Part shown: piece by piece, positions 1 through 64,000 of the stretch
Numbering within the stretch: the first letter of the stretch is position 1
How the letters are laid out: every line of letters begins with the position of its first letter
DNA from: Tamlana sp. 2_MG-2023
GTDB lineage: Bacteria; Bacteroidota; Bacteroidia; Flavobacteriales; Flavobacteriaceae
DNA: 64,000 nt
Assembly (NCBI RefSeq): GCF_030548465.1
Contig: NZ_JAUOSF010000003.1
Location: forward strand, 186,001 to 250,000
Direction: 5' to 3'
Notes under the pieces: generated by a model
The model's database searches: none
Told to the model about the DNA's origin: nothing
Seen by the model: only the letters and a program-made list of their open reading frames with translations
Position numbers and translations under genes: made by a program

Positions 1-1
1 A

Positions 2-1183
2 TTAATTTGTAGTACGATTGGTTTTGCTCAAAATAATAAGCAAAAACAGCTGGAGTCACGCCGACAAGAGCTGCGCAGGGAAATTCAGAAAATAAATGAA
101 TTGCGTTCTGAGCACAGAACAAAACAAAAATCGGAACTTTCTTTAATTGAAGATTTTAACTATAAGATCAATGTCCTTTCTAATTTAATTAAGGTTACCA
201 ATCAACAAGCAAACTTATTATCTCGCGAAATTAGTGCCAATCAGAAGCATATTTCCGAGTTAAGGGATGAATTAAAGCAGCTTAAGGAAGCTTATGCCGA
301 TATGATTGTGAAATCTTATAAAAGTAAGAATCAGCAGAGTCGTATTATGTTTTTATTGTCTTCTGAAGACTTTAAACAGGCCTACAAGCGTATTCAATAC
401 ATTAAGCAGTACTCGAATTACCAGAAGAAGCAAGGCGAGCTTATTAAGTCTAAAACTGAAGAGTTACAAAAAACGAATGTAAAACTATTAAAGCAACAAG
501 AGGAGAAAAAGAATCTGATTGCCGAAAATAGAATTACTCAAAAATCTTTAGAAAAGGAACGTAGAGATCATGAGGTTTTAATGCAATCTATAAAGAAGAA
601 TCTTTCTATGTACGCTGCTCAAATTAAGCAGAAACAACGTGAAGCAGATAAGATTGATCAAGAGATTGACCGTTTAATTAAGGAAGCCATTGCAAAATCG
701 AATGCTAAAGCAGGAAAGAAATCAAGTTCTAAAAGTTTTGCCTTAACGGCGGAAGAAAAGGTTTTAGCCTCTAATTTTATAGCCAATAGAGGAAAATTAC
801 CATGGCCGGTAGAGCGTGGTGTTGTTCGTCTGGGTTATGGTACGCAGCGTCACCCTATCGATAACTCATTAACCATAAAAAGTAATGGTGTGCGTATTGC
901 TACTGCAAAGGGCGCCAAAGCACGTGCGGTATTTAACGGTGAGGTGAGCGAGATTTTAAGAATGAAACACGTGAACCCTATTGTGATGATTCGTCATGGA
1001 AATTATTTGACCATCTATAAAAATTTATCCAATGTTTATGTGAAAAAGGGTGATAAAGTCACCACAAAACAAGAAATTGGTGAGATAGCGACTAACCCAA
1101 GTAACGGTGAGACTATTTTAAGTTTTATCTTGTCTAAAGGACGTGACACCGAAAACCCTGCAAGTTGGATTTATAAGATGTAA
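2..1183 (+). CDS. EnvC-like murein hydrolase activator (5' end outside window)
   Basis: The reading frame is already open at base 2 and encodes the end of a signal peptide (about LICSTIGFAQ), so the start codon lies left of the window; the TTG at 101 is internal. A long Lys/Glu/Gln-rich coiled coil follows, then a C-terminal LytM/M23 domain over the last 120 residues. The fold is recognisable (GYGTQRHPID, RHGNYLTIYKNL), but the expected zinc ligands are changed: the H-x-G-x-D position reads KSNGVRI and the HxH position reads YKN. This matches the EnvC/NlpD type, which activates cell-wall amidases at the septum and does not cut peptidoglycan itself. The role is inferred from architecture. Confidence 0.9.
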   Translation, partial: LICSTIGFAQNNKQKQLESRRQELRREIQKINELRSEHRTKQKSELSLIEDFNYKINVLSNLIKVTNQQANLLSREISANQKHISELRDELKQLKEAYADMIVKSYKSKNQQSRIMFLLSSEDFKQAYKRIQYIKQYSNYQKKQGELIKSKTEELQKTNVKLLKQQEEKKNLIAENRITQKSLEKERRDHEVLMQSIKKNLSMYAAQIKQKQREADKIDQEIDRLIKEAIAKSNAKAGKKSSSKSFALTAEEKVLASNFIANRGKLPWPVERGVVRLGYGTQRHPIDNSLTIKSNGVRIATAKGAKARAVFNGEVSEILRMKHVNPIVMIRHGNYLTIYKNLSNVYVKKGDKVTTKQEIGEIATNPSNGETILSFILSKGRDTENPASWIYKM

Positions 1184-1218
1184 AGCGTATTATTGAGTAA
1201 ATAATTAAAAATCAAGGG

Positions 1219-1545
1219 ATGTTAGGATTAGTTTTACTCTATTGGATTGGAAAGTATTTTTACAAACTAGCTGAAGTATACAATAAGAGTAAGTGGGGTT
1301 TTGTAATTTTAGGAATACTATCTTATTATAGCGGAATTTTATTATTTGGTTTTATTGTTGGGATACTATTTGAACTTTTTTCTCCAGGAGCTATAGATGG
1401 TATTAATGATACATTATTAGGTATATTATTCCTGCCTTTCGGGATTTTAAGTTGCTATTTATTCTACAAATTTTTAGAAAAGACATGGGAGAAAAATAAG
1501 CCGAATCTCATGGAATCAATCGATGAGATTGGTAAAACCAGTTAA
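1219..1545 (+). CDS. small membrane protein of unknown function
   Basis: 108 residues starting at an ATG preceded by AAGGG. Three hydrophobic stretches (about residues 2-14, 26-52 and 65-84) suggest an inner-membrane protein with a short charged C-terminal tail. It lies 35 nt after the envC-like gene on the same strand and is probably cotranscribed. I do not recognise a family. Confidence 0.6.
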
Positions 1546-1598
1546 ACGATTTTAATTTTATGCTAAGTACTTTTCTTGGTTGTGAGCAGAAATGGCGC

Positions 1599-2108
1599 TT
1601 ATTCAAACAAAGCTTTTAGTTCGGTAGCGTCTTGGGGTTTCATTTTTCCAGCAAGCAGTAAACTCAATTGTTTTCGGCGTAAAGCTGCAGCAAAGCGTTC
1701 TTTTTCTAGATTGGTTTCAGGAAGGACTTCAGGAACGGCTACAGGGCGTCCCGTTTCATCTACAGCTACAAAGGTGTAGATGGCTTCGTTAGCTTTAGTA
1801 CGCGCTCCAGATTCACGGTCTTCAATCCAAACATCAATAAAGACTTCCATAGAGGTTCTAAATGCACGAGATACTTTAGCTTCAACTGTAACTACACTAC
1901 CTAAAGGCACGGCGCTATTAAAAGCGACATGGTTTACAGAAGCAGTTACTACAATACGACGACTATGACGTCTCGCAGAAATAGCAGCAGCACGATCCAT
2001 TCTAGCCAATAATTCACCTCCAAATAAATTGTTTAATGGGTTGGTTTCGCTTGGTAAAACCAAGTCGGTCATTATAGTTCTAGATTCTTTAGGTGCTTTA
2101 GCGTTCAT
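1599..2108 (-). CDS. acyl-CoA thioesterase, hotdog fold
   Basis: Hydrolyses acyl-CoA to free acid and CoA. The sequence has the YciA/Acot signature: TNPLNNLFGGELLARMD, with the catalytic-region Asn and Asp, followed by VVTASVNHVAF and a hotdog beta-sheet. I place the start at the ATG at 2108 (MNAKAPKES, 169 aa). The longer frame would begin at TTG 2129, but that TTG is the end of a TAnnTTTG promoter box and so cannot be translated from that promoter. It is convergent with the preceding membrane-protein gene. Confidence 0.9.
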   Translation of the reverse strand: MNAKAPKESRTIMTDLVLPSETNPLNNLFGGELLARMDRAAAISARRHSRRIVVTASVNHVAFNSAVPLGSVVTVEAKVSRAFRTSMEVFIDVWIEDRESGARTKANEAIYTFVAVDETGRPVAVPEVLPETNLEKERFAAALRRKQLSLLLAGKMKPQDATELKALFE

Positions 2109-2126
2109 TTCCAAAATTTTAAAACG

Positions 2127-2157
2127 CAAAGGTACTGCGATTTATGGGATTTTTCAA
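2127..2157 (-). promoter_or_regulatory. promoter of the thioesterase gene
   Basis: On the minus strand, TACCTTTG (2134-2127) matches the Bacteroidota -7 consensus TAnnTTTG, with a TTG 20 nt upstream (2157-2155) as the -33 element. The ATG at 2108 follows about 18 nt downstream. Confidence 0.7.
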
Positions 2158-2393
2158 TATGGAAGCCATGAGCTATGCAGTTTTGCTAATTATTAAACTG
2201 GAGGATCAACTTATTTAGGACAATGCTATGTGAAGTTGTTATTTTTTTGAGATATAGTAAGTAATAGCTGTTTTTTTTAATCAATTATAGAAGGGAATAG
2301 ATCAGCTTGACATCGGTTGTTTTTGTTACTTGTTGATGAGATACTCTTATGCTTTTAAAGAAACAAAAGAAGATAAATTTCAGTTCATCATAA

Positions 2394-2443
2394 AAACCTA
2401 AAAATAATAATTAAACTATTGTTCGATTATTATTTTTAGGTTT
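2394..2443 (-). terminator. perfect 18-bp stem-loop downstream of the hdeD-like gene
   Basis: AAACCTAAAAATAATAAT and its exact reverse complement are separated by 14 nt. It lies downstream of the minus-strand hdeD-like gene. The stem is AT-rich and the U-tract weak, so terminator is the best guess, not certain. Confidence 0.45.
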
Positions 2444-2500
2444 AACACTGAATATTTTTATTATTGTATATCCGTTTTGTAACCTAAATATTGTATTTAC

Positions 2501-2583
2501 GTCATTCCGAATTTATTTCGGAATCTCATAAAGCTAATAATTAATATATTGTGATGAGAACCTGAAACAAGTTCAGGTTGACG
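2501..2583. repeat. composite palindromic intergenic repeat
   Basis: Two short palindromes, ATTCCGAA/TTCGGAAT (2504-2524) and AACCTGAA/TTCAGGTT (2559-2579), with outer ends CGTCA and TGACG in inverted orientation. The sequence resembles the units at 5907, 19781 and 51835. The rest of the 2158-2617 gap holds no gene that I can see. Confidence 0.6.
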
Positions 2584-2617
2584 ATAACAATTATGTCACA
2601 TTACGGATAATCAGTTT

Positions 2618-3172
2618 TTATTTATTCATTTCTGTTTGAATAGAATTTTTTACCGATTCATATTGTTGTTTTAGCTCATCAGATATTTTATTAGGAGAGT
2701 CTTTTAATTTTTTTAGTTTAAAAGAGAAGATAACACTATATATGCCTAAACTCAAGAAAGAAACACCAGTCCAAATAACTACATTTAAACCTGCAAAAAG
2801 TGGATTCCAAAGTAAAATAAAGGAAAAAATAATTCCGAGAACTCCAAATACCATAAGATTCCCCCAACTTAAGTCACCGTAATTTTTCAAATCTAAGGCA
2901 TAGCTTATAGAGCCCACCGAGCGAAATAAGATTAAAAAGCCAACGTAAAAAGGCAACGTCATTATTGAAATTTCTGGATTTATTAGAAGCAAGACTCCGA
3001 AAATAGATGTTATAATTCCAAAAATTAACGACCAGCCCCAATTATCAATTTCATTCCTATTAGATATGGCAAAAATAATTTCAATAATACCAGAGCATAG
3101 AAAAGACAAACTAAAAAGCAAAGCTAATGTTAGGTAAGAGGTAACAGGTGACATAAAGGTATAAATACCCAC
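2618..3172 (-). CDS. HdeD/DUF308-like membrane protein, N-terminus disrupted
   Basis: A polytopic membrane protein of the HdeD type (about five hydrophobic segments in the open frame, with NRNEIDNWGW and a Lys-rich tail). The open frame can start only at GTG 3172, in the middle of the first membrane helix. Upstream in the same frame the sequence continues convincingly (TIHKTIKYWYIPLIIGLIF) up to an in-frame TAA at 3238-3236. Before that lies ATG 3256 followed by RNQFF. A single A-to-T change in an AAA codon would explain the stop. The gene is either recently inactivated, read from an unusual start, or affected by a sequence error. Confidence 0.7.
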   Translation of the reverse strand: MGIYTFMSPVTSYLTLALLFSLSFLCSGIIEIIFAISNRNEIDNWGWSLIFGIITSIFGVLLLINPEISIMTLPFYVGFLILFRSVGSISYALDLKNYGDLSWGNLMVFGVLGIIFSFILLWNPLFAGLNVVIWTGVSFLSLGIYSVIFSFKLKKLKDSPNKISDELKQQYESVKNSIQTEMNK

Positions 3173-3550
3173 CCCTATAAAGATAAGTCCTATAATTAAA
3201 GGTATATACCAGTATTTAATTGTTTTGTGAATTGTTTAAAAAAATTGATTTCTCATGATTATATAGTTAAAGTGTTTGTGAATCTTTGTTTTTTGCTAGG
3301 GATTTACATTGTTTAAATTCATTACTTAAGTAAAATATAGATAGAAAAACTTTAGTTCAAATTTTTAAATAGTTCACTGATCTAATAACGATTAGATCAA
3401 CTAACGCTCTAAGTTATATAATAAATTACTGACAAACAATAGAATAAATATTTTTAATTTAAATAAATTGTAGGTTTTTTATAAGATTGTGAAGTTTGTT
3501 TAATCGTGTAACTGTGTAGTCGTTAAACTGAAAACTGGAAATGAAGTGTT

Positions 3551-3592
3551 GACTATTGACTATTGACAGAAGACCGATGACCGATGACCGAA
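3551..3592. repeat. six heptamers each beginning GAC
   Basis: Six consecutive 7-nt units: GACTATT twice, GACAGAA, GACCGAT twice, GACCGAA. They are in one phase with no interruption and lie 60 nt before a second heptamer array whose unit (AACTATT in this phase) differs by one base from GACTATT. The stretch 3257-3550 is AT-rich and shows no gene. Confidence 0.75.
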
Positions 3593-3652
3593 TTGACGGA
3601 AGATTGAAAAAAGATTACTCGTTCCTTTGGAAGGACAGAAGGATTTTTTAAA

Positions 3653-3722
3653 TTAACTATTAACTATTAACTATTAACTATTAACTATTAACTATTAACT
3701 ATTAACTATTAACTATTAACTA
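3653..3722. repeat. ten perfect TTAACTA heptamer repeats
   Basis: Ten exact copies of TTAACTA in tandem end one base before the stop codon of the HU/SPOR gene, which is read on the minus strand. The array therefore sits in that gene's 3' untranslated region. A perfect short-unit array like this is a candidate variable-number locus. Confidence 0.9.
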
Positions 3723-3723
3723 T

Positions 3724-4659
3724 TTAATCCAATTGCTTAACTAACAACCAAGCATCAGAATTATGCGTTTTTTTAATGTTACGCAGTGCTTTTAGAGCTT
3801 CTAAACGGTCTTCATAACTTGCGTAAACGACTTGGTGTAAACCATATTTGTTCACGCCAATTTTTCTTGCTTTAAAACCATCAGCTCTAAGTCCTTTTAT
3901 GATTTTATCGCAGTTTTCTTCAACGCGAAAAGCGCCTGCAATAATATGATAGTTTCCAGTTTGTTTCGTTACGTTTAGTGTAACGGCTGGAAGTGGATTA
4001 AGATTAAAGGTCGCTTGTTGAATTTTAGTATCAAGCTGTTTTGTAGCTTCCTCTTGCGCAAGTTGATTGTGAGTTTCAACTTGATTTACGTAAAATTTAG
4101 AAGCTCCAAATCCACCTAAAGTCAAGGCAATTAAAGCAACTGCCGCATATTTTAAATAGGATTTAGATTCGCGCTTTTCTGGAGTAATCGCAATAGGAAC
4201 TACTTTCTCAATTTTTTCAACTTCTTTCTTGTAAACTTCGCGAGTTACTTCTTTTGAAGAAAACTGAGATAAACCGAAAGCATCAGTTAAATAATTTAAG
4301 TGGTACGTAGGTTCGAATAAAATTTTACCTTCATTATTAAGTACAATGTCGCCAATGTTTTTAAAAGTTAAGGTTTCACCTTCTGTTAAGTAGGATTTAA
4401 TGAGTCGAACGCGTTTCGCTATTTTTTTGTTTGCAACTTCAAAAGGGATTTTTTCTACATCGGCAATATAATGTGCTAATAAACCATCATTTTGCTGAAT
4501 TTGCTCGTTAAAAGACAATACTTTTTTAGGTGCATGAAAGGTATTTGTGTCAGCATTAATAGTTGCCGATACAGATTTCGTTAAAAAAGCACCAAATTCA
4601 GGAATGGTAACGCACTCATATCTATAGAGTAAATCGCTTATGTATGTTTCTAGTTGCAT
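3724..4659 (-). CDS. HU-CCDC81 and SPOR domain membrane protein
   Basis: 311 residues. The N-terminal 130 residues resemble the paired HU-like domains of bacterial CCDC81 proteins (LETYISDLLYRYECVTIPEFGAFLT, then an LxFNEQIQQNDGLL segment). A basic/acidic linker follows, then one membrane helix (about 170-187) and a C-terminal SPOR domain (about 232-309; NYHIIAGAFRVEENCDKIIKGL). SPOR domains bind denuded septal peptidoglycan; the HU-like part would be cytoplasmic. A link between nucleoid and septum is possible but is inference. The stop codon abuts the heptamer array. Confidence 0.85.
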   Translation of the reverse strand: MQLETYISDLLYRYECVTIPEFGAFLTKSVSATINADTNTFHAPKKVLSFNEQIQQNDGLLAHYIADVEKIPFEVANKKIAKRVRLIKSYLTEGETLTFKNIGDIVLNNEGKILFEPTYHLNYLTDAFGLSQFSSKEVTREVYKKEVEKIEKVVPIAITPEKRESKSYLKYAAVALIALTLGGFGASKFYVNQVETHNQLAQEEATKQLDTKIQQATFNLNPLPAVTLNVTKQTGNYHIIAGAFRVEENCDKIIKGLRADGFKARKIGVNKYGLHQVVYASYEDRLEALKALRNIKKTHNSDAWLLVKQLD

Positions 4660-4663
4660 AATT

Positions 4664-4671
4664 CAAAGTTA
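4664..4671 (-). promoter_or_regulatory. -7 box of the HU/SPOR gene
   Basis: TAACTTTG on the minus strand matches TAnnTTTG and ends 5 nt before the ATG. No clear TTG is seen at -33. Confidence 0.5.
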
Positions 4672-4762
4672 TAAAATTATAGGTTTAGATGAAATTTAGG
4701 CTTAACTATTTATTAACAGAATGAAAAATATTTTACTTTAGATTAAAAATCAATTAGATAGA

Positions 4763-5866
4763 ATGACAGAAAACGATTTGCTTTACACGCTCGCCCTTCA
4801 GCATATACCCAATATTGGTGATATTACCGCTAAGAAACTCATTGCACACTGTGGTTCGGCGGAAGCTGTTTTAAAAGAAAAAAAGCAAAATCTGCTTAAA
4901 ATTGATGGTGTCGGTCAAGTTATCCTAGCGGAATTATTTAAAACACACCATTTAAAGGAAGCTGAAAAGGAAATTGAATTCATTAAATCGAACAACATAA
5001 AAGTGTCCTACTTTGAAGCTAACGATTATCCTGAAAAACTAAAACACTGTATTGATGGTCCTATTTTGTTATTCCAATCTGGTCATATCAACTTAACCAA
5101 ACAGCCAATAATTAGTATTGTTGGTACGCGAAAAATAACCACAAACGGTATTGCTTTTTGTGAAGAATTAATAGAGCAGTTGGCGGTTTATAACCCTATT
5201 ATTGTTTCTGGTTTTGCTTATGGCACCGATATTACCGCTCATAAAGCAGCCATGAAGCATGATTTACAAACAGTCGCTTGTCTGGCGCATGGTTTAAATC
5301 AAATTTATCCTAAAGTCCATAAGAAGTATATGGTGGATATGGAAAAAAATGGCGGATTCCTTTCCGATTTTTGGAGTAATGATAATTTCGATAGGAATAA
5401 CTTTTTGAAACGTAACCGTGTTATCGCTGGATTAAGTTCTGCTACTATAGTTATCGAATCTGCTGAAAAAGGCGGAAGTCTTGTTACTGCAGATATTGCT
5501 AATTCCTATAATCGTGAGGTTTTTGCAGTTCCTGGAAGAATTAGCGATAGTCAAAGTTTAGGTTGTAATAACTTAATAAAGCACCAAAAAGCACACATGT
5601 TAACCACTCCCTTGGATGTACCATATATTTTAAACTGGGAACTGGAAGGCGCAACTAAACCTGTTGTTCAAAAACAACTTTTTGTTGAATTGGATGCTTC
5701 CGAAAAATTAATATTTAATTATTTGAAAGATATAGAAAAACAGCAATTGGATAGTATTGCCATGAATTGCGAGCTACCTATTTTCAAGGTGGCCAGTTTG
5801 TTGTTGTCTATGGAATTGAAAGGTGTTGTTAGGCCTTTACCAGGTAAGTTGTTCGAGGTCATTTAA
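4763..5866 (+). CDS. dprA: DNA-processing protein DprA
   Basis: Binds incoming single-stranded DNA and loads RecA during natural transformation. 367 residues with an N-terminal helix-hairpin-helix region (HIPNIGDITAKKLI and LLKIDGVGQVI), a Rossmann domain with VGTRK (120-124), SGFAYGTDITAHKAA (149-163) and FLKRNRVIAGLS (214-225), and a C-terminal winged helix (about 305-367). The family usually has GLAxGID where this protein has GFAYGTD. It is monocistronic between divergent or convergent neighbours. Confidence 0.97.
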   Translation: MTENDLLYTLALQHIPNIGDITAKKLIAHCGSAEAVLKEKKQNLLKIDGVGQVILAELFKTHHLKEAEKEIEFIKSNNIKVSYFEANDYPEKLKHCIDGPILLFQSGHINLTKQPIISIVGTRKITTNGIAFCEELIEQLAVYNPIIVSGFAYGTDITAHKAAMKHDLQTVACLAHGLNQIYPKVHKKYMVDMEKNGGFLSDFWSNDNFDRNNFLKRNRVIAGLSSATIVIESAEKGGSLVTADIANSYNREVFAVPGRISDSQSLGCNNLIKHQKAHMLTTPLDVPYILNWELEGATKPVVQKQLFVELDASEKLIFNYLKDIEKQQLDSIAMNCELPIFKVASLLLSMELKGVVRPLPGKLFEVI

Positions 5867-5867
5867 T

Positions 5868-6120
5868 TTCTGCGAAAGCAGGAATCTCATCAATAGAAGT
5901 TGTAATAATTTCGTCATGCTGAACTTGATTCAGCATCTCATTACTACTATAGACTAGTATTTGTAGTGAGACCCTGAGTTTAGTTAACTTCGTTAAATAT
6001 ATTCAAGGTGATAGTCTACAGATATCCAAATAGAAGTTATGCAAAATTACCTATAACACTTTTAATTTTTACAAAGTTGAAAGTGTCTTTGTTTTAATCA
6101 TGAGATTCCTGCTTTCGCAG
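5868..6120. repeat. intergenic element flanked by a 21-bp perfect inverted repeat
   Basis: CTGCGAAAGCAGGAATCTCAT at 5870-5890 recurs exactly inverted at 6100-6120, between the convergent ends of dprA and trpS. Inside lies a second palindrome, GCTGAA/TTCAGC (about 5920), that starts with CGTCAT, plus a GTGAGACCCTGAG segment. This looks like a non-coding, MITE-like composite. It may also serve as a bidirectional terminator. Confidence 0.65.
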
Positions 6121-6127
6121 GAATTTG

Positions 6128-7096
6128 TTAAAATCCTACTTTAGCGCGTACTCTAGCTAGAACTTCATTCGCTACAGTTTGTGCTTTTTCAGCTCCAATA
6201 GCTAAAGCTTTATCAATTTCTTCTAAATTGTCCATATAATAAGCGTAACGTTCACGTTGTGTCGCAAATTTTTCAACAATCAATTCAAATAAAGCTTGTT
6301 TAGCGTGACCGTAACCATAATTACCATTTTCATAATTGGCTTTCATGGTATCTATTTGAGCATCATCAGCTAATAATTTGTATATAGCAAAACAGTTACA
6401 CGTTTTCCAATCTTTAGGATCTTCAAGGGCTGTGCTATCCGTTTGAATGCCCATAATTTGCTTGCGTAATTTTTTGTCGGTTAAAAAGATGTTTATCGTG
6501 TTGTTTCTACTTTTACTCATCTTTTCTCCGTCAATACCAGGAATAAGCATGATATTTTCTTCAACCTTTCCTTCAGGCAACACAAAAACCTCACCCATTT
6601 TCGCATGAAAACGAGAGGCTACATCACGTGTCATTTCAATGTGTTGCAATTGGTCTTTTCCAACAGGAATAATATTGGCATCATATAATAAAATATCTGC
6701 AGCCATAAGCATAGGGTAGGTGAATAGCCCTGAGTTCACATCTTCTAAACGATCGGCTTTATCTTTAAAACTATGCGCCAGTGTTAAACGTTGGTAAGGG
6801 AAGAAACAGCTTAAATACCAAGAAAGCTCTGTAGTTTGTGGGACATCGCTTTGTCTGTAAAACACTGTTTTTTCAATATCTAATCCAAAAGCCAACCAAG
6901 TTGCAGCAACGGCATAAGTGTTTTCTCTTAAAGTGTCTGCGTCCTTAATTTGAGTTAAAGTGTGCAGGTTTGCTATAAATAAAAACGATTCATTTTTAGG
7001 GTCGTTTGCCATTTTAATTGCTGGCATAAGCGCGCCTAAAATGTTTCCTAAATGTGGAACTCCTGTACTTTGAATGCCTGTAAGTATTCTTGCCAT
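6128..7096 (-). CDS. trpS: tryptophanyl-tRNA synthetase
   Basis: Charges tRNA-Trp. 322 residues, normal for the compact bacterial class I enzyme. The HIGH-type motif reads TGVPHLGN (11-18) and the KMSKS motif is EKMSKSRNN (191-199). It starts at an ATG shortly downstream of a TAAATTTG promoter box and is convergent with dprA. Confidence 0.97.
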   Translation of the reverse strand: MARILTGIQSTGVPHLGNILGALMPAIKMANDPKNESFLFIANLHTLTQIKDADTLRENTYAVAATWLAFGLDIEKTVFYRQSDVPQTTELSWYLSCFFPYQRLTLAHSFKDKADRLEDVNSGLFTYPMLMAADILLYDANIIPVGKDQLQHIEMTRDVASRFHAKMGEVFVLPEGKVEENIMLIPGIDGEKMSKSRNNTINIFLTDKKLRKQIMGIQTDSTALEDPKDWKTCNCFAIYKLLADDAQIDTMKANYENGNYGYGHAKQALFELIVEKFATQRERYAYYMDNLEEIDKALAIGAEKAQTVANEVLARVRAKVGF

Positions 7097-7113
7097 AATT
7101 TTATTGTAAGGCG

Positions 7114-7121
7114 CAAATTTA
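7114..7121 (-). promoter_or_regulatory. -7 box of trpS
   Basis: TAAATTTG on the minus strand, 17 nt before the trpS ATG, matches TAnnTTTG. Confidence 0.6.
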
Positions 7122-7344
7122 AAGATAAGTTAGTCAATAAAAAAAGGAGACGGAAGGCACTTTTTAAAATTACACTCATTTTAATAAAAATTGCTGACTT
7201 ATTTGAAGGCATTGGTTGTTAATTGCAAGATATAAGTGCCAATCGAACGCATTGATATATCCTAATATTGAAGAGTTACATTAAAGGCTAATAGAATTGA
7301 GTTTTAAGGTTAAAATGTTTTTAAAGATTATCAAATTATAATAG

Positions 7345-7352
7345 TATTTTTG
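7345..7352 (+). promoter_or_regulatory. -7 box of plsC
   Basis: TATTTTTG matches TAnnTTTG. Its last three bases are the TTG that begins the longest frame of the acyltransferase gene, so translation must begin at the ATG at 7359, leaving almost no leader. The -33 element is not obvious. Confidence 0.5.
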
Positions 7353-7358
7353 AAACTT

Positions 7359-8111
7359 ATGAAAATTCTGAAATACATTTTCTGGACACTCTACCGAATT
7401 TATTTCTACATTTTGGTGTGTTTGCCAATTCTAATTATGTTTCCAATTTTAGTGGTTTCCATTTTAAAGGAATCGTGGTATCCGTTCTTTTTTAGATTAG
7501 CACGAATTTGGTCAAAATTCATTTTAATAGGTATGGGTTTCGCTTACCAAATAAAACGCGATCAAAAACCAGAAAAAGGGAAAAGCTATATGTTTATAGC
7601 TAACCATACTTCTATGGCAGATATAATGCTCATGTTGGTTTCAGTAAAAAGTCCTTTTGTTTTTGTTGGAAAGGCTGAATTAGCTAAAATTCCGCTTTTT
7701 GGTTTCTTTTATAAACGAACCTGTATTTTGGTTGATAGAAGTTCAGCAAAAAGTAGGCATGCTGTTTTTTTAAGAGCCCAAAAGCGACTTAGTACTGGAG
7801 TGAGTATCTGTATTTTCCCTGAAGGTGGGGTGCCAGAAGAGCATATTGAATTAGATGATTTTAAAGATGGCGCGTTTAGATTGGCTATAAACCATCAAAT
7901 ACCTGTAGTACCCATTACGTTTGGTGACAACAAAAAACGCTTATCCTATACGTTTTTTAGTGGTGGCCCTGGGCGTATGCGTGTAAAAATTCATAAGTTT
8001 ATTCCAACGGCTGGTTTAACCATTGAAGACACGAAAGTCTTAAACGCACAGTCACGGGATGTTATCTTAAAGCAGTTACAGCTTTTTAATCCCGATTCTA
8101 AAGTTTTGTAG
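7359..8111 (+). CDS. 1-acyl-glycerol-3-phosphate acyltransferase (PlsC family)
   Basis: Transfers an acyl chain to lysophosphatidic acid in phospholipid synthesis at the inner membrane. About 250 residues from ATG 7359 (MKILKYIFWTLYRIY). An N-terminal membrane helix is followed by the acyltransferase motifs NHTSMAD (HX4D), a glycerophosphate-binding segment (VDRSSAKSRH) and FPEGG. A second PlsC-type gene at 52.9 kb carries NHQSLHD; which enzyme is the main one cannot be told. Confidence 0.9.
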   Translation: MKILKYIFWTLYRIYFYILVCLPILIMFPILVVSILKESWYPFFFRLARIWSKFILIGMGFAYQIKRDQKPEKGKSYMFIANHTSMADIMLMLVSVKSPFVFVGKAELAKIPLFGFFYKRTCILVDRSSAKSRHAVFLRAQKRLSTGVSICIFPEGGVPEEHIELDDFKDGAFRLAINHQIPVVPITFGDNKKRLSYTFFSGGPGRMRVKIHKFIPTAGLTIEDTKVLNAQSRDVILKQLQLFNPDSKVL

Positions 8112-8150
8112 CGTTATTCCCCACTAAATATTAAGGTTAGTTTTCTTGTA

Positions 8151-8184
8151 AAAAAACCTCCCCTTTTTTAAAAAGAGAGGTCTT
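8151..8184. terminator. bidirectional terminator between convergent genes
   Basis: AAAACCTCCCCTTTTT pairs imperfectly with AAAAAGAGAGGTCTT. A/T runs lie on both sides, between plsC and the convergent beta-barrel gene. Confidence 0.6.
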
Positions 8185-8240
8185 AGTAAAAATTGGTTTT
8201 TCATGTAAAAAACCATGGGAACTAGGTCCTAACCAAAAAC

Positions 8241-9722
8241 CTAGAATTTAATAGAGAATCCGGTATAGACACCAATGAAAAAGGGTGTAAAATTTCCAGA
8301 AGTATTATCGAAAGTGTTGAATTGATATTTAAACATAGGTTCTAAATTCAAATCCACTTTTTTAGAAAATTTATAGTTTAAACCAAGTCCGACGTTAGCG
8401 CTATAACTCGTGTCATTAATATTATTGGCTTCACCTAAATAGGTACTTGTGCCATCTTCAGCGTTTGATATTAGTTCGTTATCACTTAAAAAGAAGGAAC
8501 TAAAACCACCTATAATATTAACCCCAAAGCGTTTTTGAGAAAGTGCATATTGAATTTCTAAAGGCACTTCTATGTAATCAAAATTTTGGTGTATTGAAAC
8601 ATTGGTCGCCGATATAGATTGTGGAAAATTGTTAGACATGTCTGAACTAGTTACCGAAATATTGCTAGCTGAACTATTTACATTTTTTAAAGCACTAATA
8701 CCTGCGCCTCTAGATTCGTAAACCACAACATTATTGGTGTTGTAACCTAAGTTAACCTTATTAATTCCAGAGCGTATCTTTATGCGGTTGTTTACTGCGT
8801 AACTGGTAGAAATACCGTAACTCATATTAACATTACCGGTTTTATTGTTACTGGAAAATTGCTGATCTATCGACGAGCCTTCACCTAAGCTATTAAAATA
8901 TACAGGCGCTACATTTGGAGATACGCTCCATTTATTTTGATTCTGTTCTGCCTTAATATTCGTTTTGTTCTCGGCCATCGCTTCTTCGATAGTAAGCGTG
9001 TTTTTATTAGAATTAGTATTCACTTCCGCAATTGCGTTATTGTCTTTTGAAACTGCCGATATATGCGATTTTGCTTCCTCTTTATCAATTAGAAAAGGAT
9101 CATTGTTTTGAACCTTATTTTTCTCTTGAGTTGACGAAGCTAAAGCGGAATTGGAATTTTTGTTTTCAGAAAAACGGTTTTCAACAGTGTCTTCTTTGGC
9201 TGTTTTAGCGACTGTAGTGCTCTTATTAGGAATAGAATGATTCTTCTTTGTTGAAGGTATTGTATTTATATTTTTTTCTTCTGAATTTTTAGCAACTACC
9301 GCAGTTTTTGAAGGAACCGTTTTATCGTTAACCGATTTCGTTTTTTCTGAAACTGCTTTTGTATTGTTTGTACTATCTACATTTACTTTAGAATCTGTTA
9401 TTGCTGAAGCTTCTTCAGATTGATCGCTAATCGTTTTCTTAAGGACCTCCGAAGCATTTTCTATAATAATAGCGTTATTTGTATCTACCACTTGGTTAGC
9501 CGAACCTTCTCCTTCATTAAAAAGGAAACTTCCAACAGTAAGAAAAAGTAAAAGTAAGGCTGCAGCACCCGCATAGCGCCACCAAATTGGGATAACACGG
9601 CGCTTCTTATCTGTAGAGTTAAGTTCAGCTTCTATTTTTCCCCACACGGCATCGCTAGGCGTGGCTTCAAAGTCTTTAAAGCTTTCCTGAAATAACCGGT
9701 CTATGTGTTTCTTTTCAGCCAT
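8241..9722 (-). CDS. anti-sigma-like N-terminus fused to outer-membrane beta-barrel
   Basis: 493 residues. Residues 1-45 form a short cytoplasmic anti-sigma-like region (IDRLFQESFKDFEATPSDAVW), then one membrane helix (about 49-68). A long Ser/Asn/Lys/Glu/Thr-rich linker spans about 75-265. The C-terminal 220 residues look like an outer-membrane beta-barrel (LGYNTNN, YIEVPLEIQYAL, final strand ending SIKF). The gene overlaps the ECF sigma gene by one base. This suggests that one protein spans both membranes and holds the sigma factor. The role is inferred from layout. Confidence 0.75.
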   Translation of the reverse strand: MAEKKHIDRLFQESFKDFEATPSDAVWGKIEAELNSTDKKRRVIPIWWRYAGAAALLLLFLTVGSFLFNEGEGSANQVVDTNNAIIIENASEVLKKTISDQSEEASAITDSKVNVDSTNNTKAVSEKTKSVNDKTVPSKTAVVAKNSEEKNINTIPSTKKNHSIPNKSTTVAKTAKEDTVENRFSENKNSNSALASSTQEKNKVQNNDPFLIDKEEAKSHISAVSKDNNAIAEVNTNSNKNTLTIEEAMAENKTNIKAEQNQNKWSVSPNVAPVYFNSLGEGSSIDQQFSSNNKTGNVNMSYGISTSYAVNNRIKIRSGINKVNLGYNTNNVVVYESRGAGISALKNVNSSASNISVTSSDMSNNFPQSISATNVSIHQNFDYIEVPLEIQYALSQKRFGVNIIGGFSSFFLSDNELISNAEDGTSTYLGEANNINDTSYSANVGLGLNYKFSKKVDLNLEPMFKYQFNTFDNTSGNFTPFFIGVYTGFSIKF

Positions 9723-10270
9723 TATAGTGATTGTAAGTGTTCTGTATTTTTGTAATCTTCAATTGTTGATTTTAAAATCATTCGTGCCCGTGCTAAATTT
9801 GACTTTGAGGTGCCTACATTAATATCCAATAACTTGGCTATTTCTTTATGAGAATAGCCATCGAGAACGTAAAGATTAAAAACCAAGCGGTAGCGGTCTG
9901 GCAATTCTTGTATGATTTTTAATAGATAATCGATGGACACCTCGTCGTCTTCAATTTCAATTTCTACGTCCTCAATGGCGTTTTCATTCACCAAGTCAAA
10001 TACTTTCTCGGTTCGGTAGCGTTGTAGAGCTGTATTAACTGTGATCCGTTTAAGCCAGCCTTCAAAGGAACCTTTGTTTTTATACTGCCCTATTTTTTTA
10101 AAAATTGTTAAAAAGGCATCCTGCAGATTGTCTTCTGCTTCTGCACGATTGCGCGAATACTTCAGGCTTATGGCGAATAACTTACTGGAAAACAGCTTGT
10201 ATAATTCGCCTTGGGCTTTCGTATTGTTAGCTTTACAATTTTCTATGAGCAATTCTAGACTCAAATACAA
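9722..10270 (-). CDS. ECF-type RNA polymerase sigma factor
   Basis: 182 residues with sigma70 region 2 (about 10-80; DNLQDAFLTIFKKIGQYKNKGSFEGWLKRI) and region 4 (about 122-175; LPDRYRLVFNLYVLDGYSHKEIAKLLDINVGTSKSNLARAR). There is an acidic insert between them. The frame offers only TTG starts (10270 or 10264); the second gives MSLELLIENCK, a more usual N-terminus. It is translationally coupled to the downstream anti-sigma/barrel gene, its probable regulator. Confidence 0.92.
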   Translation of the reverse strand: MYLSLELLIENCKANNTKAQGELYKLFSSKLFAISLKYSRNRAEAEDNLQDAFLTIFKKIGQYKNKGSFEGWLKRITVNTALQRYRTEKVFDLVNENAIEDVEIEIEDDEVSIDYLLKIIQELPDRYRLVFNLYVLDGYSHKEIAKLLDINVGTSKSNLARARMILKSTIEDYKNTEHLQSL

Positions 10271-10308
10271 CAGGTTTAAAATGAATACTTAAAGTTACTA
10301 AATAATAG

Positions 10309-10725
10309 TTATGGTGTATCTACAACAGGAACTTCAATTTCAAGGTATACATTTTCTCCATCTTCATCTTCACCTTGCCAGAATTTGAATATATATGAAT
10401 CTTCAGTAGTGGCTGTAAAATTCAAAATATTACTCACAAGGATATCTTCTGTTGGTTCGCAATTATTATAATCAAACACGAGGTTATTTGGGGCTACGGT
10501 ACGTATGTTATCATCTTTTCTATAATAGAAGTTGTAGTACTCATAGCATGTTGTTGGCTGGTAATAGAAGACTTCGATTTGATAGGTTTCACCGCGTTCA
10601 AATTCTGCTGGAATATCTACGCTATCAACAGGTAGAATAGCCGATCCGAAGGCAACACCTTCATCATCGGTGCTACATGATACAAATAAGGCTAGTGTTA
10701 TAAAAAGTGCTATTAATCTTTTCAT
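10309..10725 (-). CDS. lipoprotein of unknown function
   Basis: Start placed at ATG 10725 (MKRLIALFITLALFVSCS), giving 138 residues with a clear lipobox. The longer frame to 10800 would run through the recA terminator. The mature part is acidic and rich in Tyr/Asp/Glu, probably beta-structured (SYIFKFWQGEDEDGENVYLEIEV is exposed-sheet-like). No family recognised. Confidence 0.75.
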   Translation of the reverse strand: MKRLIALFITLALFVSCSTDDEGVAFGSAILPVDSVDIPAEFERGETYQIEVFYYQPTTCYEYYNFYYRKDDNIRTVAPNNLVFDYNNCEPTEDILVSNILNFTATTEDSYIFKFWQGEDEDGENVYLEIEVPVVDTP

Positions 10726-10802
10726 GACTATTTTTAATTTATGGGTTATACATATTTCTATGTAGATGCCTATAAATTGAAAAGGTTGCGTAACTAGCAA
10801 AA

Positions 10803-10826
10803 AAAATCCCGAATTAACGGGATTTT
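10803..10826 (-). terminator. recA terminator
   Basis: AAAATCCCG and CGGGATTTT form a perfect 9-bp stem with a 6-nt loop. On the minus strand a run of T follows, just after the recA stop. Confidence 0.85.
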
Positions 10827-10852
10827 AAAGTATTATACCAATTTAATTGGTT

Positions 10853-11854
10853 TTACATTTCAGAAACTATTTTTCGAACCTTAGCTTCAAGTTCTTCCAT
10901 AAGTTCCGGATTATCTTTTATTAATGCTTTAACAGCATCTCGACCTTGACCGAGTTTCGTTTCTTCGTAGCTAAACCAAGAACCACTCTTTTTAACGATT
11001 TCGTGTTCTACAGCTAAATCTAAAATCTCTCCAACTTTAGAAACGCCTTCACCGTACATAATGTCGAATTCAGCAGTTTTAAAAGGAGGTGCTACTTTAT
11101 TTTTAACCACTTTTACTCTGGTTTTGTTACCAGCAACATCACCGTTAGTTTCTTTAATTTGTGTAGAACGTCTAATATCTAATCTTACCGAAGCATAGAA
11201 TTTTAAGGCGTTACCACCAGTAGTTGTTTCTGGGTTTCCAAACATTACACCAATTTTTTCACGTAATTGGTTAATGAATATTACCGTACACTTGGTTTTA
11301 CTAATAGAACCTGTTAATTTTCTTAAGGCTTGTGACATTAAGCGCGCGTGAAGCCCCATTTTAGAGTCTCCCATTTCACCTTCAATCTCACTTTTTGGTG
11401 TTAAGGCAGCAACAGAATCAATTACTACGATATCAATAGCACCAGAACGGATTAAATTATCGGCAATTTCTAAAGCTTGCTCGCCGTTATCTGGTTGTGA
11501 AATAATTAAATTGTCAATATCAACGCCTAATTTTTCAGCATAAAAACGATCAAAAGCATGCTCGGCATCAATAAATGCAGCAATACCTCCAGCTTTTTGA
11601 GCTTCCGCAATAGCGTGTAAAGTTAAAGTGGTTTTACCCGATGATTCCGGACCGTAAATTTCAATAACTCTTCCGCGAGGATATCCGCCAACGCCTAAAG
11701 CAATATCTAAACCTAATGAACCAGAAGGAATGGCTTCGACATCTACAATGGCAGAATCGCTCATTTTCATTACTGTTCCCTTTCCGTAGGCCTTATCTAA
11801 TTTGTCTAATGTAAGCTTTAGTGCTTTTAATTTCGCTTCTTTTTCGCTGCTCAT
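10853..11854 (-). CDS. recA: recombinase RecA
   Basis: Forms ATP-dependent filaments on single-stranded DNA for homologous recombination and SOS induction. 333 residues with Walker [10 protein letters not shown] (68-76), the RecA signature [13 protein letters not shown], and [22 protein letters not shown]. It is slightly shorter than E. coli RecA because the acidic C-terminal tail is reduced. Single-gene unit with its own terminator. Confidence 0.98.
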
Positions 11855-12084
11855 GGCTTTGTTTTTTTACTAAAAATTGGAAGGCTAAAATACTATAAGT
11901 TTTGGCATAACACAATAATAGTTTTCAACATAAATTCATAGAAATTAGATTCGTAAATTTTATTTGAATGCAAAAATAACAGAGGAATACGCAACCTTTT
12001 TAAGTTTCATGCATCTTCATTATAAATAAGAAATTATTTTATTGCTATGAAATAGTGCAATTAGAGTGACTAACTCAATTTTAG

Positions 12085-12115
12085 GCACTTAAGCTTCGGT
12101 TTAAGTGCTTTTTTT
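12085..12115 (+). terminator. orphan intrinsic terminator with TTCG loop upstream of trhO
   Basis: GCACTTAAGC-TTCG-GTTTAAGTGC (one G-T pair) followed by eight T is a textbook plus-strand terminator. No plus-strand gene lies upstream: recA starts leftward at 11854, leaving 230 nt of apparently non-coding DNA. It may end a small RNA or insulate trhO. I see nothing else in 11855-12084. Confidence 0.75.
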
Positions 12116-12147
12116 ATTCGAAAAAGGAAGAGTCTCATAGAAAATCG

Positions 12148-12155
12148 TACCTTTG
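12148..12155 (+). promoter_or_regulatory. -7 box of the trhO operon
   Basis: TACCTTTG matches TAnnTTTG, 44 nt before the trhO ATG and downstream of the orphan terminator. Confidence 0.6.
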
Positions 12156-12198
12156 CAGCTTCAAAAAATAGTCTTTAACCTTATAAAATTAGTATAGC

Positions 12199-13278
12199 AT
12201 GCAACTGTACAATAAATTAAGTGCCAAAGAAAGAGCCGAATTAATCGAAAAAGCCGGAAAGGATCGATTAACACTTTCTTTTTATCAATATGCCAAAATT
12301 GGCAATCCTCAAGAGTTTCGTGATCAATTATTTATAGTTTGGGATAAACTAGACGTTTTAGGACGTATTTATGTGGCTACCGAAGGTATAAATGGGCAGT
12401 TGTCGTTACCTGCCGATCGTTTTAATGAATTTAAAGCACAACTTGACACCATCGATTTTTTAAAAGATATCCGTTTGAATATTGCTGTAGAGCAGGACAA
12501 CATGTCTTTTTTAAAGCTGAAAGTAAAAGTACGTAATAAAATTGTTGCCGATGGGTTGAATGATGACACCTTCGATGTAACAAACAAAGGGGTTCACGTT
12601 GCAGCCAACGATTTTAATGCTTTAATTGAAGACGAAAACACCGTTTTGGTTGATATGCGAAACCATTACGAAAGTGAAATTGGTCATTTTAAAAATGCCA
12701 TTACACCCGACGTTGATACTTTTAGAGAATCGTTAGATATTATTGAAGACGATTTAAAAGACCATAAAGAAGATAAGAATTTGGTGATGTACTGCACAGG
12801 CGGTATTCGTTGTGAAAAAGCCAGTGCGTATTTCAAACACAAGGGATTTAAAAATGTATTTCAGCTTGAAGGTGGTATTATCGAATACACCAGACAGATT
12901 AATGAAGATGGACTAGAAAATAAATTCATAGGAAAGAATTTTGTTTTTGATGAACGTCGTGCTGAAAAAATTAGTGATGATGTCATCGCTTGCTGTCACC
13001 AATGTGGTAGCCCGGCAGATATTCATACCAATTGTGCTAACGATGCTTGTCATTTACTTTTTATTCAATGTGATACTTGTAAGGAAGAAATGAACAATTG
13101 TTGTTCTGAAAATTGCAAAGAAATTCATGCCCTACCTTTTGAAGAGCAAAAAGCCCTTCGAAAAGGACAAGCCAATAGCAATGATATCTTCAAAAAAGGA
13201 CGCGCCGATCACTTGCCTTATAAAAAGGATTTGCGTAATATTTTTGAGACACTTAAAGTAGACAAAATTAAAAAGTAG
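12199..13278 (+). CDS. trhO: tRNA uridine-34 hydroxylase TrhO (rhodanese domain)
   Basis: Oxygen-dependent formation of 5-hydroxyuridine at the wobble position of tRNA. 359 residues: N-terminal acylphosphatase-like domain (about 25-115), rhodanese domain with the active loop CTGGIRC (C199-C205), and a Cys-rich C-terminal part (CCHQCGS, CDTCKEEMNNCC; about 264-305). First gene of a three-gene operon; the next gene is the oxygen-independent counterpart. Confidence 0.93.
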   Translation: MQLYNKLSAKERAELIEKAGKDRLTLSFYQYAKIGNPQEFRDQLFIVWDKLDVLGRIYVATEGINGQLSLPADRFNEFKAQLDTIDFLKDIRLNIAVEQDNMSFLKLKVKVRNKIVADGLNDDTFDVTNKGVHVAANDFNALIEDENTVLVDMRNHYESEIGHFKNAITPDVDTFRESLDIIEDDLKDHKEDKNLVMYCTGGIRCEKASAYFKHKGFKNVFQLEGGIIEYTRQINEDGLENKFIGKNFVFDERRAEKISDDVIACCHQCGSPADIHTNCANDACHLLFIQCDTCKEEMNNCCSENCKEIHALPFEEQKALRKGQANSNDIFKKGRADHLPYKKDLRNIFETLKVDKIKK

Positions 13279-13282
13279 GGAT

Positions 13283-14527
13283 ATGCAAAAGATAGAACTA
13301 ATGGCGCCAGCAGGAAATTTCGAATCCCTACAGGCCGCCTTAGATAATGGCGCAGATTCCGTTTATTTTGGTGTTGAACAATTAAATATGCGCGCCAGAG
13401 CAACTGTAAATTTTACTTTAGATGATTTAGATGAAATCGTAAAACGTTGTGAAGCTAATAATGTAAGAAGCTATTTAACGCTCAATACCATCATTTACGA
13501 TCATGATTTATCTATTGTAAAAACTTTAGTCAAGAAAGCGAAGGAAGCTAATATTACTGCGGTAATCGCTATGGATCAAGCCGTAATTTCTATGGCACGT
13601 GAAGTGGGGATGGAAGTGCATATTTCTACTCAAATTAATATCACCAATATTGAAACGGTTAAATTTTATGCCATGTTTGCCGATACCATGGTACTGAGTC
13701 GTGAGTTAAGCTTGCGTCAGGTTACAATGATTACCGAGCAAATAGAAAAAGAACAAATTAAAGGACCTTCAGGTAGACTTGTTGAAATAGAAATTTTTGG
13801 TCATGGTGCTTTGTGTATGGCCGTTTCAGGGAAGTGTTATTTGAGTTTACATTCCGATAATTCTTCAGCCAATCGTGGTGCTTGCAAGCAAAATTGCAGA
13901 AAAAAATACACAGTTGTCGATCAAGAAACTGGTTTTGAAATGGAACTCGATAACGAGTACATTATGTCTCCAAAAGATTTATGTACCATCGATTTTTTAA
14001 ATGAAGTGGCCGATGCCGGTATTAAAGTATTAAAAATTGAAGGCCGTGGTCGAGCACCAGAATATGTGGCCAAAGTGATTCGTTGTTATCGTGAGGCCAT
14101 TGACAGTATTGAAAACGGTACTTATAACAAGGAAGAAGTGATTGAGTGGATGAAAACTTTAGAAACCGTTTATAATCGTGGCTTTTGGAGTGGTTATTAC
14201 TTAGGGCAGAAACTGGGCGAATGGAGTAAAGGATCTGGTTCTCATGCCACCCAAAAGAAAGTGTATATTGGTAAAGGCACACATTATTTTCCAAAAGCTG
14301 AAGTCGGTGAGTTTAAAATTGAAGCCTATAATATTAATGTTGGCGATACGATTTTAGTCACAGGACCGTCAACAGGGGCTCAAGAAATGGTGGTTGAAGA
14401 ATTTTTTGTGAACGATCAAAAATTAAGTGAAGGTAAAAAAGGCGATATGGTAACGATTAAGTTACCGTTTAGAATTCGTCAATCGGATAAACTTTATAAG
14501 ATTGTTGAAAACAAAGTTGAAGCCTAA
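13283..14527 (+). CDS. trhP: U32-family protein, TrhP-like tRNA U34 hydroxylase
   Basis: 414 residues. The peptidase U32 signature EIFGHGALCMAVSGKCYLS (170-188) is intact, and Cys178, Cys185, Cys201 and Cys205 (GACKQNC) are suited to an iron-sulfur cluster. In E. coli, TrhP (YegQ) is the prephenate-dependent route to ho5U34 and works in parallel with TrhO. The gene follows trhO by 4 nt and overlaps the ferredoxin gene by one base (TAATG). Assignment to TrhP over other U32 members rests on length and on the trhO neighbour. Confidence 0.88.
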   Translation: MQKIELMAPAGNFESLQAALDNGADSVYFGVEQLNMRARATVNFTLDDLDEIVKRCEANNVRSYLTLNTIIYDHDLSIVKTLVKKAKEANITAVIAMDQAVISMAREVGMEVHISTQINITNIETVKFYAMFADTMVLSRELSLRQVTMITEQIEKEQIKGPSGRLVEIEIFGHGALCMAVSGKCYLSLHSDNSSANRGACKQNCRKKYTVVDQETGFEMELDNEYIMSPKDLCTIDFLNEVADAGIKVLKIEGRGRAPEYVAKVIRCYREAIDSIENGTYNKEEVIEWMKTLETVYNRGFWSGYYLGQKLGEWSKGSGSHATQKKVYIGKGTHYFPKAEVGEFKIEAYNINVGDTILVTGPSTGAQEMVVEEFFVNDQKLSEGKKGDMVTIKLPFRIRQSDKLYKIVENKVEA

Positions 14528-14757
14528 TGGTTGTGATCACCTTACAGCGTAAAAAATGTATTGGCTGCAATTACTGCGTGGAGTTGGCGCCAAGCCAGTT
14601 CCAAATGTCTAAAAAAGACGGAAAAACGGTTTTGCTTCATAGTCAGGATAAAAAAGGATTTTTTACGCTAAAATCAAACGACGAACTGATTTTCGATGAC
14701 TGCGATAATGCGGCTAAGGCCTGTCCTGTAAAAATCATATCTGTAAAGCAAATTTAG
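14527..14757 (+). CDS. small single-cluster ferredoxin
   Basis: 76 residues with CIGCNYC (C11, C14, C17) near the N-terminus and a fourth Cys in AKACPVKII near the C-terminus, a one-cluster [4Fe-4S] or [3Fe-4S] arrangement. Its start overlaps the stop of the U32 gene, so the two are translationally coupled. It may supply electrons or a cluster to the TrhP-like enzyme; this is inference. Confidence 0.85.
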   Translation: MVVITLQRKKCIGCNYCVELAPSQFQMSKKDGKTVLLHSQDKKGFFTLKSNDELIFDDCDNAAKACPVKIISVKQI

Positions 14758-14767
14758 ACTTCTAAAA

Positions 14768-14788
14768 GCAGCGTATTTATTACGCTGC
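14768..14788 (+). terminator. stem-loop after the ferredoxin gene
   Basis: GCAGCGTA-TTTAT-TACGCTGC, a perfect 8-bp stem 10 nt after the stop. The T-tract is weak. Confidence 0.55.
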
Positions 14789-14973
14789 GAACTATATTTT
14801 AATCTTCTTTTATAAGTCTTTAGAATAATCATATCTTTACATCGCAAATGTTTTTTGAAAATTAGTTTCAAAATCCTAACAAAAATGTGTTCTTCACGCG
14901 AAAGCGGAAAACAAATAATTTATAAATCTTCATTCGTAATAAGTTTATTATTAGCGAATTCAATATATAATAT

Positions 14974-16368
14974 ATGGCTTGCGCAAGTTGCTCAACAAAA
15001 GACGGCTCACCTAAAGGCTGCAAAAATAATGGTACTTGTGGTACAGATAGTTGTAACAAACTAACTGTATTCGATTGGCTTTCAAATATGTCGCTTCCCA
15101 GCGGCGAAGCGCCTTTTAATTGGGTTGAGGTACGTTATAAAAACGGTAGAAAAGAATATTACAAGAATAGCGAAAACTTAACTTTAAGTATAGGTGATAT
15201 TGTGGCTACTCAGGCGAAAGCTGGTCATGATATTGGTATGGTTACCCTTACAGGGGAATTGGTGCGTGTTCAAATGAAACGTAAAAATATATCATCCAAA
15301 CCTGAAGATACTCTTAAAATCTACCGAAAAGCCAGCCAGAAAGATATTGATATTTGGCAAACCGCTCGCGAGCGTGAAGAAGCCATGAAGGTTAAAGCCC
15401 GCCAGTTTGCTATCGATTTGAAATTACAAATGAAAATTTCAGATATTGAATTTCAAGGTGATGCTAGTAAAGCGACGTTTTATTATACCGCTGAAGATCG
15501 TGTCGATTTTCGTGAATTAATCAAGGTTTTTGCGCGTGAATTTAGAACGCGTATCGAAATGAAACAGGTTGGTTTCCGTCAAGAAGCGGCTAGGCTTGGA
15601 GGGATTGGTTCTTGTGGACGCGAATTATGTTGCTCTACTTGGTTAACCGATTTTCGTTCGGTAAGTACCTCGGCAGCACGTTACCAACAGTTATCTTTAA
15701 ACCCGCAGAAACTTGCAGGACAATGCGGAAAGCTTAAATGTTGTTTAAACTATGAGCTTGATACTTATCTAGATGCTTTAAAAAGTTTTCCAAAATCGGA
15801 TATAAAATTATATACCGAAAAAGGGACTGCTGTTTGTCAAAAAACAGATATTTTTAAAGGTCATATGTGGTATGCCTACGAAGGGGAATGGATGAATTGG
15901 CACAAAATTACTACCGAGCACGCCAATGAAATTATTGAAATTAATAAGAAACGCGAAAAAATCACAAGCCTTGAAGAATATGCTTTAGATCTTATAGAAG
16001 ATACTAAAACAGAGTTTGAGAACGTTGTAGGGCAAGATAGTTTAACACGTTTTGATAGTCCGAAACCTAGTAAAAAACGTAAAAATAACAGACGTAAAAA
16101 AGGAGGAGCTCCGGTGAAAAAGGATGCAGCTCAAGGTCAGGGAGGTAACAATCAAAAGAAAACTCAGGTAGATAAAAATACCGACCCTAATAAACCAAAG
16201 CCGAAACCAAGACAGCGTCCTAACAGACCTAATAAACCTAAGGCAGAAGGAGGAGAAGCTAATAAGCCGAACCCTAACCAAAACAAGAGTAGAAATAGGA
16301 ACAATAGAAGAAAACCTAATAACAATAATCAGAATAAACCTCAAAACAGTAAAAATGCTGAAAAATAG
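14974..16368 (+). CDS. ricT: PSP1-domain protein RicT
   Basis: 464 residues. The PSP1 domain core carries the paired Cys motifs GSCGRELCC and GQCGKLKCC, and the N-terminus has a further Cys-rich stretch (ACASCSTKDGSPKGC). The last 100 residues are a low-complexity Lys/Asn/Pro/Arg-rich tail. In Bacillus, RicT is part of an Fe-S-containing RNase Y specificity complex; the partners are not in this window. The end overlaps gldH by 14 nt. Confidence 0.88.
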   Translation: MACASCSTKDGSPKGCKNNGTCGTDSCNKLTVFDWLSNMSLPSGEAPFNWVEVRYKNGRKEYYKNSENLTLSIGDIVATQAKAGHDIGMVTLTGELVRVQMKRKNISSKPEDTLKIYRKASQKDIDIWQTAREREEAMKVKARQFAIDLKLQMKISDIEFQGDASKATFYYTAEDRVDFRELIKVFAREFRTRIEMKQVGFRQEAARLGGIGSCGRELCCSTWLTDFRSVSTSAARYQQLSLNPQKLAGQCGKLKCCLNYELDTYLDALKSFPKSDIKLYTEKGTAVCQKTDIFKGHMWYAYEGEWMNWHKITTEHANEIIEINKKREKITSLEEYALDLIEDTKTEFENVVGQDSLTRFDSPKPSKKRKNNRRKKGGAPVKKDAAQGQGGNNQKKTQVDKNTDPNKPKPKPRQRPNRPNKPKAEGGEANKPNPNQNKSRNRNNRRKPNNNNQNKPQNSKNAEK

Positions 16369-16852
16369 AGTCTTATTACTATTAGTATTACTTTTTTTTA
16401 GTTTAATGTCTTGTGACTCAAAATATTATTTTGATGAGTATAAATCAGTGCCGAAAAAGTGGCATAAAGATTCTATTGTTAGCTTTAAAATAGTTCCACC
16501 CGATTCTATAAATCCTTATAATTTATTTGTAAACCTAAGGAATACAAGTGCCTATAAGTATAATAATTTATTTCTAATTGTAGAAATGGTATTTCCGCAT
16601 GGTAAAACGGTAAAAGATACTTTAGAATATAAAATGGCAGATCCTAGCGGAAAATTTCTAGGTACCGGGTATTCAGATATAAAGGAAAATAAACTGTGGT
16701 ATAAGGAGCAGGTTATTTTCAACGAATCAGGAGAGTACGAAGTTAATATTCAACAAGCCATGCGGGAAAACGGCATGGTAAATGGTGTTGAGGAATTGGA
16801 AGGGATTACAGATGTTGGATTTAGTATTGAGGAAAAAAAACTTAAAAAATAG
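16355..16852 (+). CDS. gldH: gliding motility lipoprotein GldH
   Basis: 165 residues with a signal peptide and lipobox (FFSLMSC). The C-terminal part is typical: LWYKEQVIF, then INIQQAMRxNG-like sequence (NIQQAMRENGMVNGVEELEG) and GITDVGFSIE. GldH is an outer-membrane-anchored lipoprotein needed for gliding and linked to the type IX secretion machinery in Flavobacterium. It overlaps ricT and precedes the PBP gene, an order that I recall as common in this family. Confidence 0.93.
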   Translation: MLKNRVLLLLVLLFFSLMSCDSKYYFDEYKSVPKKWHKDSIVSFKIVPPDSINPYNLFVNLRNTSAYKYNNLFLIVEMVFPHGKTVKDTLEYKMADPSGKFLGTGYSDIKENKLWYKEQVIFNESGEYEVNIQQAMRENGMVNGVEELEGITDVGFSIEEKKLKK

Positions 16853-16911
16853 TTAGCATCATCTATGTTTGTGAAAGCAAAGTAGTTTATAGATGTATTA
16901 ATAAATAGTAC

Positions 16912-19254
16912 ATGGCAACAGCAAAAAAAGAAACAAAGAAAGGTCAAGATTTTTCAGCTTATATCCGTTGGTTTTGGATCTTGTTTTTAGGAGGATTACT
17001 TTCTGTAGTACTCCTTTTTTTATTAGCATCTTGGGGTGCTTTTGGGGAAATGCCCGATCACACGGTTTTAGAAAATCCTAAAACAAACTTGGCTACCGAA
17101 ATTATTTCTTCAGATGGAAAAACCTTGGGGAAATTCTACTTTAACGATAACCGAACTCCTGTGAGTTACGATGAGTTGCCAGAACAATTAGTAGATGCTT
17201 TAATAGCTACCGAAGATGCCCGTTTTCATGAACATTCTGGGGTAGATGCCCGCGGAACCATTAGAGCCATTATAAAACCAGGGAGTGGAGGAGCCAGTAC
17301 GGTTTCACAACAGCTGGCAAAACAATTATTTCATGGTGAAGGTTCTAAGAATGTCATTGAAAGGGTTCTTCAAAAAATTAAAGAATGGATTATAGCTATT
17401 CGTTTAGAGCGCCAATATACCAAAGAAGAAATTATCGCACAGTATTTTAATATTTATGATTTCGGTAATAATGCCGATGGTATTCGTAGTGCATCAAGAA
17501 TCTACTTTAATAAAGAGCCAAAGGAGTTAGATGTTAAGGAATCGGCAATGCTCGTAGGGATGTTTAAAAATTCCTCATTATATAATCCTAGACCAGAACG
17601 TAACCCTGTTGGTGTAAAAAACCGTCGAAATGTGGTATTATCCCAAATGTATAAATATGATTTCATTACTGAAAAAGTTAAAGATTCCCTTCAAAAAACG
17701 GAATTAGATCTAAATTACTCACCTGAATCACATCGCGAAGGTATTGCTACTTATTTTAGAGGTTATTTAGATGGTTTTATGAAGGATTGGATTAAAAATA
17801 ACCCGAAACCTGATGGTACCAAATGGAATTTATATAATGATGGTTTAAAGATTTATACCACTATCGATTCACGTATGCAAACTTATGCTGAAGATGCTGT
17901 ACAACAGCACATGCCAAGGTTGCAAGCTGAATTTTTTCATCAAAACACACCAGATAGAAATCCAACAGCACCATTCTTAGATTTAGAACCTGAAGAGGAA
18001 AAGGCTTTAATGCGTCGTGCAATGAGACAATCGGAGCGATGGAGGCATATGAAATACGATTTGAAAAAACCGAATGAAGAGATCGAGAAATCGTTTGATA
18101 AGCCTATTAAAATGACTGTGTTTAAATGGGTAGACGGTAAGCCTTCCGAGGTTGATACGTTAATGAAACCTATGGATTCGATGCGTTATTATAAATCGTT
18201 TTTAAGAACAGGTATGATGTCTATGGATCCTCAAACGGGTCATGTGAAAGCATGGGTTGGAGGTATGAATTATAGACACTTCCAGTATGATATGGTTAAA
18301 CAAGGTAGGCGTCAAGTAGGTTCTACTTTTAAGCCATTTGTTTATGCTACAGCTATTGATCAGTTACATTTTTCACCTTGTGATGAATTGCCAGATACAC
18401 CGTTTTGTATTGAAGCTGGAAAATTCGGGAACCCAGAGGCGTGGTGTCCTAGAAATTCGGGTGATTCATATGGTGGTAAAAGAACATTAAAGGATGCTCT
18501 GGCCAATTCTGTGAATACGATTACGGCTCAATTAATTGATAAAGTTGGACCACAAACCGTGGTTGATTTGGTAAAGAAGTTAGGGGTTCAGTCTGAAATT
18601 CCAGCGGTGCCTTCCATTGCCTTAGGAACTACAGATATTAGTGTTTATGATATGGTAGGGGCTTATTCAACCTTCGCCAATCAAGGTGTGTATACGAAAC
18701 CAGTTATGGTATTAAACATTGAGGATAAAAATGGTACTGTTTTATATCAATTTAAGCCAGAAACACGCGATGTTTTAAATGCTGAAACGGCGTATGTTAC
18801 CGTAAAACTTATGGAAGGGGTAACCCAATCTGGTTCTGGTGCGCGATTAAGAGGGAAAGGACGTGATTCTTACCGCGCCGATTTCAGGGAAATCATTACT
18901 GGATATCCTTATGAATTTACAAACCCAATTGCGGGAAAAACAGGTACTACACAAAACCAAAGTGATGGTTGGTTTATGGGCATGGTACCTAATTTAGTAA
19001 CTGGTGTTTGGGTGGGTGCTGAAGATCGTGCAGCACACTTTAAAACCATTACTTACGGACAAGGCGCTGCTATGGCGTTACCAATTTGGGGTGTTTATAT
19101 GAAAAGTTGTTACGCTGATAAGGAGTTAGATGTTTCTAAAGCAGATTTTATAGCTCCAGATGATTTGTCTATTAATGTCGATTGCTCTACAACTTCAGAA
19201 TCTGAAGGCTCTGATGGTCAAAATACAGATCGTATAGATGAGTTAGAGTTTTAA
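16912..19254 (+). CDS. class A penicillin-binding protein (PBP1A type)
   Basis: Polymerises and cross-links peptidoglycan. 780 residues: membrane helix (about 21-41), GT51 transglycosylase with ATEDARFHEHSGVD (99-112) and GGASTVSQQLAKQL, then a transpeptidase with STFK (471-474), SVN (533-535) and KTGTT (676-680). All catalytic motifs are intact. It follows gldH by 59 nt and is probably cotranscribed. Confidence 0.96.
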   Translation: MATAKKETKKGQDFSAYIRWFWILFLGGLLSVVLLFLLASWGAFGEMPDHTVLENPKTNLATEIISSDGKTLGKFYFNDNRTPVSYDELPEQLVDALIATEDARFHEHSGVDARGTIRAIIKPGSGGASTVSQQLAKQLFHGEGSKNVIERVLQKIKEWIIAIRLERQYTKEEIIAQYFNIYDFGNNADGIRSASRIYFNKEPKELDVKESAMLVGMFKNSSLYNPRPERNPVGVKNRRNVVLSQMYKYDFITEKVKDSLQKTELDLNYSPESHREGIATYFRGYLDGFMKDWIKNNPKPDGTKWNLYNDGLKIYTTIDSRMQTYAEDAVQQHMPRLQAEFFHQNTPDRNPTAPFLDLEPEEEKALMRRAMRQSERWRHMKYDLKKPNEEIEKSFDKPIKMTVFKWVDGKPSEVDTLMKPMDSMRYYKSFLRTGMMSMDPQTGHVKAWVGGMNYRHFQYDMVKQGRRQVGSTFKPFVYATAIDQLHFSPCDELPDTPFCIEAGKFGNPEAWCPRNSGDSYGGKRTLKDALANSVNTITAQLIDKVGPQTVVDLVKKLGVQSEIPAVPSIALGTTDISVYDMVGAYSTFANQGVYTKPVMVLNIEDKNGTVLYQFKPETRDVLNAETAYVTVKLMEGVTQSGSGARLRGKGRDSYRADFREIITGYPYEFTNPIAGKTGTTQNQSDGWFMGMVPNLVTGVWVGAEDRAAHFKTITYGQGAAMALPIWGVYMKSCYADKELDVSKADFIAPDDLSINVDCSTTSESEGSDGQNTDRIDELEF

Positions 19255-19288
19255 AAACGTTTTGTTTAGCTTTTAACGGCTTTTTGAA

Positions 19289-19747
19289 ATGAACGATAAT
19301 TTTGTAAATGAATTTTTTGGCATAGGCATTCAAAACGGTAAAACACCTGAAAACTTAGGGGTTTTGTGGCGTTCGGCACAAAATTTAGGAGCTAGTTTCA
19401 TCTTCACCATTGGTAATCGCTATGCGAAACAAGCTTGCGATACACACAATGCTGTGAAATCCATGCCGTATTTTCATTATGAAAATTTTGAAGCTTTTTT
19501 TAATAATCTACCCAAAGGAACACGAATAGTTGGGGTTGAGTTGGATGATACCGCCGAAAATTTAGAAACCTTTCATCATCCAAGACGCTGCGTTTATTTA
19601 TTAGGGGCCGAAGACCACGGTTTAAGCAAAGATGCCATTGAAAAATCTCATTTTTTAGTAAAATTTAAATCGGAGTTAAGTTTGAATGTTTCTGTTGCAG
19701 GTAGTATCGTCATGTACGATAGAAATTTAGATAAGCCTAGGAGCTAG
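19289..19747 (+). CDS. SPOUT (TrmH/SpoU) RNA 2'-O-methyltransferase
   Basis: 152 residues with the C-terminal knot motifs YLLGAEDHGLS and SLNVSVAGSIVMYDR, and the N-terminal NLGVLWRSAQNLGA motif that holds the catalytic Arg. It methylates ribose 2'-OH in tRNA or rRNA; the exact target cannot be read from sequence. It starts 34 nt after the PBP gene. Confidence 0.9.
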   Translation: MNDNFVNEFFGIGIQNGKTPENLGVLWRSAQNLGASFIFTIGNRYAKQACDTHNAVKSMPYFHYENFEAFFNNLPKGTRIVGVELDDTAENLETFHHPRRCVYLLGAEDHGLSKDAIEKSHFLVKFKSELSLNVSVAGSIVMYDRNLDKPRS

Positions 19748-19816
19748 GTTTCCTTTATATTATTATGATTGTCTGTAATATGTCATTCCGAGGAATCTCT
19801 TCTAGTATTACAGTTC

Positions 19817-19838
19817 CAGTCACAGTCACAGTCACAGT
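19817..19838. repeat. CAGTCA hexamer tandem repeat
   Basis: Three full and one partial copy of CAGTCA, just after a half-unit of the GTCATTCCGAGGAATC intergenic repeat (19782). The surrounding gap 19748-20365 contains repeats only; no gene is seen. Confidence 0.6.
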
Positions 19839-19920
19839 TTTCAGTTTAATGATTACACATATATAATAATTTATAATAAAGTAACGATGCTTCAGTCGTA
19901 GCTCCTATCATTGACGTGAT

Positions 19921-19955
19921 AAGACCCTTCAGGTTTTGGAAATCTGCAGGGTCTT
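19921..19955. repeat. GACCCTTCAGG-type palindromic repeat, imperfect copy
   Basis: AAGACCCT/AGGGTCTT arms around AGGTTTTGGAAATCTGC. A near-perfect copy of the same sequence lies at 61003. Confidence 0.6.
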
Positions 19956-20208
19956 CAAAGCAAAAATTTATATCATGTCTATATCACCATTTTACAAAAT
20001 TTTTATAGTGGGAGCGCTTTGATAAAATACTGTAGTTGTCTACTTGCTAATGTTAGGAGTCCTGTTTTCTTAGAAATACAATCGAGTAACCACGATTAAA
20101 CAAATTAACAGTTCCACATCATAATTAAATTATAGAGGTCTGTAGATAAATACTTATAATTTAAACTCAAGATAAAATTGAAAATGAGAATGTTGTATGT
20201 AGTACTAT

Positions 20209-20277
20209 TGTCGGTTCGAGCGCAGTCGAGAACTTTTCGGTTTTAAAAATCGGATCTCGACTGCGCTCGACCTGACA
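20209..20277. repeat. long GC-richer hairpin repeat
   Basis: TCGAGCGCAGTCGAGA (20216-20231) has an exact inverted copy at 20255-20270. The loop itself is partly self-complementary (TTCGG...ATCGGA). The composition is clearly richer in G+C than its surroundings, as in a mobile intergenic repeat. It lies about 90 nt upstream of the CoA-transferase genes. Confidence 0.7.
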
Positions 20278-20365
20278 TTCGGCTAAATCTCCACTTAAAA
20301 GTATGTAACTAGCTACTGCCTCTATTAAATTATTCGTAAATTTAGGTAGACTAAACGAGAATAAG

Positions 20366-21067
20366 ATGATTAATAAAAAAGTAGCTAATGTTCAGGAAGC
20401 ACTAGTTGGTATTGAAGATAACATGACCTTGATGCTTGGTGGTTTCGGACTTTGCGGCATTCCAGAAAATGCTATTGCAGAATTGGTGAGCCTTGGTGTC
20501 AATGGATTAACCTGTATATCTAATAATGCAGGAGTAGACGATTTTGGTTTAGGCTTACTACTTCAAAAAAAGCAAATCAAGAAAATGATATCCTCTTATG
20601 TTGGTGAAAATGACGAATTTGAGCGGCAAATGCTATCAGGAGAGCTTGATGTGGAGTTAATTCCTCAAGGTACATTGGCAGAGCGTTGTCGTGCAGCGCA
20701 AGCTGGTTTTCCGGCTATATACACACCCGCAGGCTATGGTACCGAAGTTGCCGAAGGTAAAGAAACTAGAGAATTTGATGGCAAAATGTATGTTTTAGAA
20801 CATGCTTTTAAAGCCGATTTTGCCTTTGTGAAAGCTTGGAAAGGTGATGCCGCAGGAAACTTAATCTTTAAAGGAACGGCTAGAAACTTTAACCCAGTAA
20901 TGTGTGGATCCGCTAAAATAACAGTGGCTGAGGTGGAAGAAATGGTGCCGCTTGGTACTTTAGATCCCAATCAAATTCATATTCCAGGAATATTTGTTCA
21001 GCGTGTTTTTCAAGGGATAGGGTATGAAAAACGTATCGAACAACGAACGGTGAGAGAAAGATTGTAG
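20366..21067 (+). CDS. scoA: 3-oxoacid CoA-transferase subunit A
   Basis: 233 residues. Moves CoA between succinyl-CoA and acetoacetate, linking ketone bodies or branched-chain and lysine degradation to the TCA cycle. The family start ([16 protein letters not shown]) and a [32 protein letters not shown] segment are present. Subunit B follows 160 nt later. Confidence 0.93.
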
Positions 21068-21188
21068 AAGTATAGAAGTTAAGTAGATAAAAGGAGTTAA
21101 GACCTTCAGAGTGTAGAGGTGATTTTAGTTGAAATATTTAAAGTTAACTACCTGAGGGTGCTTTTAGATTTTGGTTTCAATGTGGAAG

Positions 21189-21208
21189 ATTTCCGCCTTC
21201 GCGGAAAT
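21189..21208. repeat. palindromic repeat inside the scoA-scoB spacer
   Basis: ATTTCCGC-CTTC-GCGGAAAT is a perfect 8-bp hairpin. The rest of the spacer (from about 21101) also looks like degenerate repeat: GACCTTCAG and CTGAGGGTGC. The repeat has probably inserted between two genes that are normally adjacent. Confidence 0.6.
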
Positions 21209-21227
21209 TAAAAAATAAACGACTAGT

Positions 21228-21881
21228 ATGTTAGATAAAATAGGAATAGCAAAGCGTATCGCTAAAGAAGTTAAAGACGGGTATTATGTGAATTTAGGCA
21301 TCGGGATTCCAACTTTAGTTGCCAATTATGTTCGCGATGATATTGAAGTTGAATTTCAAAGTGAGAATGGTGTTTTAGGCATGGGGGCTTTTCCTTTTGA
21401 AGGGGAAGAAGATGCCGATATTATCAATGCAGGAAAACAAACCATTACAACCCTTCCTGGAGCTAGTTTTTTCGATTCAGCATTGAGTTTCTCTATGATT
21501 CGTGGGCAACATGTTGATCTCACTATTTTAGGTGCTATGGAGGTTGCTGAAAACGGCGATATTGCCAATTGGAAAATTCCAGGTCGCATGGTTAAAGGTA
21601 TGGGTGGCGCCATGGATTTAGTATCGAGTGCAGAGCATATTATTGTGGCCATGATGCACGCTAATAAACATGGCGATTCTAAATTACTTAAAAAATGCTC
21701 GTTGCCACTTACGGGGGTAGGTTGTGTCAAAAAAATTGTAACTAATCTTGCTGTTATAGAAGTAATTACTCAGGGGTTTAAACTACTTGAGCGTGCTCCT
21801 GGTGTTTCTGTTGAAACGATTAAGGAGGCTACTGAAGGATGTCTGATAATTGAAGGGGAAGTACCTGAAATGCTTACTTGA
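21228..21881 (+). CDS. scoB: 3-oxoacid CoA-transferase subunit B
   Basis: 217 residues. The catalytic Glu lies in the motif FQSENGVLGMG (Glu46), which forms the acyl/CoA thioester intermediate. NLGIGIPTLV at the N-terminus is also typical. It pairs with subunit A upstream. Confidence 0.94.
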   Translation: MLDKIGIAKRIAKEVKDGYYVNLGIGIPTLVANYVRDDIEVEFQSENGVLGMGAFPFEGEEDADIINAGKQTITTLPGASFFDSALSFSMIRGQHVDLTILGAMEVAENGDIANWKIPGRMVKGMGGAMDLVSSAEHIIVAMMHANKHGDSKLLKKCSLPLTGVGCVKKIVTNLAVIEVITQGFKLLERAPGVSVETIKEATEGCLIIEGEVPEMLT

Positions 21882-22069
21882 GCTGTAGCTAAAATATTAT
21901 AAATTTTTTTTTGGATGTTTTTAATTGTTAAAAAATTATGTATTTCATCGATTTTATATGTTTTTTATCGGATAAATAGAATCTATTATCGATATTAGCT
22001 TCAACCAAAAAAAGAATATCAATTTTAGATTTAACCTAAACCCCAAATCTATCATAATTTTAAAAACTT

Positions 22070-22195
22070 ATGAATATGGACTCAAATCTACATGAATTAC
22101 CTACTAACCAAAGCAAGTTTAGAGCATCTGTAAATGATACTTTTGAATTTGTTAAAAGCTTATGTTATTTAACAAAAAAGATATTTATGCTATAA
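22070..22195 (+). CDS. possible 41-residue small protein
   Basis: A short ATG-started frame (MNMDSNLHELPTNQSKFRA...; ends TKKIFML) in the 308-nt gap after scoB. It overlaps the end of the convergent ABC gene by six bases. It has no stop-rich composition and a plausible amphipathic C-terminal half, but no recognised family and no clear promoter. It may be chance. The rest of 21882-22069 is AT-rich with no visible feature. Confidence 0.25.
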   Translation: MNMDSNLHELPTNQSKFRASVNDTFEFVKSLCYLTKKIFML

Positions 22196-23869
22196 GCCTT
22201 TTGGTATCGCATGAATTAATTTTTTAGTATACTCTTTTTTAGGGGTTTTATAGATGATGTCCGCATCATCTAATTCTTCAATTTTACCCTGGTTCATAAC
22301 CAGTAATTGATCTGACATGTATTTCACAACTGCTAAGTCATGTGAGATGAAAATATAGGTAAAATCGAAGTCCTTTTTAAGTGAATTTAGCAAGTTTAAT
22401 ACTTGCGCTTGAACAGAAATGTCTAAGGCCGAAACTGATTCGTCACAAACAATTAGTTTCGGTTGAAGGGCAATCGTTCTAGCAATTCCAATACGTTGTC
22501 TTTGGCCTCCCGAAAATTCATGAGGATAACGGTTAAAATAATCTTCAGACAATCCTACTTTATTTAAAATATCAATAACCTTTTCTTTACGTTGTTCGTC
22601 AGAACTATAAAGCTTATGTACTTTCATAGGTTCTAAAATGGCTTCTCCAACTGGAATTCTTGGATTTAAAGATGAATAAGGATCTTGAAATATAATTTGA
22701 ATGTCCTTTCTAAGCTTTCTAGTTTCAGATTTTGATAGTTTGGTAATATCAACGCCCTTATAAATTATTTTTCCAGCTGTGGCTTTATCGAGTTGTAGTA
22801 TGGCGTTTCCTAAAGTTGATTTTCCACAGCCTGATTCACCTACCAAACCTAACGTTTCGCCTTCATAAAGTTTAAAGCTTACATCGTTAACCGCTTTAAA
22901 TCCTTCTGGTTTAGAAAAGAGGTTAGCTTTAGAAAAGTATTCTTTTTCTACGTTTATAACTTCTAGTAGAGGGGGCTTACTGTATATTTTTTTATGATTT
23001 TTTTGACGTTCTTCTGCAGAAATTGTTGCGTTTGAAATCGTGTCATTTAAAAAATCTTTAATAGTAGGTAATACTTTTAATCGCGAATCTAAAGAAGGAC
23101 GCGAATTAATTAAAGCTTTTGTGTAATTGTGTTCCGGATGTTTAAAAATTCGAGCCACTATGCCTTGTTCTACAATTTCACCTTTGTACATGACTAAAAC
23201 GCGATCGGCAATTTCAGAGATTAATGCCAAGTCATGCGTGATAAAAATGATGCTCATTTTCGTTTGAGCTTGTAATTCTTTTAACAGGTGGATGATGTCG
23301 TTTTGTACGGTAACATCCAGTGCGGTTGTGGGTTCATCTGCAATTAAAATATCAGGTTTACAAGCAATCGCCATAGCTATCATAACACGTTGCTTTTGAC
23401 CACCAGAAATTTCGTGAGGATACGCCTTAAAAACGCGTTCCGGGTCTGGTAGTTTAACCTTTTCAAAAAGCTCTAAAGTTTCTTGTTTAGCGGTATTATT
23501 AGAAACATGTGTATGTTGTAGCAGAATCTCTAAGAGTTGTTTTCCGCAGGTCATAGACGGATTTAAAGAACTCATAGGTTCTTGAAAAATCATAGCGATT
23601 TTATTACCTCGAATATTTTGAAACGATTTTGAAGACAGTTCTACTAAATCCAAGTCTTCAAATAAAATTGAACCTGTATTTATTGTTGAAATTTTCTTCG
23701 GAAGCAGCCCTAAAATAGCTAGAGAAGAAACCGATTTTCCAGATCCAGATTCGCCTACAATACCTAAAACTTCATTGGTGTGAAGTTGGTAAGTTATGTT
23801 GTGAACCACCTCATTTTCACCAAATGAAACGCTTAAATCTCTAACTTCTAAAATTTGGTTATCCCTCAT
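22190..23869 (-). CDS. fused dipeptide/oligopeptide ABC transporter ATPase (DppD-DppF type)
   Basis: 559 residues with two complete ABC domains. The first (about 5-265) has GESGSGKSVSS and ISGGQKQR. The second (about 305-559) has GESGCGKSTLG and FSGGQRQR. An oligopeptide C-terminal extension (HPEHNYTKALINS) follows the first. It would energise peptide or related uptake, but no permease or binding-protein gene is nearby, so these must lie elsewhere. It overlaps the exonuclease gene by one base. Confidence 0.9.
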   Translation of the reverse strand: MRDNQILEVRDLSVSFGENEVVHNITYQLHTNEVLGIVGESGSGKSVSSLAILGLLPKKISTINTGSILFEDLDLVELSSKSFQNIRGNKIAMIFQEPMSSLNPSMTCGKQLLEILLQHTHVSNNTAKQETLELFEKVKLPDPERVFKAYPHEISGGQKQRVMIAMAIACKPDILIADEPTTALDVTVQNDIIHLLKELQAQTKMSIIFITHDLALISEIADRVLVMYKGEIVEQGIVARIFKHPEHNYTKALINSRPSLDSRLKVLPTIKDFLNDTISNATISAEERQKNHKKIYSKPPLLEVINVEKEYFSKANLFSKPEGFKAVNDVSFKLYEGETLGLVGESGCGKSTLGNAILQLDKATAGKIIYKGVDITKLSKSETRKLRKDIQIIFQDPYSSLNPRIPVGEAILEPMKVHKLYSSDEQRKEKVIDILNKVGLSEDYFNRYPHEFSGGQRQRIGIARTIALQPKLIVCDESVSALDISVQAQVLNLLNSLKKDFDFTYIFISHDLAVVKYMSDQLLVMNQGKIEELDDADIIYKTPKKEYTKKLIHAIPKGL

Positions 23870-24582
23870 TATATATGAATGATTTCATCATCGGTTAAAA
23901 TGTCATCGCCTCTTAAACGTAAAAATATTTGAGCTACGGCTATCGTATCTTTTTCGCAATAGGTAACTATGCGATCAATTTCATTTTCTTCGTAATATAC
24001 TCTGTAAACTTCACTGCCATCAATATCATCCTTTGGCGAAGGTATCCCTAAAACATTAGTGAGCAACTTTAAAGAGGTGAAGCTTTTAAAATCACCAAAT
24101 TTCCATAGTTCTAAGGTGTCTAAATGCGGAATCTCCCAGGGTTTTTTTCCAAAGAGATTTAGTTTATGAGGTAATTCAATATTATGAATAATCATACGTC
24201 GGGCAATATAAGGAAAGTCAAATTCTTTACCATTATGTCCGCAAAGTAAATGTTTAGGTTCGTTAAAGTGTGTATTGAGTAGGTTTTTAAAGTCTTTCAA
24301 TATTTTGATTTCATCACCAAAAAAGGAAGTTGTTCTAAACTTCCTTAAGTCGTTATGAATTTTGAAATAGCCTACGGATATACAAACAATCTTACCAAAT
24401 TCAGCCCAAATTCCAGCACGGTCGTAAAATTCTTCAGCGGAGAACTCTTCTTTTCTTTGGTATTTTGATTTGCCTTCCCAAAGGGCTTGTTTTGTTTCGT
24501 CTAAATCTGAGAAATGCTGAACTTCAGGAACGGTTTCAATATCCAGAAAAAGGATGTTTTCTAAATTTAGTTTTTTAATCAT
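23869..24582 (-). CDS. DEDD-type 3'-5' exonuclease
   Basis: 237 residues. The first acidic motif is LFLDIETVPE (about 12-21); GHNGKEFDFPYIARR and YCEKDTIAVAQIFLRL carry further metal ligands of an RNase H-like exonuclease, like the DNA polymerase B exonuclease-like family. It overlaps its neighbours on both sides (1 and 8 nt), so the three genes form one operon. The substrate is not known. Confidence 0.82.
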   Translation of the reverse strand: MIKKLNLENILFLDIETVPEVQHFSDLDETKQALWEGKSKYQRKEEFSAEEFYDRAGIWAEFGKIVCISVGYFKIHNDLRKFRTTSFFGDEIKILKDFKNLLNTHFNEPKHLLCGHNGKEFDFPYIARRMIIHNIELPHKLNLFGKKPWEIPHLDTLELWKFGDFKSFTSLKLLTNVLGIPSPKDDIDGSEVYRVYYEENEIDRIVTYCEKDTIAVAQIFLRLRGDDILTDDEIIHI

Positions 24583-25729
24583 GCACTAACATTTTGTAGG
24601 CTTCATCAATGTAAGTTACAATATCATTTGTGAAAACGGCCTCAGTTTTACCATCATCAGGTGATTTTCTATGTCCTAAACGCACAATAATGACGTTATC
24701 TTCTGGTTGCACGATGACATACTGCCCAAGGTGTCCACGCATCATAAAAAAGTCTTTGTTGTTTTGTTCTTTTAACCACCAACCATAGCCGTATTCAGGA
24801 CCTTCTTTAAATCTTGGTGTGATAGATTTCACGACATAAGCCGAATCTAAAAGTTGCTTGCCTTCCCATTTTCCATAATCTTTATAGAGTTTTCCAAAAC
24901 GTGCAAAATCACGAGCATTACTCGAAATACAACAGAACGCCTTAGCTAGACGGTGTTCACTATCGTCCACCTGCCATAAGGCATCATCGGTAGCTCCCAT
25001 ACGTTGCCAGAAAGATTCGGATAGGTAGTTTGAGAGGGTTTGACCAGTAGCTTTTTCTATAACCATACCCAAGAGTTCGGTGTTTCCACTTAAATACTTA
25101 AAGGCTTTTCCTGGTGCTTCAACAACTTTTTGGTTTAATATGGTTTCGGCTAAATCATCATCATAATTCGCCCTTGCGGTGACTGAAAACGGACTGGTAT
25201 AAGACTCTACCCAGTCTAAGCCAGAGGCCATAGATGCTAAGTCTCCAACGGTTACATTGGTATTAGCGTATTGCGGATAGTAATCGCTAACCGGTTGATC
25301 TAAACTTTTAATATCACCTTCCATAATCGCTTTTCCTAAGAGCGCCGTAGTAATACTTTTGGCCATAGAAAAAGAGTTGGTTTTAGAGTTTTTGTTAAAA
25401 TCCTCATGGTAGTTTTCATACCAAATGCTATCGTTTTTTATGATAAGGAATGCGACCGTTCCCCAATCTTTGTTTACTTCAGATAGTTTTTCTGTTGGTG
25501 TGGTGTGGTTATAATTTTTATGAATTGGCCAAGGGCTGGTATTGTTGCCTTTTTTTATGGTATCGTTATCAAAATAAGGGTAATCATCAATAAAGGCTGT
25601 TTTGTGTCCCGTAAAATATACAATTTTAGCACCTCTTAAAATATAACTGTAATCAAAAATGTATAACAGTACAATAGCAGCTATTATAATAAGAATAAAT
25701 CCTTTAAGGATGATTTTAATAAATTTCAT
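24575..25729 (-). CDS. class C beta-lactamase-like serine hydrolase
   Basis: 384 residues: N-terminal membrane anchor (about 7-26), SMAK nucleophile motif (Ser121-Lys124), the Tyr motif near KYLSGN, and a C-terminal RGHLGQYVIV in place of KTG. Members hydrolyse esters or D-amino peptides; resistance activity is unlikely. First gene of the operon with the exonuclease and ABC ATPase. Confidence 0.85.
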   Translation of the reverse strand: MKFIKIILKGFILIIIAAIVLLYIFDYSYILRGAKIVYFTGHKTAFIDDYPYFDNDTIKKGNNTSPWPIHKNYNHTTPTEKLSEVNKDWGTVAFLIIKNDSIWYENYHEDFNKNSKTNSFSMAKSITTALLGKAIMEGDIKSLDQPVSDYYPQYANTNVTVGDLASMASGLDWVESYTSPFSVTARANYDDDLAETILNQKVVEAPGKAFKYLSGNTELLGMVIEKATGQTLSNYLSESFWQRMGATDDALWQVDDSEHRLAKAFCCISSNARDFARFGKLYKDYGKWEGKQLLDSAYVVKSITPRFKEGPEYGYGWWLKEQNNKDFFMMRGHLGQYVIVQPEDNVIIVRLGHRKSPDDGKTEAVFTNDIVTYIDEAYKMLVHD

Positions 25730-25803
25730 GTGAAAATATTTATTTGAAATAAATATAGGGAATAATTTTATGTTTTCTGTCTGTAGTGTTTAAGAGTTGA
25801 TAG

Positions 25804-26277
25804 TTAGAATAGCGTTTGTTGCTTATTCGGACTCTCATGATTTAATAGCCACTGTTTTCGATGTAACCCACCTGCATAACCTGTTAAACTACCGTCACTA
25901 CCAATAACACGATGGCAAGGTACAACAAGCCAAATCGGGTTTTTTCCATTCGCACTAGCTACGGCACGTATGGCTTTTACATCGCCTAATTGTTTTGACA
26001 ATTCAAGGTAAGATATGCTCTTTCCATAGGGGATTTGTTCTAATTGCTTCCAAACTTTTTTTTGAAAATCGGTGCCTGCAGGGTTAAGGTTTAAATCAAA
26101 ATTTTTGAGTTCACCTTTAAAATAAGCTCTGAGTTGCATCACGCAGTCTTGTAACTCTAATGGAACGGAATCGGTTATTTTTTCTTCGGAATTAAGTATA
26201 GTCACTTTCGCGATACCTTTTTCATCACCACAAATTTGAGTGTATCCTAGAGGTGAGGAGATGATACAGGTTTTCAT
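25804..26277 (-). CDS. ogt: methylated-DNA-protein cysteine methyltransferase
   Basis: Repairs O6-alkylguanine by transferring the alkyl group to its own cysteine. 157 residues; active-site motif VVPCHRVIGSDGSLTGYAGG with Cys121, plus the helix-turn-helix segment IPYGKSISYLELSKQLG. It lacks an Ada regulatory domain. It follows the CNNM gene with no spacing. Confidence 0.96.
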   Translation of the reverse strand: MKTCIISSPLGYTQICGDEKGIAKVTILNSEEKITDSVPLELQDCVMQLRAYFKGELKNFDLNLNPAGTDFQKKVWKQLEQIPYGKSISYLELSKQLGDVKAIRAVASANGKNPIWLVVPCHRVIGSDGSLTGYAGGLHRKQWLLNHESPNKQQTLF

Positions 26278-27369
26278 TTATTTTGGAGAATTCGTATCAT
26301 CATCGTCAAAAATTCCTAGCTTTTTGGCTCTTACTTCCCAACTTCTTCTGGCTAATAGCTGAAGGTCTGAAACGTTATCGCTCTCATCCATAATTTCCAA
26401 ACCTAGAAGTGTTTCAATAACATCTTCCATAGTTACGATACCGCTAGCAGTACCGTATTCATCCACGACTAAAGCCATGTGGTTTCGGCTATCTATTAGT
26501 TTTTCAAATAAATCTGGGATGGGTAAATCTCTGTTGATAATGATGATGTTTCGCTTAAGTTCCGATAGCTTTTTATCCCCGTTATCAAGAGCCATTTCTT
26601 TAAAAATTTCGTCTTTAAGCACCAAGCCTTTAATGTTGTCAGGATCATTAACATAAACGGGAATTCTAGAGAAACGCAGGTTTAAGTTTTTATTAAAAAA
26701 TTCTTCAACTGTGGTAGTTTCATCAACAGTTTTCATCACTGTTCGCGGGGTCATGACATCTTTAGCAAAAACCTCCTTAAAAGTTAAAAGGTTTTTAATG
26801 ACCTTACTTTCATTTTCTTGAAACACACCTTCTTCATGGGCTAAATCTGTCATATCTATAAAGCTTTCACGAGTGAGTACACTACCATGACCTTTACCCC
26901 CAATAAGTTTGGTTGTAAGCTGTAGTAACCATAAGATACCAGTCCATTTTAGAGGAAAAATTAAAACGGTTAATGCTTTTGAAGTGAAATTAGCGAGTTG
27001 TTTCCAGTAGGTTGCGCCAATGGTTTTCGGGATAATTTCTGACGCTACTAAAATGAGTAATGTCATGATCGCCGAAACAACACCCACGGTATTTATTCCA
27101 AAGAATTCTATTTTAAAGGGTAATTTTTCAGCTTCGATACCAACCATCATGGCTCCTAAAGTATGTGCAATCGTATTGAGGGTAAGTATAGCGATAAGTG
27201 GTTTATCGACATCTTTTTTAAGAGCTTCTAGTGTGAACGCATAGTCCTTATTCTCTCTTTTTTTAAGATTTATAAAAGTAGGAGTTACGCTTAGTAAAAC
27301 AGCTTCTAAAATAGAACATAGAAACGAAAAAAAGATAGAAATGGTAGCCCAGAGAAGTAGTATCGTCAT
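26278..27369 (-). CDS. CNNM/CBS-domain transporter-like membrane protein
   Basis: 363 residues: DUF21 (CNNM) membrane domain with about four helices (1-180), then a CBS pair (about 200-330; PRTVMKTVDETTTVEEF, LVVDEYGTASGIVTMEDVIETLLG). The C-terminal CorC/HlyC domain is absent, so this is the short form. The family is linked to Mg2+ or Co2+ efflux. A 12-bp inverted repeat lies five bases before the start. Confidence 0.88.
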   Translation of the reverse strand: MTILLLWATISIFFSFLCSILEAVLLSVTPTFINLKKRENKDYAFTLEALKKDVDKPLIAILTLNTIAHTLGAMMVGIEAEKLPFKIEFFGINTVGVVSAIMTLLILVASEIIPKTIGATYWKQLANFTSKALTVLIFPLKWTGILWLLQLTTKLIGGKGHGSVLTRESFIDMTDLAHEEGVFQENESKVIKNLLTFKEVFAKDVMTPRTVMKTVDETTTVEEFFNKNLNLRFSRIPVYVNDPDNIKGLVLKDEIFKEMALDNGDKKLSELKRNIIIINRDLPIPDLFEKLIDSRNHMALVVDEYGTASGIVTMEDVIETLLGLEIMDESDNVSDLQLLARRSWEVRAKKLGIFDDDDTNSPK

Positions 27370-27373
27370 AAAA

Positions 27374-27406
27374 TGGATTTTGTAAAATACTAAATTACAA
27401 AATCCA
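27374..27406. promoter_or_regulatory. 12-bp perfect inverted repeat before the CNNM gene
   Basis: TGGATTTTGTAA and TTACAAAATCCA are exact inverted copies 9 nt apart, ending 5 nt before the ATG of the CNNM gene. It could be an operator or a leader hairpin that hides the start. It may instead form part of the end of the upstream hemB operon. Confidence 0.55.
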
Positions 27407-27443
27407 ATTTATAACATGTTTATTATTGTGATGAAGATTAATA

Positions 27444-28436
27444 TTAACCCTGAAGTATTCTCACCACATCTTTAGCAAAGTAACTAGCAATGATATCGGC
27501 GCCGGCACGTTTAAAAGCGGTTGTGGTTTCCATCATAACTTGGTCGTGGTCTAACCAACCTTTTTCAGCCGCGGCTTTAATCATGGCGTATTCACCAGAT
27601 ACTTGATATACTGCTACGGGAACATCGACTTCGTTTTTGATATCTCTTAAAATATCAAGATAAGAAAGTCCTGGCTTTACCATAACGATATCAGCACCTT
27701 CGTCGATATCCATTTCCGTTTCTCGAATGGCTTCAATGCGATTACCATAATCCATTTGGTATGTTTTTTTGTCTTTCGGAATGTCTTTAACATCTACGGG
27801 AGCAGAATCTAAGGCATCACGGAAAGGGCCATAAAAAGCAGAGGCATATTTCGCTGAGTAACTCATAATGCCTGTGTTTATAAAACCTTCATCTTCTAAG
27901 GCTTCGCGCATAGTTAAAATACGACCATCCATCATATCGCTTGGTGCCACAAAATTAGCGCCTGCTTTAGCGTGAGAAACACTCATTTCAGCTAAAACTT
28001 CAGCAGTGGCATCGTTTATAATTTGTCCGTTTTCGATGATCCCATCATGCCCGTATGCAGAATAAGGATCTAATGCCACATCGGTCATGACTAACATATT
28101 CGGACAAACATTTTTAACGGTTTTAATGGCGCGTTGCATCAATCCGTTAGGGTTTAAGGCTTCAGTGCCTTTGTTGTCTTTTAGGTGATCTGGTACTTTA
28201 ACGAAAAGTAAAACAGATTTTAAACCCAGTTTCCAAAGTTCTTTAACTTCATTTTCAAGAAGGTCTAAGCTGTAACGAAAGTAATTAGGCATTGACGCAA
28301 TTTCATCCTTAATACCTTTGCCTTCAACAACAAAAAGAGGTACTAAAAAATCATTTGGTGTTAATATGGTTTCGCGAACTAATGAGCGTATGGCTTCGTT
28401 GGTTCTTAATCGTCTATTTCTTCGTAATGGGAACAT
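27444..28436 (-). CDS. hemB: porphobilinogen synthase
   Basis: Condenses two 5-aminolevulinate molecules to porphobilinogen. 330 residues, family length. Active-site lysines lie in MSYSAKYASAFYGPFRDA and in VMVKPGLSYLD; TDVALDPYSAYGHDGI is the metal-region motif (Asp/Ala type, without the Zn-binding cysteines). Last heme gene of the leftward cluster. Confidence 0.97.
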   Translation of the reverse strand: MFPLRRNRRLRTNEAIRSLVRETILTPNDFLVPLFVVEGKGIKDEIASMPNYFRYSLDLLENEVKELWKLGLKSVLLFVKVPDHLKDNKGTEALNPNGLMQRAIKTVKNVCPNMLVMTDVALDPYSAYGHDGIIENGQIINDATAEVLAEMSVSHAKAGANFVAPSDMMDGRILTMREALEDEGFINTGIMSYSAKYASAFYGPFRDALDSAPVDVKDIPKDKKTYQMDYGNRIEAIRETEMDIDEGADIVMVKPGLSYLDILRDIKNEVDVPVAVYQVSGEYAMIKAAAEKGWLDHDQVMMETTTAFKRAGADIIASYFAKDVVRILQG

Positions 28437-28448
28437 AGTGTTGTTTGT

Positions 28449-28835
28449 TTATTTGCTGAGACCAAGGTATTTCCAAAGGTTATTTTCTTTTACAAATGCT
28501 GATTTTTCATGAATAACTTCAACGTTTCCGTTTTCAAAAAAATAGGCATTAAAAGTCACTGTGCCTTCAGAATCTTCTTCAAGTCCTTTAGTGGTTTCTA
28601 ATACTTCTAATTTAATCCATTGCACCGATTTGGCCCAATCTACAATGGCTTTTTTTTCTTTAGGTTTTCGTGTTTTACTGTGGTGACTTTCCATTAAATA
28701 ATCACCTTTTGCGAGAACAAAAGCGCTATATCTGGAGCGCATGAGTTTTTCTGCAGTTTTTGCTATTGCTATGTTTTTATGAATACGTTCGCAACAGTTT
28801 TCGTATGTGTTTATTTGGCCACAGTAGCAAGACAT
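28449..28835 (-). CDS. YchJ-family protein (SEC-C-like and NTF2-like)
   Basis: 128 residues. N-terminal zinc-type motif CYCGQINTYENCC, then an NTF2-like part with RYSAFVLAKGDYLMESHHSKTR, typical of YchJ. The function is unknown. Lies 12 nt upstream of hemB and 6 nt after the DUF4421 gene, so within the heme operon. Confidence 0.85.
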   Translation of the reverse strand: MSCYCGQINTYENCCERIHKNIAIAKTAEKLMRSRYSAFVLAKGDYLMESHHSKTRKPKEKKAIVDWAKSVQWIKLEVLETTKGLEEDSEGTVTFNAYFFENGNVEVIHEKSAFVKENNLWKYLGLSK

Positions 28836-28841
28836 ATCTTA

Positions 28842-29864
28842 TTAAAAACCGATTTTTTTATTAATTTCATCTGCCTTGTTTACTATTTTTTTGGGCGCAT
28901 TGAAGCGGTAACCAATAAAAAATTGTAAGTACGGAATATCATCTTTTATGTAAGATGATCTATCGGTATTATGGTTTAAAATAAGGTAGTTATAATGCGC
29001 ACCTAAGTAAAGGTAGTTCACGTCGTAGGTTATGGTTCCGCTAAAATCTAACTCGGTAAGCAGAGAGGTGAGATCATCGTCACCATGTGGATTGTTACTG
29101 TAATTTAAGCCAATTCCGGCAGAAGCCCCAGCAGAAATAAAGAGATTTTTTGTTGGTACGAAATTGTATATATAAGCTGGCGCAAAGGCAATATCAAAAG
29201 AATTATAATCATTACTTAAGTTAATATCCGGGAAATTTAAATCATACTTGGTGAAATAGTACACCAATCGAGGCATAAAAGTTCCAGCGCTTTTTAGTTG
29301 TTTTTCATCTTGAGTTGCAATGGCGCGATATGAAAAGTTTTCGTTGAAAATGTAAGAAGTGGATCCACCTATTTTAAACGATTTCGTTTTAGGTAAGTAG
29401 GCTGGTTGGTAGTTTGTTCCTTCTAATTGAAACCCTACTTGACTGTATATATCTAGGGTTTGCATGAAATGTTTACCAAAATAAGTTCTTAGGTTAAAAT
29501 TAAGAAGTTTAGAATCTTTATCTTCTGGATTTTCAGCTAATGATTTTGTTGAAAATGAGTAAGAAGCAGATATTGATCTAAAGGCTACTGAAGCGCCAAT
29601 TTTATCTTGGTTATTCGGGTAAAGGTGAAATTCGTTATTTGAATCGTTACGATCGCGTATTCTTAAAGAATTAGAGGTTTTAACGAAAAATGCTCGTGCT
29701 GTAATTCTATTTTTATAAATATAGATGTAATCGTTGTTTTGTTCTGAATAAACAATATTCTGAATGGTGTCTTGAGTGGATTCGTTAGGAATGTTGTTTT
29801 GAGCAAAAAAAGGCAAGCATAATAGGTTTATTAATATGCTAAACGATTTAACTTTTAAATCCAT
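28842..29864 (-). CDS. DUF4421-like outer-membrane protein
   Basis: 340 residues with an N-terminal signal peptide (LLCLPFFAQ). The rest alternates aromatic and polar residues as in a beta-barrel (DIAFAPAYIYNF, LYLGAHYNYLI, LQFFIGYRFNAP). It resembles DUF4421 proteins of Bacteroidota. It overlaps hemF by 10 nt. Role unknown. Confidence 0.7.
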   Translation of the reverse strand: MDLKVKSFSILINLLCLPFFAQNNIPNESTQDTIQNIVYSEQNNDYIYIYKNRITARAFFVKTSNSLRIRDRNDSNNEFHLYPNNQDKIGASVAFRSISASYSFSTKSLAENPEDKDSKLLNFNLRTYFGKHFMQTLDIYSQVGFQLEGTNYQPAYLPKTKSFKIGGSTSYIFNENFSYRAIATQDEKQLKSAGTFMPRLVYYFTKYDLNFPDINLSNDYNSFDIAFAPAYIYNFVPTKNLFISAGASAGIGLNYSNNPHGDDDLTSLLTELDFSGTITYDVNYLYLGAHYNYLILNHNTDRSSYIKDDIPYLQFFIGYRFNAPKKIVNKADEINKKIGF

Positions 29865-30757
29865 TTTTTTGGTTCTTGTAATGTTTGGATTAATTTTTCT
29901 TCATCGCTTCCTTGTTCTGGATGATGGTCGTAAACCCACTGTACATGCGGTGGTAAACTCATTAAGATACTTTCTATTCGACCGTTGGTTTTTAATCCGA
30001 AAAGAGTGCCTTTATCATGTACTAAATTAAACTCCACATAGCGTCCGCGGCGAATTTCCTGCCAGTTACGTTGTGCTGTTGTGTATGGTAAATCTTTTCT
30101 ACGTTCTACAATAGGCACGTAGGCTTCTAAAAAACTGTCTCCAACTTCGGTTACAAAGTTATACCAGTTTTCCATAGACTTAGATTGGGTTGCTTTGCAA
30201 TAATCAAAAAATAAACCACCAATACCTCGACCTTCATTACGATGCGCATTATAAAAATATTCGTCGCATCGTTTTTTGTAGTTTGGGTAAAATTCAGGAT
30301 CGTGTTTATCACAGGCTGTTTTACATGTTTGATGAAAATGTATCGCATCTTCATCAAATAAATAATAGGGTGTTAAATCTTGACCGCCACCAAACCAGCT
30401 ATCAATGATTTCGCCTGCATCATCATACATTTCAAAATAACGCCAATTGGCATGTACTGTTGGCACCATTGGGTTCTTAGGATGCAGTACAAGGCTCAAT
30501 CCGCAGGCAAAAAAATCAACATCGCCTACCTTAAAGTAGGTTTGCATAGACTTTGGTAATTTACCATGTACACCAGAGATATTTACACCACCTTTTTCAA
30601 AAACATTACCGTTTTCGATAACACGGGTTCTTCCGCCGCCGCCTTCAGGACGTTTCCAAAGGTCTTCTTGAAATTTGGCATGACCATCAATAGATTCTAA
30701 TTTAGAAGTTATTTGATCTTGTAAATTTTGAATGTATTGATAAAATTTATCTTTCAT
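29855..30757 (-). CDS. hemF: oxygen-dependent coproporphyrinogen III oxidase
   Basis: Decarboxylates two propionates to vinyl groups, giving protoporphyrinogen IX; needs O2. 300 residues. Typical blocks are RPEGGGGRTRV, FGGGQDLTPYYLFDEDA, GRGIGGLFFDY and YVEFNLVHDKGTLFGL. No oxygen-independent hemN is in the window. Confidence 0.97.
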   Translation of the reverse strand: MKDKFYQYIQNLQDQITSKLESIDGHAKFQEDLWKRPEGGGGRTRVIENGNVFEKGGVNISGVHGKLPKSMQTYFKVGDVDFFACGLSLVLHPKNPMVPTVHANWRYFEMYDDAGEIIDSWFGGGQDLTPYYLFDEDAIHFHQTCKTACDKHDPEFYPNYKKRCDEYFYNAHRNEGRGIGGLFFDYCKATQSKSMENWYNFVTEVGDSFLEAYVPIVERRKDLPYTTAQRNWQEIRRGRYVEFNLVHDKGTLFGLKTNGRIESILMSLPPHVQWVYDHHPEQGSDEEKLIQTLQEPKKWI

Positions 30758-30801
30758 CTAAAGGACTCTGATTATTTTATAAGTTACTACTTGATTCCAA
30801 A

Positions 30802-32163
30802 CTAATTCGTAATATGAGCTTTCTCTGGCTTTGGTTCTGCTTTGGCTAGCATTTTTTTGCCTTGCTTATTAAGAATCATATATCCTATAATTCCAGAAAT
30901 AGTTGAGCCTATTAAAATTCCAATTTTAGCAGAATCGACATAAATGTGGTGCTCTGTAAAAGCAAGACCGGCAATAAATATAGCCATTGTAAAACCTATA
31001 CCTGCTAAGAATGAAACCCCAATAACTTGTGTTTTCGTGATATCGGCTGGAATGTTGATTATTTTTAATTTACCTGCAAGCAATACAAACAAGGAAACAC
31101 CAATACTTTTTCCTAATAGTAAGCAAGCCGCAATATTAAATACTAATACGAAATCTAAGCCTTCACTACTACTTAAAATCACTCCTGAATTAGCAAGTGC
31201 AAATATGGGAATGATAAAGTAAGCCACCCAATCATGTAAATGATGTTCTAAATGTTGTAATGGTGATTGGTATTTATTGGTCCAATGTTGTAATTCATCA
31301 ATTTCATGAATTTGTTCCGCTGAAAGAATAGGCTCTTTTAACTCTGAAGACGCTTTAATTTTAGTTGTAATTTCTTCTAACCGTGATAAAAACTGAGACG
31401 TTTCCACTTTTTGTCTAATCGGTACCGAGAAAGCTAATAATATACCTGCCAAAGTAGGGTGCACTCCAGATTTTAAGAATAAAACCCAAATGGCGATACC
31501 AAAAATAATCATTATAAATTTTGAAAAATACCCTCTATAAGATAATAAGTATAGGATTGCAATTAGAGCAAGTGCAGCACCTAAGAGTAGCATTTTAATA
31601 GTTCCTGTATAGAATAGGGCAATAACAACTACGGCTCCTAAATCATCTACAATAGCAAACGCGGTTAAAAATATTTTTAAACTAATTGGGACTTTATCAC
31701 CTAATACTTTTAAAATAGCTAAAGAGAAGGCAATATCTGTGGCCATTGGAATCCCCCAACCATGTAGAGTGTCGCCAGGATGTGTGCTTAACGTGTTGTT
31801 AATAAGAACGAAAAACAATACAGGAACAACCATTCCGCCAACAGCTCCAACAAGTGGGAAGGCTAGTTTTTTCGCTGTGTTAAGTTCGCCAATTAAAAAT
31901 TCACGCTTAATCTCTAAACCAATAAGGAAAAAGAAAACAGCCATAAACCCATCGTTTATCCATAGGATAAGAGGCTTGTACAATTCGAAGTTTTCCGATT
32001 TATACCCCAAGTGGTATTCCCAGAGCGCTGTATAACCTGCCGAATAAGGTGAGTTTGCCCAAGCCAAGGCTAAAATAGCTGCGAAAAGCAGCAAGATACC
32101 ACTAAAACTCTCAATCTTGATGAATTTTTGTATTGGTGATAAAATATTACTTTTAGGTTCCAT
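30802..32163 (-). CDS. nhaA: Na+/H+ antiporter NhaA
   Basis: Exchanges cytoplasmic Na+ for external H+. 453 residues, about 12 helices; the ion-binding Asp pair is in TAFAIVDDLGAV, and IGLEIKREFLIGEL is typical. It is longer than E. coli NhaA because of a charged insert (about 245-295) and a Lys/Glu-rich tail. It sits inside the heme gene run, 44 nt before hemF. Confidence 0.95.
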   Translation of the reverse strand: MEPKSNILSPIQKFIKIESFSGILLLFAAILALAWANSPYSAGYTALWEYHLGYKSENFELYKPLILWINDGFMAVFFFLIGLEIKREFLIGELNTAKKLAFPLVGAVGGMVVPVLFFVLINNTLSTHPGDTLHGWGIPMATDIAFSLAILKVLGDKVPISLKIFLTAFAIVDDLGAVVVIALFYTGTIKMLLLGAALALIAILYLLSYRGYFSKFIMIIFGIAIWVLFLKSGVHPTLAGILLAFSVPIRQKVETSQFLSRLEEITTKIKASSELKEPILSAEQIHEIDELQHWTNKYQSPLQHLEHHLHDWVAYFIIPIFALANSGVILSSSEGLDFVLVFNIAACLLLGKSIGVSLFVLLAGKLKIINIPADITKTQVIGVSFLAGIGFTMAIFIAGLAFTEHHIYVDSAKIGILIGSTISGIIGYMILNKQGKKMLAKAEPKPEKAHITN

Positions 32164-32177
32164 ATAACTAAATTTTG

Positions 32178-32918
32178 TTAATTTTTCTTCTTTAAAACCT
32201 TAATGGTTTCGGTTGTTGCGGCTGTTACCGAAAGTGGTAAAACCAATAGCACTCCAACGATTGGAATGAATAAAAATAGCATAAATATAATACCGTTTCC
32301 AATGGCGAGTCCGCGATTTTCACGAACAAAATTGATGCTATTTTTATAATTATAATGACGTTCTAAAGTATAGTCCATATTTCCAAATCCTGCGTAATAG
32401 GATTGTAGAAAAAATAGGGCTATCGTAGAAAATATATTTACAATCGGTACAAATTTTAATACCAATATAGGGATTGTAAATAATAACTCACGAATTAAAT
32501 TTCGAATATTAATTCGAATACCTCGCCATAATAGTTCTGTAAATGAGCTGTTTAGTCTGTCTTTGTTTAGGTTTCCTGTTAAATGTGTTTCAATTTTTTC
32601 TGAAACAGGACTCATAAACGGTGCTGATAATGCCATGATAATATGTTTAAATAATATCAGGCCAATGGCTATAATGATAAGTAGCCCTAGAATGGTTCCT
32701 AGCGCCGTAAAAGCAGCTTTTCCCCAGTCCCAAATCCAAACCTTGGCGATATATTCACCTAGGTTATCGGATAATGTATAAGCGGTTAAGCTTATAAGGC
32801 TTGCAGTAATAACGCTAATAAACATCGGGATAACAAAGAATTTCCAGAGCTTTAGCTTAGATAATAAACTAAAAGCTCCTATATACGCTTTAATTCCTGA
32901 TGTTATGCTTTTTAACAT
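32178..32918 (-). CDS. EI24/CysZ-like membrane protein
   Basis: About 246 residues from ATG 32918 (MLKSITSGIKAYIGAF); the longer frame to 32984 adds an unlikely N-terminus. Several membrane helices, with the family segment MALSAPFMSPVSEKIE and FGNMDYTLERH. CysZ is a sulfate channel in other bacteria, but in Bacteroidota the role is unknown. Between hemE and nhaA. Confidence 0.85.
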   Translation of the reverse strand: MLKSITSGIKAYIGAFSLLSKLKLWKFFVIPMFISVITASLISLTAYTLSDNLGEYIAKVWIWDWGKAAFTALGTILGLLIIIAIGLILFKHIIMALSAPFMSPVSEKIETHLTGNLNKDRLNSSFTELLWRGIRINIRNLIRELLFTIPILVLKFVPIVNIFSTIALFFLQSYYAGFGNMDYTLERHYNYKNSINFVRENRGLAIGNGIIFMLFLFIPIVGVLLVLPLSVTAATTETIKVLKKKN

Positions 32919-32996
32919 AGTTTTACTTAAAACTAAAATTGGGAAAGCAATTAATTTAATTCTGAAAACTAAACAGAATTTCAATCTTTCACAAAC

Positions 32997-34025
32997 TTAA
33001 GCGTTATATTCTTTTACCGCGTCTATAAACGCTTTTGCATGGTCTAACGGAATATGTGGTAGAATACCGTGACCCAGATTAACAATATATTTATCTTTAC
33101 CAAACTCATTAATCATTTGGTGTACCATTTTCTTAATTTCAGCTGGAGGCGATAACAAACGTACAGGGTCAAAATTTCCTTGTAGCGTGATATTTCCACC
33201 AGTTAAGTAACGTGCATTTTGTGGCGAGCAGGTCCAATCTACTCCTAATGCCGAAGCATTACTTTTTGCCATTTCGCCAAGTGCAAACCAGCAGCCTTTT
33301 CCGAAGGCAATTACAGGCGCATCGTCTTTTAAGGCTTCTATAATTTGATTGATGTATTGCCAAGAAAATTCTTGATAATCGGTTGGCGATAACATGCCTC
33401 CCCAAGAATCGAAAACTTGAACAGCATTAACACCAGCTTTTACTTTCTCTTTTAAGTAAGCAATTGTAGTGTCGGTTATTTTTTGTAATAATTGATGTGC
33501 AGCTATTGGGTTTGTAAAGCAAAACTCTTTGGCTTTATCAAAATTTTTGCTGCCTTGGCCTTGTACACAGTAACATAAGATGGTCCAAGGTGATCCGGCA
33601 AAACCAATTAACGGAATATCATTGTTTAATAATTCTTTTGTGGCTTTAATACCCTCGTAAACATAATTTAGTGCGTCCTTAACATCTGGAACGATCACGT
33701 TATCTACATCTTTTTGAGTACGAATAGGATTTGGTAAATAAGGTCCGAAATTAGGTTTCATTTGCACCTCAATATTCATAGCTTGAGGAATTACCAAAAT
33801 GTCACTAAATAAAATAGCAGCATCCATTCCGTAACGTCTAATGGGTTGTACGGTAATTTCACTGGCTAATTCTGGAGTCTGGCAACGTGTAAAAAAATCA
33901 TATTTCTCACGAATGGCCATGAATTCTGGTAAATAACGTCCAGCTTGACGCATCATCCATACTGGCGGACGTTCAACAGTTTCTCCTTTTAATGCTCTTA
34001 AAAATAAATCGTTTTTAATACTCAT
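32997..34025 (-). CDS. hemE: uroporphyrinogen decarboxylase
   Basis: Removes four acetate carboxyls from uroporphyrinogen III. 342 residues. Signatures [15 protein letters not shown] and [12 protein letters not shown] are intact. Just upstream is a CGCGAAAGCGGGAATC unit of the scattered palindromic repeat. A 187-nt gap separates it from hemCD. Confidence 0.97.
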
Positions 34026-34212
34026 ATTTTTTTCCGCGAAAGCGGGAATCTTTTTATCTGAAACTTAAAAGTGTATAAAACTAAGTGATAAATGGCTGCT
34101 CCAAAATGATATTTATCATAATTTTAACCTTTGAATTAAAAATGTTGAATTTATACAATCTGATTTAATATTTCAAAGCTTTTTCCGTTTCTATGGTTTA
34201 TAATTTTCAAAA

Positions 34213-35787
34213 TTATTGGGCGTAATGTGCATTGACTAATTCAATGACACTCTCTACAGTTGGTACTTTTGCAATGCGAACATCGCTAAAATGTTTACTT
34301 GCTTCCTTTGCTGTCGTGTCTCCAATACAGAAGGCTATAACTTCTGCTTTATTTTTTTGAACAAAACTTTCAACCGTTGATGGGCTATAAAACATAGCAC
34401 TTTCAATAGAATCGGCAACTTTGAAACCATCAAATTTAGTTTGATAAGCTTCAACTTCGGTTACCTTAATGTTATTTTCTTCAAGAATATTTGGTAAATC
34501 GTCTAATCTTAAATCACTACAAAAATAGGTGACTTCCGTTCCGTCTATATATTCTACTAAATACTCGGCTAGTTTTTTAGCGTTGTTTTCAGTGTGGGTT
34601 ACTTTGCCAATTTTCTTTTCAACCAAACGCTTGGTACGACGACCAACACAGTAAATGTTTTTGAATTGTAATTCTATAGCCGAATAGTTTGTAGTTAACG
34701 ATTCTACGGCGTTTTTACTTGTTATGATTACGTTTTGAATCTCGTTTTTTAAGAAACGTGGGTGAATACGATTTAAGCTAATTTTTATAAAATCTGAGCT
34801 CTCTGGAACCGCTTTTTCATGAAATAACAAACGCTGATCTTCGGTAAATGATTTTGTTGAAAACACGTTGGTTGGTTTGGTAGACTTTATTTTGTCCATT
34901 AAGCGTTTTCCACCACGTTCGATAACAAAATCGGCACAAAACTGAGCCATATCGCTATGTTCGCCTAATTTTTTAACACGAGTTACATCAATCCGCTTGG
35001 AGCCATCTTCACTTAATAAAACCCCTTTAAAGTTAATTTCTTCATCTTTGATATAAGCTAACGCACCAATTGGAGCGGTGCATCCGCCTTCCAGTTTATT
35101 AAGGAATTCACGTTCTATGGTCGTACAAATTTCGGTTTCTTCGTGATTTAATTCCGCGCAAGCAGTTCTTGTAAATTCATCATCTTCTAAAGCAGTAACC
35201 ATTATTGCGCCTTGTGCAGGAGCTGGAATCATCCAATCTAAATTAAACGATTCTTCTGGGCGAATACCAATTCTTCCAATACCTGCGGCTGCAAAAATGG
35301 CCCCGTTCCAATCGTTGTCTTCTAATTTTTGAAGACGAGAATTCACATTACCACGTAGATCTACAATAGTATGAGTTGGGAAACGGTTTAGCCATTGGGC
35401 ACGACGTCTTAAACTACCGGTTGCAATTACGGCATTTTTAGAACCTAAAAACTCTTCGTTATTTTTAAATACCAGGGTGTCGTTTACATTACCACGTTTT
35501 AAAACGGCCGCTTGTACAATGCCTTTAGGCAAAAGGGTAGGCACATCTTTTAAAGAATGTACGGCAATATCGATATCGTCATTTAACATGGCAATATCTA
35601 GGGTTCTTGTAAAAATTCCTGTAATACCTAGCTCGTATAGGGGTTTATCTAAAACTAAATCGCCTGTAGATTTTACAGGAACGAGTGTGGTTTTATGCCC
35701 TAAAGCTTCAAGTTGCGTTTTTACAATGTTGGCTTGGTATAGTGCTAATTCACTATCACGCGTGCCAATTCTTATGGTTTTAGACAT
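34213..35787 (-). CDS. hemCD: fused hydroxymethylbilane synthase and uroporphyrinogen-III synthase
   Basis: 524 residues. HemC occupies about 1-300, with the dipyrromethane cofactor Cys236 in KLEGGCTAPIGAL and the substrate-binding Arg motif GSLRRRAQW. HemD occupies about 310-524 (IITSKNAVESL, YCVGRRTKRLVE, MFYSPSTVESF). One protein would make linear tetrapyrrole and close it to uroporphyrinogen III. The fusion is real: there is no stop or frame change between the parts. It overlaps hemA by 8 nt. Confidence 0.95.
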   Translation of the reverse strand: MSKTIRIGTRDSELALYQANIVKTQLEALGHKTTLVPVKSTGDLVLDKPLYELGITGIFTRTLDIAMLNDDIDIAVHSLKDVPTLLPKGIVQAAVLKRGNVNDTLVFKNNEEFLGSKNAVIATGSLRRRAQWLNRFPTHTIVDLRGNVNSRLQKLEDNDWNGAIFAAAGIGRIGIRPEESFNLDWMIPAPAQGAIMVTALEDDEFTRTACAELNHEETEICTTIEREFLNKLEGGCTAPIGALAYIKDEEINFKGVLLSEDGSKRIDVTRVKKLGEHSDMAQFCADFVIERGGKRLMDKIKSTKPTNVFSTKSFTEDQRLLFHEKAVPESSDFIKISLNRIHPRFLKNEIQNVIITSKNAVESLTTNYSAIELQFKNIYCVGRRTKRLVEKKIGKVTHTENNAKKLAEYLVEYIDGTEVTYFCSDLRLDDLPNILEENNIKVTEVEAYQTKFDGFKVADSIESAMFYSPSTVESFVQKNKAEVIAFCIGDTTAKEASKHFSDVRIAKVPTVESVIELVNAHYAQ

Positions 35788-37042
35788 TTTTTGCTGTGGG
35801 TTCTAACTGAAACACTTTTTTAATAAGCTCCAAACTATCGTTTGTAGAAATATTATCATCTTTTAGGTGATGCGCAAAGTGGTTTGTTATTTTTTGTATG
35901 ATGTTGTTGCTAATTAATTCGGCTTGTGCTTCATTAAAATCGGCATTTTTCTTGCGTTGTGTATCTAATTCCGCAGCAGCGAAATCGGATAATTTGTGTT
36001 TTAAGGCCTTAATGGTAGGCGCAAACTTTCTAGTTTCTAACCAGCCATTAAATTCTGCTTGAATGTCTTCTATAATCGCTTCCGCGGAAGGAATATGCGC
36101 TTTTCGAGCTTCTAAATTTTGATCGGTAATTTGTGATAAATGATCCAAATGTACCAAGGAAACATGATCCAATTCTTCAACGTCGGAATTTACGTTCTTT
36201 GGAATCGATAAATCTAGAATTAAAAGCGGTTTTTTTGACTGAATAATGTGCTTGTCGATGGTTGGGCGTTGAGCGCCAGTAGCCACGATAAGAATATCAG
36301 TTTGGTTTATTTCTTCTTGTAAATTAGCATAATCTTTTACGACCAAATTAAACTTACCAGCTATTTGTTCGGCGCGCGTTTTGGTACGGTTAATAAGTGT
36401 AATATGTTCGTTTTTAGTGTGTTTTACTAAATTTTCACAAGTGTTTCTTCCTATTTTACCGGTTCCGAATAAAAGAATGTTTTTATCTGAAACGTTTTCT
36501 ATGGTGTTTAATATGTATTGTACAGAAGCAAAAGATACAGAGGTTGCACCCGAAGAAATATCGGTCTCTGTTTTTATACGTTTACTCGCTTGAATAACCG
36601 CATTTACTAAACGTTCTGTATAGTTATTAAGTAACCCATGTTTTCTTGAAAGTTTAGTGCTTATTTTTAACTGACTAATAATCTCGAAATCACCAAGAAT
36701 CTGACTGTCTAAGCCAGAACCTACACGAAACATGTGTGACACGGCTTCGTTGTTTTTATAGACGTAGGCTACTTTTTGAAATTCTTCAAGTGTACCTCTG
36801 GTGTTATCGCAGAGTAGTTGAATAAGTTGAAATGGATGTGCTGCGAAACCATAAATTTCGGTTCTATTGCAAGTTGAAGTTACCACAAGACTTTCTATAC
36901 CATTTTCTTTTGCCTGACTTAGTAATGCGTGCTTCGCGTCTTCGTCTAAGCTAAAGTGGCCTCTTATCTCGGCATCGGCTTTTTTATAACTTAAGCCTAT
37001 GGCGTAAAAGTAAGAACTTCGTGAATTAATTTGGTTTTGCAT
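35780..37042 (-). CDS. hemA: glutamyl-tRNA reductase
   Basis: First committed step of the C5 heme pathway. 420 residues: catalytic Cys in SLVVTSTCNRTEIYG, NADPH-binding LLFGTGKIGRNTCENL, and a C-terminal dimerisation helix. HemL, the next enzyme, is not in this window. Leads the leftward heme operon. Confidence 0.97.
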   Translation of the reverse strand: MQNQINSRSSYFYAIGLSYKKADAEIRGHFSLDEDAKHALLSQAKENGIESLVVTSTCNRTEIYGFAAHPFQLIQLLCDNTRGTLEEFQKVAYVYKNNEAVSHMFRVGSGLDSQILGDFEIISQLKISTKLSRKHGLLNNYTERLVNAVIQASKRIKTETDISSGATSVSFASVQYILNTIENVSDKNILLFGTGKIGRNTCENLVKHTKNEHITLINRTKTRAEQIAGKFNLVVKDYANLQEEINQTDILIVATGAQRPTIDKHIIQSKKPLLILDLSIPKNVNSDVEELDHVSLVHLDHLSQITDQNLEARKAHIPSAEAIIEDIQAEFNGWLETRKFAPTIKALKHKLSDFAAAELDTQRKKNADFNEAQAELISNNIIQKITNHFAHHLKDDNISTNDSLELIKKVFQLEPTAKNV

Positions 37043-37065
37043 GCTGGTGGCTCAATATAAGAAGA

Positions 37066-37073
37066 CAAATGTA
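37066..37073 (-). promoter_or_regulatory. -7 box of the hemA operon
   Basis: TACATTTG matches TAnnTTTG, 23 nt upstream of the hemA ATG in the 190-nt divergent intergenic region shared with the AraC regulator. Confidence 0.6.
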
Positions 37074-37232
37074 TAGTGCTGCTTTCAGAAAAAATAACGC
37101 TTGAAGAACTATAAGTGTCGCTTGTGGTTTTTTAGCGATGTTTTTCGTGATTATCATCGAAATATGCTATTTTCGTATGAAAACAGGGCTGTTTAGTATC
37201 ATTAATTTAGAACGAATCTAAATAAAAAAAGA

Positions 37233-38132
37233 ATGAAGGAAGATTTCAATATCCATAAAAGTATCGCTCAAAGTACTTTTAACGAAACAACGGTTGAAGA
37301 CGGGGTTATGGTGCTCACTTTTAAAAATGATGCGAGTGAAGTGCAATCGGCTGTAAAAGATATAGATAGTGATTATATCCAGTTTCATTTTTGTGTAAAA
37401 GGGTCCAGTCAATTTCTTTTTAACGAAGGGCGTTATAAATTAAGTATTCTAGAAGAGAATTCGCTGTTGTTATATAATCCGCAGCGCGATTTACCTATTC
37501 ATTTAGAGGTTAATCCACATTCTTGGATGGTTTCCGTTTTAATTTCAATTAAAAAATTTCATGGTTTTTTCTCTCATGAAGCCGATTACATTACTTTTTT
37601 AAGTGAAGATAATAAGGATAAGAAATATTATAAAGATGGTGTTATTTCACCATCTATGGCGATTGTTTTAAATCAAATGATTAATTACAATTTAAATGCT
37701 TCTATTAAAGAACTTTACTTTAAAGGTAAAGCTTACGAGTTATTAAGTTTATATTTTAATAGAAGTGAAGATGCCGATGTGGAACAATGTCCGTTTTTAG
37801 TAGATGAAACTAATGTTATTAAAATACGTAAAGCTAAAGATATTATTGTAGCGCGTATGGCCGAACCGCCAAGTTTACAAGAGCTTGCAGATGAAATAGG
37901 TTTAAGTCTTAAAAAGTTAAAAGAAGGCTTTAAGCAAATTTATGGCGATTCTGTTTTTAGTTTTTTGTTTGATTATAAAATGGAAGTGGCCAGAAAACTG
38001 TTAGAATCTGGTGAAAATAATGTAAATGAAGTGGGTTTGAAGGTTGGTTACAGTACTTCAAGTCATTTTATTTCAGCCTTTAAAAAGAAATATGGCACCA
38101 CGCCTAAAAAGTACATTATGTCTTTAAGTTGA
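37233..38132 (+). CDS. AraC-family regulator divergent from hemA
   Basis: 299 residues. The N-terminal part (1-190) is a ligand or oligomerisation domain with no clear cupin signature. The C-terminal double helix-turn-helix (about 200-298) includes SLQELADEIGLSLKKLKEGFKQIYG and NVNEVGLKVGYSTSSHFISAFKKKYGTTPKKY. Its place between hemA and hemH suggests control of heme genes, but this is not shown by the sequence. Confidence 0.9.
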   Translation: MKEDFNIHKSIAQSTFNETTVEDGVMVLTFKNDASEVQSAVKDIDSDYIQFHFCVKGSSQFLFNEGRYKLSILEENSLLLYNPQRDLPIHLEVNPHSWMVSVLISIKKFHGFFSHEADYITFLSEDNKDKKYYKDGVISPSMAIVLNQMINYNLNASIKELYFKGKAYELLSLYFNRSEDADVEQCPFLVDETNVIKIRKAKDIIVARMAEPPSLQELADEIGLSLKKLKEGFKQIYGDSVFSFLFDYKMEVARKLLESGENNVNEVGLKVGYSTSSHFISAFKKKYGTTPKKYIMSLS

Positions 38133-38149
38133 ATCTAAATTTATTGAAT

Positions 38150-38314
38150 ATGAAATATTTAACTCCAGAAATTGCAGCTTTTTACGAGAATATGAGTAAA
38201 AAATCTCTAGTTCGCGCTAACACGTCTTGTGGTATTTTTCAAGAATGTGACTATGATAATAAAGATCAAGAGGTCTATCAAAGTTATTTGAATCGTAAAC
38301 ATGGTAAGAAATAA
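38150..38314 (+). CDS. 54-residue protein of unknown function
   Basis: ATG at 38150 (MKYLTPEIAAFYENMSKK); 54 residues with two cysteines in TSCGIFQECDYD and a basic tail. It starts 17 nt after the AraC gene and would be cotranscribed. The frame could open at TTG 38129, inside the AraC stop region, which is less likely. No family recognised. Confidence 0.55.
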   Translation: MKYLTPEIAAFYENMSKKSLVRANTSCGIFQECDYDNKDQEVYQSYLNRKHGKK

Positions 38315-38618
38315 TTATTTTAATTCGTTCGTATTCAAACTATAAAGTCTTCATTTTATATTAATATAGGTAAAAACCTACAATAAATTACACTTCATCG
38401 ATTTTTTACGTATATAAACATTACTTATATAAGTTTTTATATATATTGGTGGTGTACAAATTGTTAAAGAACTTAGCAAAGAATGTTTTTATTTATGGAA
38501 TCATTCTCTCCCTCATCCGCTAGGCAAAAGGAAATATTTTAATAAACCTAAATAATTATACTAACCAAGTGAATTTGGAGGGCTGTCAACACCTTTAAGT
38601 TTACAGAATAACTTAACT
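38315..38618. other. AT-rich intergenic region, no clear feature
   Basis: 304 nt without a convincing gene, terminator or promoter box. A 15-codon ATG frame near 38495 is too short to support. Confidence 0.5.
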
Positions 38619-39368
38619 ATGATGAGAACTTTACTAAAAACATTATTAATTTTTTGCGTGGTTGTTTCATGCAAAACAAACGGATCTGAAACTAAAGTAG
38701 CAAGTGATTGTGATTTATTTCAAATAGGCCATTTTAAGTTTTATAACCCTAGGGTTTATGAACACCCGGTAATTTTTGAAAAAGGAAATCATAATTTACT
38801 TAATAAAGATTTTAAACCTGTATGGTATGATGGGTATTGTGCAGAAAACTTGCCTTCTCATTTCGCAACCAAAGATGAATATTTAAAATACATTCCTACA
38901 GATAAAATAAATAAGGAAGGACGTGCCCCATTTGATTCATTTTATGAAGTAAATAAAAAGAGCGTAAAAGGTAAGCCAGGTATTTATCATGATGATTACC
39001 ATTTATTGTTTAGAGGTACAGTAAGCGTTAAAAATCTTAAATCAGATAAGCAATACCTTCTTGTAGCAGGAAAAAACTATATTCTAAAAGAAGAGGATTA
39101 TGATAAAAACACCGAGTTTTATGAGCCGAGTGTAAAAAACATGTTTGCCTATTTATTAGAGGATGGTGTGTATAAAGCGGTTGATATTGATGAAGTATTA
39201 GGAGCTTTTAGTAAGGCACAGCATGAAAAAGTTTTTGAGGTTTTAAACGTTAAAAACCTGGTAAATTCAGTATGTGTTGAAAGTGTTAATACACAAGGAA
39301 AGCCTAATTTTGATAGTGCATCATTACCAAAATGGGTTTATAATAAATCTCAAGTAAGTAACATGTAA
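38619..39368 (+). CDS. lipoprotein of unknown function
   Basis: 249 residues; signal peptide and lipobox LIFCVVVSC (Cys18). Start is either ATG 38619 or the adjacent ATG 38622. The mature part is soluble, with charged and aromatic residues and no recognised domain. An intrinsic terminator follows, so it is a single-gene unit or the end of one. Confidence 0.75.
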   Translation: MMRTLLKTLLIFCVVVSCKTNGSETKVASDCDLFQIGHFKFYNPRVYEHPVIFEKGNHNLLNKDFKPVWYDGYCAENLPSHFATKDEYLKYIPTDKINKEGRAPFDSFYEVNKKSVKGKPGIYHDDYHLLFRGTVSVKNLKSDKQYLLVAGKNYILKEEDYDKNTEFYEPSVKNMFAYLLEDGVYKAVDIDEVLGAFSKAQHEKVFEVLNVKNLVNSVCVESVNTQGKPNFDSASLPKWVYNKSQVSNM

Positions 39369-39402
39369 AAGATTTTATATTGCAAACCAAAACTAACTAA
39401 CC

Positions 39403-39439
39403 AAAAAGGCTCCATTTTTTATAAATGGAGCTTTTTTTT
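39403..39439 (+). terminator. intrinsic terminator
   Basis: GCTCCATTT/AAATGGAGC stem with a 5-nt loop followed by eight T, 35 nt after the lipoprotein stop. Confidence 0.85.
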
Positions 39440-39493
39440 GTTTTGTAATTGTTCACTTAACTAATTTTTAAGCTGTATTAAATTTATGTATTG

Positions 39494-39501
39494 TATTTTT
39501 G
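39494..39501 (+). promoter_or_regulatory. -7 box of hemH
   Basis: TATTTTTG matches TAnnTTTG. Its last three bases are the TTG that begins the longest hemH frame. Confidence 0.6.
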
Positions 39502-39519
39502 TGTCAACATAAAAAAGCG

Positions 39520-40545
39520 ATGAAAAAAGGCATACTACTTGTAAATTTGGGTTCTCCTGAAAGCCCAGAGCCCAAAGATGTAAAGAAATATTTAGGAGAG
39601 TTTTTAATGGATGAGCGTGTTATTGATATTCCGCTTGTTGCTAGAGCAGCTCTTGTAAAAGGGATTATTTTAAAAACACGTCCTAAAGCATCAGCAGCTG
39701 CATATAAAAAAATATGGTGGGACGAAGGTTCACCATTAATTGTGATTTCTGAAAGACTTCAACAAAGTATTCAAAAACAAGTTGAAGCACCTGTAGCTTT
39801 GGCTATGCGTTATGGTAGTATGACCATTAAAAAAGGACTTCAAGAATTAGTAGATAAAGGTGTTGATGAGGTTTTGTTATTCCCTTTATACCCGCAGTTC
39901 GCAATGGCAACTACGGAAACTATTACGGTTTTAGCAGAAGAACTTCGTCAAGCGTTTTTTCCGAATTTAAAAATAGAATCAGTACCTGCTTTTTATAATA
40001 AACCAGATTATATTGAGGTGCTTTCAAATTCTGTAAAACGTCATTTAGAAGGTAAGCCAGTTGATCATTTGCTATTTTCTTACCATGGCGTACCAGAGCG
40101 TCATATAAGAAAAAGTGATGTTACTAAATCACACTGTAAAATTGATGGTAGCTGTTGTGCGACACCAAGTATTGCACATGAGTTTTGTTACAGGCATCAA
40201 TGTTTAGAGGTTACTAAATTAGTTGCCGAAAAACTTAAACTTAAAGAGGGTTCGTATTCAACATCCTTTCAATCACGTTTAGGGTTTGATCCTTGGTTGT
40301 TGCCTTATACAGACCGAACTATTGAGCGTTTAGGGAAAAATGGTGTTAAAAATATGGCTATTGTAACACCCGCATTTGTGAGTGACTGTTTAGAAACACT
40401 TGAAGAAATCGCCATGGAAGGTCAAGAGATTTTCCATGAAATGGGTGGTAATGAATTTACTACCATTCCTTGTTTGAATGACGATAAACCTTTTGTAGAT
40501 TTATTGTCTAATTGGATTAACACATGGGTCACGCCAAGTACATAA
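39520..40545 (+). CDS. hemH: ferrochelatase
   Basis: Inserts Fe2+ into protoporphyrin IX. 341 residues from ATG 39520 (MKKGILLVNLGSPESPEP); the TTG start at 39499 is inside the promoter. Motifs: LLFSYHGVPERH with the catalytic His, and Cys residues in KIDGSCCATP and FCYRHQC. Followed 8 nt later by a MATE exporter gene. Confidence 0.96.
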   Translation: MKKGILLVNLGSPESPEPKDVKKYLGEFLMDERVIDIPLVARAALVKGIILKTRPKASAAAYKKIWWDEGSPLIVISERLQQSIQKQVEAPVALAMRYGSMTIKKGLQELVDKGVDEVLLFPLYPQFAMATTETITVLAEELRQAFFPNLKIESVPAFYNKPDYIEVLSNSVKRHLEGKPVDHLLFSYHGVPERHIRKSDVTKSHCKIDGSCCATPSIAHEFCYRHQCLEVTKLVAEKLKLKEGSYSTSFQSRLGFDPWLLPYTDRTIERLGKNGVKNMAIVTPAFVSDCLETLEEIAMEGQEIFHEMGGNEFTTIPCLNDDKPFVDLLSNWINTWVTPST

Positions 40546-40553
40546 TTTAAAAT

Positions 40554-41924
40554 ATGGCAAAAATATCATCACAGGAATTAGGATCTCAACCTATAGGAAA
40601 GCTTTTAATTAGGCAAGCTGTACCTGCGGCCATAGGGATTTTGGTGATGTCATTAAATATTTTAGTCGATACTATTTTTGTAGGCCATTGGATTGGGGTA
40701 ACGGCTATCGCTGCGATAAATGTGGTCTTGCCTGTGTCTTTTTTTATAGCGGCCTTAGGAATGGCCATTGGTATTGGTGGGTCTTCCATTATATCGCGTG
40801 CACTTGGCGCATCAAACCATAAAAAGGCATTAAAAACCTTTGGGAATCAAATTACCTTAACCTTATTACTCTGTACCACGTTTGTAACCGTGGGCTTGTT
40901 GTTTCAAGATGCTATTATAAATTCGTTTGGAGGTAAAGGTGCTATTTTTGAACCTGCAAAAATTTATTATCGCATTGTACTTTATGGGGTGCCTATTTTG
41001 GCCTTAAGTATGATGGGGAATACGGTAATTCGTGCTGAAGGCAAGCCTAAATTTGGTATGTACGCCATGATGATTCCCTCGGTAAGTAATTTAATTTTAG
41101 ATTACCTTTTTATTAATGTTTTGGACTTTGGAATGGCTGGAGCTGCATGGGCTACAACGCTTTCTTATGGGTTTTGTTTTATGTTTATTCTTTGGTTTTT
41201 TCTCTCTAAACATTCCGAATTAAAAATAAACTTCTCACATCTTGGTTTAAACTTTGGGGTAGTAAAAGAAATTAGCGCGTTAGGTTTTGTAACATTGGCT
41301 AGACAAGCTGTTGTGAGTGTCACGTATTTGTTTATGAATAATATTTTGTATGATTTAGGAGGTGTCACTTCGGTAACTTCATACGCTATTGTTGGACGCA
41401 TGCTTATGTTTGCAATGTTTCCTGTTTTAGGTGTTACTCAAGGATTTTTACCCATTGCTGGTTTTAATTACGGTGCGAAACAGTACGATCGTGTCAAACA
41501 AAGTATTTACATAGCTATTAAATACGCCTCGCTGCTAGCAACATTGGTATTTATTGTGCTGATGAGCTTTCCAGATCTCATTACTAAAATGTTCACCACC
41601 GATCCTGAAGTGATAAAAGAAACACCAAGTGCGATGCGTTGGGTGTTTGCCGCTACTCCTATTATTGCGTTGCAGCTTATTGGAGCCGCTTATTTTCAGG
41701 CGATTGGAAAGGCAAAACCAGCGTTATTATTAACTTTAACGCGCCAAGGGTTTTTCTTTATTCCGCTAATTTTCATACTTCCGGAATTTTATGGGGAATT
41801 AGGTGTTTGGATCTCATTTCCTATCGCAGATACCTTAGCAACAATAGTAACTGCTTATTTCTTAAATAGAGAAATTTCAAAAACCTTAACCTCTAAAAAC
41901 TCTGAAGTCAATTCAATGCTTTAA
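40554..41924 (+). CDS. MATE-family efflux transporter
   Basis: 456 residues, about 12 helices in two bundles (GKLLIRQAVPAAIGILVMSLNILVDTIFVG; GVTQGFLPIAGFNYGAKQYDRV). Exchanges cations for drugs or other compounds; the substrate is not predictable. It lies between hemH and hemJ with 8 and 2 nt spacing, so it is cotranscribed with them. A porphyrin substrate is possible but speculative. Confidence 0.92.
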   Translation: MAKISSQELGSQPIGKLLIRQAVPAAIGILVMSLNILVDTIFVGHWIGVTAIAAINVVLPVSFFIAALGMAIGIGGSSIISRALGASNHKKALKTFGNQITLTLLLCTTFVTVGLLFQDAIINSFGGKGAIFEPAKIYYRIVLYGVPILALSMMGNTVIRAEGKPKFGMYAMMIPSVSNLILDYLFINVLDFGMAGAAWATTLSYGFCFMFILWFFLSKHSELKINFSHLGLNFGVVKEISALGFVTLARQAVVSVTYLFMNNILYDLGGVTSVTSYAIVGRMLMFAMFPVLGVTQGFLPIAGFNYGAKQYDRVKQSIYIAIKYASLLATLVFIVLMSFPDLITKMFTTDPEVIKETPSAMRWVFAATPIIALQLIGAAYFQAIGKAKPALLLTLTRQGFFFIPLIFILPEFYGELGVWISFPIADTLATIVTAYFLNREISKTLTSKNSEVNSML

Positions 41925-41926
41925 TT

Positions 41927-42475
41927 ATGGAATATTACAATTATATAAAATCGTTTCATCTTATCTTCGTAATCACTTGGTTTGCGGGATTGTTTTATAT
42001 TCCGCGGTTATTTGTGTATCAAATTGAAGCTTTTCATAAGCCATCGCCAGATAAGGAAATCTTGGGAAAACAGTTAAAGTTAATGGCCAAACGCCTGTGG
42101 TATATTATCACTTGGCCATCAGCTATTTTAGCTACTATTTTTGCGGTTTGGTTGCTTATTTTACAGCCTTATTGGTTAGAACAATCTTGGATGCACGTTA
42201 AATTAGTCTTTGTTTTACTACTTTTTATATACCATTATAAAACTCATGTTTATTATAAGCAATTACAAATTGACGTGGTTAAAAAATCTTCTAGTTACAT
42301 GCGTATGTGGAACGAAGGCGCGACTTTTATCTTATTTGCCGTTGTGTTTTTAGTGGTTTTAAAGAATGCTATTAATTGGATTTGGGGCGTCGTAGGTATT
42401 GTGGTTTTAGGTGTCTTAATTATGGTAGGTTTCAAAATTTACAAGAATATTAGAGCTAAAAATCCTGACGCTTAA
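41927..42475 (+). CDS. hemJ: HemJ-like protoporphyrinogen IX oxidase
   Basis: 182 residues, four to five membrane helices. N-terminal SFHLIFVITWFAGLFYIPR with the conserved His (about 11) and Trp/Arg, and MHVKLVFVLLLFIYH, fit the HemJ (UPF0093) family. Its place 2 nt after a MATE gene in the hemH operon supports the role, and no hemG or hemY is seen. Confidence 0.85.
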   Translation: MEYYNYIKSFHLIFVITWFAGLFYIPRLFVYQIEAFHKPSPDKEILGKQLKLMAKRLWYIITWPSAILATIFAVWLLILQPYWLEQSWMHVKLVFVLLLFIYHYKTHVYYKQLQIDVVKKSSSYMRMWNEGATFILFAVVFLVVLKNAINWIWGVVGIVVLGVLIMVGFKIYKNIRAKNPDA

Positions 42476-42572
42476 AAATTAGGATCGAATTTAAAAGAAC
42501 GTGCTTTTTAAACCACCATATCAGGCTTTGGTTTGATTATTGCTATATTTAAACCATTCAATATAAGATCAA

Positions 42573-44042
42573 GTGCCTTTTAGATTAAGAAAACCATCAT
42601 TACGTACTCGTATTTTTTTAGCCATGATCCTTTTGGTTTTATTAGGGTCGGTGCTAATTACAGTTGTTGCAATCAATCAATATAAACAACAAAGTGAAGA
42701 TTATCACAGCGATCGTTTACAGGCTAAAGAACAAAGTATAAGTACACATCTTAGGCGTGTACTTAACGGTAGAAACAATACCTGGGAAGTTAAAACCGAA
42801 AATATCGCTGTAATATTTAAAGAGGAAATTTATAACATTGCCGATATTCATAAACTTCAAATCAATTTATATGATTTAGATGGCACCTTGTTAATTTCAT
42901 CTAAGGCTGGCTTTAGAAATAATGTTGCCGATAAATGCATTGAAACTGAGGTTTTAAATGCTATTTCTAATACAGCCGTACATCGTTATGTGGATAAACA
43001 CATGGAAAATGGCGAGACCTTCTTGTCATCATACACTTATCTTACCGATCAGAAATCTAGAGAATTGGTTATATTAAATTTACCATATTTAGAGAATGAT
43101 GATTTTCTAACGAATGAGCTAGAAGCGTTTTTAACCCGAATGGCGTACGCCTTTACCTTTGTGCTTTTTATGGCGATCGGCCTTGCATTTTTATTATCTA
43201 AATTCATTACGAAATCCTTAAAAACTATTAGTGACAAAATTAACTCCACACGGCTTGAAAGGCTTAATGAAAAGATTGAAATTGATGATACAAGCGAAGA
43301 GATTACTACTTTGGTGAACTCTTACAACAGTATGATTGATGAGCTTGAAGAAAGTGCTATACAGTTAGCAAAAAGCGAACGCGAACAGGCTTGGCGAGAA
43401 ATGGCAAAACAAGTCGCACATGAGATTAAAAATCCGTTAACCCCTATGCGATTAACAGTTCAAGATTTTCAGCGTAAGTTTGATCCAGAAGATGCTAATA
43501 TCTACTCTAAAGTTGACGAATATACCAAAACCTTAATACAGCAAATAGATACTATGAGTTCTATAGCATCGGCATTTTCAAATTTTGCTAAAATGCCGGC
43601 GCAACAAAATGAAAATTTAAATGTTGTGGAAATTGTAAAATTAGCATTAGATATTTTTAATGAAAACTACATCAAATTTACTTCAGAAAGTGAAAATATC
43701 ATTGCAAAACTAGATAGAACGCAACTCATTAGAGTGGTAACAAACTTGGTGAAAAATGCTATTCAAGCCATGTCTGAAAATCATGAGCCTAAAATTATAG
43801 TCAATGTTTCGGAGGTCAACAATAACGTGGTTATTTTGGTTTCAGATAATGGTTCGGGTATCTCCGAATCAAGTAAAGAAAAGGTGTTTGAACCAAAATT
43901 TACAACTAAAACAAGTGGTATGGGATTAGGTTTGGCCATGGTAAAAAATATAGTTGAAACTTATAACGGCACCATTTCATTTATTTCAGAAAAGGGCAAG
44001 GGGACAACGTTTACAGTAACATTCCCAAAAGCTCATTTTTAG
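42573..44042 (+). CDS. NtrY-like sensor histidine kinase
   Basis: 489 residues with a GTG start. Two membrane helices (about 11-33 and 190-212) enclose a sensor region; then HAMP, HisKA with VAHEIKNPLTPMRLTVQDF, and HATPase with NLVKNAIQAM, DNGSGI and GLGLAMVKN. No response regulator is adjacent. A stem CTTCAG/CTGAAG follows the stop. Confidence 0.92.
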   Translation: MPFRLRKPSLRTRIFLAMILLVLLGSVLITVVAINQYKQQSEDYHSDRLQAKEQSISTHLRRVLNGRNNTWEVKTENIAVIFKEEIYNIADIHKLQINLYDLDGTLLISSKAGFRNNVADKCIETEVLNAISNTAVHRYVDKHMENGETFLSSYTYLTDQKSRELVILNLPYLENDDFLTNELEAFLTRMAYAFTFVLFMAIGLAFLLSKFITKSLKTISDKINSTRLERLNEKIEIDDTSEEITTLVNSYNSMIDELEESAIQLAKSEREQAWREMAKQVAHEIKNPLTPMRLTVQDFQRKFDPEDANIYSKVDEYTKTLIQQIDTMSSIASAFSNFAKMPAQQNENLNVVEIVKLALDIFNENYIKFTSESENIIAKLDRTQLIRVVTNLVKNAIQAMSENHEPKIIVNVSEVNNNVVILVSDNGSGISESSKEKVFEPKFTTKTSGMGLGLAMVKNIVETYNGTISFISEKGKGTTFTVTFPKAHF

Positions 44043-44196
44043 TCTTCCTTAGTGAATGCTTCAGTTTTTTGATTTCTGAAGCCGTTAGCCGTTATCCTGA
44101 TAAAAATTAGTAAATTTAAGTGGTTAAAATAAAACCATAAAGCGTTTTCAAAAGCTGATTTAAAAATACGCTTAAAATGAACAATTCAATTTAACT

Positions 44197-44979
44197 ATGA
44201 GTTATAATACGATTATTTTGAGTAGAACAGGGGCGTTAAGCACGATTACGATTAATCGTCCCAAAAAATTAAACGCGCTTAATAAAGAGACGATTACAGA
44301 GCTGCATGAGGCTTTCAAGGAAGCTGACTCTGATAAGGAAACCAAAGTTATTATTGTTACCGGAAGTGGTGAAAAAGCCTTTGTTGCAGGTGCCGATATT
44401 AGTGAGTTTTCAGATTTTAATGCTTCCGAAGGAAAGGCATTAGCGGCTAAAGGTCATGAACAATTATTTGATTTCGTTGAAAACTTATCTACACCCGTTA
44501 TTGCAGCTGTAAATGGTTTTGCATTAGGAGGTGGTTTAGAGCTCGCTATGGCTTGTCACTTTAGGGTAGCAAGTACTAATGCCAAATTAGGGCTTCCAGA
44601 GGTTTCTCTCGGTGTTATTCCAGGTTATGGTGGTACACAACGTTTGCCGCAATTGGTAGGAAAAGGGCGTGCTTTAGAGATGATTATGACGGCTGGAATG
44701 ATTGACGCAGCTCAAGCACTAACTTATGGTTTGGTAAATCACGTGGTGGGCCAGGAAGAGTTATTGAATTTCTGCACTGGCATAGCTTCAAAAATTTCAA
44801 ATAATTCTAGCGTTGCGATAAGTAGGGCGATAGAAGCAGTAAATGCTAATTATAAAACTGGTGTTAATGGTTTTGAAGTTGAAGTTGAAGCTTTTGGAGC
44901 TAGTTTTGGCACCGAAGATTTTAAGGAGGGTACAACCGCCTTTCTTGAAAAACGTAAACCTCATTTTCCTGGAAAATAA
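44197..44979 (+). CDS. enoyl-CoA hydratase (crotonase family)
   Basis: Hydrates trans-2-enoyl-CoA. 260 residues; oxyanion and catalytic region FVAGADISEF, NGFALGGGLELAMACHFRVAS and LPEVSLGVIPGYGGTQRLP, with both catalytic Glu positions present. Monocistronic; other beta-oxidation genes are not nearby. Confidence 0.94.
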   Translation: MSYNTIILSRTGALSTITINRPKKLNALNKETITELHEAFKEADSDKETKVIIVTGSGEKAFVAGADISEFSDFNASEGKALAAKGHEQLFDFVENLSTPVIAAVNGFALGGGLELAMACHFRVASTNAKLGLPEVSLGVIPGYGGTQRLPQLVGKGRALEMIMTAGMIDAAQALTYGLVNHVVGQEELLNFCTGIASKISNNSSVAISRAIEAVNANYKTGVNGFEVEVEAFGASFGTEDFKEGTTAFLEKRKPHFPGK

Positions 44980-45003
44980 AAAATTTAATTCAGTACATAA
45001 ATT

Positions 45004-45035
45004 AAAAAAGGCTATCCATTTAGATAGCCTTTAAT
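45004..45035. terminator. bidirectional terminator
   Basis: AAAGGCTATC/GATAGCCTTT with a 6-nt loop and A/T runs on both sides, between the enoyl-CoA hydratase and the first array gene. Confidence 0.8.
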
Positions 45036-45060
45036 TTGTAAAATGTGGTTCTTGCATGCT

Positions 45061-45660
45061 TTAAATGTGTTTTACGTATTCACGTCCTTCTGAGTGGAAA
45101 ACAATTTTATGACTTCCGCTTTCTAGTCCTTTCAATCTGTAAACTCTTTGAATGTTGGTTGTGTTTTCAATAGTTTCAGAAAATAAAAGTCCTTCGCTAC
45201 CTGGTGCGGTTGAATAGATATGAATTTTTAGTGGTTCACCATCTAATGCCAACTTGTTAATGTAAACGATACTGCCTTCAACACGCGTGTGCGGCTTATA
45301 AATGATCTCTTCTTTTTCCTTATCAAATAGCACTAATCCAGATTTTACTGAAAATGGAATAACGCTAATTTCAAGTCCCTTGTCTACTTCAAACATATAA
45401 GCGCCATTAGGCAACATGGTAAGGTCGAAACCAGTAGAGAAAATACCTGTTGTCTGAATAACTTCTTTATGTAGAATGACACCATTACTATCTTTAATTG
45501 ATAGTAGATTCCCTGCCTTTACGTAGTTGAAAGTAAGAGAGGTTCTGTTTGTTTCATTTTCAGCCTTGAAAGATGAAACTTCATTTGCGAAACTTAATAA
45601 GGTAGTCATCATGATTACCATTAAGATTCCTTTTTTTGAATGTTTAAGTACGTTTTTCAT
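45061..45660 (-). CDS. tandem-array secreted protein A
   Basis: 199 residues; signal peptide (GILMVIMMTTLLSFANE). First beta-rich unit (about 42-105): LSIKDSNGVILHKE, then FDLTMLPNGAYMFEVDK. Second unit (about 125-199): INKLALDGEPLKIHIY, SETIENTTNIQ, LKGLESGSHKIVFHSEGREY. The two units share a pattern SExI...L..L..G.Y. Most distant from the regulator gene in the array and among the more diverged. No known family or function recognised. Confidence 0.8.
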   Translation of the reverse strand: MKNVLKHSKKGILMVIMMTTLLSFANEVSSFKAENETNRTSLTFNYVKAGNLLSIKDSNGVILHKEVIQTTGIFSTGFDLTMLPNGAYMFEVDKGLEISVIPFSVKSGLVLFDKEKEEIIYKPHTRVEGSIVYINKLALDGEPLKIHIYSTAPGSEGLLFSETIENTTNIQRVYRLKGLESGSHKIVFHSEGREYVKHI

Positions 45661-45688
45661 AATAAAGTGTTTTTAACGTTCAACATAT

Positions 45689-45757
45689 CAAATATAGGAT
45701 TTAAATAAATATCATAAAACACTGATATTGACTGTTTTATGTGGTATTTTATCTGTT
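45689..45757 (-). promoter_or_regulatory. array promoter cassette A
   Basis: On the minus strand: AACAGATAA (45757-45749), TGTTTT, then 19 nt, then -7 box TATATTTG (45696-45689), 69 nt in total. The distal copy of the site is weak here. Confidence 0.7.
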
Positions 45758-45833
45758 ATTTTTGCGTTGCTAATTGGTTAGCTTATAATGATTAATAGCG
45801 GGTGTTTTTAAGAAATTGTTATGTGTTAGATAT

Positions 45834-45868
45834 AAAAAAAGGTGAACTTTTTTAAAAGCTCACCTTTT
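45834..45868 (-). terminator. terminator of array gene B
   Basis: AAAAAGGTGA/TCACCTTTTT imperfect hairpin with a T-run on the minus strand. Confidence 0.8.
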
Positions 45869-45905
45869 TGGCAAAAACTAAATAAGACATTAGTTCAATA
45901 TTATT

Positions 45906-46511
45906 CTAGATTGTTTTTTCGTATGCTCTATCTGCAGAATGAAGTACTACTTCATAGTTTCCTAAATTTAAGCGATCTAATTTGTAAGCTCTTTCGATTT
46001 TAGTCTCATCGCTAACTATTTCAGAAAGGATTAATTCTTTGTATCTATTTTCTTTGTTGGTAAAGTAGATGTCAATTTCTAAAGGCTCACCGTCAATAGC
46101 TAATTTGCTAATGTATAGGTGGTCGCCAACTACTCGAATAAATGGTTTGTAAACTACTTTTTCATTTTCTTTGTTGAAAAAAGCATTTCCAGAGCTTATT
46201 GAAAAAGGGATTTCTCTTATTTCAAGATCTTTATCTAACTCAAACATGTATTTTCCGTTTGGTAAAAACGTGAGGTCAAACTCTCTTGAGTAATTTCCTG
46301 TAACTTTAATTGTTTCCGAATAAAGTATAGCACCTTGATTGTCTTTAAGTGATAAAGAGCTACCTTCTCGAACACTACTTATTGTTAATGTTGTTTTTTT
46401 TGCAGCAACATCAATACTGTAAAATGAATTGTCGCTCGCGAAACTTACCATAGTAACAAATAAAGTTACTAATAAGAATCCTTTTCTTGAGTGTGTAAAT
46501 ATGTGTTTCAT
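45906..46511 (-). CDS. tandem-array secreted protein B
   Basis: 201 residues. Signal peptide (KGFLLVTLFVTMVSFASD) and the two-unit build of the family: LSLKDNQGAILYSE, FDLTFLPNGKYMFELDKDLEIREIPF, then ISKLAIDGEPLEIDIYF, LILSEIVSDETKIERAY, LDRLNLGNYEVVLHSADRAYEKTI. Close to C and D. Own promoter and terminator. Confidence 0.8.
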   Translation of the reverse strand: MKHIFTHSRKGFLLVTLFVTMVSFASDNSFYSIDVAAKKTTLTISSVREGSSLSLKDNQGAILYSETIKVTGNYSREFDLTFLPNGKYMFELDKDLEIREIPFSISSGNAFFNKENEKVVYKPFIRVVGDHLYISKLAIDGEPLEIDIYFTNKENRYKELILSEIVSDETKIERAYKLDRLNLGNYEVVLHSADRAYEKTI

Positions 46512-46538
46512 AATGTTTTATTTTATCATTTGATACTA

Positions 46539-46645
46539 CAAATTTATGATAGTTTTTATTGTTGTAAAACATTGGTATTGATTAGTTTGTGTGTTATTTT
46601 ATCTGTTATTAAACAGTTGTTTTAAGGTTAAGATAATATAACATA
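46539..46645 (-). promoter_or_regulatory. array promoter cassette B
   Basis: Minus strand: distal site TTATGTTATATTATCTT (46645-46627), proximal AACAGATAA (46607-46599), TGTTTT, 19-nt spacer, -7 box TAAATTTG (46546-46539). The remaining gap to gene C holds only the terminator of C. Confidence 0.75.
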
Positions 46646-46752
46646 AAACAAGGGTAATTTTGGTTTTATTCCAGGTTAATGACAATTAAAGAGCTGTTCT
46701 ATTTTATTTTTTTGAAGAAAGATATGATGAATTCTTGATGAAAGTTTTAAGC

Positions 46753-46790
46753 AAAAAAAAAGATGTTCCTTTTTTAAGAACACCTTTTTT
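46753..46790 (-). terminator. terminator of array gene C
   Basis: AAAAAAAGATGTTC...GAACACCTTTTTT hairpin with T-run on the minus strand. Confidence 0.75.
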
Positions 46791-46812
46791 CTAACTAAAC
46801 TAAACTAAGATC

Positions 46813-47418
46813 TTAGATATTTTTTTCATATTTTCTGTGAGCTGTATAAACTACTACTTGGTAATTTCCTTCTTTAAGTCCACTTAATTTGTATGCTTTT
46901 TCAATTTTTTCTTTATCAGATAATTTTTCTGAAACAACAACTTGAGAGTTGAAACTGTTTTTTCTAGTGTAAACAATTTCTATATCTAATGGCTCTCCAT
47001 CTAAAGCTAATTTACTGATGTAAAGCATGTCATTAGAAACTCTAATAAAAGGTTTGTAAACTGTTCTTTCTTTATATTTATTAAAACTAGCAATACCAGA
47101 ATTTATAGTGAAAGGGATTTCTTTAATTTCTAGATCTTTATCTACTTCAAACATATAATTTCCGTTAGATAAGAAAGCTAAATTGAATTCTCTTGTGTAT
47201 TTTCCTGTTGTTTTAATTGTTTCAGAACAAATAACTGTGCCAGCTGCATTTTTAAGAGAAAGTAAGCTACCTTCTTTAGCATAATCTAAAGTTAAAGTTG
47301 TTTTGTTTGCTTCAACTTTAATGCTGTAAAATGAATTTTCGTTTGCGAAACTTAACATAGTAGCAAATAAAGTTACCATTAAGAATCCTTTTCTTGTGTT
47401 TGTAAATATGTTGTTCAT
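46813..47418 (-). CDS. tandem-array secreted protein C
   Basis: 201 residues. Its first 27 residues (MNNIFTNTRKGFLMV...) are identical to those of protein D, pointing to recent duplication or conversion. Two beta units as in the rest of the family: LSLKNAAGTVICSE, FNLAFLSNGNYMFEVDKDLEIKEIPF, then ISKLALDGEPLDIEIVY and LSGLKEGNYQVVVYTAHRKYEKNI. Confidence 0.8.
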   Translation of the reverse strand: MNNIFTNTRKGFLMVTLFATMLSFANENSFYSIKVEANKTTLTLDYAKEGSLLSLKNAAGTVICSETIKTTGKYTREFNLAFLSNGNYMFEVDKDLEIKEIPFTINSGIASFNKYKERTVYKPFIRVSNDMLYISKLALDGEPLDIEIVYTRKNSFNSQVVVSEKLSDKEKIEKAYKLSGLKEGNYQVVVYTAHRKYEKNI

Positions 47419-47446
47419 AATATAAATATTTTCTGTTTTGATACTA

Positions 47447-47555
47447 CAAAGATAGGCTGCTTATAGGAGGTGCAAAACATGGAGATTGGCAGATTTATAT
47501 GCTAGATTATCTGTTATGTAAATGTTGTTTTTTCGTTAAGTTAATTTAGCATATA
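47447..47555 (-). promoter_or_regulatory. array promoter cassette C
   Basis: Minus strand: distal site TATATGCTAAATTAACTT (from 47555), proximal site whose reverse complement is TATATGCTAGATTATCTG (47498-47514), TGTTTT, 19 nt, -7 box TATCTTTG (47454-47447). This copy shows the inverted site pair best. Confidence 0.8.
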
Positions 47556-47666
47556 ATCAAGGTAATTCTGTTTGATTTTCATCCAGTTCGGCTTTTAAGG
47601 GTTAGAAGAACTTATTTACTTCTAGTTATTTTGGTACTGGAAAATTAGTATAGATACTACATATTC

Positions 47667-47702
47667 AAAAAAAAAGGCGATCTATTTAAGATCACCTTTT
47701 TT
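47667..47702 (-). terminator. terminator of array gene D
   Basis: AAAAAGGCGATCT/AGATCACCTTTTT imperfect hairpin with T-run. Confidence 0.8.
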
Positions 47703-47726
47703 AATTGTTCTTTTCTAAATTAAGAT

Positions 47727-48335
47727 TTAGATATTTTTTTCAAATCTTCTATCTGCAGCATGTAGTATTACTTGGTATTTACCTTGATTAAGATCTTCTA
47801 ATCTGTATACTTTTTCTATAGTGGCATCACCTTTTATGTTTTCAGAGATTACAAGTTCCGAATGAGATCTATTATTGTTTTTTGTAAAATAGATATCAAC
47901 TTTAAGATCCTCTCCATCCAGAGCTAATTTGCTAATGTAAACTAGATCACCAGACACTCTAATGAATGGTTTGTAAATTAGTTTTTCTTCATTTTTATTA
48001 AAGGTAACTACACCAGAATTTAATGTAAAAGGAATCTCTTTAATTTGAAGGTCTTTGTCAACTTCAAACTTATAGTCTCCATTTGGCAAAAATGATAAAT
48101 CAAATTCTCTTTTGTATCTTCCAGTAGCTTTAATGGTTTCAGAATAAAGTACCGATCCATTTAAATCTTTTATGGATAAAGCACTTCCTTCTTTAGCATA
48201 ATTTAAAGTTAAAGTCGTTTTGCTGGCTTCTACATTAATGTTGTAAAAGTCGTTTTCGTTTGCGAAACTTAACATGGTAGCAAATAAAGTTACCATTAAG
48301 AATCCTTTTCTTGTGTTTGTAAATATGTTATTCAT
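47727..48335 (-). CDS. tandem-array secreted protein D
   Basis: 202 residues. Signal peptide as in C. The duplication within the protein is clearest here: SETIKATGRYKREFDLSFL followed by NGDYKFEVDKDLQIKEI in unit one, against SENIKGDATIEKVYRLEDL and QGKYQVILHAADRRFEKNI in unit two. Own promoter and terminator. Confidence 0.8.
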   Translation of the reverse strand: MNNIFTNTRKGFLMVTLFATMLSFANENDFYNINVEASKTTLTLNYAKEGSALSIKDLNGSVLYSETIKATGRYKREFDLSFLPNGDYKFEVDKDLQIKEIPFTLNSGVVTFNKNEEKLIYKPFIRVSGDLVYISKLALDGEDLKVDIYFTKNNNRSHSELVISENIKGDATIEKVYRLEDLNQGKYQVILHAADRRFEKNI

Positions 48336-48364
48336 AATATATAAATTTTCTCTTTTTGATACTA

Positions 48365-48472
48365 CAAAGATATGTTAGTTGTAAGTCCTGCAAAACATTG
48401 GAATTGATGTATTTATATGTTAGATTATCAATCATATTGACACTAAGTTTATCTTGAGTTAATTTAGCATAA
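48365..48472 (-). promoter_or_regulatory. array promoter cassette D
   Basis: Minus strand: distal site TTATGCTAAATTAACTC, proximal ATTGATAATCTAACATATAA, TGTTTT, 19 nt, -7 box TATCTTTG (48372-48365). Confidence 0.75.
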
Positions 48473-48577
48473 TAGACAGTTAATAGAGTATGTTTTATGT
48501 TGTTTAAGCTATTTTAAATTGATTTTGATGTTGTAATGAAAAATCAATTTTTAGTAAACATCAGGTACGTATAATTC

Positions 48578-48615
48578 AAAAACGGAACACTTATATTTAA
48601 GTGTCCCGTTTTTAT
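48578..48615 (-). terminator. terminator of array gene E
   Basis: AAAACGG(A)ACACTTA/TAAGTGTCCCGTTTTT hairpin with T-run. Confidence 0.75.
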
Positions 48616-48634
48616 TTAATAAATATGAGAGAGA

Positions 48635-49093
48635 TTAGAATTTTTGTAAAGGGTGGCGATTAAATTTTTGTTCTTCTCGAAACAAGACCATATGCTTTTT
48701 ACCCTGATAAATATTTTTTACGTTGCAAAGGCTTTCAGCTTTGTTTTGTGCAAATGTTGATTTTATTTTTTTGAAAAATACCATTTCTGAAGCTACCTTA
48801 AAGGGGAGCTGTATGGTTTGCGAGTTTTCTATTTGTAAAAAATAATTACCGTTTTCTAAAAATGATAGGTCAACACCTTTAGAGTTAAATCGGGCTTTTT
48901 CATATAAAATATTTCCTTTGGAATCTTTTATGGAAATGAAACTTCCATCAGGAATATCATTTAGTGCCACGGTTGATTTTTTTATGGCATTAGTTATATT
49001 GTAATAAGCGGCTTTCTTTGCGAACCCAGATATACTGCTAAGTAAAACGGCTGCTAAGAATATTGTTTGTGAGAGACTAGCTATGTTTTTCAA
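48635..49093 (-). pseudogene. decaying tandem-array gene E
   Basis: 152 residues instead of about 200. Unit one is recognisable ([42 protein letters not shown]), but after residue 115 the second unit is replaced by unrelated basic sequence ending HPLQKF. The start is TTG where the others have ATG, in the same context (ATTTTGAAAAAC against ATTATGAAAAAC). The -7 box is TAAATTTA, not TTTG. Together these suggest loss of function, though a shorter functional variant is possible. Confidence 0.6.
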
Positions 49094-49111
49094 AATGAAG
49101 GATTTATGTTG

Positions 49112-49222
49112 TAAATTTAGCTGAGAAGTGAGCTTGCTAAAACATCTAAATTGGTAAGATTATATGCTAAATTACCACCGGATGATTATAGGAGACTATT
49201 GTTTAAATTAATATAACATATA
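49112..49222 (-). promoter_or_regulatory. array promoter cassette E, degraded
   Basis: Both sites (ATTATATGTTATATTAATTT and, inverted, TTATATGCTAAATTACC) and TGTTTT are kept with the same 19-nt spacing, but the -7 box ends in A and the AACAGAT part reads GGTGGTAA. Confidence 0.6.
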
Positions 49223-49370
49223 ATTTACATTGAATTTAAACGGTTTTCTTATATGAAGGTCCCTTTTTAAATTTATAAAAAAAGGCAAATTAGCAGAGGT
49301 TATAAGGGTTGTTTGTAGCTATAAAACAATGTACTCTAGGTGTGTGTGCTAGTTGAGGAAAATAGAAAGC

Positions 49371-49400
49371 AAAAAAAAGTGGGCCACCACAGCCCACTTT
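49371..49400 (-). terminator. terminator of array gene F
   Basis: AAAGTGGGC-CACCACA-GCCCACTTT perfect 9-bp stem followed by T-run on the minus strand. Confidence 0.85.
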
Positions 49401-49432
49401 ACCAACTAAACTAAACTAAATAAGACATTAAA

Positions 49433-50032
49433 CTAATTATTAATGAATTTCGTGTACTCCTTGTTATTAGAGTGTATTGTTATTTTGTAATTTCCTGTAT
49501 TCAATTTGTAAACCTTTTCGATTACTAATGCATCCTGTATTAATTCAGAGTGAATCATTTCGTATTCGCCTTCTGCAACTTCAGAAAATATATTGATAAT
49601 TGCAGTTTCATCATCAGAACAAAGTTTCGTTACATATAGTAAGTCTGCTTCGTGTTTAGTATGAGGTTTAAAATATGTTGATTCTTCAGCTTCATCAAAT
49701 TCAATTTCAGTAGTGTTTACTGTAAAAGGAATGGTGTTAACTTCTAAATCTTTATTAATTTCAAAAACATAATCTCCGTTTTCTAAACCTGTTAAATCAA
49801 ATCCTTTTGTATAAGTTCCAGTTGCTTCAACCGATTCTTTAAAAATGATGATCCCTTGGTTATCTTTAATAGAGACTAAATCGCCTTGTTTTACATCTTC
49901 TAGTGTTATAGACGTTTTTTTAGCGTCTCTCTTTACGATTACCTTATCATCTGCATTTGCGAAACCTAAAACCGTTGCTAGCATAGCTACCATCAGGATT
50001 CCTTTTTTAGTTAATGTAAGTACGTTTTTCAT
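49433..50032 (-). CDS. tandem-array secreted protein F
   Basis: 199 residues from ATG 50032 (MKNVLTLTKKGILMV); the longer frame to 50089 starts inside the promoter cassette. Signal peptide, then two units: VSIKDNQGIIIFKE, FDLTGLENGDYVFEINKDLEVNTIPF, then VTKLCSDDETAIINIF and LNTGNYKITIHSNNKEYTKFI. More acidic than B-D. It is the array member next to the AraC gene. Confidence 0.8.
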   Translation of the reverse strand: MKNVLTLTKKGILMVAMLATVLGFANADDKVIVKRDAKKTSITLEDVKQGDLVSIKDNQGIIIFKESVEATGTYTKGFDLTGLENGDYVFEINKDLEVNTIPFTVNTTEIEFDEAEESTYFKPHTKHEADLLYVTKLCSDDETAIINIFSEVAEGEYEMIHSELIQDALVIEKVYKLNTGNYKITIHSNNKEYTKFINN

Positions 50033-50060
50033 AATGAGTCGTTTATAACGTTCAACGGTA

Positions 50061-50168
50061 CAAAGATATGTGAGATCTAGAAGGTGCAAAACATCAATTT
50101 TGGCTTATTTATATGCTATTTTATCTGTTAACTATTTGTTAACTAAACATGAAGTTAATTTAACATAT
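50061..50168 (-). promoter_or_regulatory. array promoter cassette F, shared with the divergent AraC gene
   Basis: Minus strand: distal site TATATGTTAAATTAACTT (50168-50151), proximal AACAGATAAAATAGCATAT (from 50129), TGTTTT, 19 nt, -7 box TATCTTTG (50068-50061). The same sites lie 40-130 nt upstream of the AraC start, so the regulator may also control itself. Confidence 0.75.
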
Positions 50169-50209
50169 ATTTGAGTTAAATAAATATACAATGTATGCAT
50201 AATAAGTAT

Positions 50210-50217
50210 TAATTTTG
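50210..50217 (+). promoter_or_regulatory. possible -7 box of the array AraC gene
   Basis: TAATTTTG matches TAnnTTTG, 19 nt before the ATG at 50237. A second match, TATATTTG, is at 50166. Confidence 0.45.
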
Positions 50218-50236
50218 CTAATAAAACCCCTCTAAT

Positions 50237-51112
50237 ATGATTGCTAAGAAACCCACATTAAAGAAGCTAAGCCCAAGTTTTGGGAGCTCTATCTTGGTTA
50301 AACAGCATGTAGAACAGGTAGATAGGAATGGAGCCTTCTGGCATTTTCACCCAGAGTTGGAACTTATATATATAAATAAAGGACAAGGAAAGACACATAT
50401 AGGAAGTCATTTATCCTATTTTAACAACAGTCAATTAATATTAATAGGTTCTAATCTACCACATAATGGTTTTACAGATCGTTTAACTGCTAACGGAACA
50501 GAAACAACAATACAATTCAAGGCTAATTTTTTAGGAGACGATTTTCTTAACGTGCCTGAGATAGCAAATATTTCAGCATTATTTGAAAGAGCTAAAAAAG
50601 GCATTCGTTTTAAAGTTGAAACTAAAAAGAAGTTAGGGCCTAAAATTGAAAAGTTATATGAATATAAAGGACTAAAGCGCGTTATCAAGTTTTTAGAAAT
50701 TTTACATTATTTATCTAAAACAGATGATTACAATTTATTAAACGCTGATGGTCTGGCCTTTGAAGCCGAAGCGCAAGACAGTGCTAAAATTGGTGTGATC
50801 TTTAAGTATGTGAATAAAAACTTTACACACCACATTGCGTTGGATGAAATTGCAGATAAGGTGAGTATGACGGTTCCTGCCTTTTGTAGATACTTTAAGA
50901 AAGCAACTGGTAAAACATTTACTCAAATAGTAAATGAATACCGCGTGGTTCATGCTACTAAATTATTATCGGAGGAATTAGAAATGAGCATCGCCGATGT
51001 GTGTTTTGAATGCGGATTTAATAACTTCTCGCATTTTAATAAAACCTTTAACGATATTACTGGTAAAAGTGCATCGAGTTACCGTAAAGAAATTAAAAAG
51101 ATGATTAGTTAG
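50237..51112 (+). CDS. AraC-family regulator next to the tandem array
   Basis: 291 residues. N-terminal cupin-like sensor (FWHFHPELELIYINKGQG, about 36-53) and C-terminal double helix-turn-helix (about 195-288; HHIALDEIADKVSMTVPAFCRYFKK, SIADVCFECGFNNFSHFNKTF). It starts divergently from gene F and shares its control region. Control of the array is inferred from position and from the repeated sites. Confidence 0.9.
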   Translation: MIAKKPTLKKLSPSFGSSILVKQHVEQVDRNGAFWHFHPELELIYINKGQGKTHIGSHLSYFNNSQLILIGSNLPHNGFTDRLTANGTETTIQFKANFLGDDFLNVPEIANISALFERAKKGIRFKVETKKKLGPKIEKLYEYKGLKRVIKFLEILHYLSKTDDYNLLNADGLAFEAEAQDSAKIGVIFKYVNKNFTHHIALDEIADKVSMTVPAFCRYFKKATGKTFTQIVNEYRVVHATKLLSEELEMSIADVCFECGFNNFSHFNKTFNDITGKSASSYRKEIKKMIS

Positions 51113-51114
51113 GC

Positions 51115-51771
51115 TTATTTACTGCCTTCCCATTCATTATAAAACTGCTCTAGAAAGCTCAACATATAATTGTGACGTTCTAGGGCAATTTTTTTGCCTG
51201 TTTCCGTGTTCATGCGGTCTTTTAATAGGAGAAGCTTTTCATAAAAGTGATTGATGGTAGGCGCGTTTGAGCTTTTATACGCTTCTTTTGTCATATTAAG
51301 ATTGGGTTTAATCTCAGGATTGTAAAGCGCTCTGTTTTTAAAACCACCATAATTAAAACACCTCGCAATGCCTATAGCGCCAATAGCATCTAAACGATCG
51401 GCGTCTTGTACAATATCTAATTCAAGCGATTTAAATTTCTGTGTTTCGTTACCACCTTTAAAAGATATGTGTTTAATAATGTTACACACATGTTCGATAA
51501 CCGAAGTTTCAATATGAAGTTGGGTTAAGAAAGCTGCAGCTTTTTTAGGGCCTACGGTTTCATCACCATTATGGAACTTACTATCGGCAATATCATGCAG
51601 TAAAGCACCTAAAGCGATAATAAAGGTATCGGCTTGTTCGGTTTTTGAAATTAACAAAGCATTTTTATAAACACGCTCTATATGAAACCAATCGTGTCCG
51701 CCTTCAGCGTCAGCTAAAGTGTCTTTTACAAAAGTGATGGTTTTATTAATAATGTCTTCGGAAGTATACAT
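51115..51771 (-). CDS. HD-domain phosphohydrolase
   Basis: 218 residues; metal motif residues in HDWFHIERVYKNA, LLHDIADSKFHNGDE and the Asp of VQDADRLDAIGAIG. Family members hydrolyse phosphate esters, often nucleotides; the substrate is unknown. Convergent with the AraC gene, 2 nt apart. Confidence 0.9.
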   Translation of the reverse strand: MYTSEDIINKTITFVKDTLADAEGGHDWFHIERVYKNALLISKTEQADTFIIALGALLHDIADSKFHNGDETVGPKKAAAFLTQLHIETSVIEHVCNIIKHISFKGGNETQKFKSLELDIVQDADRLDAIGAIGIARCFNYGGFKNRALYNPEIKPNLNMTKEAYKSSNAPTINHFYEKLLLLKDRMNTETGKKIALERHNYMLSFLEQFYNEWEGSK

Positions 51772-51834
51772 AAGCTGAAATAAAAAATTCCTTTCAGAAT
51801 AAACTGGAAGGAATTGATTGATATTTTAGATTGA

Positions 51835-51913
51835 TTTTGTCATTCAGAAGGAGGTACGACTGAAGAATCTTTTAATAATTGTTGAGATTCCTCGATTCCT
51901 CGGAATGACAAAA
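51835..51913. repeat. MITE-like element with 11-bp terminal inverted repeats
   Basis: TTTTGTCATTC (51835-51845) and GAATGACAAAA (51903-51913) are exact inverted copies. The inside holds GACTGAAGAATCT and GAGATTCCTCGATTCCTCGG. Same family as 2501 and 19781. Confidence 0.65.
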
Positions 51914-51919
51914 CTGTTT

Positions 51920-52921
51920 TTACTTAATAATAGCAGGTTCTACCCATTTAAATTGGAATGAGTTTTCAGGCACTTTCATACGGTCTGATAAACGGTACAT
52001 TCTCGAAGGTAGTTTCATTAAATAATCTCTAGCTTTTTCAGCTTCATCGTTTAATCCTGTGATTTTATCAATTTCCCAACGGTCAATTAATTTCTGAAGG
52101 ATATCCACATAATCGGTAGATGTATAAACCCCAATACGTTGTGCCGTATTTGAGAATTCTTCAAAAGCAGAACTTATTTTACCACCCGATTCTCTTAAAA
52201 AGTGTGCAGGCATGGTAATTTTTTGTTTCATCATATAATGAAAAGCCATCATCATCTGGCTTGGATCTACTTTAAAAATACGATCTACAAAATCTGAATA
52301 CGCATGATGGTGGCGCATTTCATCACCAGAAATAATTTTACACATTTTAGACAAACGCTTGTTCCCCATGTCTTTAGCTATTTTAGCTACACGATTATGA
52401 GAAATGTAGGTTGCTAATTCTTGGAAACTTGTGTAAACAAAGTTTTTATAAGGATCTCTATCGGTTCCAATATCAAAACCATCGGCAATTAAATGCTGTG
52501 TGGTTTTTTCAATTTCTTTCATGTTTACCCTTCCCGAAAGGTAAAGGTATTTGTTAAGTACATCACCATGTCTATTTTCTTCAGAAGTCCATTGGCGTAC
52601 CCATTTACCCCAGCCGTTTTCTTTACCATCCATTTGGTCTACACCCTCAACATCCATTAACCACGATTCGTAGGTAGGTAAAGCTTCTTCGGTAATCATA
52701 TCACCCACTAAAACTACCCAGAAGTCATATGGCAATTCTTTAGCAAGCTCTCTAATTTCTTTTACTTCTTCGAAAAACTTTTCATCTGTCGTTTCAGAAT
52801 TAGGTAAAAAATCTGTCGGTTGCCAAATAGAATCTATAGGAATTAAGTATTTTTCCATTAGGGCGTCAACGTCTTTTTCCAAAAACTTCATGACTTCTAA
52901 TCTTTTATTTTTCAATGACAT
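51920..52921 (-). CDS. acyl-ACP desaturase
   Basis: Soluble diiron enzyme that adds a double bond to acyl-ACP using O2. 333 residues; diiron ligand motifs EENRHGDVLNKY and DEMRHHHAYSDF. It starts 11 nt after the second PlsC gene on the same strand, so both act in membrane lipid synthesis. Confidence 0.93.
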   Translation of the reverse strand: MSLKNKRLEVMKFLEKDVDALMEKYLIPIDSIWQPTDFLPNSETTDEKFFEEVKEIRELAKELPYDFWVVLVGDMITEEALPTYESWLMDVEGVDQMDGKENGWGKWVRQWTSEENRHGDVLNKYLYLSGRVNMKEIEKTTQHLIADGFDIGTDRDPYKNFVYTSFQELATYISHNRVAKIAKDMGNKRLSKMCKIISGDEMRHHHAYSDFVDRIFKVDPSQMMMAFHYMMKQKITMPAHFLRESGGKISSAFEEFSNTAQRIGVYTSTDYVDILQKLIDRWEIDKITGLNDEAEKARDYLMKLPSRMYRLSDRMKVPENSFQFKWVEPAIIK

Positions 52922-52932
52922 GTGTTGTAATG

Positions 52933-53670
52933 TTATGGTTCGATACTGTTTGTGATAGTGGTTTCTATACTATCTAATAGGTCTTGTTTGTTTACAAAGG
53001 TACTAACTTTTAAAGGCTTATGCACAGTAAATGTGATATGAGTGCCTAAACCCATTGGGAAATTGCCGTATTTTAACATTTTCCATGAATTATTTATGGT
53101 AATTGGGACAACAACGGCCGATGGAATTTTTTTAAATAAAATTTCTAAACCTCTCGTTTGAAATGGTTTTGGTACGCCGTTTTTACTGCGAGTACCTTCA
53201 GGGAATATGACCGCGGCGCGTTTTGTGTTTTCTATATATTCGCCAAATTTCATTAAGGCAGGAAGGGATTGTCTGGGGTTTTTACGATCAATTAATGCAC
53301 CACCACCATGACGTAAATTATAAGATACGCTTGGTATCCCATGGCCTAATTCTATTTTACTTATAAATTTAGGATGGTGTTTACGCATGTACCAAGTAAT
53401 GGGGTAAATGTCGTGTAAACTTTGATGGTTTGATACAATGATAAGTGGTTGGTTGGTGTCAATATCATACGGATTGGTAAAGGTAAAACGCGTACCTAAA
53501 AGTCTTGCGCAACAGATTAATGAAAACTGCAGGCCATCAACAACTTTTTTATGCACGTTGTATCCAAAAATATTAAAGCTTAACCACTGTAATACGTGAA
53601 ATACGCATAGTGTAAGAAAGAATACTATAACATAAATGACGCTTATCGGATATGATAGAATTTTTTGCAT
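52933..53670 (-). CDS. 1-acyl-glycerol-3-phosphate acyltransferase (PlsC family)
   Basis: 245 residues: N-terminal membrane helix, NHQSLHD (HX4D), GGALIDRKNPRQS and FPEGTRSKNG. Paired with the desaturase in one operon. Second PlsC of the window. Confidence 0.93.
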   Translation of the reverse strand: MQKILSYPISVIYVIVFFLTLCVFHVLQWLSFNIFGYNVHKKVVDGLQFSLICCARLLGTRFTFTNPYDIDTNQPLIIVSNHQSLHDIYPITWYMRKHHPKFISKIELGHGIPSVSYNLRHGGGALIDRKNPRQSLPALMKFGEYIENTKRAAVIFPEGTRSKNGVPKPFQTRGLEILFKKIPSAVVVPITINNSWKMLKYGNFPMGLGTHITFTVHKPLKVSTFVNKQDLLDSIETTITNSIEP

Positions 53671-53780
53671 GGGTCAAAAATAAGTAAATCTTGGTTCTGT
53701 TTAAATGAAGCTTAAATTATTTTCGTTTTTGTGAATGAAAACAAAAGAGGTTGTACCTACTTCTAATGATAAACGGGCAT

Positions 53781-53812
53781 AAAAAAACCACGATCGTTTG
53801 AGTATCGTGGTT
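53781..53812 (-). terminator. terminator of the bacilliredoxin gene
   Basis: AACCACGAT/ATCGTGGTT perfect 9-bp stem with a T-run on the minus strand. Confidence 0.8.
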
Positions 53813-53885
53813 CTGATTGTATTTTTATTCTAATTGAAATGCAATCTGTTTATAACGATTGTATCAATCAACGAAAAATAATTTT

Positions 53886-54296
53886 CTAGCAATGCTCGTT
53901 ATAAGCATCCTTAAGGTTGTCTGCAATTAATTCAGCAGGTCGTCCTTCAATGTGGTGACGCTCTAACATGTGAACCAATTCACCATCTTTAAATAATGCC
54001 ATACTTGGTGAGCTTGGAGGAAACGGTACCATGTGACCACGAGCTGCATCCACAGCTTCTTTATCAACACCTGCAAAAACAGTAACGATGTTGCTTGGTT
54101 TTTTTGCATTGTCTAAACTCATTCTTGCTCCTGGACGTGCATTAGCTGCTGCACAACCACAAACTGAATTTACAACCACTAAAGTTGTGCCTTCTTTTGC
54201 TAAAGCTGCATCAACCTCTTGGGCAGTATGTAATTCTTCAAAACCAACTTTCGTTAAATCTTCACGCATTGGTTTTACTAATTCTGCTGGATACAT
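53886..54296 (-). CDS. BrxA/BrxB-type bacilliredoxin
   Basis: 136 residues; CGC motif (Cys46-Gly-Cys48) in VNSVCGCAAANARPGA, typical of YphP/YqiW proteins. In Bacillus these remove bacillithiol from oxidised proteins; in Bacteroidota they are common and probably act in thiol redox. Single-gene unit. Confidence 0.92.
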   Translation of the reverse strand: MYPAELVKPMREDLTKVGFEELHTAQEVDAALAKEGTTLVVVNSVCGCAAANARPGARMSLDNAKKPSNIVTVFAGVDKEAVDAARGHMVPFPPSSPSMALFKDGELVHMLERHHIEGRPAELIADNLKDAYNEHC

Positions 54297-54330
54297 ATTT
54301 TTAAATTTTAATAATTAACAATTCTGACTG

Positions 54331-54338
54331 CAAAGATA
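54331..54338 (-). promoter_or_regulatory. -7 box of the bacilliredoxin gene
   Basis: TATCTTTG on the minus strand, 34 nt before the ATG, matches TAnnTTTG. Confidence 0.6.
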
Positions 54339-54505
54339 CCAATTGTGTCACAATTCCGTAAAGCAATCCACTAACAAATATTATATTTACGCTCTTAAAT
54401 TATTTTTTAATAAAAACATGAGCGCAAACCTTGTAAAATACGCAGCTTCAAAATGATGAAGTAAGTATTTAGGGTAGTTTGACGTTTAATAAAATAAATA
54501 CTTAC

Positions 54506-55264
54506 ATGAGTTATTCAAAATGGATTGGTGGCGCGATTGGTTGGTCGTTGGGAGGTCCTATTGGAGCTATCATTGGATTAGCTATAGGGACTTTAATAGA
54601 TTCGATGGCTAAAAGTGGTGGTAGTCCGTTTTCTACTGAAAGAGAGACATATAATCAAAGAGACCCGCGACAGCACACAAGAACCCAATCTGGCGATTTT
54701 GAAGTGAGTTTGCTTATTCTAGCCTCTTCAGTGATTAAAGCCGATGGTAAATTGGATCAGCGTGAATTGGATTTTGTGCGTCAGCAATTTGTTGGCATGT
54801 ACGGAAAAGACCGTGCGAATCACGCTTTTAAGTTGTTTAAAAATATCAATAAGCAACAAGTTTCTGTGCGTCCAGTGTGTTTGCAAATTCGGCAGATGAT
54901 GGAGCATGCTTCACGTTTACAGCTCCTACATTTTTTATTCGGAATCGCTAAAGCCGATGGGTTTGTAACTGAAAGGGAGGTTGATCAAATTCATAAAATC
55001 GCGGGCTACTTAGGGATTTCATCTCGAGATTACGAAAGTATTAAAGCGATGTTTTATAATGATGCTGATGCGGCATACAAAGTTTTAGAGATTGAAAAAA
55101 GTGCTTCAGTAGATGAAATTAAAAAGGCCTACCGAAAAATGGCCAAAAAATACCATCCAGATAAAGTCATACACTTAGGGCCGGCACATCAAAAGGGTGC
55201 AGAAGAAAAGTTCAGACAAGTGCAAGCTGCTTATGAGCAAATACAAAAGGAACGTGGGTTTTAA
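54506..55264 (+). CDS. TerB and DnaJ domain protein (DjlA-like)
   Basis: 252 residues from ATG 54506 ([13 protein letters not shown]). A Gly-rich hydrophobic segment (about 6-30), TerB-like helical domain (about 60-165), then a C-terminal J-domain with the HPDK motif ([15 protein letters not shown]). Likely a DnaK co-chaperone at the membrane. Confidence 0.9.
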
Positions 55265-55279
55265 GGGCTTTTTTCCGAA

Positions 55280-56296
55280 TTATTCAAATACAATAGACGA
55301 GGAATCTTTGGTCACTTTCAGAGTAATTTGGTCTCCAAAAATCAAAGCACGATTATCTTTCGCGTGCCCTGCATGCATATTAAATGCGACTGGGAAATCA
55401 TATTCAGCTAGGACGTCTAAAATAAGTTGCTGAATCGAACTGCCCCAAGGTGTGGTGTTTTTCTTGATTTTGGTCATATCACCTATAATCACCCCCGCAC
55501 AATCATCAAAATAACCAGCGCGTTTCAAACTTTGAAGTAAACGGTCAATATGGTATTTGTATTCGCCAATTTCTTCAATAAATAGAATTTTTCCTTTGGT
55601 ATCTAGGCTCGATTTAGAACCTAGCATAGTTTGGAGAATGCTTAAATTTCCACCAACTAATTCCCCAGAAACCGTTCCTGGTTTATTGTATGTTGATCCT
55701 TTTAAAGTGTAAGCAAGTGGATTCCCAAAAAGAGCATCTTTAAAAGTTGAAATGGTTTGTTTTATGGTTTCGGGAGTGTCTTGTAAGCTGGTACACATCA
55801 TAGCGTGTAAAGACTGGTAGCCTAAATTATGAACATCGCTGTGTAGCGCAGTAATATCAGAATAGCCGATAACCCATTTCGGACTTTCCTTAAACTTAGT
55901 CCAATCCAATTTGTCTAAAATACGCACGGCACCATAACCACCACGAGCACACCAAACCGCTTTAATGTTTGGGTTATCGATGGCTTTTTGAAAGTCTTCA
56001 CAACGCTCATCATCCGTTCCGGCAAAGTGATTATTCTGATTAAAAACCGATTTTCCAACCACAGAGTGTAACCCCCAACTTTCTAAAAGTGCTTGGGCTT
56101 TTCTAACTTCAGCAGTACGGTTTTTTAAAATTCCTGAAGGTGCTACAATAGCAACTGTGTCTCCTGCTTTTAAGTATGGTGGTTGTATCAAGCTGCTTTG
56201 TGGTGTTTTATGAGTTGAGGTTTGTGCTGTGATCGTTTGAATTCCGAAGAAAAAAACAGTACAAAATAGACTAATTGTTAATAGGTTTTTTGCCAT
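55280..56296 (-). CDS. LD-carboxypeptidase (peptidase S66)
   Basis: Cleaves the terminal D-Ala of muropeptide tetrapeptides during wall recycling. Signal peptide (about 1-25) implies export. Motifs: APSGILKNRTAEV, GGYGAVRILDKLDW and GYSDITALHSD with the catalytic Ser. ATG 56296 gives 338 residues; ATG 56311 adds five. I prefer the shorter because TACTTTTA just upstream looks like a weak -7 box. Confidence 0.9.
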   Translation of the reverse strand: MAKNLLTISLFCTVFFFGIQTITAQTSTHKTPQSSLIQPPYLKAGDTVAIVAPSGILKNRTAEVRKAQALLESWGLHSVVGKSVFNQNNHFAGTDDERCEDFQKAIDNPNIKAVWCARGGYGAVRILDKLDWTKFKESPKWVIGYSDITALHSDVHNLGYQSLHAMMCTSLQDTPETIKQTISTFKDALFGNPLAYTLKGSTYNKPGTVSGELVGGNLSILQTMLGSKSSLDTKGKILFIEEIGEYKYHIDRLLQSLKRAGYFDDCAGVIIGDMTKIKKNTTPWGSSIQQLILDVLAEYDFPVAFNMHAGHAKDNRALIFGDQITLKVTKDSSSIVFE

Positions 56297-56408
56297 AATG
56301 TAAAAGTACATTTTTTTTCTAAATCGCTGCTTAAATGATTACTTTTGTGGCTTTATTAAGACTAGGTCATTGTATAATTAATGGCCTGAAACCATATTTT
56401 TACTTTAG

Positions 56409-58466
56409 ATGAATACACCAAAACGATACACTGTTACTACAGCTTTACCATATACAAACGGCCCAATTCATATCGGGCATTTAGCAGGTGTTTATGTTCC
56501 TGCCGATATTTATGTGCGTTATTTACGCTTAACGGGTAACGATGTTGCTTTTATTGGTGGAAGTGATGAGCATGGTGTGCCTATTACAATTAAGGCGAAA
56601 AATGAAGGGGTTTCTCCTCAAGATATCGTCGATAAATATCACGCGATTATTAAAAAGTCTTTCGAGGATTTCGGAATTACCTATGACAATTACTCGCGTA
56701 CTTCGGCGCCTATTCATCATGAAACGGCTTCAGAATTCTTTAAAACGCTATATGATAAAGGTGAATTTATTGAAGAATCTACCGAGCAGTTATACGACGA
56801 GCAAGCCAATCAGTTTTTAGCCGATCGCTTTGTGGTTGGAACTTGTCCGAAATGTGGAAACGAAGAAAGCTATGGTGATCAATGTGAAAATTGTGGTACC
56901 AGCCATAATGCTACCGATTTGATTAATCCGAAATCGGCATTAACCGGTAATGTGCCAACCTTAAAGGAAACAAAACACTGGTTTTTACCTTTAGATAAAC
57001 ACGAAGCTTTTTTAAAAGAATGGATTTTAGAAGGTCATAAAAAGGATTGGAAACCTAATGTTTACGGACAAGTAAAATCATGGATTGATGACGGTTTACG
57101 TCCTAGAGCGGTAACTAGAGATTTAGATTGGGGAATTCCTGTGCCTGTTGAAGGTGGTGAAGGTAAAGTGCTTTACGTGTGGTTTGATGCGCCTATTGGT
57201 TATATTTCATCAACCAAAGAGTGGGCTGCTCGCGAAGGCAAAGATTGGGAGCCGTATTGGAAAGACAAAGATACCAAATTAGTGCATTTTATAGGAAAAG
57301 ATAATATTGTATTTCACTGTATCATTTTCCCTGCGATGCTAAAAGCCGAAGGGAGTTATATCATGCCAGATAATGTGCCCGCAAATGAGTTTTTAAACTT
57401 AGAAGGCAATAAATTATCAACCTCTAAAAACTGGGCCGTTTGGTTACCAGAATATTTAGAAGAATTCCCTGGACAGCAAGATGTCCTGCGTTACGTGTTA
57501 ACAGCAAATGCTCCTGAAACTAAGGATAACGATTTCACTTGGAAGGATTTTCAAGCGAGAAACAACAACGAATTGGTAGCCATTTTTGGTAATTTCATTA
57601 ACAGAGTGGTGGTTTTAACCAATAAATACTACGAAGGTGAAGTGCCAGCACCAGCGAATTTTGAAGCCGTAGATGAAGAAACCTTAGCAGCGGTAAAAGC
57701 TTATCCAGCCGTGATTTCTAGTTCAATTGAGCGTTACCGTTTTAGAGAAGCGGGACAAGAACTTATGAATTTAGCCCGTTTAGGGAATAAATATTTAGCT
57801 GACGCTGAACCGTGGAAGGTGATAAAAGTTGATGAAGAACGTACTAAAACGATTATGTATGTGGCACTTCAAATTGCTTCGGCATTAGCGACTTTAAGTG
57901 AACCGTTTTTACCGTTTACTTCAGAAAAATTAAAAGGTATATTAAACCTTGAGAGAGTCATACAATGGAATGAAGTCACTACTGAAGATGTCTTACTTCC
58001 TGCAAGTCATAAAATTGGCAAAGCGGAGTTGCTATTCTCTAAAATTGAAGATGAAACCATTCAAAAGCAGTTAGATAAATTAGAAGCCAGCAAAAAAGCC
58101 AACGAAGCTGCCAATAAAGTGGTAGAGCCTCAAAAAGATACGATTACATTCGATGATTTTACAAAATTAGATTTGCGTGTTGGGACGATTATTGAAGCTG
58201 AAAAAATGCCAAAAACCAAAAAATTATTGGTTTTAAAAGTCGATACAGGTATTGATGTACGTACCATCGTTTCTGGTATTGCTGAAAGTTTCAAGCCTGA
58301 AGAAGTTGTTGGAAAACAAGTCACGGTTTTAGTAAACTTAGCACCAAGAGCTTTACGTGGTGTTGAAAGTGAAGGCATGATTTTAATGACCGAAAACGCC
58401 GAGGGTAAATTGGTGTTTGTAAACCCAGATGAGGCTAATGTAGCGAATGGTTTGCAAATTAGTTAG
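56409..58466 (+). CDS. metG: methionyl-tRNA synthetase with C-terminal tRNA-binding domain
   Basis: 685 residues. HIGH-type motif PIHIGHLAG, zinc knuckle CPKCGNEES...CENCG, KMSKS-type motif KLSTSKN, and a C-terminal OB-fold tRNA-binding domain (about 575-685; [20 protein letters not shown]). Charges tRNA-Met. Confidence 0.97.
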
Positions 58467-58725
58467 AGCCGGTTTTCGTTTAAATGCTGAAATAATGAAG
58501 ATGTGTTTTGTCACAATAACAATTTGCTTTTTGGCTATTTGAACATGAAAGTAGGTCAATATAAACTCGTTAAGTTTTAATTTTAACGCTATTGCTTTTT
58601 AGACGTGCCACTACATTTGAATTATCATATATTGTAGTATATTTATATGTAGTAACCAGATAAGTTTAATATAGGATGCGCCGAAAAGTGATATTCTGAA
58701 GACTTATAAAAACATAATATAATCC

Positions 58726-59199
58726 ATGAAAAAAATAGTACTAGTATTATTGACTTTAAGCCTTGTGGCTTGTGGGTCGACCAAAACAGCTACACCAGAA
58801 CCAAAAAAAGTAATTAAAGGTGATTGGACCCTTAGTACCATATCGTACAGTGAAGCAGGAGAATTTGATGTAACCCTTCTAAATGAAGACACCAAGGAGT
58901 GCTTTGAGGGCAGTACCTGGAATTTTATCCCTAATAATAACACTGGAAGTTATTCAATTGAAGGTGCTGATTGTAATTCTGGCATGCGCCATTTTATTTT
59001 TACCATTCAAAAAATTGATGAGCAATCAGGACTTTACGATTTCTTATTAAAACCTACTGATGAAAAAGGTAAGTCCATGACGAATCAAGGATTTAGATTA
59101 AAGTTAACTTCTATCTCTGAAACATCAATGGTTTGGGAACAACATCTAACGGTTGACGACGAACCATTTGTTATCACATGGCAGTTTGGTAAATATTAA
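58726..59199 (+). CDS. lipocalin-like lipoprotein
   Basis: 157 residues; lipobox SLVACGS. The mature part (KGDWTLSTISY, GSTWNFIPNNNTGSYSI, MVWEQHL) has the strand pattern of a bacterial lipocalin-like domain. Function unknown. 47 nt upstream of the OmpA gene. The 259-nt gap before it shows no feature beyond AT-rich sequence. Confidence 0.8.
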   Translation: MKKIVLVLLTLSLVACGSTKTATPEPKKVIKGDWTLSTISYSEAGEFDVTLLNEDTKECFEGSTWNFIPNNNTGSYSIEGADCNSGMRHFIFTIQKIDEQSGLYDFLLKPTDEKGKSMTNQGFRLKLTSISETSMVWEQHLTVDDEPFVITWQFGKY

Positions 59200-59246
59200 G
59201 ATATTAAATTTCCCTAAAAATTAATTATAATTTTAATATAAGAAGC

Positions 59247-59948
59247 ATGAAAAAATATATTCAAAAAACATCCATAGTATTATTAGCAGTAATCACCTTA
59301 GTTTCTTTTGTGAACTGTAAATCTGTCGAGAATGCAAATAACAAACAAAAAGGTGCCGCCATTGGCGTTGCAGGAGGCGCTCTTCTAGGAGCTATTATAG
59401 GAAACAATGTTGGTAGTGGTAATAGCGAATTAGGAGCTGCTATTGGAGCTGCTATTGGCGGTGGTGCCGGAGTAGTTATAGGTAATAAAATGGATAAACA
59501 AGCACAGGAAATTGAAGAAGAAGTTCCTGGAGCTCAAGTAGAGCGTGTTGATCAAGGTATTGTTGTGACTTTCGAAGATGGAAGTGGTGTATATTTTGCA
59601 ACTAATAAATATAATATCAATTCGGAGTCTCAAGAAACATTAACCAAGTTGGTTGGTATATTTCAAGATAATCCAGACACCAATTTAATGGTAGTTGGTC
59701 ATACAGATAGTCAAGGTGATGCTAATTATAACATGACGCTTTCTAAAAATAGAGCAAATGCTGTAACAGGATTTCTAAAGCAAAAGGGAGTAAGTTCTAG
59801 TAGATTAGAAACTCACTGGTTTGGTGAAGAACAACCGGTTGCAGATAACAACACTGCAGAAGGTCGTGCTAAAAATAGACGTGTAAATATCGTTATTGTA
59901 CCAAATGATGATATGATTAATGATGCAAAACAAGAGGCTGGGAATTAA
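59247..59948 (+). CDS. OmpA-family lipoprotein with glycine zipper
   Basis: 233 residues: lipobox SFVNCKS, glycine-zipper segment (AAIGVAGGALLGAIIG and GAAIGAAIGGGAGVVIG; about 36-80), C-terminal OmpA domain (about 115-225; VVGHTDSQGDANYNMTLSKNRA). It anchors to the outer membrane and binds peptidoglycan. Own terminator follows. Confidence 0.93.
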   Translation: MKKYIQKTSIVLLAVITLVSFVNCKSVENANNKQKGAAIGVAGGALLGAIIGNNVGSGNSELGAAIGAAIGGGAGVVIGNKMDKQAQEIEEEVPGAQVERVDQGIVVTFEDGSGVYFATNKYNINSESQETLTKLVGIFQDNPDTNLMVVGHTDSQGDANYNMTLSKNRANAVTGFLKQKGVSSSRLETHWFGEEQPVADNNTAEGRAKNRRVNIVIVPNDDMINDAKQEAGN

Positions 59949-59973
59949 AAAAACATACTTAAAAATAACTGTT

Positions 59974-60015
59974 AAGAAATCCACTAAAAAATAGATTTTA
60001 GTGGATTTCTTATTA
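59974..60015 (+). terminator. intrinsic terminator after the OmpA gene
   Basis: AAGAAATCCACTAAAA/TTTTAGTGGATTTCTT, perfect 16-bp stem; T-run partial. Confidence 0.85.
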
Positions 60016-60115
60016 TTATAACTTTAATTAAGACTTATTATAATTTAAGAATTAAGTAATTTCTCATTGAATATTAAATGAAGAAATCTTTAACTTTACA
60101 TAAAAACGAATCATT

Positions 60116-60637
60116 ATGTTATCAAAAAAGATCGAAAGCGCATTAAATGCGCAAATAAAAATAGAAGCAGAATCTTCTCAAATATATTTAGCAATGGCTT
60201 GTTGGGCTGAAGTAAAAGGCCTGGAAGGTGTTGCTAATTTCATGTACGCACAGTCTGATGAAGAACGTGAGCACATGCTTAAATTAGTGAAGTTTATAAA
60301 CGAACGTGGTGGCCATGCTAAAATATCAGAGTTAAAGGCGCCTAACGTTACTTTTACATCCTTTAAGGAAATGTTTGAAAAATTATTTGAACATGAAGTG
60401 TTTGTGTCGGAAAGCATTAACGAATTAGTGCATATCAGTTTACAAGAAAAAGATTACGCCTCGCATAACTTCTTACAGTGGTATGTGGCTGAACAAATAG
60501 AAGAAGAGGCCGTTGCACGTACCATTCTTGATAAAATAAACATGATTGGTGACGACAAAGGTGGTTTATACTTATTCGATAGAGATATTGAAAACCTAAC
60601 TGTAACTACAGCAGCCTCTTCTGGACCACAGATTTAA
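60116..60637 (+). CDS. ftn: ferritin
   Basis: Stores iron as ferric mineral. 173 residues; ferroxidase-centre ligands in IEAESSQIYLAM and SDEEREHMLKLVKF, then QWYVAEQIEEEAVA. Preceded by TAACTTTA, a near match to the -7 box. Confidence 0.96.
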   Translation: MLSKKIESALNAQIKIEAESSQIYLAMACWAEVKGLEGVANFMYAQSDEEREHMLKLVKFINERGGHAKISELKAPNVTFTSFKEMFEKLFEHEVFVSESINELVHISLQEKDYASHNFLQWYVAEQIEEEAVARTILDKINMIGDDKGGLYLFDRDIENLTVTTAASSGPQI

Positions 60638-60678
60638 ATTTTAACATTTAACCTTATTTAGATTTAATTAAAATAACA

Positions 60679-60686
60679 TATATTTG
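60679..60686 (+). promoter_or_regulatory. -7 box of the Cys-rich miniprotein gene
   Basis: TATATTTG matches TAnnTTTG, 29 nt before the GTG start. Confidence 0.6.
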
Positions 60687-60715
60687 TCCGCGATAACGAA
60701 CCGTGTTATAGTATT

Positions 60716-60877
60716 GTGGGTAAGAAAAAGCAGAAAAAAGCAGAGAAAAAATTACGAAAATTAGGAATTGAACTTCCTGAAAAGGTAAAAAGTAGCTGTT
60801 GTAAAAAATTTAAAAAAGGAGAAAACAAGCGTTGTAAAAAATGTCCTTGTTTCGATTTAATAAAGAAAGTAGCGTAA
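60716..60877 (+). CDS. 53-residue Cys-rich basic protein
   Basis: GTG start, then GKKKQKKAEKKLRKLGIEL, then a Cys cluster SSCCKKF...NKRCKKCPCFDL with five cysteines able to bind metal. It has its own TAnnTTTG promoter and an intrinsic terminator 65 nt after the stop, which supports it as a real gene. It lies directly after ferritin; a link to iron or zinc is possible but unproven. Confidence 0.65.
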   Translation: MGKKKQKKAEKKLRKLGIELPEKVKSSCCKKFKKGENKRCKKCPCFDLIKKVA

Positions 60878-60942
60878 CTTTTTTGAGGTGCTTAACGTGT
60901 TTTAAGTATCAGCTTAAAAAAATATACCGCTTTCAAATATTG

Positions 60943-60984
60943 AAAAGACCTGTTGGTTTATATAAACTAACAGGTCTTTTTATG
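60943..60984 (+). terminator. terminator of the miniprotein gene
   Basis: AAAAGACCTGTT/AACAGGTCTTTT stem with T-run. Confidence 0.85.
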
Positions 60985-61002
60985 TTTTATGGGACAAAAG
61001 GA

Positions 61003-61035
61003 AGACCCTTCAGGTTTTTAAAACCTGAAGGGTCT
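61003..61035. repeat. near-perfect palindrome, GACCCTTCAGG family
   Basis: AGACCCTTCAGGTTTT and its exact inverted copy are separated by one base. Related to the unit at 19921. Confidence 0.75.
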
Positions 61036-61111
61036 GTATAGGTTTAAAATATAATTGTTTGATATTTAGTGTATATAAAATTCATAATTTGGTTTTTGCA
61101 CACGCCTATAA

Positions 61112-61163
61112 AAAGATTAAGCTGTTACAGGTAACCACACCTATAACAGCTTTATTAATCTTT
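61112..61163. other. long imperfect stem-loop in a gene-free stretch
   Basis: AAAGATTAA and GCTGTTA pair with TAACAGC and TTAATCTTT across about 16 nt. It may be a terminator or part of a small RNA. The remainder of 61036-61417 holds no gene that I can see. Confidence 0.4.
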
Positions 61164-61417
61164 AAAAACCAAACTAAATTAACTATATGAAAAAATGTAA
61201 TCTGTTATAATTACTCTACAAATTTACGTTAGGTTTAGAGGTTTTAATGCGACATGCCATGTCCGAGTATAGTGGCCTGCTTTATCAAAGTTTTTTGAGC
61301 GAATTCAAGTTTGTGATTCAGACATGGTTAGCACGACATGTTTCAAGAACTCATATTATAATTAATGACAGACTTTATATCTTTACAAACCTAGTTTTCA
61401 GCTTCAAAATTCAATAA

Positions 61418-62020
61418 ATGGACTTGTTTAATAATGATGTCGTATCTAATATTTTACCCTACGATGGTGAGGTGAATTATTATGGCAAAGTCATTCCAGA
61501 AAAAAAGATTGCTCATTATTATAACCAATTACTAGAAGAAATTTCGTGGAACCACGACGAAGCTATTATTTTTGGCAAATTAATCGTTACCAAAAGAAAA
61601 GTCGCCTGGTATGGTGACGAAGCTTTCGATTATACCTACTCTAAAACCACCAAACGTGCTTTGCCATGGAATAAAGCCCTTTTAGAACTTAAAAATCTGG
61701 TTGAACAAAAAACGGGAGAAACTTATAATTCTTGTTTGCTCAATCTCTATCATAACGGCGATGAAGGCATGGCTTGGCACAGTGATGCCGAAAAAGACTT
61801 AAAAAAGAACGGTTCAATTGCCTCACTCAGTTTTGGTGCTGAACGCAAATTTTCCTTTAAGCACAAAACAACGAAAAAAACGGTTTCTGTGGTTCTAGAA
61901 AGAGGGAGCTTACTAGAAATGACAGGTACAACTCAAACCCATTGGCTACATCGTTTGCCTCCAACAAAAAAAGTGAAAACACCACGAATAAACCTCACAT
62001 TTCGCACTATCGAACGTTAA
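61418..62020 (+). CDS. AlkB-like 2-oxoglutarate/Fe(II) dioxygenase
   Basis: Oxidative demethylation of alkylated bases is the usual role. 200 residues; iron ligands in MAWHSDAEKDL (HxD) and THWLHRLPP, and 2-oxoglutarate-binding Arg in TPRINLTFR. NLYHNGDEGMAWHSD is typical of the ALKBH2/3-like group. Confidence 0.92.
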   Translation: MDLFNNDVVSNILPYDGEVNYYGKVIPEKKIAHYYNQLLEEISWNHDEAIIFGKLIVTKRKVAWYGDEAFDYTYSKTTKRALPWNKALLELKNLVEQKTGETYNSCLLNLYHNGDEGMAWHSDAEKDLKKNGSIASLSFGAERKFSFKHKTTKKTVSVVLERGSLLEMTGTTQTHWLHRLPPTKKVKTPRINLTFRTIER

Positions 62021-62130
62021 TTGGTTTATAAATAAATGGGGTAAATGTTTTAATCCTCAGTTGGAGATATTTCATTGCGTTTTAAGATTAAAATTCTTTA
62101 GTTTAGCCTTCAATTAGTTTGTTAGTATTC

Positions 62131-64000
62131 ATGATAAAATATATAGTTCAACACACTCAAATTCAAGAATCATCGGTTAAAAATACCGTAGACCTTTTAA
62201 ACCAAGACTGTACGATTCCGTTCATATCGCGTTACCGTAAGGAAGCAACAGGTAATTTAGATGAGGTTCAAATTGGTGATATCGTAAAATTTAAGGAACA
62301 ATTTGAAGCCTTAGAAAAACGAAAAAAAGCCATTTTAAAGGCTTTAGAGGAGCAAGATGTTTTAACCCAAGAGTTAGAGCAAAAAATTGCAGCGACCAAC
62401 GATTTAACGGCACTTGAAGATTTATATCTGCCTTATAAAAAGAGCCGAAAAACCAAAGCCGAAAAGGCCAGGCAAAACGGATTAGAACCACTGGCTAAAA
62501 TCATCATGAGTCAGAATGCTATCGATATTGAATCCATTGCCTATAAATATGTGAAAGGTGAAGTTGATTCTGTCGAAGTGGCTTTAGAAGGTGCGCGTCA
62601 TATCATTTCCGAATGGGTAAACGAGCGTAGTGATATTCGAAATAACATACGTCATCAGCTGGGGCGTTTCGCTATGCTTTCCACGAAAGTGATAAAAACA
62701 AAAGCAGAAGATGAAAATGCTCAAAAATTTAGAGATTATTTCGATTGGGAAGAAAACTTAAATCGGATGCCATCACATCGTTTTTTAGCCATTACTAGAG
62801 CTGAAAAAGAAGGCTTTATTCGCGTGAAAGTTGCTATTGATGATGATCGTGCCTTAGATAAAATCGAGCAGCGTATGATTAGATCTCATAACGCTTGCGC
62901 GGAACAAATAACCTTGGCGATAAAAGATGCTTACAAACGTTTATTATTACCGTCCTTAGTTAATGAAGCCTTGCAAATCGCTAAAGATAGGGCCGATGAA
63001 TCTGCTATTTCTGTATTTGCTAAAAATTTAAAGCAACTGTTGCTGGGGTCGCCTTTGGGAGAAAAACGTGTTATGGGTATCGATCCTGGATTCCGATCGG
63101 GTTGTAAAGTGGTTTGTTTAGATGCTCAAGGCCAGTTAAAATACAACGAAACCATTTACCCGCATCCACCAAAAAATGATAGTATCGGTGCCATGAAAAA
63201 GATAAGTTCATTAGCCGATGCTTATAAAATTGAAGCTATTGCTATTGGAAACGGTACAGCATCACGAGAAACCGAAGCCTTAATTAGAAAGGTGCATTTT
63301 AAAAATGATGTACAGGTTTTTGTAGTGAGCGAAGCAGGAGCCAGCATATATTCAGCATCAAAAATTGCTAGAGAAGAATTCCCTAATTATGACGTTACGG
63401 TGCGTGGTTCGGTGTCTATTGGAAGACGCTTGCAAGATCCTCTGGCCGAATTGGTAAAGATTGATGCGAAATCTATTGGTGTTGGGCAATATCAACATGA
63501 CGTGGATCAAACTAAACTTCAAAAAGAATTGGACGTAGTGGTTGAAAACTGTGTGAATGCGGTTGGTGTAAATATCAATACGGCCAGTAAATCACTACTA
63601 AGTTACGTATCAGGTATTGGTCCGAAATTAGCTGAAAATATTTTTAATTACCGACAAGAAAATGGGGTGTTCACCTCAAGAAATGAAATTAAAAAAGTAC
63701 CACGCCTAGGCGGAAAAGCTTTTGAGCAAGGTGCAGCTTTCCTAAGAATTAAAGATGCTAAAAACCCATTGGATGATTCGGCAGTACACCCCGAGAGTTA
63801 TACCATTGTAACTAAAATGGCGAAGGATTTGGGGCAATCGGTTGAAGATTTAATAGGAAATTCTGAAGCACTTAAAAAAATAAGTTTAAAACAGTATTGT
63901 ACTGAAACCATTGGTTTACTTACTCTGGAAGATATTATTAAGGAGCTTGAAAAACCAGGTTTGGACATTCGTGAACAGGCTAAAGTGTTTACCTTCAATC
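62131..64000 (+). CDS. tex: Tex-family RNA-binding protein (3' end outside window)
   Basis: ATG 62131 opens a frame that runs off the right edge (623 codons seen). Tex N-terminal domain with PFISRYRKEATGNLDEVQ, LYLPYKKSRKTKAEKAR, YqgF-like RNase H fold with VMGIDPGFRSGCKVV, and a helix-hairpin-helix part (SYVSGIGPKLAENIF). The C-terminal S1 RNA-binding domain would lie beyond the window. Linked to transcription and RNA fate. Confidence 0.95.
   Translation, partial: MIKYIVQHTQIQESSVKNTVDLLNQDCTIPFISRYRKEATGNLDEVQIGDIVKFKEQFEALEKRKKAILKALEEQDVLTQELEQKIAATNDLTALEDLYLPYKKSRKTKAEKARQNGLEPLAKIIMSQNAIDIESIAYKYVKGEVDSVEVALEGARHIISEWVNERSDIRNNIRHQLGRFAMLSTKVIKTKAEDENAQKFRDYFDWEENLNRMPSHRFLAITRAEKEGFIRVKVAIDDDRALDKIEQRMIRSHNACAEQITLAIKDAYKRLLLPSLVNEALQIAKDRADESAISVFAKNLKQLLLGSPLGEKRVMGIDPGFRSGCKVVCLDAQGQLKYNETIYPHPPKNDSIGAMKKISSLADAYKIEAIAIGNGTASRETEALIRKVHFKNDVQVFVVSEAGASIYSASKIAREEFPNYDVTVRGSVSIGRRLQDPLAELVKIDAKSIGVGQYQHDVDQTKLQKELDVVVENCVNAVGVNINTASKSLLSYVSGIGPKLAENIFNYRQENGVFTSRNEIKKVPRLGGKAFEQGAAFLRIKDAKNPLDDSAVHPESYTIVTKMAKDLGQSVEDLIGNSEALKKISLKQYCTETIGLLTLEDIIKELEKPGLDIREQAKVFTFN

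Follow-up and report, generated by a model that had tools for sequence, protein, structure and literature searches.

Array Genes and the Adjacent Regulator

The analyzed DNA, a stretch of 64,000 nucleotides from Tamlana sp. 2_MG-2023 (hereafter, the window), harbors six neighboring genes (A to F) representing tandem paralogs that code for secreted proteins, and next to them a gene for an AraC/XylS-family regulator (Table 1). Within arrays, the paralogs share just 23–66% protein identity. Regarding the Pfam family DUF3244 (PF11589, gathering score 25), the protein encoded by D passes with 26.3, while A, B, C, E, and F score under this value (14.9 to 23.7). When the model of F was compared with solved structures using VIA-align, 3sd2 was the top match (Z 10.1, 3.5 Å, 82 aligned), many unrelated FnIII/Ig chains also being found at Z 8 to 9.4. 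This match suggests, at the level of a model, a likeness to the Bacteroides DUF3244 proteins (PDB 3sd2 and 4g5a), from which the array proteins differ in having two tandem domains and in that five of the six lie under the Pfam cut-off. Comparison of the array-protein profile with the sequences of solved structures yielded nothing significant (best E 2.1). A reading of the array proteins as T9SS cargo was discarded, as the sorting-domain matches were located at residues ~40–96, not C-terminally, and were all sub-cut-off. In the available parts of the sources, DUF3244 is encountered in iron stimulon tables.

The regulator features a C-terminal double helix-turn-helix (HTH_18, 73.4 bits at a cut-off of 33.6; HTH_AraC, 49.7 at 26.6), and its N-terminal part showed sub-cut-off matches to AraC_binding (15.8 bits, cut-off 21.1) and Cupin_2 (15.4, cut-off 27.2).

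Table 1. Genes, -7 boxes, and half-sites of the array and its regulator in the window.
Feature	Position	Strand	Remarks
Array gene A	45061–45660	-	199 aa, secreted; homologue of B–F
A -7 box	45689–45696	-	TATATTTG
A proximal half-site	45738–45754	-	score 18.1; without distal partner
Array gene B	45906–46511	-	201 aa
B -7 box	46539–46546	-	TAAATTTG
B proximal half-site	46588–46604	-
B distal inverted half-site	46631–46647	+	43 bp
Array gene C	46813–47418	-	201 aa
C -7 box	47447–47454	-	TATCTTTG
C proximal half-site	47496–47512	-
C distal inverted half-site	47539–47555	+	43 bp
Array gene D	47727–48335	-	202 aa
D -7 box	48365–48372	-	TATCTTTG
D proximal half-site	48414–48430	-
D distal inverted half-site	48457–48473	+	43 bp
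Array gene E	48635–49093	-	152 aa, TTG start, shortened
E -7 box	49112–49119	-	TAAATTTA
E proximal half-site	49161–49177	-
E distal inverted half-site	49206–49222	+	45 bp
Array gene F	49433–50032	-	199 aa; divergent from regulator gene
F -7 box	50061–50068	-	TATCTTTG
F proximal half-site	50110–50126	-
F distal inverted half-site	50153–50169	+	43 bp; doubles as inner half-site for the promoter of the regulator gene
Outer half-site, regulator side	50174–50190	+	direct repeat at +21 bp, score 7.3
Regulator -7 box	50211–50218	+	TAATTTTG; 41 nt from inner half-site, mirrors F
AraC/XylS-family regulator gene	50237–51112	+	291 aa; divergent from F

Promoter Cassettes in the Window

Each of the six array genes is preceded by TGTTTT and, 19 nt further on, TAnnTTTR. 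For comparison, the sigma-A -7 box of Flavobacterium psychrophilum is given as TAnnTTTG at -12 to -5 in the accessible part of the source (PMC9723704). The initial annotation had described TGTTTT-19-TAnnTTTG for all six promoters; the spacing holds throughout, but the E box is TAAATTTA and lacks TTTG. Similarly, counted from the 9-mer AACAGATAA, the -7 box of A, B, C, and F does end after 69 nt as described, but the 9-mer named for D, ATTGATAAT, lies at 68 nt; the one giving 69 nt is GATTGATAA, 1 nt ahead of it, and CGGTGGTAA in E.

In all six promoters, a 17-bp proximal half-site ends 41 nt upstream of the -7 box. An inverted distal half-site follows at 43 bp start-to-start (26-bp gap) in B, C, D, and F, with scores between 16.7 and 21.3, and at 45 bp in E. 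It was absent from A, where it was sought at 43, 45, and 64 bp (scores -10.7, -13.2, and -19.1), so that the inverted pair ascribed to every promoter is present in five of the six (B–F). The missing distal site of A, the half-sites offset by 21 bp, and the mirror-image promoter of the regulator had been overlooked previously.

Random placement of the motif over the genome, which had been named as an observation that would speak against a regulator, was not found: good copies are not scattered, and perfect ones are confined to the array. Without mismatches, the 17-mer occurs at three places in the 4.01-Mb genome, all inside the array, and with at most one mismatch, 8 out of 12 places are located there. 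At up to two mismatches, 75 places compare with 64 for the reversed control, and such weak copies therefore carry no meaning. The 43-bp pair pattern (≤3 mismatches) was detected at six places, four of them being B, C, D, and F, against none for the control; the two matches outside the array have three mismatches each.

Conservation of the Element in Other Genomes

To compare the upstream regions of 100 regulator orthologs (83 genus labels, the window itself being one of the 100), a half-site PWM was built from the 11 half-sites of the window and applied with the pair spacing left free between 18 and 109 bp. In 88 regions, the top-scoring inverted pair had a spacing of 43 bp; the remaining best spacings were 64 bp (43+21) in eight, 44 bp in two, and 62 and 63 bp in one each. 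In total, 82 of the 88 pairs exceeded the 99th percentile of shuffled sequences (16.4) and six fell within the shuffled range; the best spacings in shuffled sequences were without any peak. Same-strand half-site pairs peaked at 21 bp in 55 of the 100 regions, by which the outer half-site was recognized. Apart from this, neither divergent nor same-strand pairs showed a comparable peak, and both were rejected as the main geometry. In another family of the same order, 14 of 17 regulators (out of 18 found there), with identities of 45–51%, retain 43 or 44 bp. The bound regulator that the motif had been taken to imply is strongly supported by this comparison.

Alignment of 93 of these upstream elements (seven were dropped for a pair score <12 or a position near an edge) revealed the target-side TAnnTTT at one single position in 84 and, in 83, its regulator-side counterpart at offset 100 or 101, while columns outside the boxes contained almost no information. 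The regulator-side half-site at 64 bp reached a mean of 4.3, second to 43 bp among 211 offsets. At the half-site location on the regulator side, a conserved TTTG-like -33 element was absent from the 93 elements, suggesting an activator-dependent promoter.

Among target promoters, 70 out of 71 genes were scanned (one was located near a contig end), and in 66 of them, the -7 box starts 41 nt past the proximal half-site; leaving aside locus L003, whose genome (G291) is already represented by L072, this holds for 60 of 64. The four misses are the promoter of an E paralog, in which the site is weak, and three siteless promoters of unlinked copies. Scored over the 66 promoters whose -7 box lies at 41 nt, the B-box (the initial 9 bp of the half-site) has a second occurrence 21 bp downstream; its mean of 2.0 there ranks second after the site itself among 58 offsets (median -7.8, sd 3.6), followed by offset 12 (1.1). 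A complete second target-side half-site at +21 is not supported by the full PWM, for which all six window promoters scored negative (-6.0 to -17.8), but the B-box alone is.

Co-occurrence was analyzed starting from the element. The strict search matched 83 out of 299 genomes (reversed control, 0/299). A regulator ortholog was present in all 83 of these genomes, and the element occurred in none of the 122 genomes without the regulator, both counts being uncorrected for relatedness; of the 177 regulator-positive genomes, 94 had no match at the strict threshold. A looser pair pattern matched 130/299 genomes but also the control, and the stricter pattern was therefore used for the counts. Of the 75 matches listed, 67 are no more than 3.5 kb away from the regulator, and 52 of the 75 are positioned directly upstream of its gene; eight are away from any placeable regulator (G231 counted as far), and three of these eight (L186–L188) have neither an array gene nor the regulator nearby. 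Furthermore, 32 of 33 element-bearing loci, hand-picked among the hits of the looser pattern and of the 43-bp pair pattern, possess the regulator (L069 by coordinates), L070 being the exception, and in genome G014, four array promoters retain sites and spacing ~270 kb from the regulator. The cassette has a conserved layout and co-occurs with both the regulator and the array-protein family. The earlier assignment of the adjacent AraC protein as the regulator gains strong support from the co-occurrence (83/83 versus 0/122) and from G014.

A Putative Operator Shared by the Array and Its Regulator

The adjacent regulator very probably controls the array genes. Most plausibly, with a probability of roughly 0.78, the cassette represents the operator-promoter of a small regulon, in which the AraC-family regulator would activate the array as well as its own gene. 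We infer that the protein binds, that it activates rather than represses, that the arms cooperate, and that its N-terminal domain takes a ligand. The divergent AraC/XylS-family protein is proposed to bind the 17-bp half-sites. With the -7 box set at -12 to -5, the proximal half-site would occupy -70 to -54 in every array promoter and the B-box repeat -49 to -41, the other half of this second site coinciding with the -33 element TGTTTT (-37 to -32), which is how activators of the AraC type make contact with RNA polymerase. Located about four helical turns (43 bp) further up, the inverted half-site, often followed by an additional one 21 bp farther out, may hold a second subunit or dimer. In the regulator-adjacent copy, this second arm faces the regulator's promoter in near mirror image, and the regulator would thus also control itself. 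The outer half-site and the B-box repeat, each offset by 21 bp, suggest two AraC-type direct-repeat pairs that face each other, flanked on one side by the target promoter and on the other by the regulator's nearly mirror-symmetric promoter.

Alternatively, the same regulator and sites could serve repression, half-sites near -33 blocking RNA polymerase at both divergent promoters until the ligand causes release. The sites are arranged symmetrically relative to the two promoters and reach the -33 region of each, and autorepression is known among AraC-type proteins. However, the proximal half-site lies upstream, at the usual activator position, in 66/70 promoters, and the regulator side, without a conserved -33 element, points to activator dependence, which makes repression unlikely. 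Comparably improbable is that array promoters use the proximal half-site only, the distal one being a part of the regulator's promoter carried along by duplications. The 43-bp distal site was retained in 23 of 26 regulator-adjacent promoters versus 26 of 40 others (L001, L003, and L085 were omitted, as was one adjacent promoter out of 27 whose proximal score was ≤8), A has lost it, and in E it is shifted; away from the regulator it may accordingly be dispensable. Nevertheless, retention of 65% in non-adjacent promoters, compared with 0.3% at other offsets, among paralogs this divergent is unlike drift, and the same applies to its presence in G014, far from the regulator.

That a different DNA-binding protein occupies the element is very unlikely. 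The pairing of regulator and element is deduced from sequence comparison, leaving room for such a protein, but the strict co-occurrence and the 52 matches directly upstream of the regulator gene, among the 75 listed, argue for the adjacent protein. Recent duplication or homogenization as the sole cause of the likeness between cassettes is already contradicted and has a negligible chance: the genes are tandem paralogs, and the cassette, which had been considered to exceed much of the coding sequence in conservation, does so only weakly (mean identity over 69 nt of 0.63 versus 0.58 for aligned coding DNA in 15 gene pairs, with 31% of 69-nt coding windows, on average, being as similar or more), but element and spacing recur over 83 genus labels and in another family, with nearly information-free columns outside the boxes. 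Equally contradicted, and just as improbable, is an RNA hairpin or DNA cruciform, since the arms, although near-complementary, show no covariation (12.52 of 17 positions complementary versus 12.42 expected for independent arms, 93 elements) and are situated upstream of the -33/-7 boxes at either gene; an Rfam search of 44900–51200 matched no family, which leaves room for RNAs outside Rfam.

Relation to Known Systems

To our knowledge, signal, ligand, and targets have been established for few of the AraC-type regulators found in Flavobacteriaceae. In the present case, regulator, operator, and target family were obtained from sequence alone and are repeated in dozens of genera, whereby binding, spacing, and ligand become open to direct testing. 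The system would supply an exactly repeated activator-promoter geometry for a Bacteroidota sigma-A promoter and would help to work out what the small secreted proteins of a widespread Ig-fold family do. No earlier description of the operator or regulon was found in the literature covered, which included few subscription papers.

The kind of system is already known. Tentatively, and at less than even odds, the operator could belong to an undescribed class, in which a pair of AraC-type direct-repeat dimer sites would stand head to head, with a fixed distance of 43 bp (four helical turns) between the inner half-sites, allowing a single regulator assembly to couple the regulator's promoter with that of a target. 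Target and operator would duplicate together, and the resulting array would encode secreted tandem Ig-domain proteins that answer to one signal.

In Escherichia coli, AraC binds at araBAD (araI1–araI2) to a direct repeat 21 bp apart, the downstream copy being located at -35. The AraC-type domain and the 21-bp direct repeat are shared, and same-orientation 17-bp half-sites at this distance are present on the regulator side. However, two pairs face each other here, with 43 bp between their inner half-sites; in the array promoters, the downstream half-site consists of the B-box only; the promoters are of the Bacteroidota -33/-7 type; and the targets encode secreted proteins. At rhaBAD, the gap between the RhaS half-sites is 16–17 bp; the gap of 26 bp in 88/100 upstream regions is approximately one helical turn longer, and more half-sites lie outside. 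The likeness to this system consists of two half-sites on opposite strands, one of which overlaps -35 at rhaBAD according to the available part of the source (PMC12858550). Finally, in Pseudomonas fluorescens, the promoter PmtlE, at which the AraC/XylS protein MtlR acts, contains related blocks of 15 bp that span -72 to -58 and -50 to -36 according to the accessible text of PMC4514859, near the positions deduced for the array promoters; an inverted upstream arm, as present here, is not described for PmtlE in that text.

Promoter Layout in the Window

Half-sites were numbered according to the 17-bp consensus TATATGYTAnATTAnCT. In gene orientation, the promoters of all six tandem array genes (A–F) follow the same order, namely half-site, 41 nt, and -7 box, and TGTTTT was confirmed at a fixed distance of 19 nt ahead of this box in 6/6 promoters. 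The -7 box TAnnTTTG, initially annotated for all six, is present except in E, which reads TAAATTTA. Similarly, the inverted pair proposed for every promoter holds for B, C, D, and F, where the distal half-site starts 43 bp upstream of the proximal one, and for E (45 bp), and fails for A, in which the distal half-site is absent. With its weaker -7 box and 45-bp spacing, the shortened paralog E may be a degenerate, decaying copy. The spacing of the regulator's own box is the exact mirror of the F promoter. The 69-nt promoter cassette had been described as more conserved than much of the coding sequence, which applies only modestly (0.63 vs. 0.58 for coding DNA among the paralogs), so that paralog similarity alone represents weak evidence.

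Features of the window and of the unlinked paralog locus
Feature	Position	Orientation	Description
Array genes A–F	45061–50032	minus strand	six paralogs coding for small secreted proteins
Gene E	48635–49093	minus strand	shortened to 152 aa, starts with TTG, lacks most of the second domain
Spacer (example)	50127–50152		26 bp
Regulator's -7 box	50211–50218		TAATTTTG, 41 nt from regulator's inner half-site
AraC/XylS-family regulator	50237–51112	divergent from array	291 aa, HTH_18 73.4 bits
Conserved neighbor genes	44197–54296		260, 218, about 333, 245, and 136 aa
Unlinked paralog	L085:8308–8910 (C1:354307)		about 70% identical to D
Palindrome CGACAnnnnnTGTCG, three copies	L085:7692, 8197, 9040 (C1:353691, 354196, 355039)

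The motif might have been scattered genome-wide; a scan of the 4.01-Mb genome revealed exact copies in three places, all within the array. Allowing up to one mismatch, 8 out of 12 places belong to the array, and at two mismatches, 75 places were found, near the 64 of the reversed control.

Conservation of the Element and the Regulator

A protein search of 299 genomes of the family identified a regulator ortholog (E ≤ 1e-50) in 177. From these, 100 upstream regions representing 99 genomes and 83 genus labels were sampled, the window being one of them; 80 orthologs share at least about 61% identity, and the other 20 between 52 and 61%. Scanning with a matrix built from the 11 window half-sites, with orientation and spacing left free, showed that the top-scoring inverted pair is spaced by 43 bp in 88 regions, 64 bp in eight, 44 bp in two, and 62 and 63 bp in one each, while shuffled sequences featured no favored spacing with the same matrix. 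Six of the 88 43-bp pairs score inside the shuffled range, loci L172 and L173 being very low. In a second family of the same order, 43 or 44 bp was kept by 14 of 17 regulators at 45–51% identity.

Starting from the element, a strict two-arm pattern with up to three mismatches matched 83 of the 299 genomes (reversed pattern: 0/299). All 83 encode the regulator, and none of the 122 regulator-less genomes carries the element (Fisher 3e-24, uncorrected for relatedness). At the sequence level, this co-occurrence supports the proposal that the adjacent AraC protein is the bound regulator, and the element is well supported as real and selected.

Among 75 matches listed, 67 are located no more than 3.5 kb away from the start of the regulator, 52 of them directly upstream. 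The eight others include three from the array of genome G014 and one from G231, counted here because its regulator was not among the positions listed; a G169 match far from the regulator is a second copy of the sequence also adjoining it. Near three of the eight (L186–L188), neither an array gene nor a regulator was found. In two congeneric genomes (L186:6314 and L187:6603), a 43-bp pair with three mismatches occupies the region separating two divergently oriented genes; one of these genes leads a group that includes an ORF judged by eye to be biotin-carboxylase-like.

Anatomy of the Putative Operator

In 93 upstream regions anchored on the pair, the inner half-sites are located at 0 and 43, and an outer half-site at 64 is a direct repeat of the one at 43. 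A -33 element accompanies the target -7 box, which occupies a single position in 84 regions, and the regulator's own TAnnTTT box occurs at 100 or 101 in 83. Across 66 promoters, the first nine half-site positions (B-box) recur at +21 on the target side (mean 2.0 vs. a median of -7.8 for 58 offsets), the remainder of this place being the -33 element; the full half-site matrix gives no score there. The 43-bp distal half-site was detected in 23 of 26 regulator-adjacent promoters vs. 26 of 40 others, and the 64-bp half-site in 16 of 26 vs. 8 of 40, the rate at other offsets being 0.3–0.5%. In F. psychrophilum, the -7 box was mapped to -12 to -5 (PMC9723704). Applied here, this numbering would put the proximal half-site at -70 to -54, the distal one at -113 to -97, and the B-box at -49 to -41. 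Within the 26-bp spacer, GTTAA/TGTTAA blocks are conserved at intervals of about 11 bp (offsets 17–21, 27–32, and 38–42); they may provide additional weak contacts or act as phased, flexible steps.

Putative Regulon Membership and Target Proteins

In G014, about 270 kb separates the regulator, which carries an element copy of its own, from four array genes. All four promoters of this remote array have the half-site, 41 nt ahead of the -7 box, and its inverted partner at a spacing of 43 bp. No site was found at the unlinked paralog in the own genome or at two unlinked paralogs in T. agarivorans. Together, these results indicate that the element marks regulon membership, not the protein family as such. 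Neighboring genes are kept at similar sizes across many genera (L052–L084), indicating a stable chromosomal place for regulator and array, with G014 being the exception.

The structure predicted for F from an alignment of 19 sequences (mean pLDDT 79.8, pTM 0.70, residues 1–29 below 50) comprises two beta-sandwich domains. Its top structural match was the DUF3244 protein 3sd2 (Z 10.1), followed by the RgpB C-terminal domain (Z 9.6); FnIII domains (up to Z 9.4) and the biofilm scaffold RbmA (8.2–8.3) score so closely that the match reflects a common fold, not function. As a guess, the array proteins may be surface or matrix proteins.

The unlinked paralog carries a different signal, the palindrome CGACAnnnnnTGTCG, 23 nt ahead of TAAATTTG. 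The 4.01-Mb genome contains six copies, against none for the reversed control. Three of them lie within 1.4 kb at this locus, each with TAAATTTG at 23 nt; a fourth (L206:1866) has TAAATTTA at this distance. Two of the three clustered copies show no obvious ORF close downstream, making small RNAs possible. The palindrome may represent the signal of a putative second regulator for the array protein family. Another copy (L208:1782, C43:178781) lies upstream of a small ORF resembling, by eye, a YtxH-type stress protein, a hint of a stress regulon.

Proposed Mechanism

The AraC-family protein would activate both its own promoter and those of the array by way of paired half-sites, and the inverted arm, lying four turns farther upstream, would add a second dimer; its binding, activation, cooperation, and ligand are what we infer. 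No earlier description of the operator layout and regulon was found in the literature searched. The kind of regulation is ordinary. The proposed activation resembles that by AraC at araI1–araI2, with the known positions and spacing of its half-sites. It likewise resembles that by MtlR, which acts from paired half-sites at -72 to -36 (PMC4514859).
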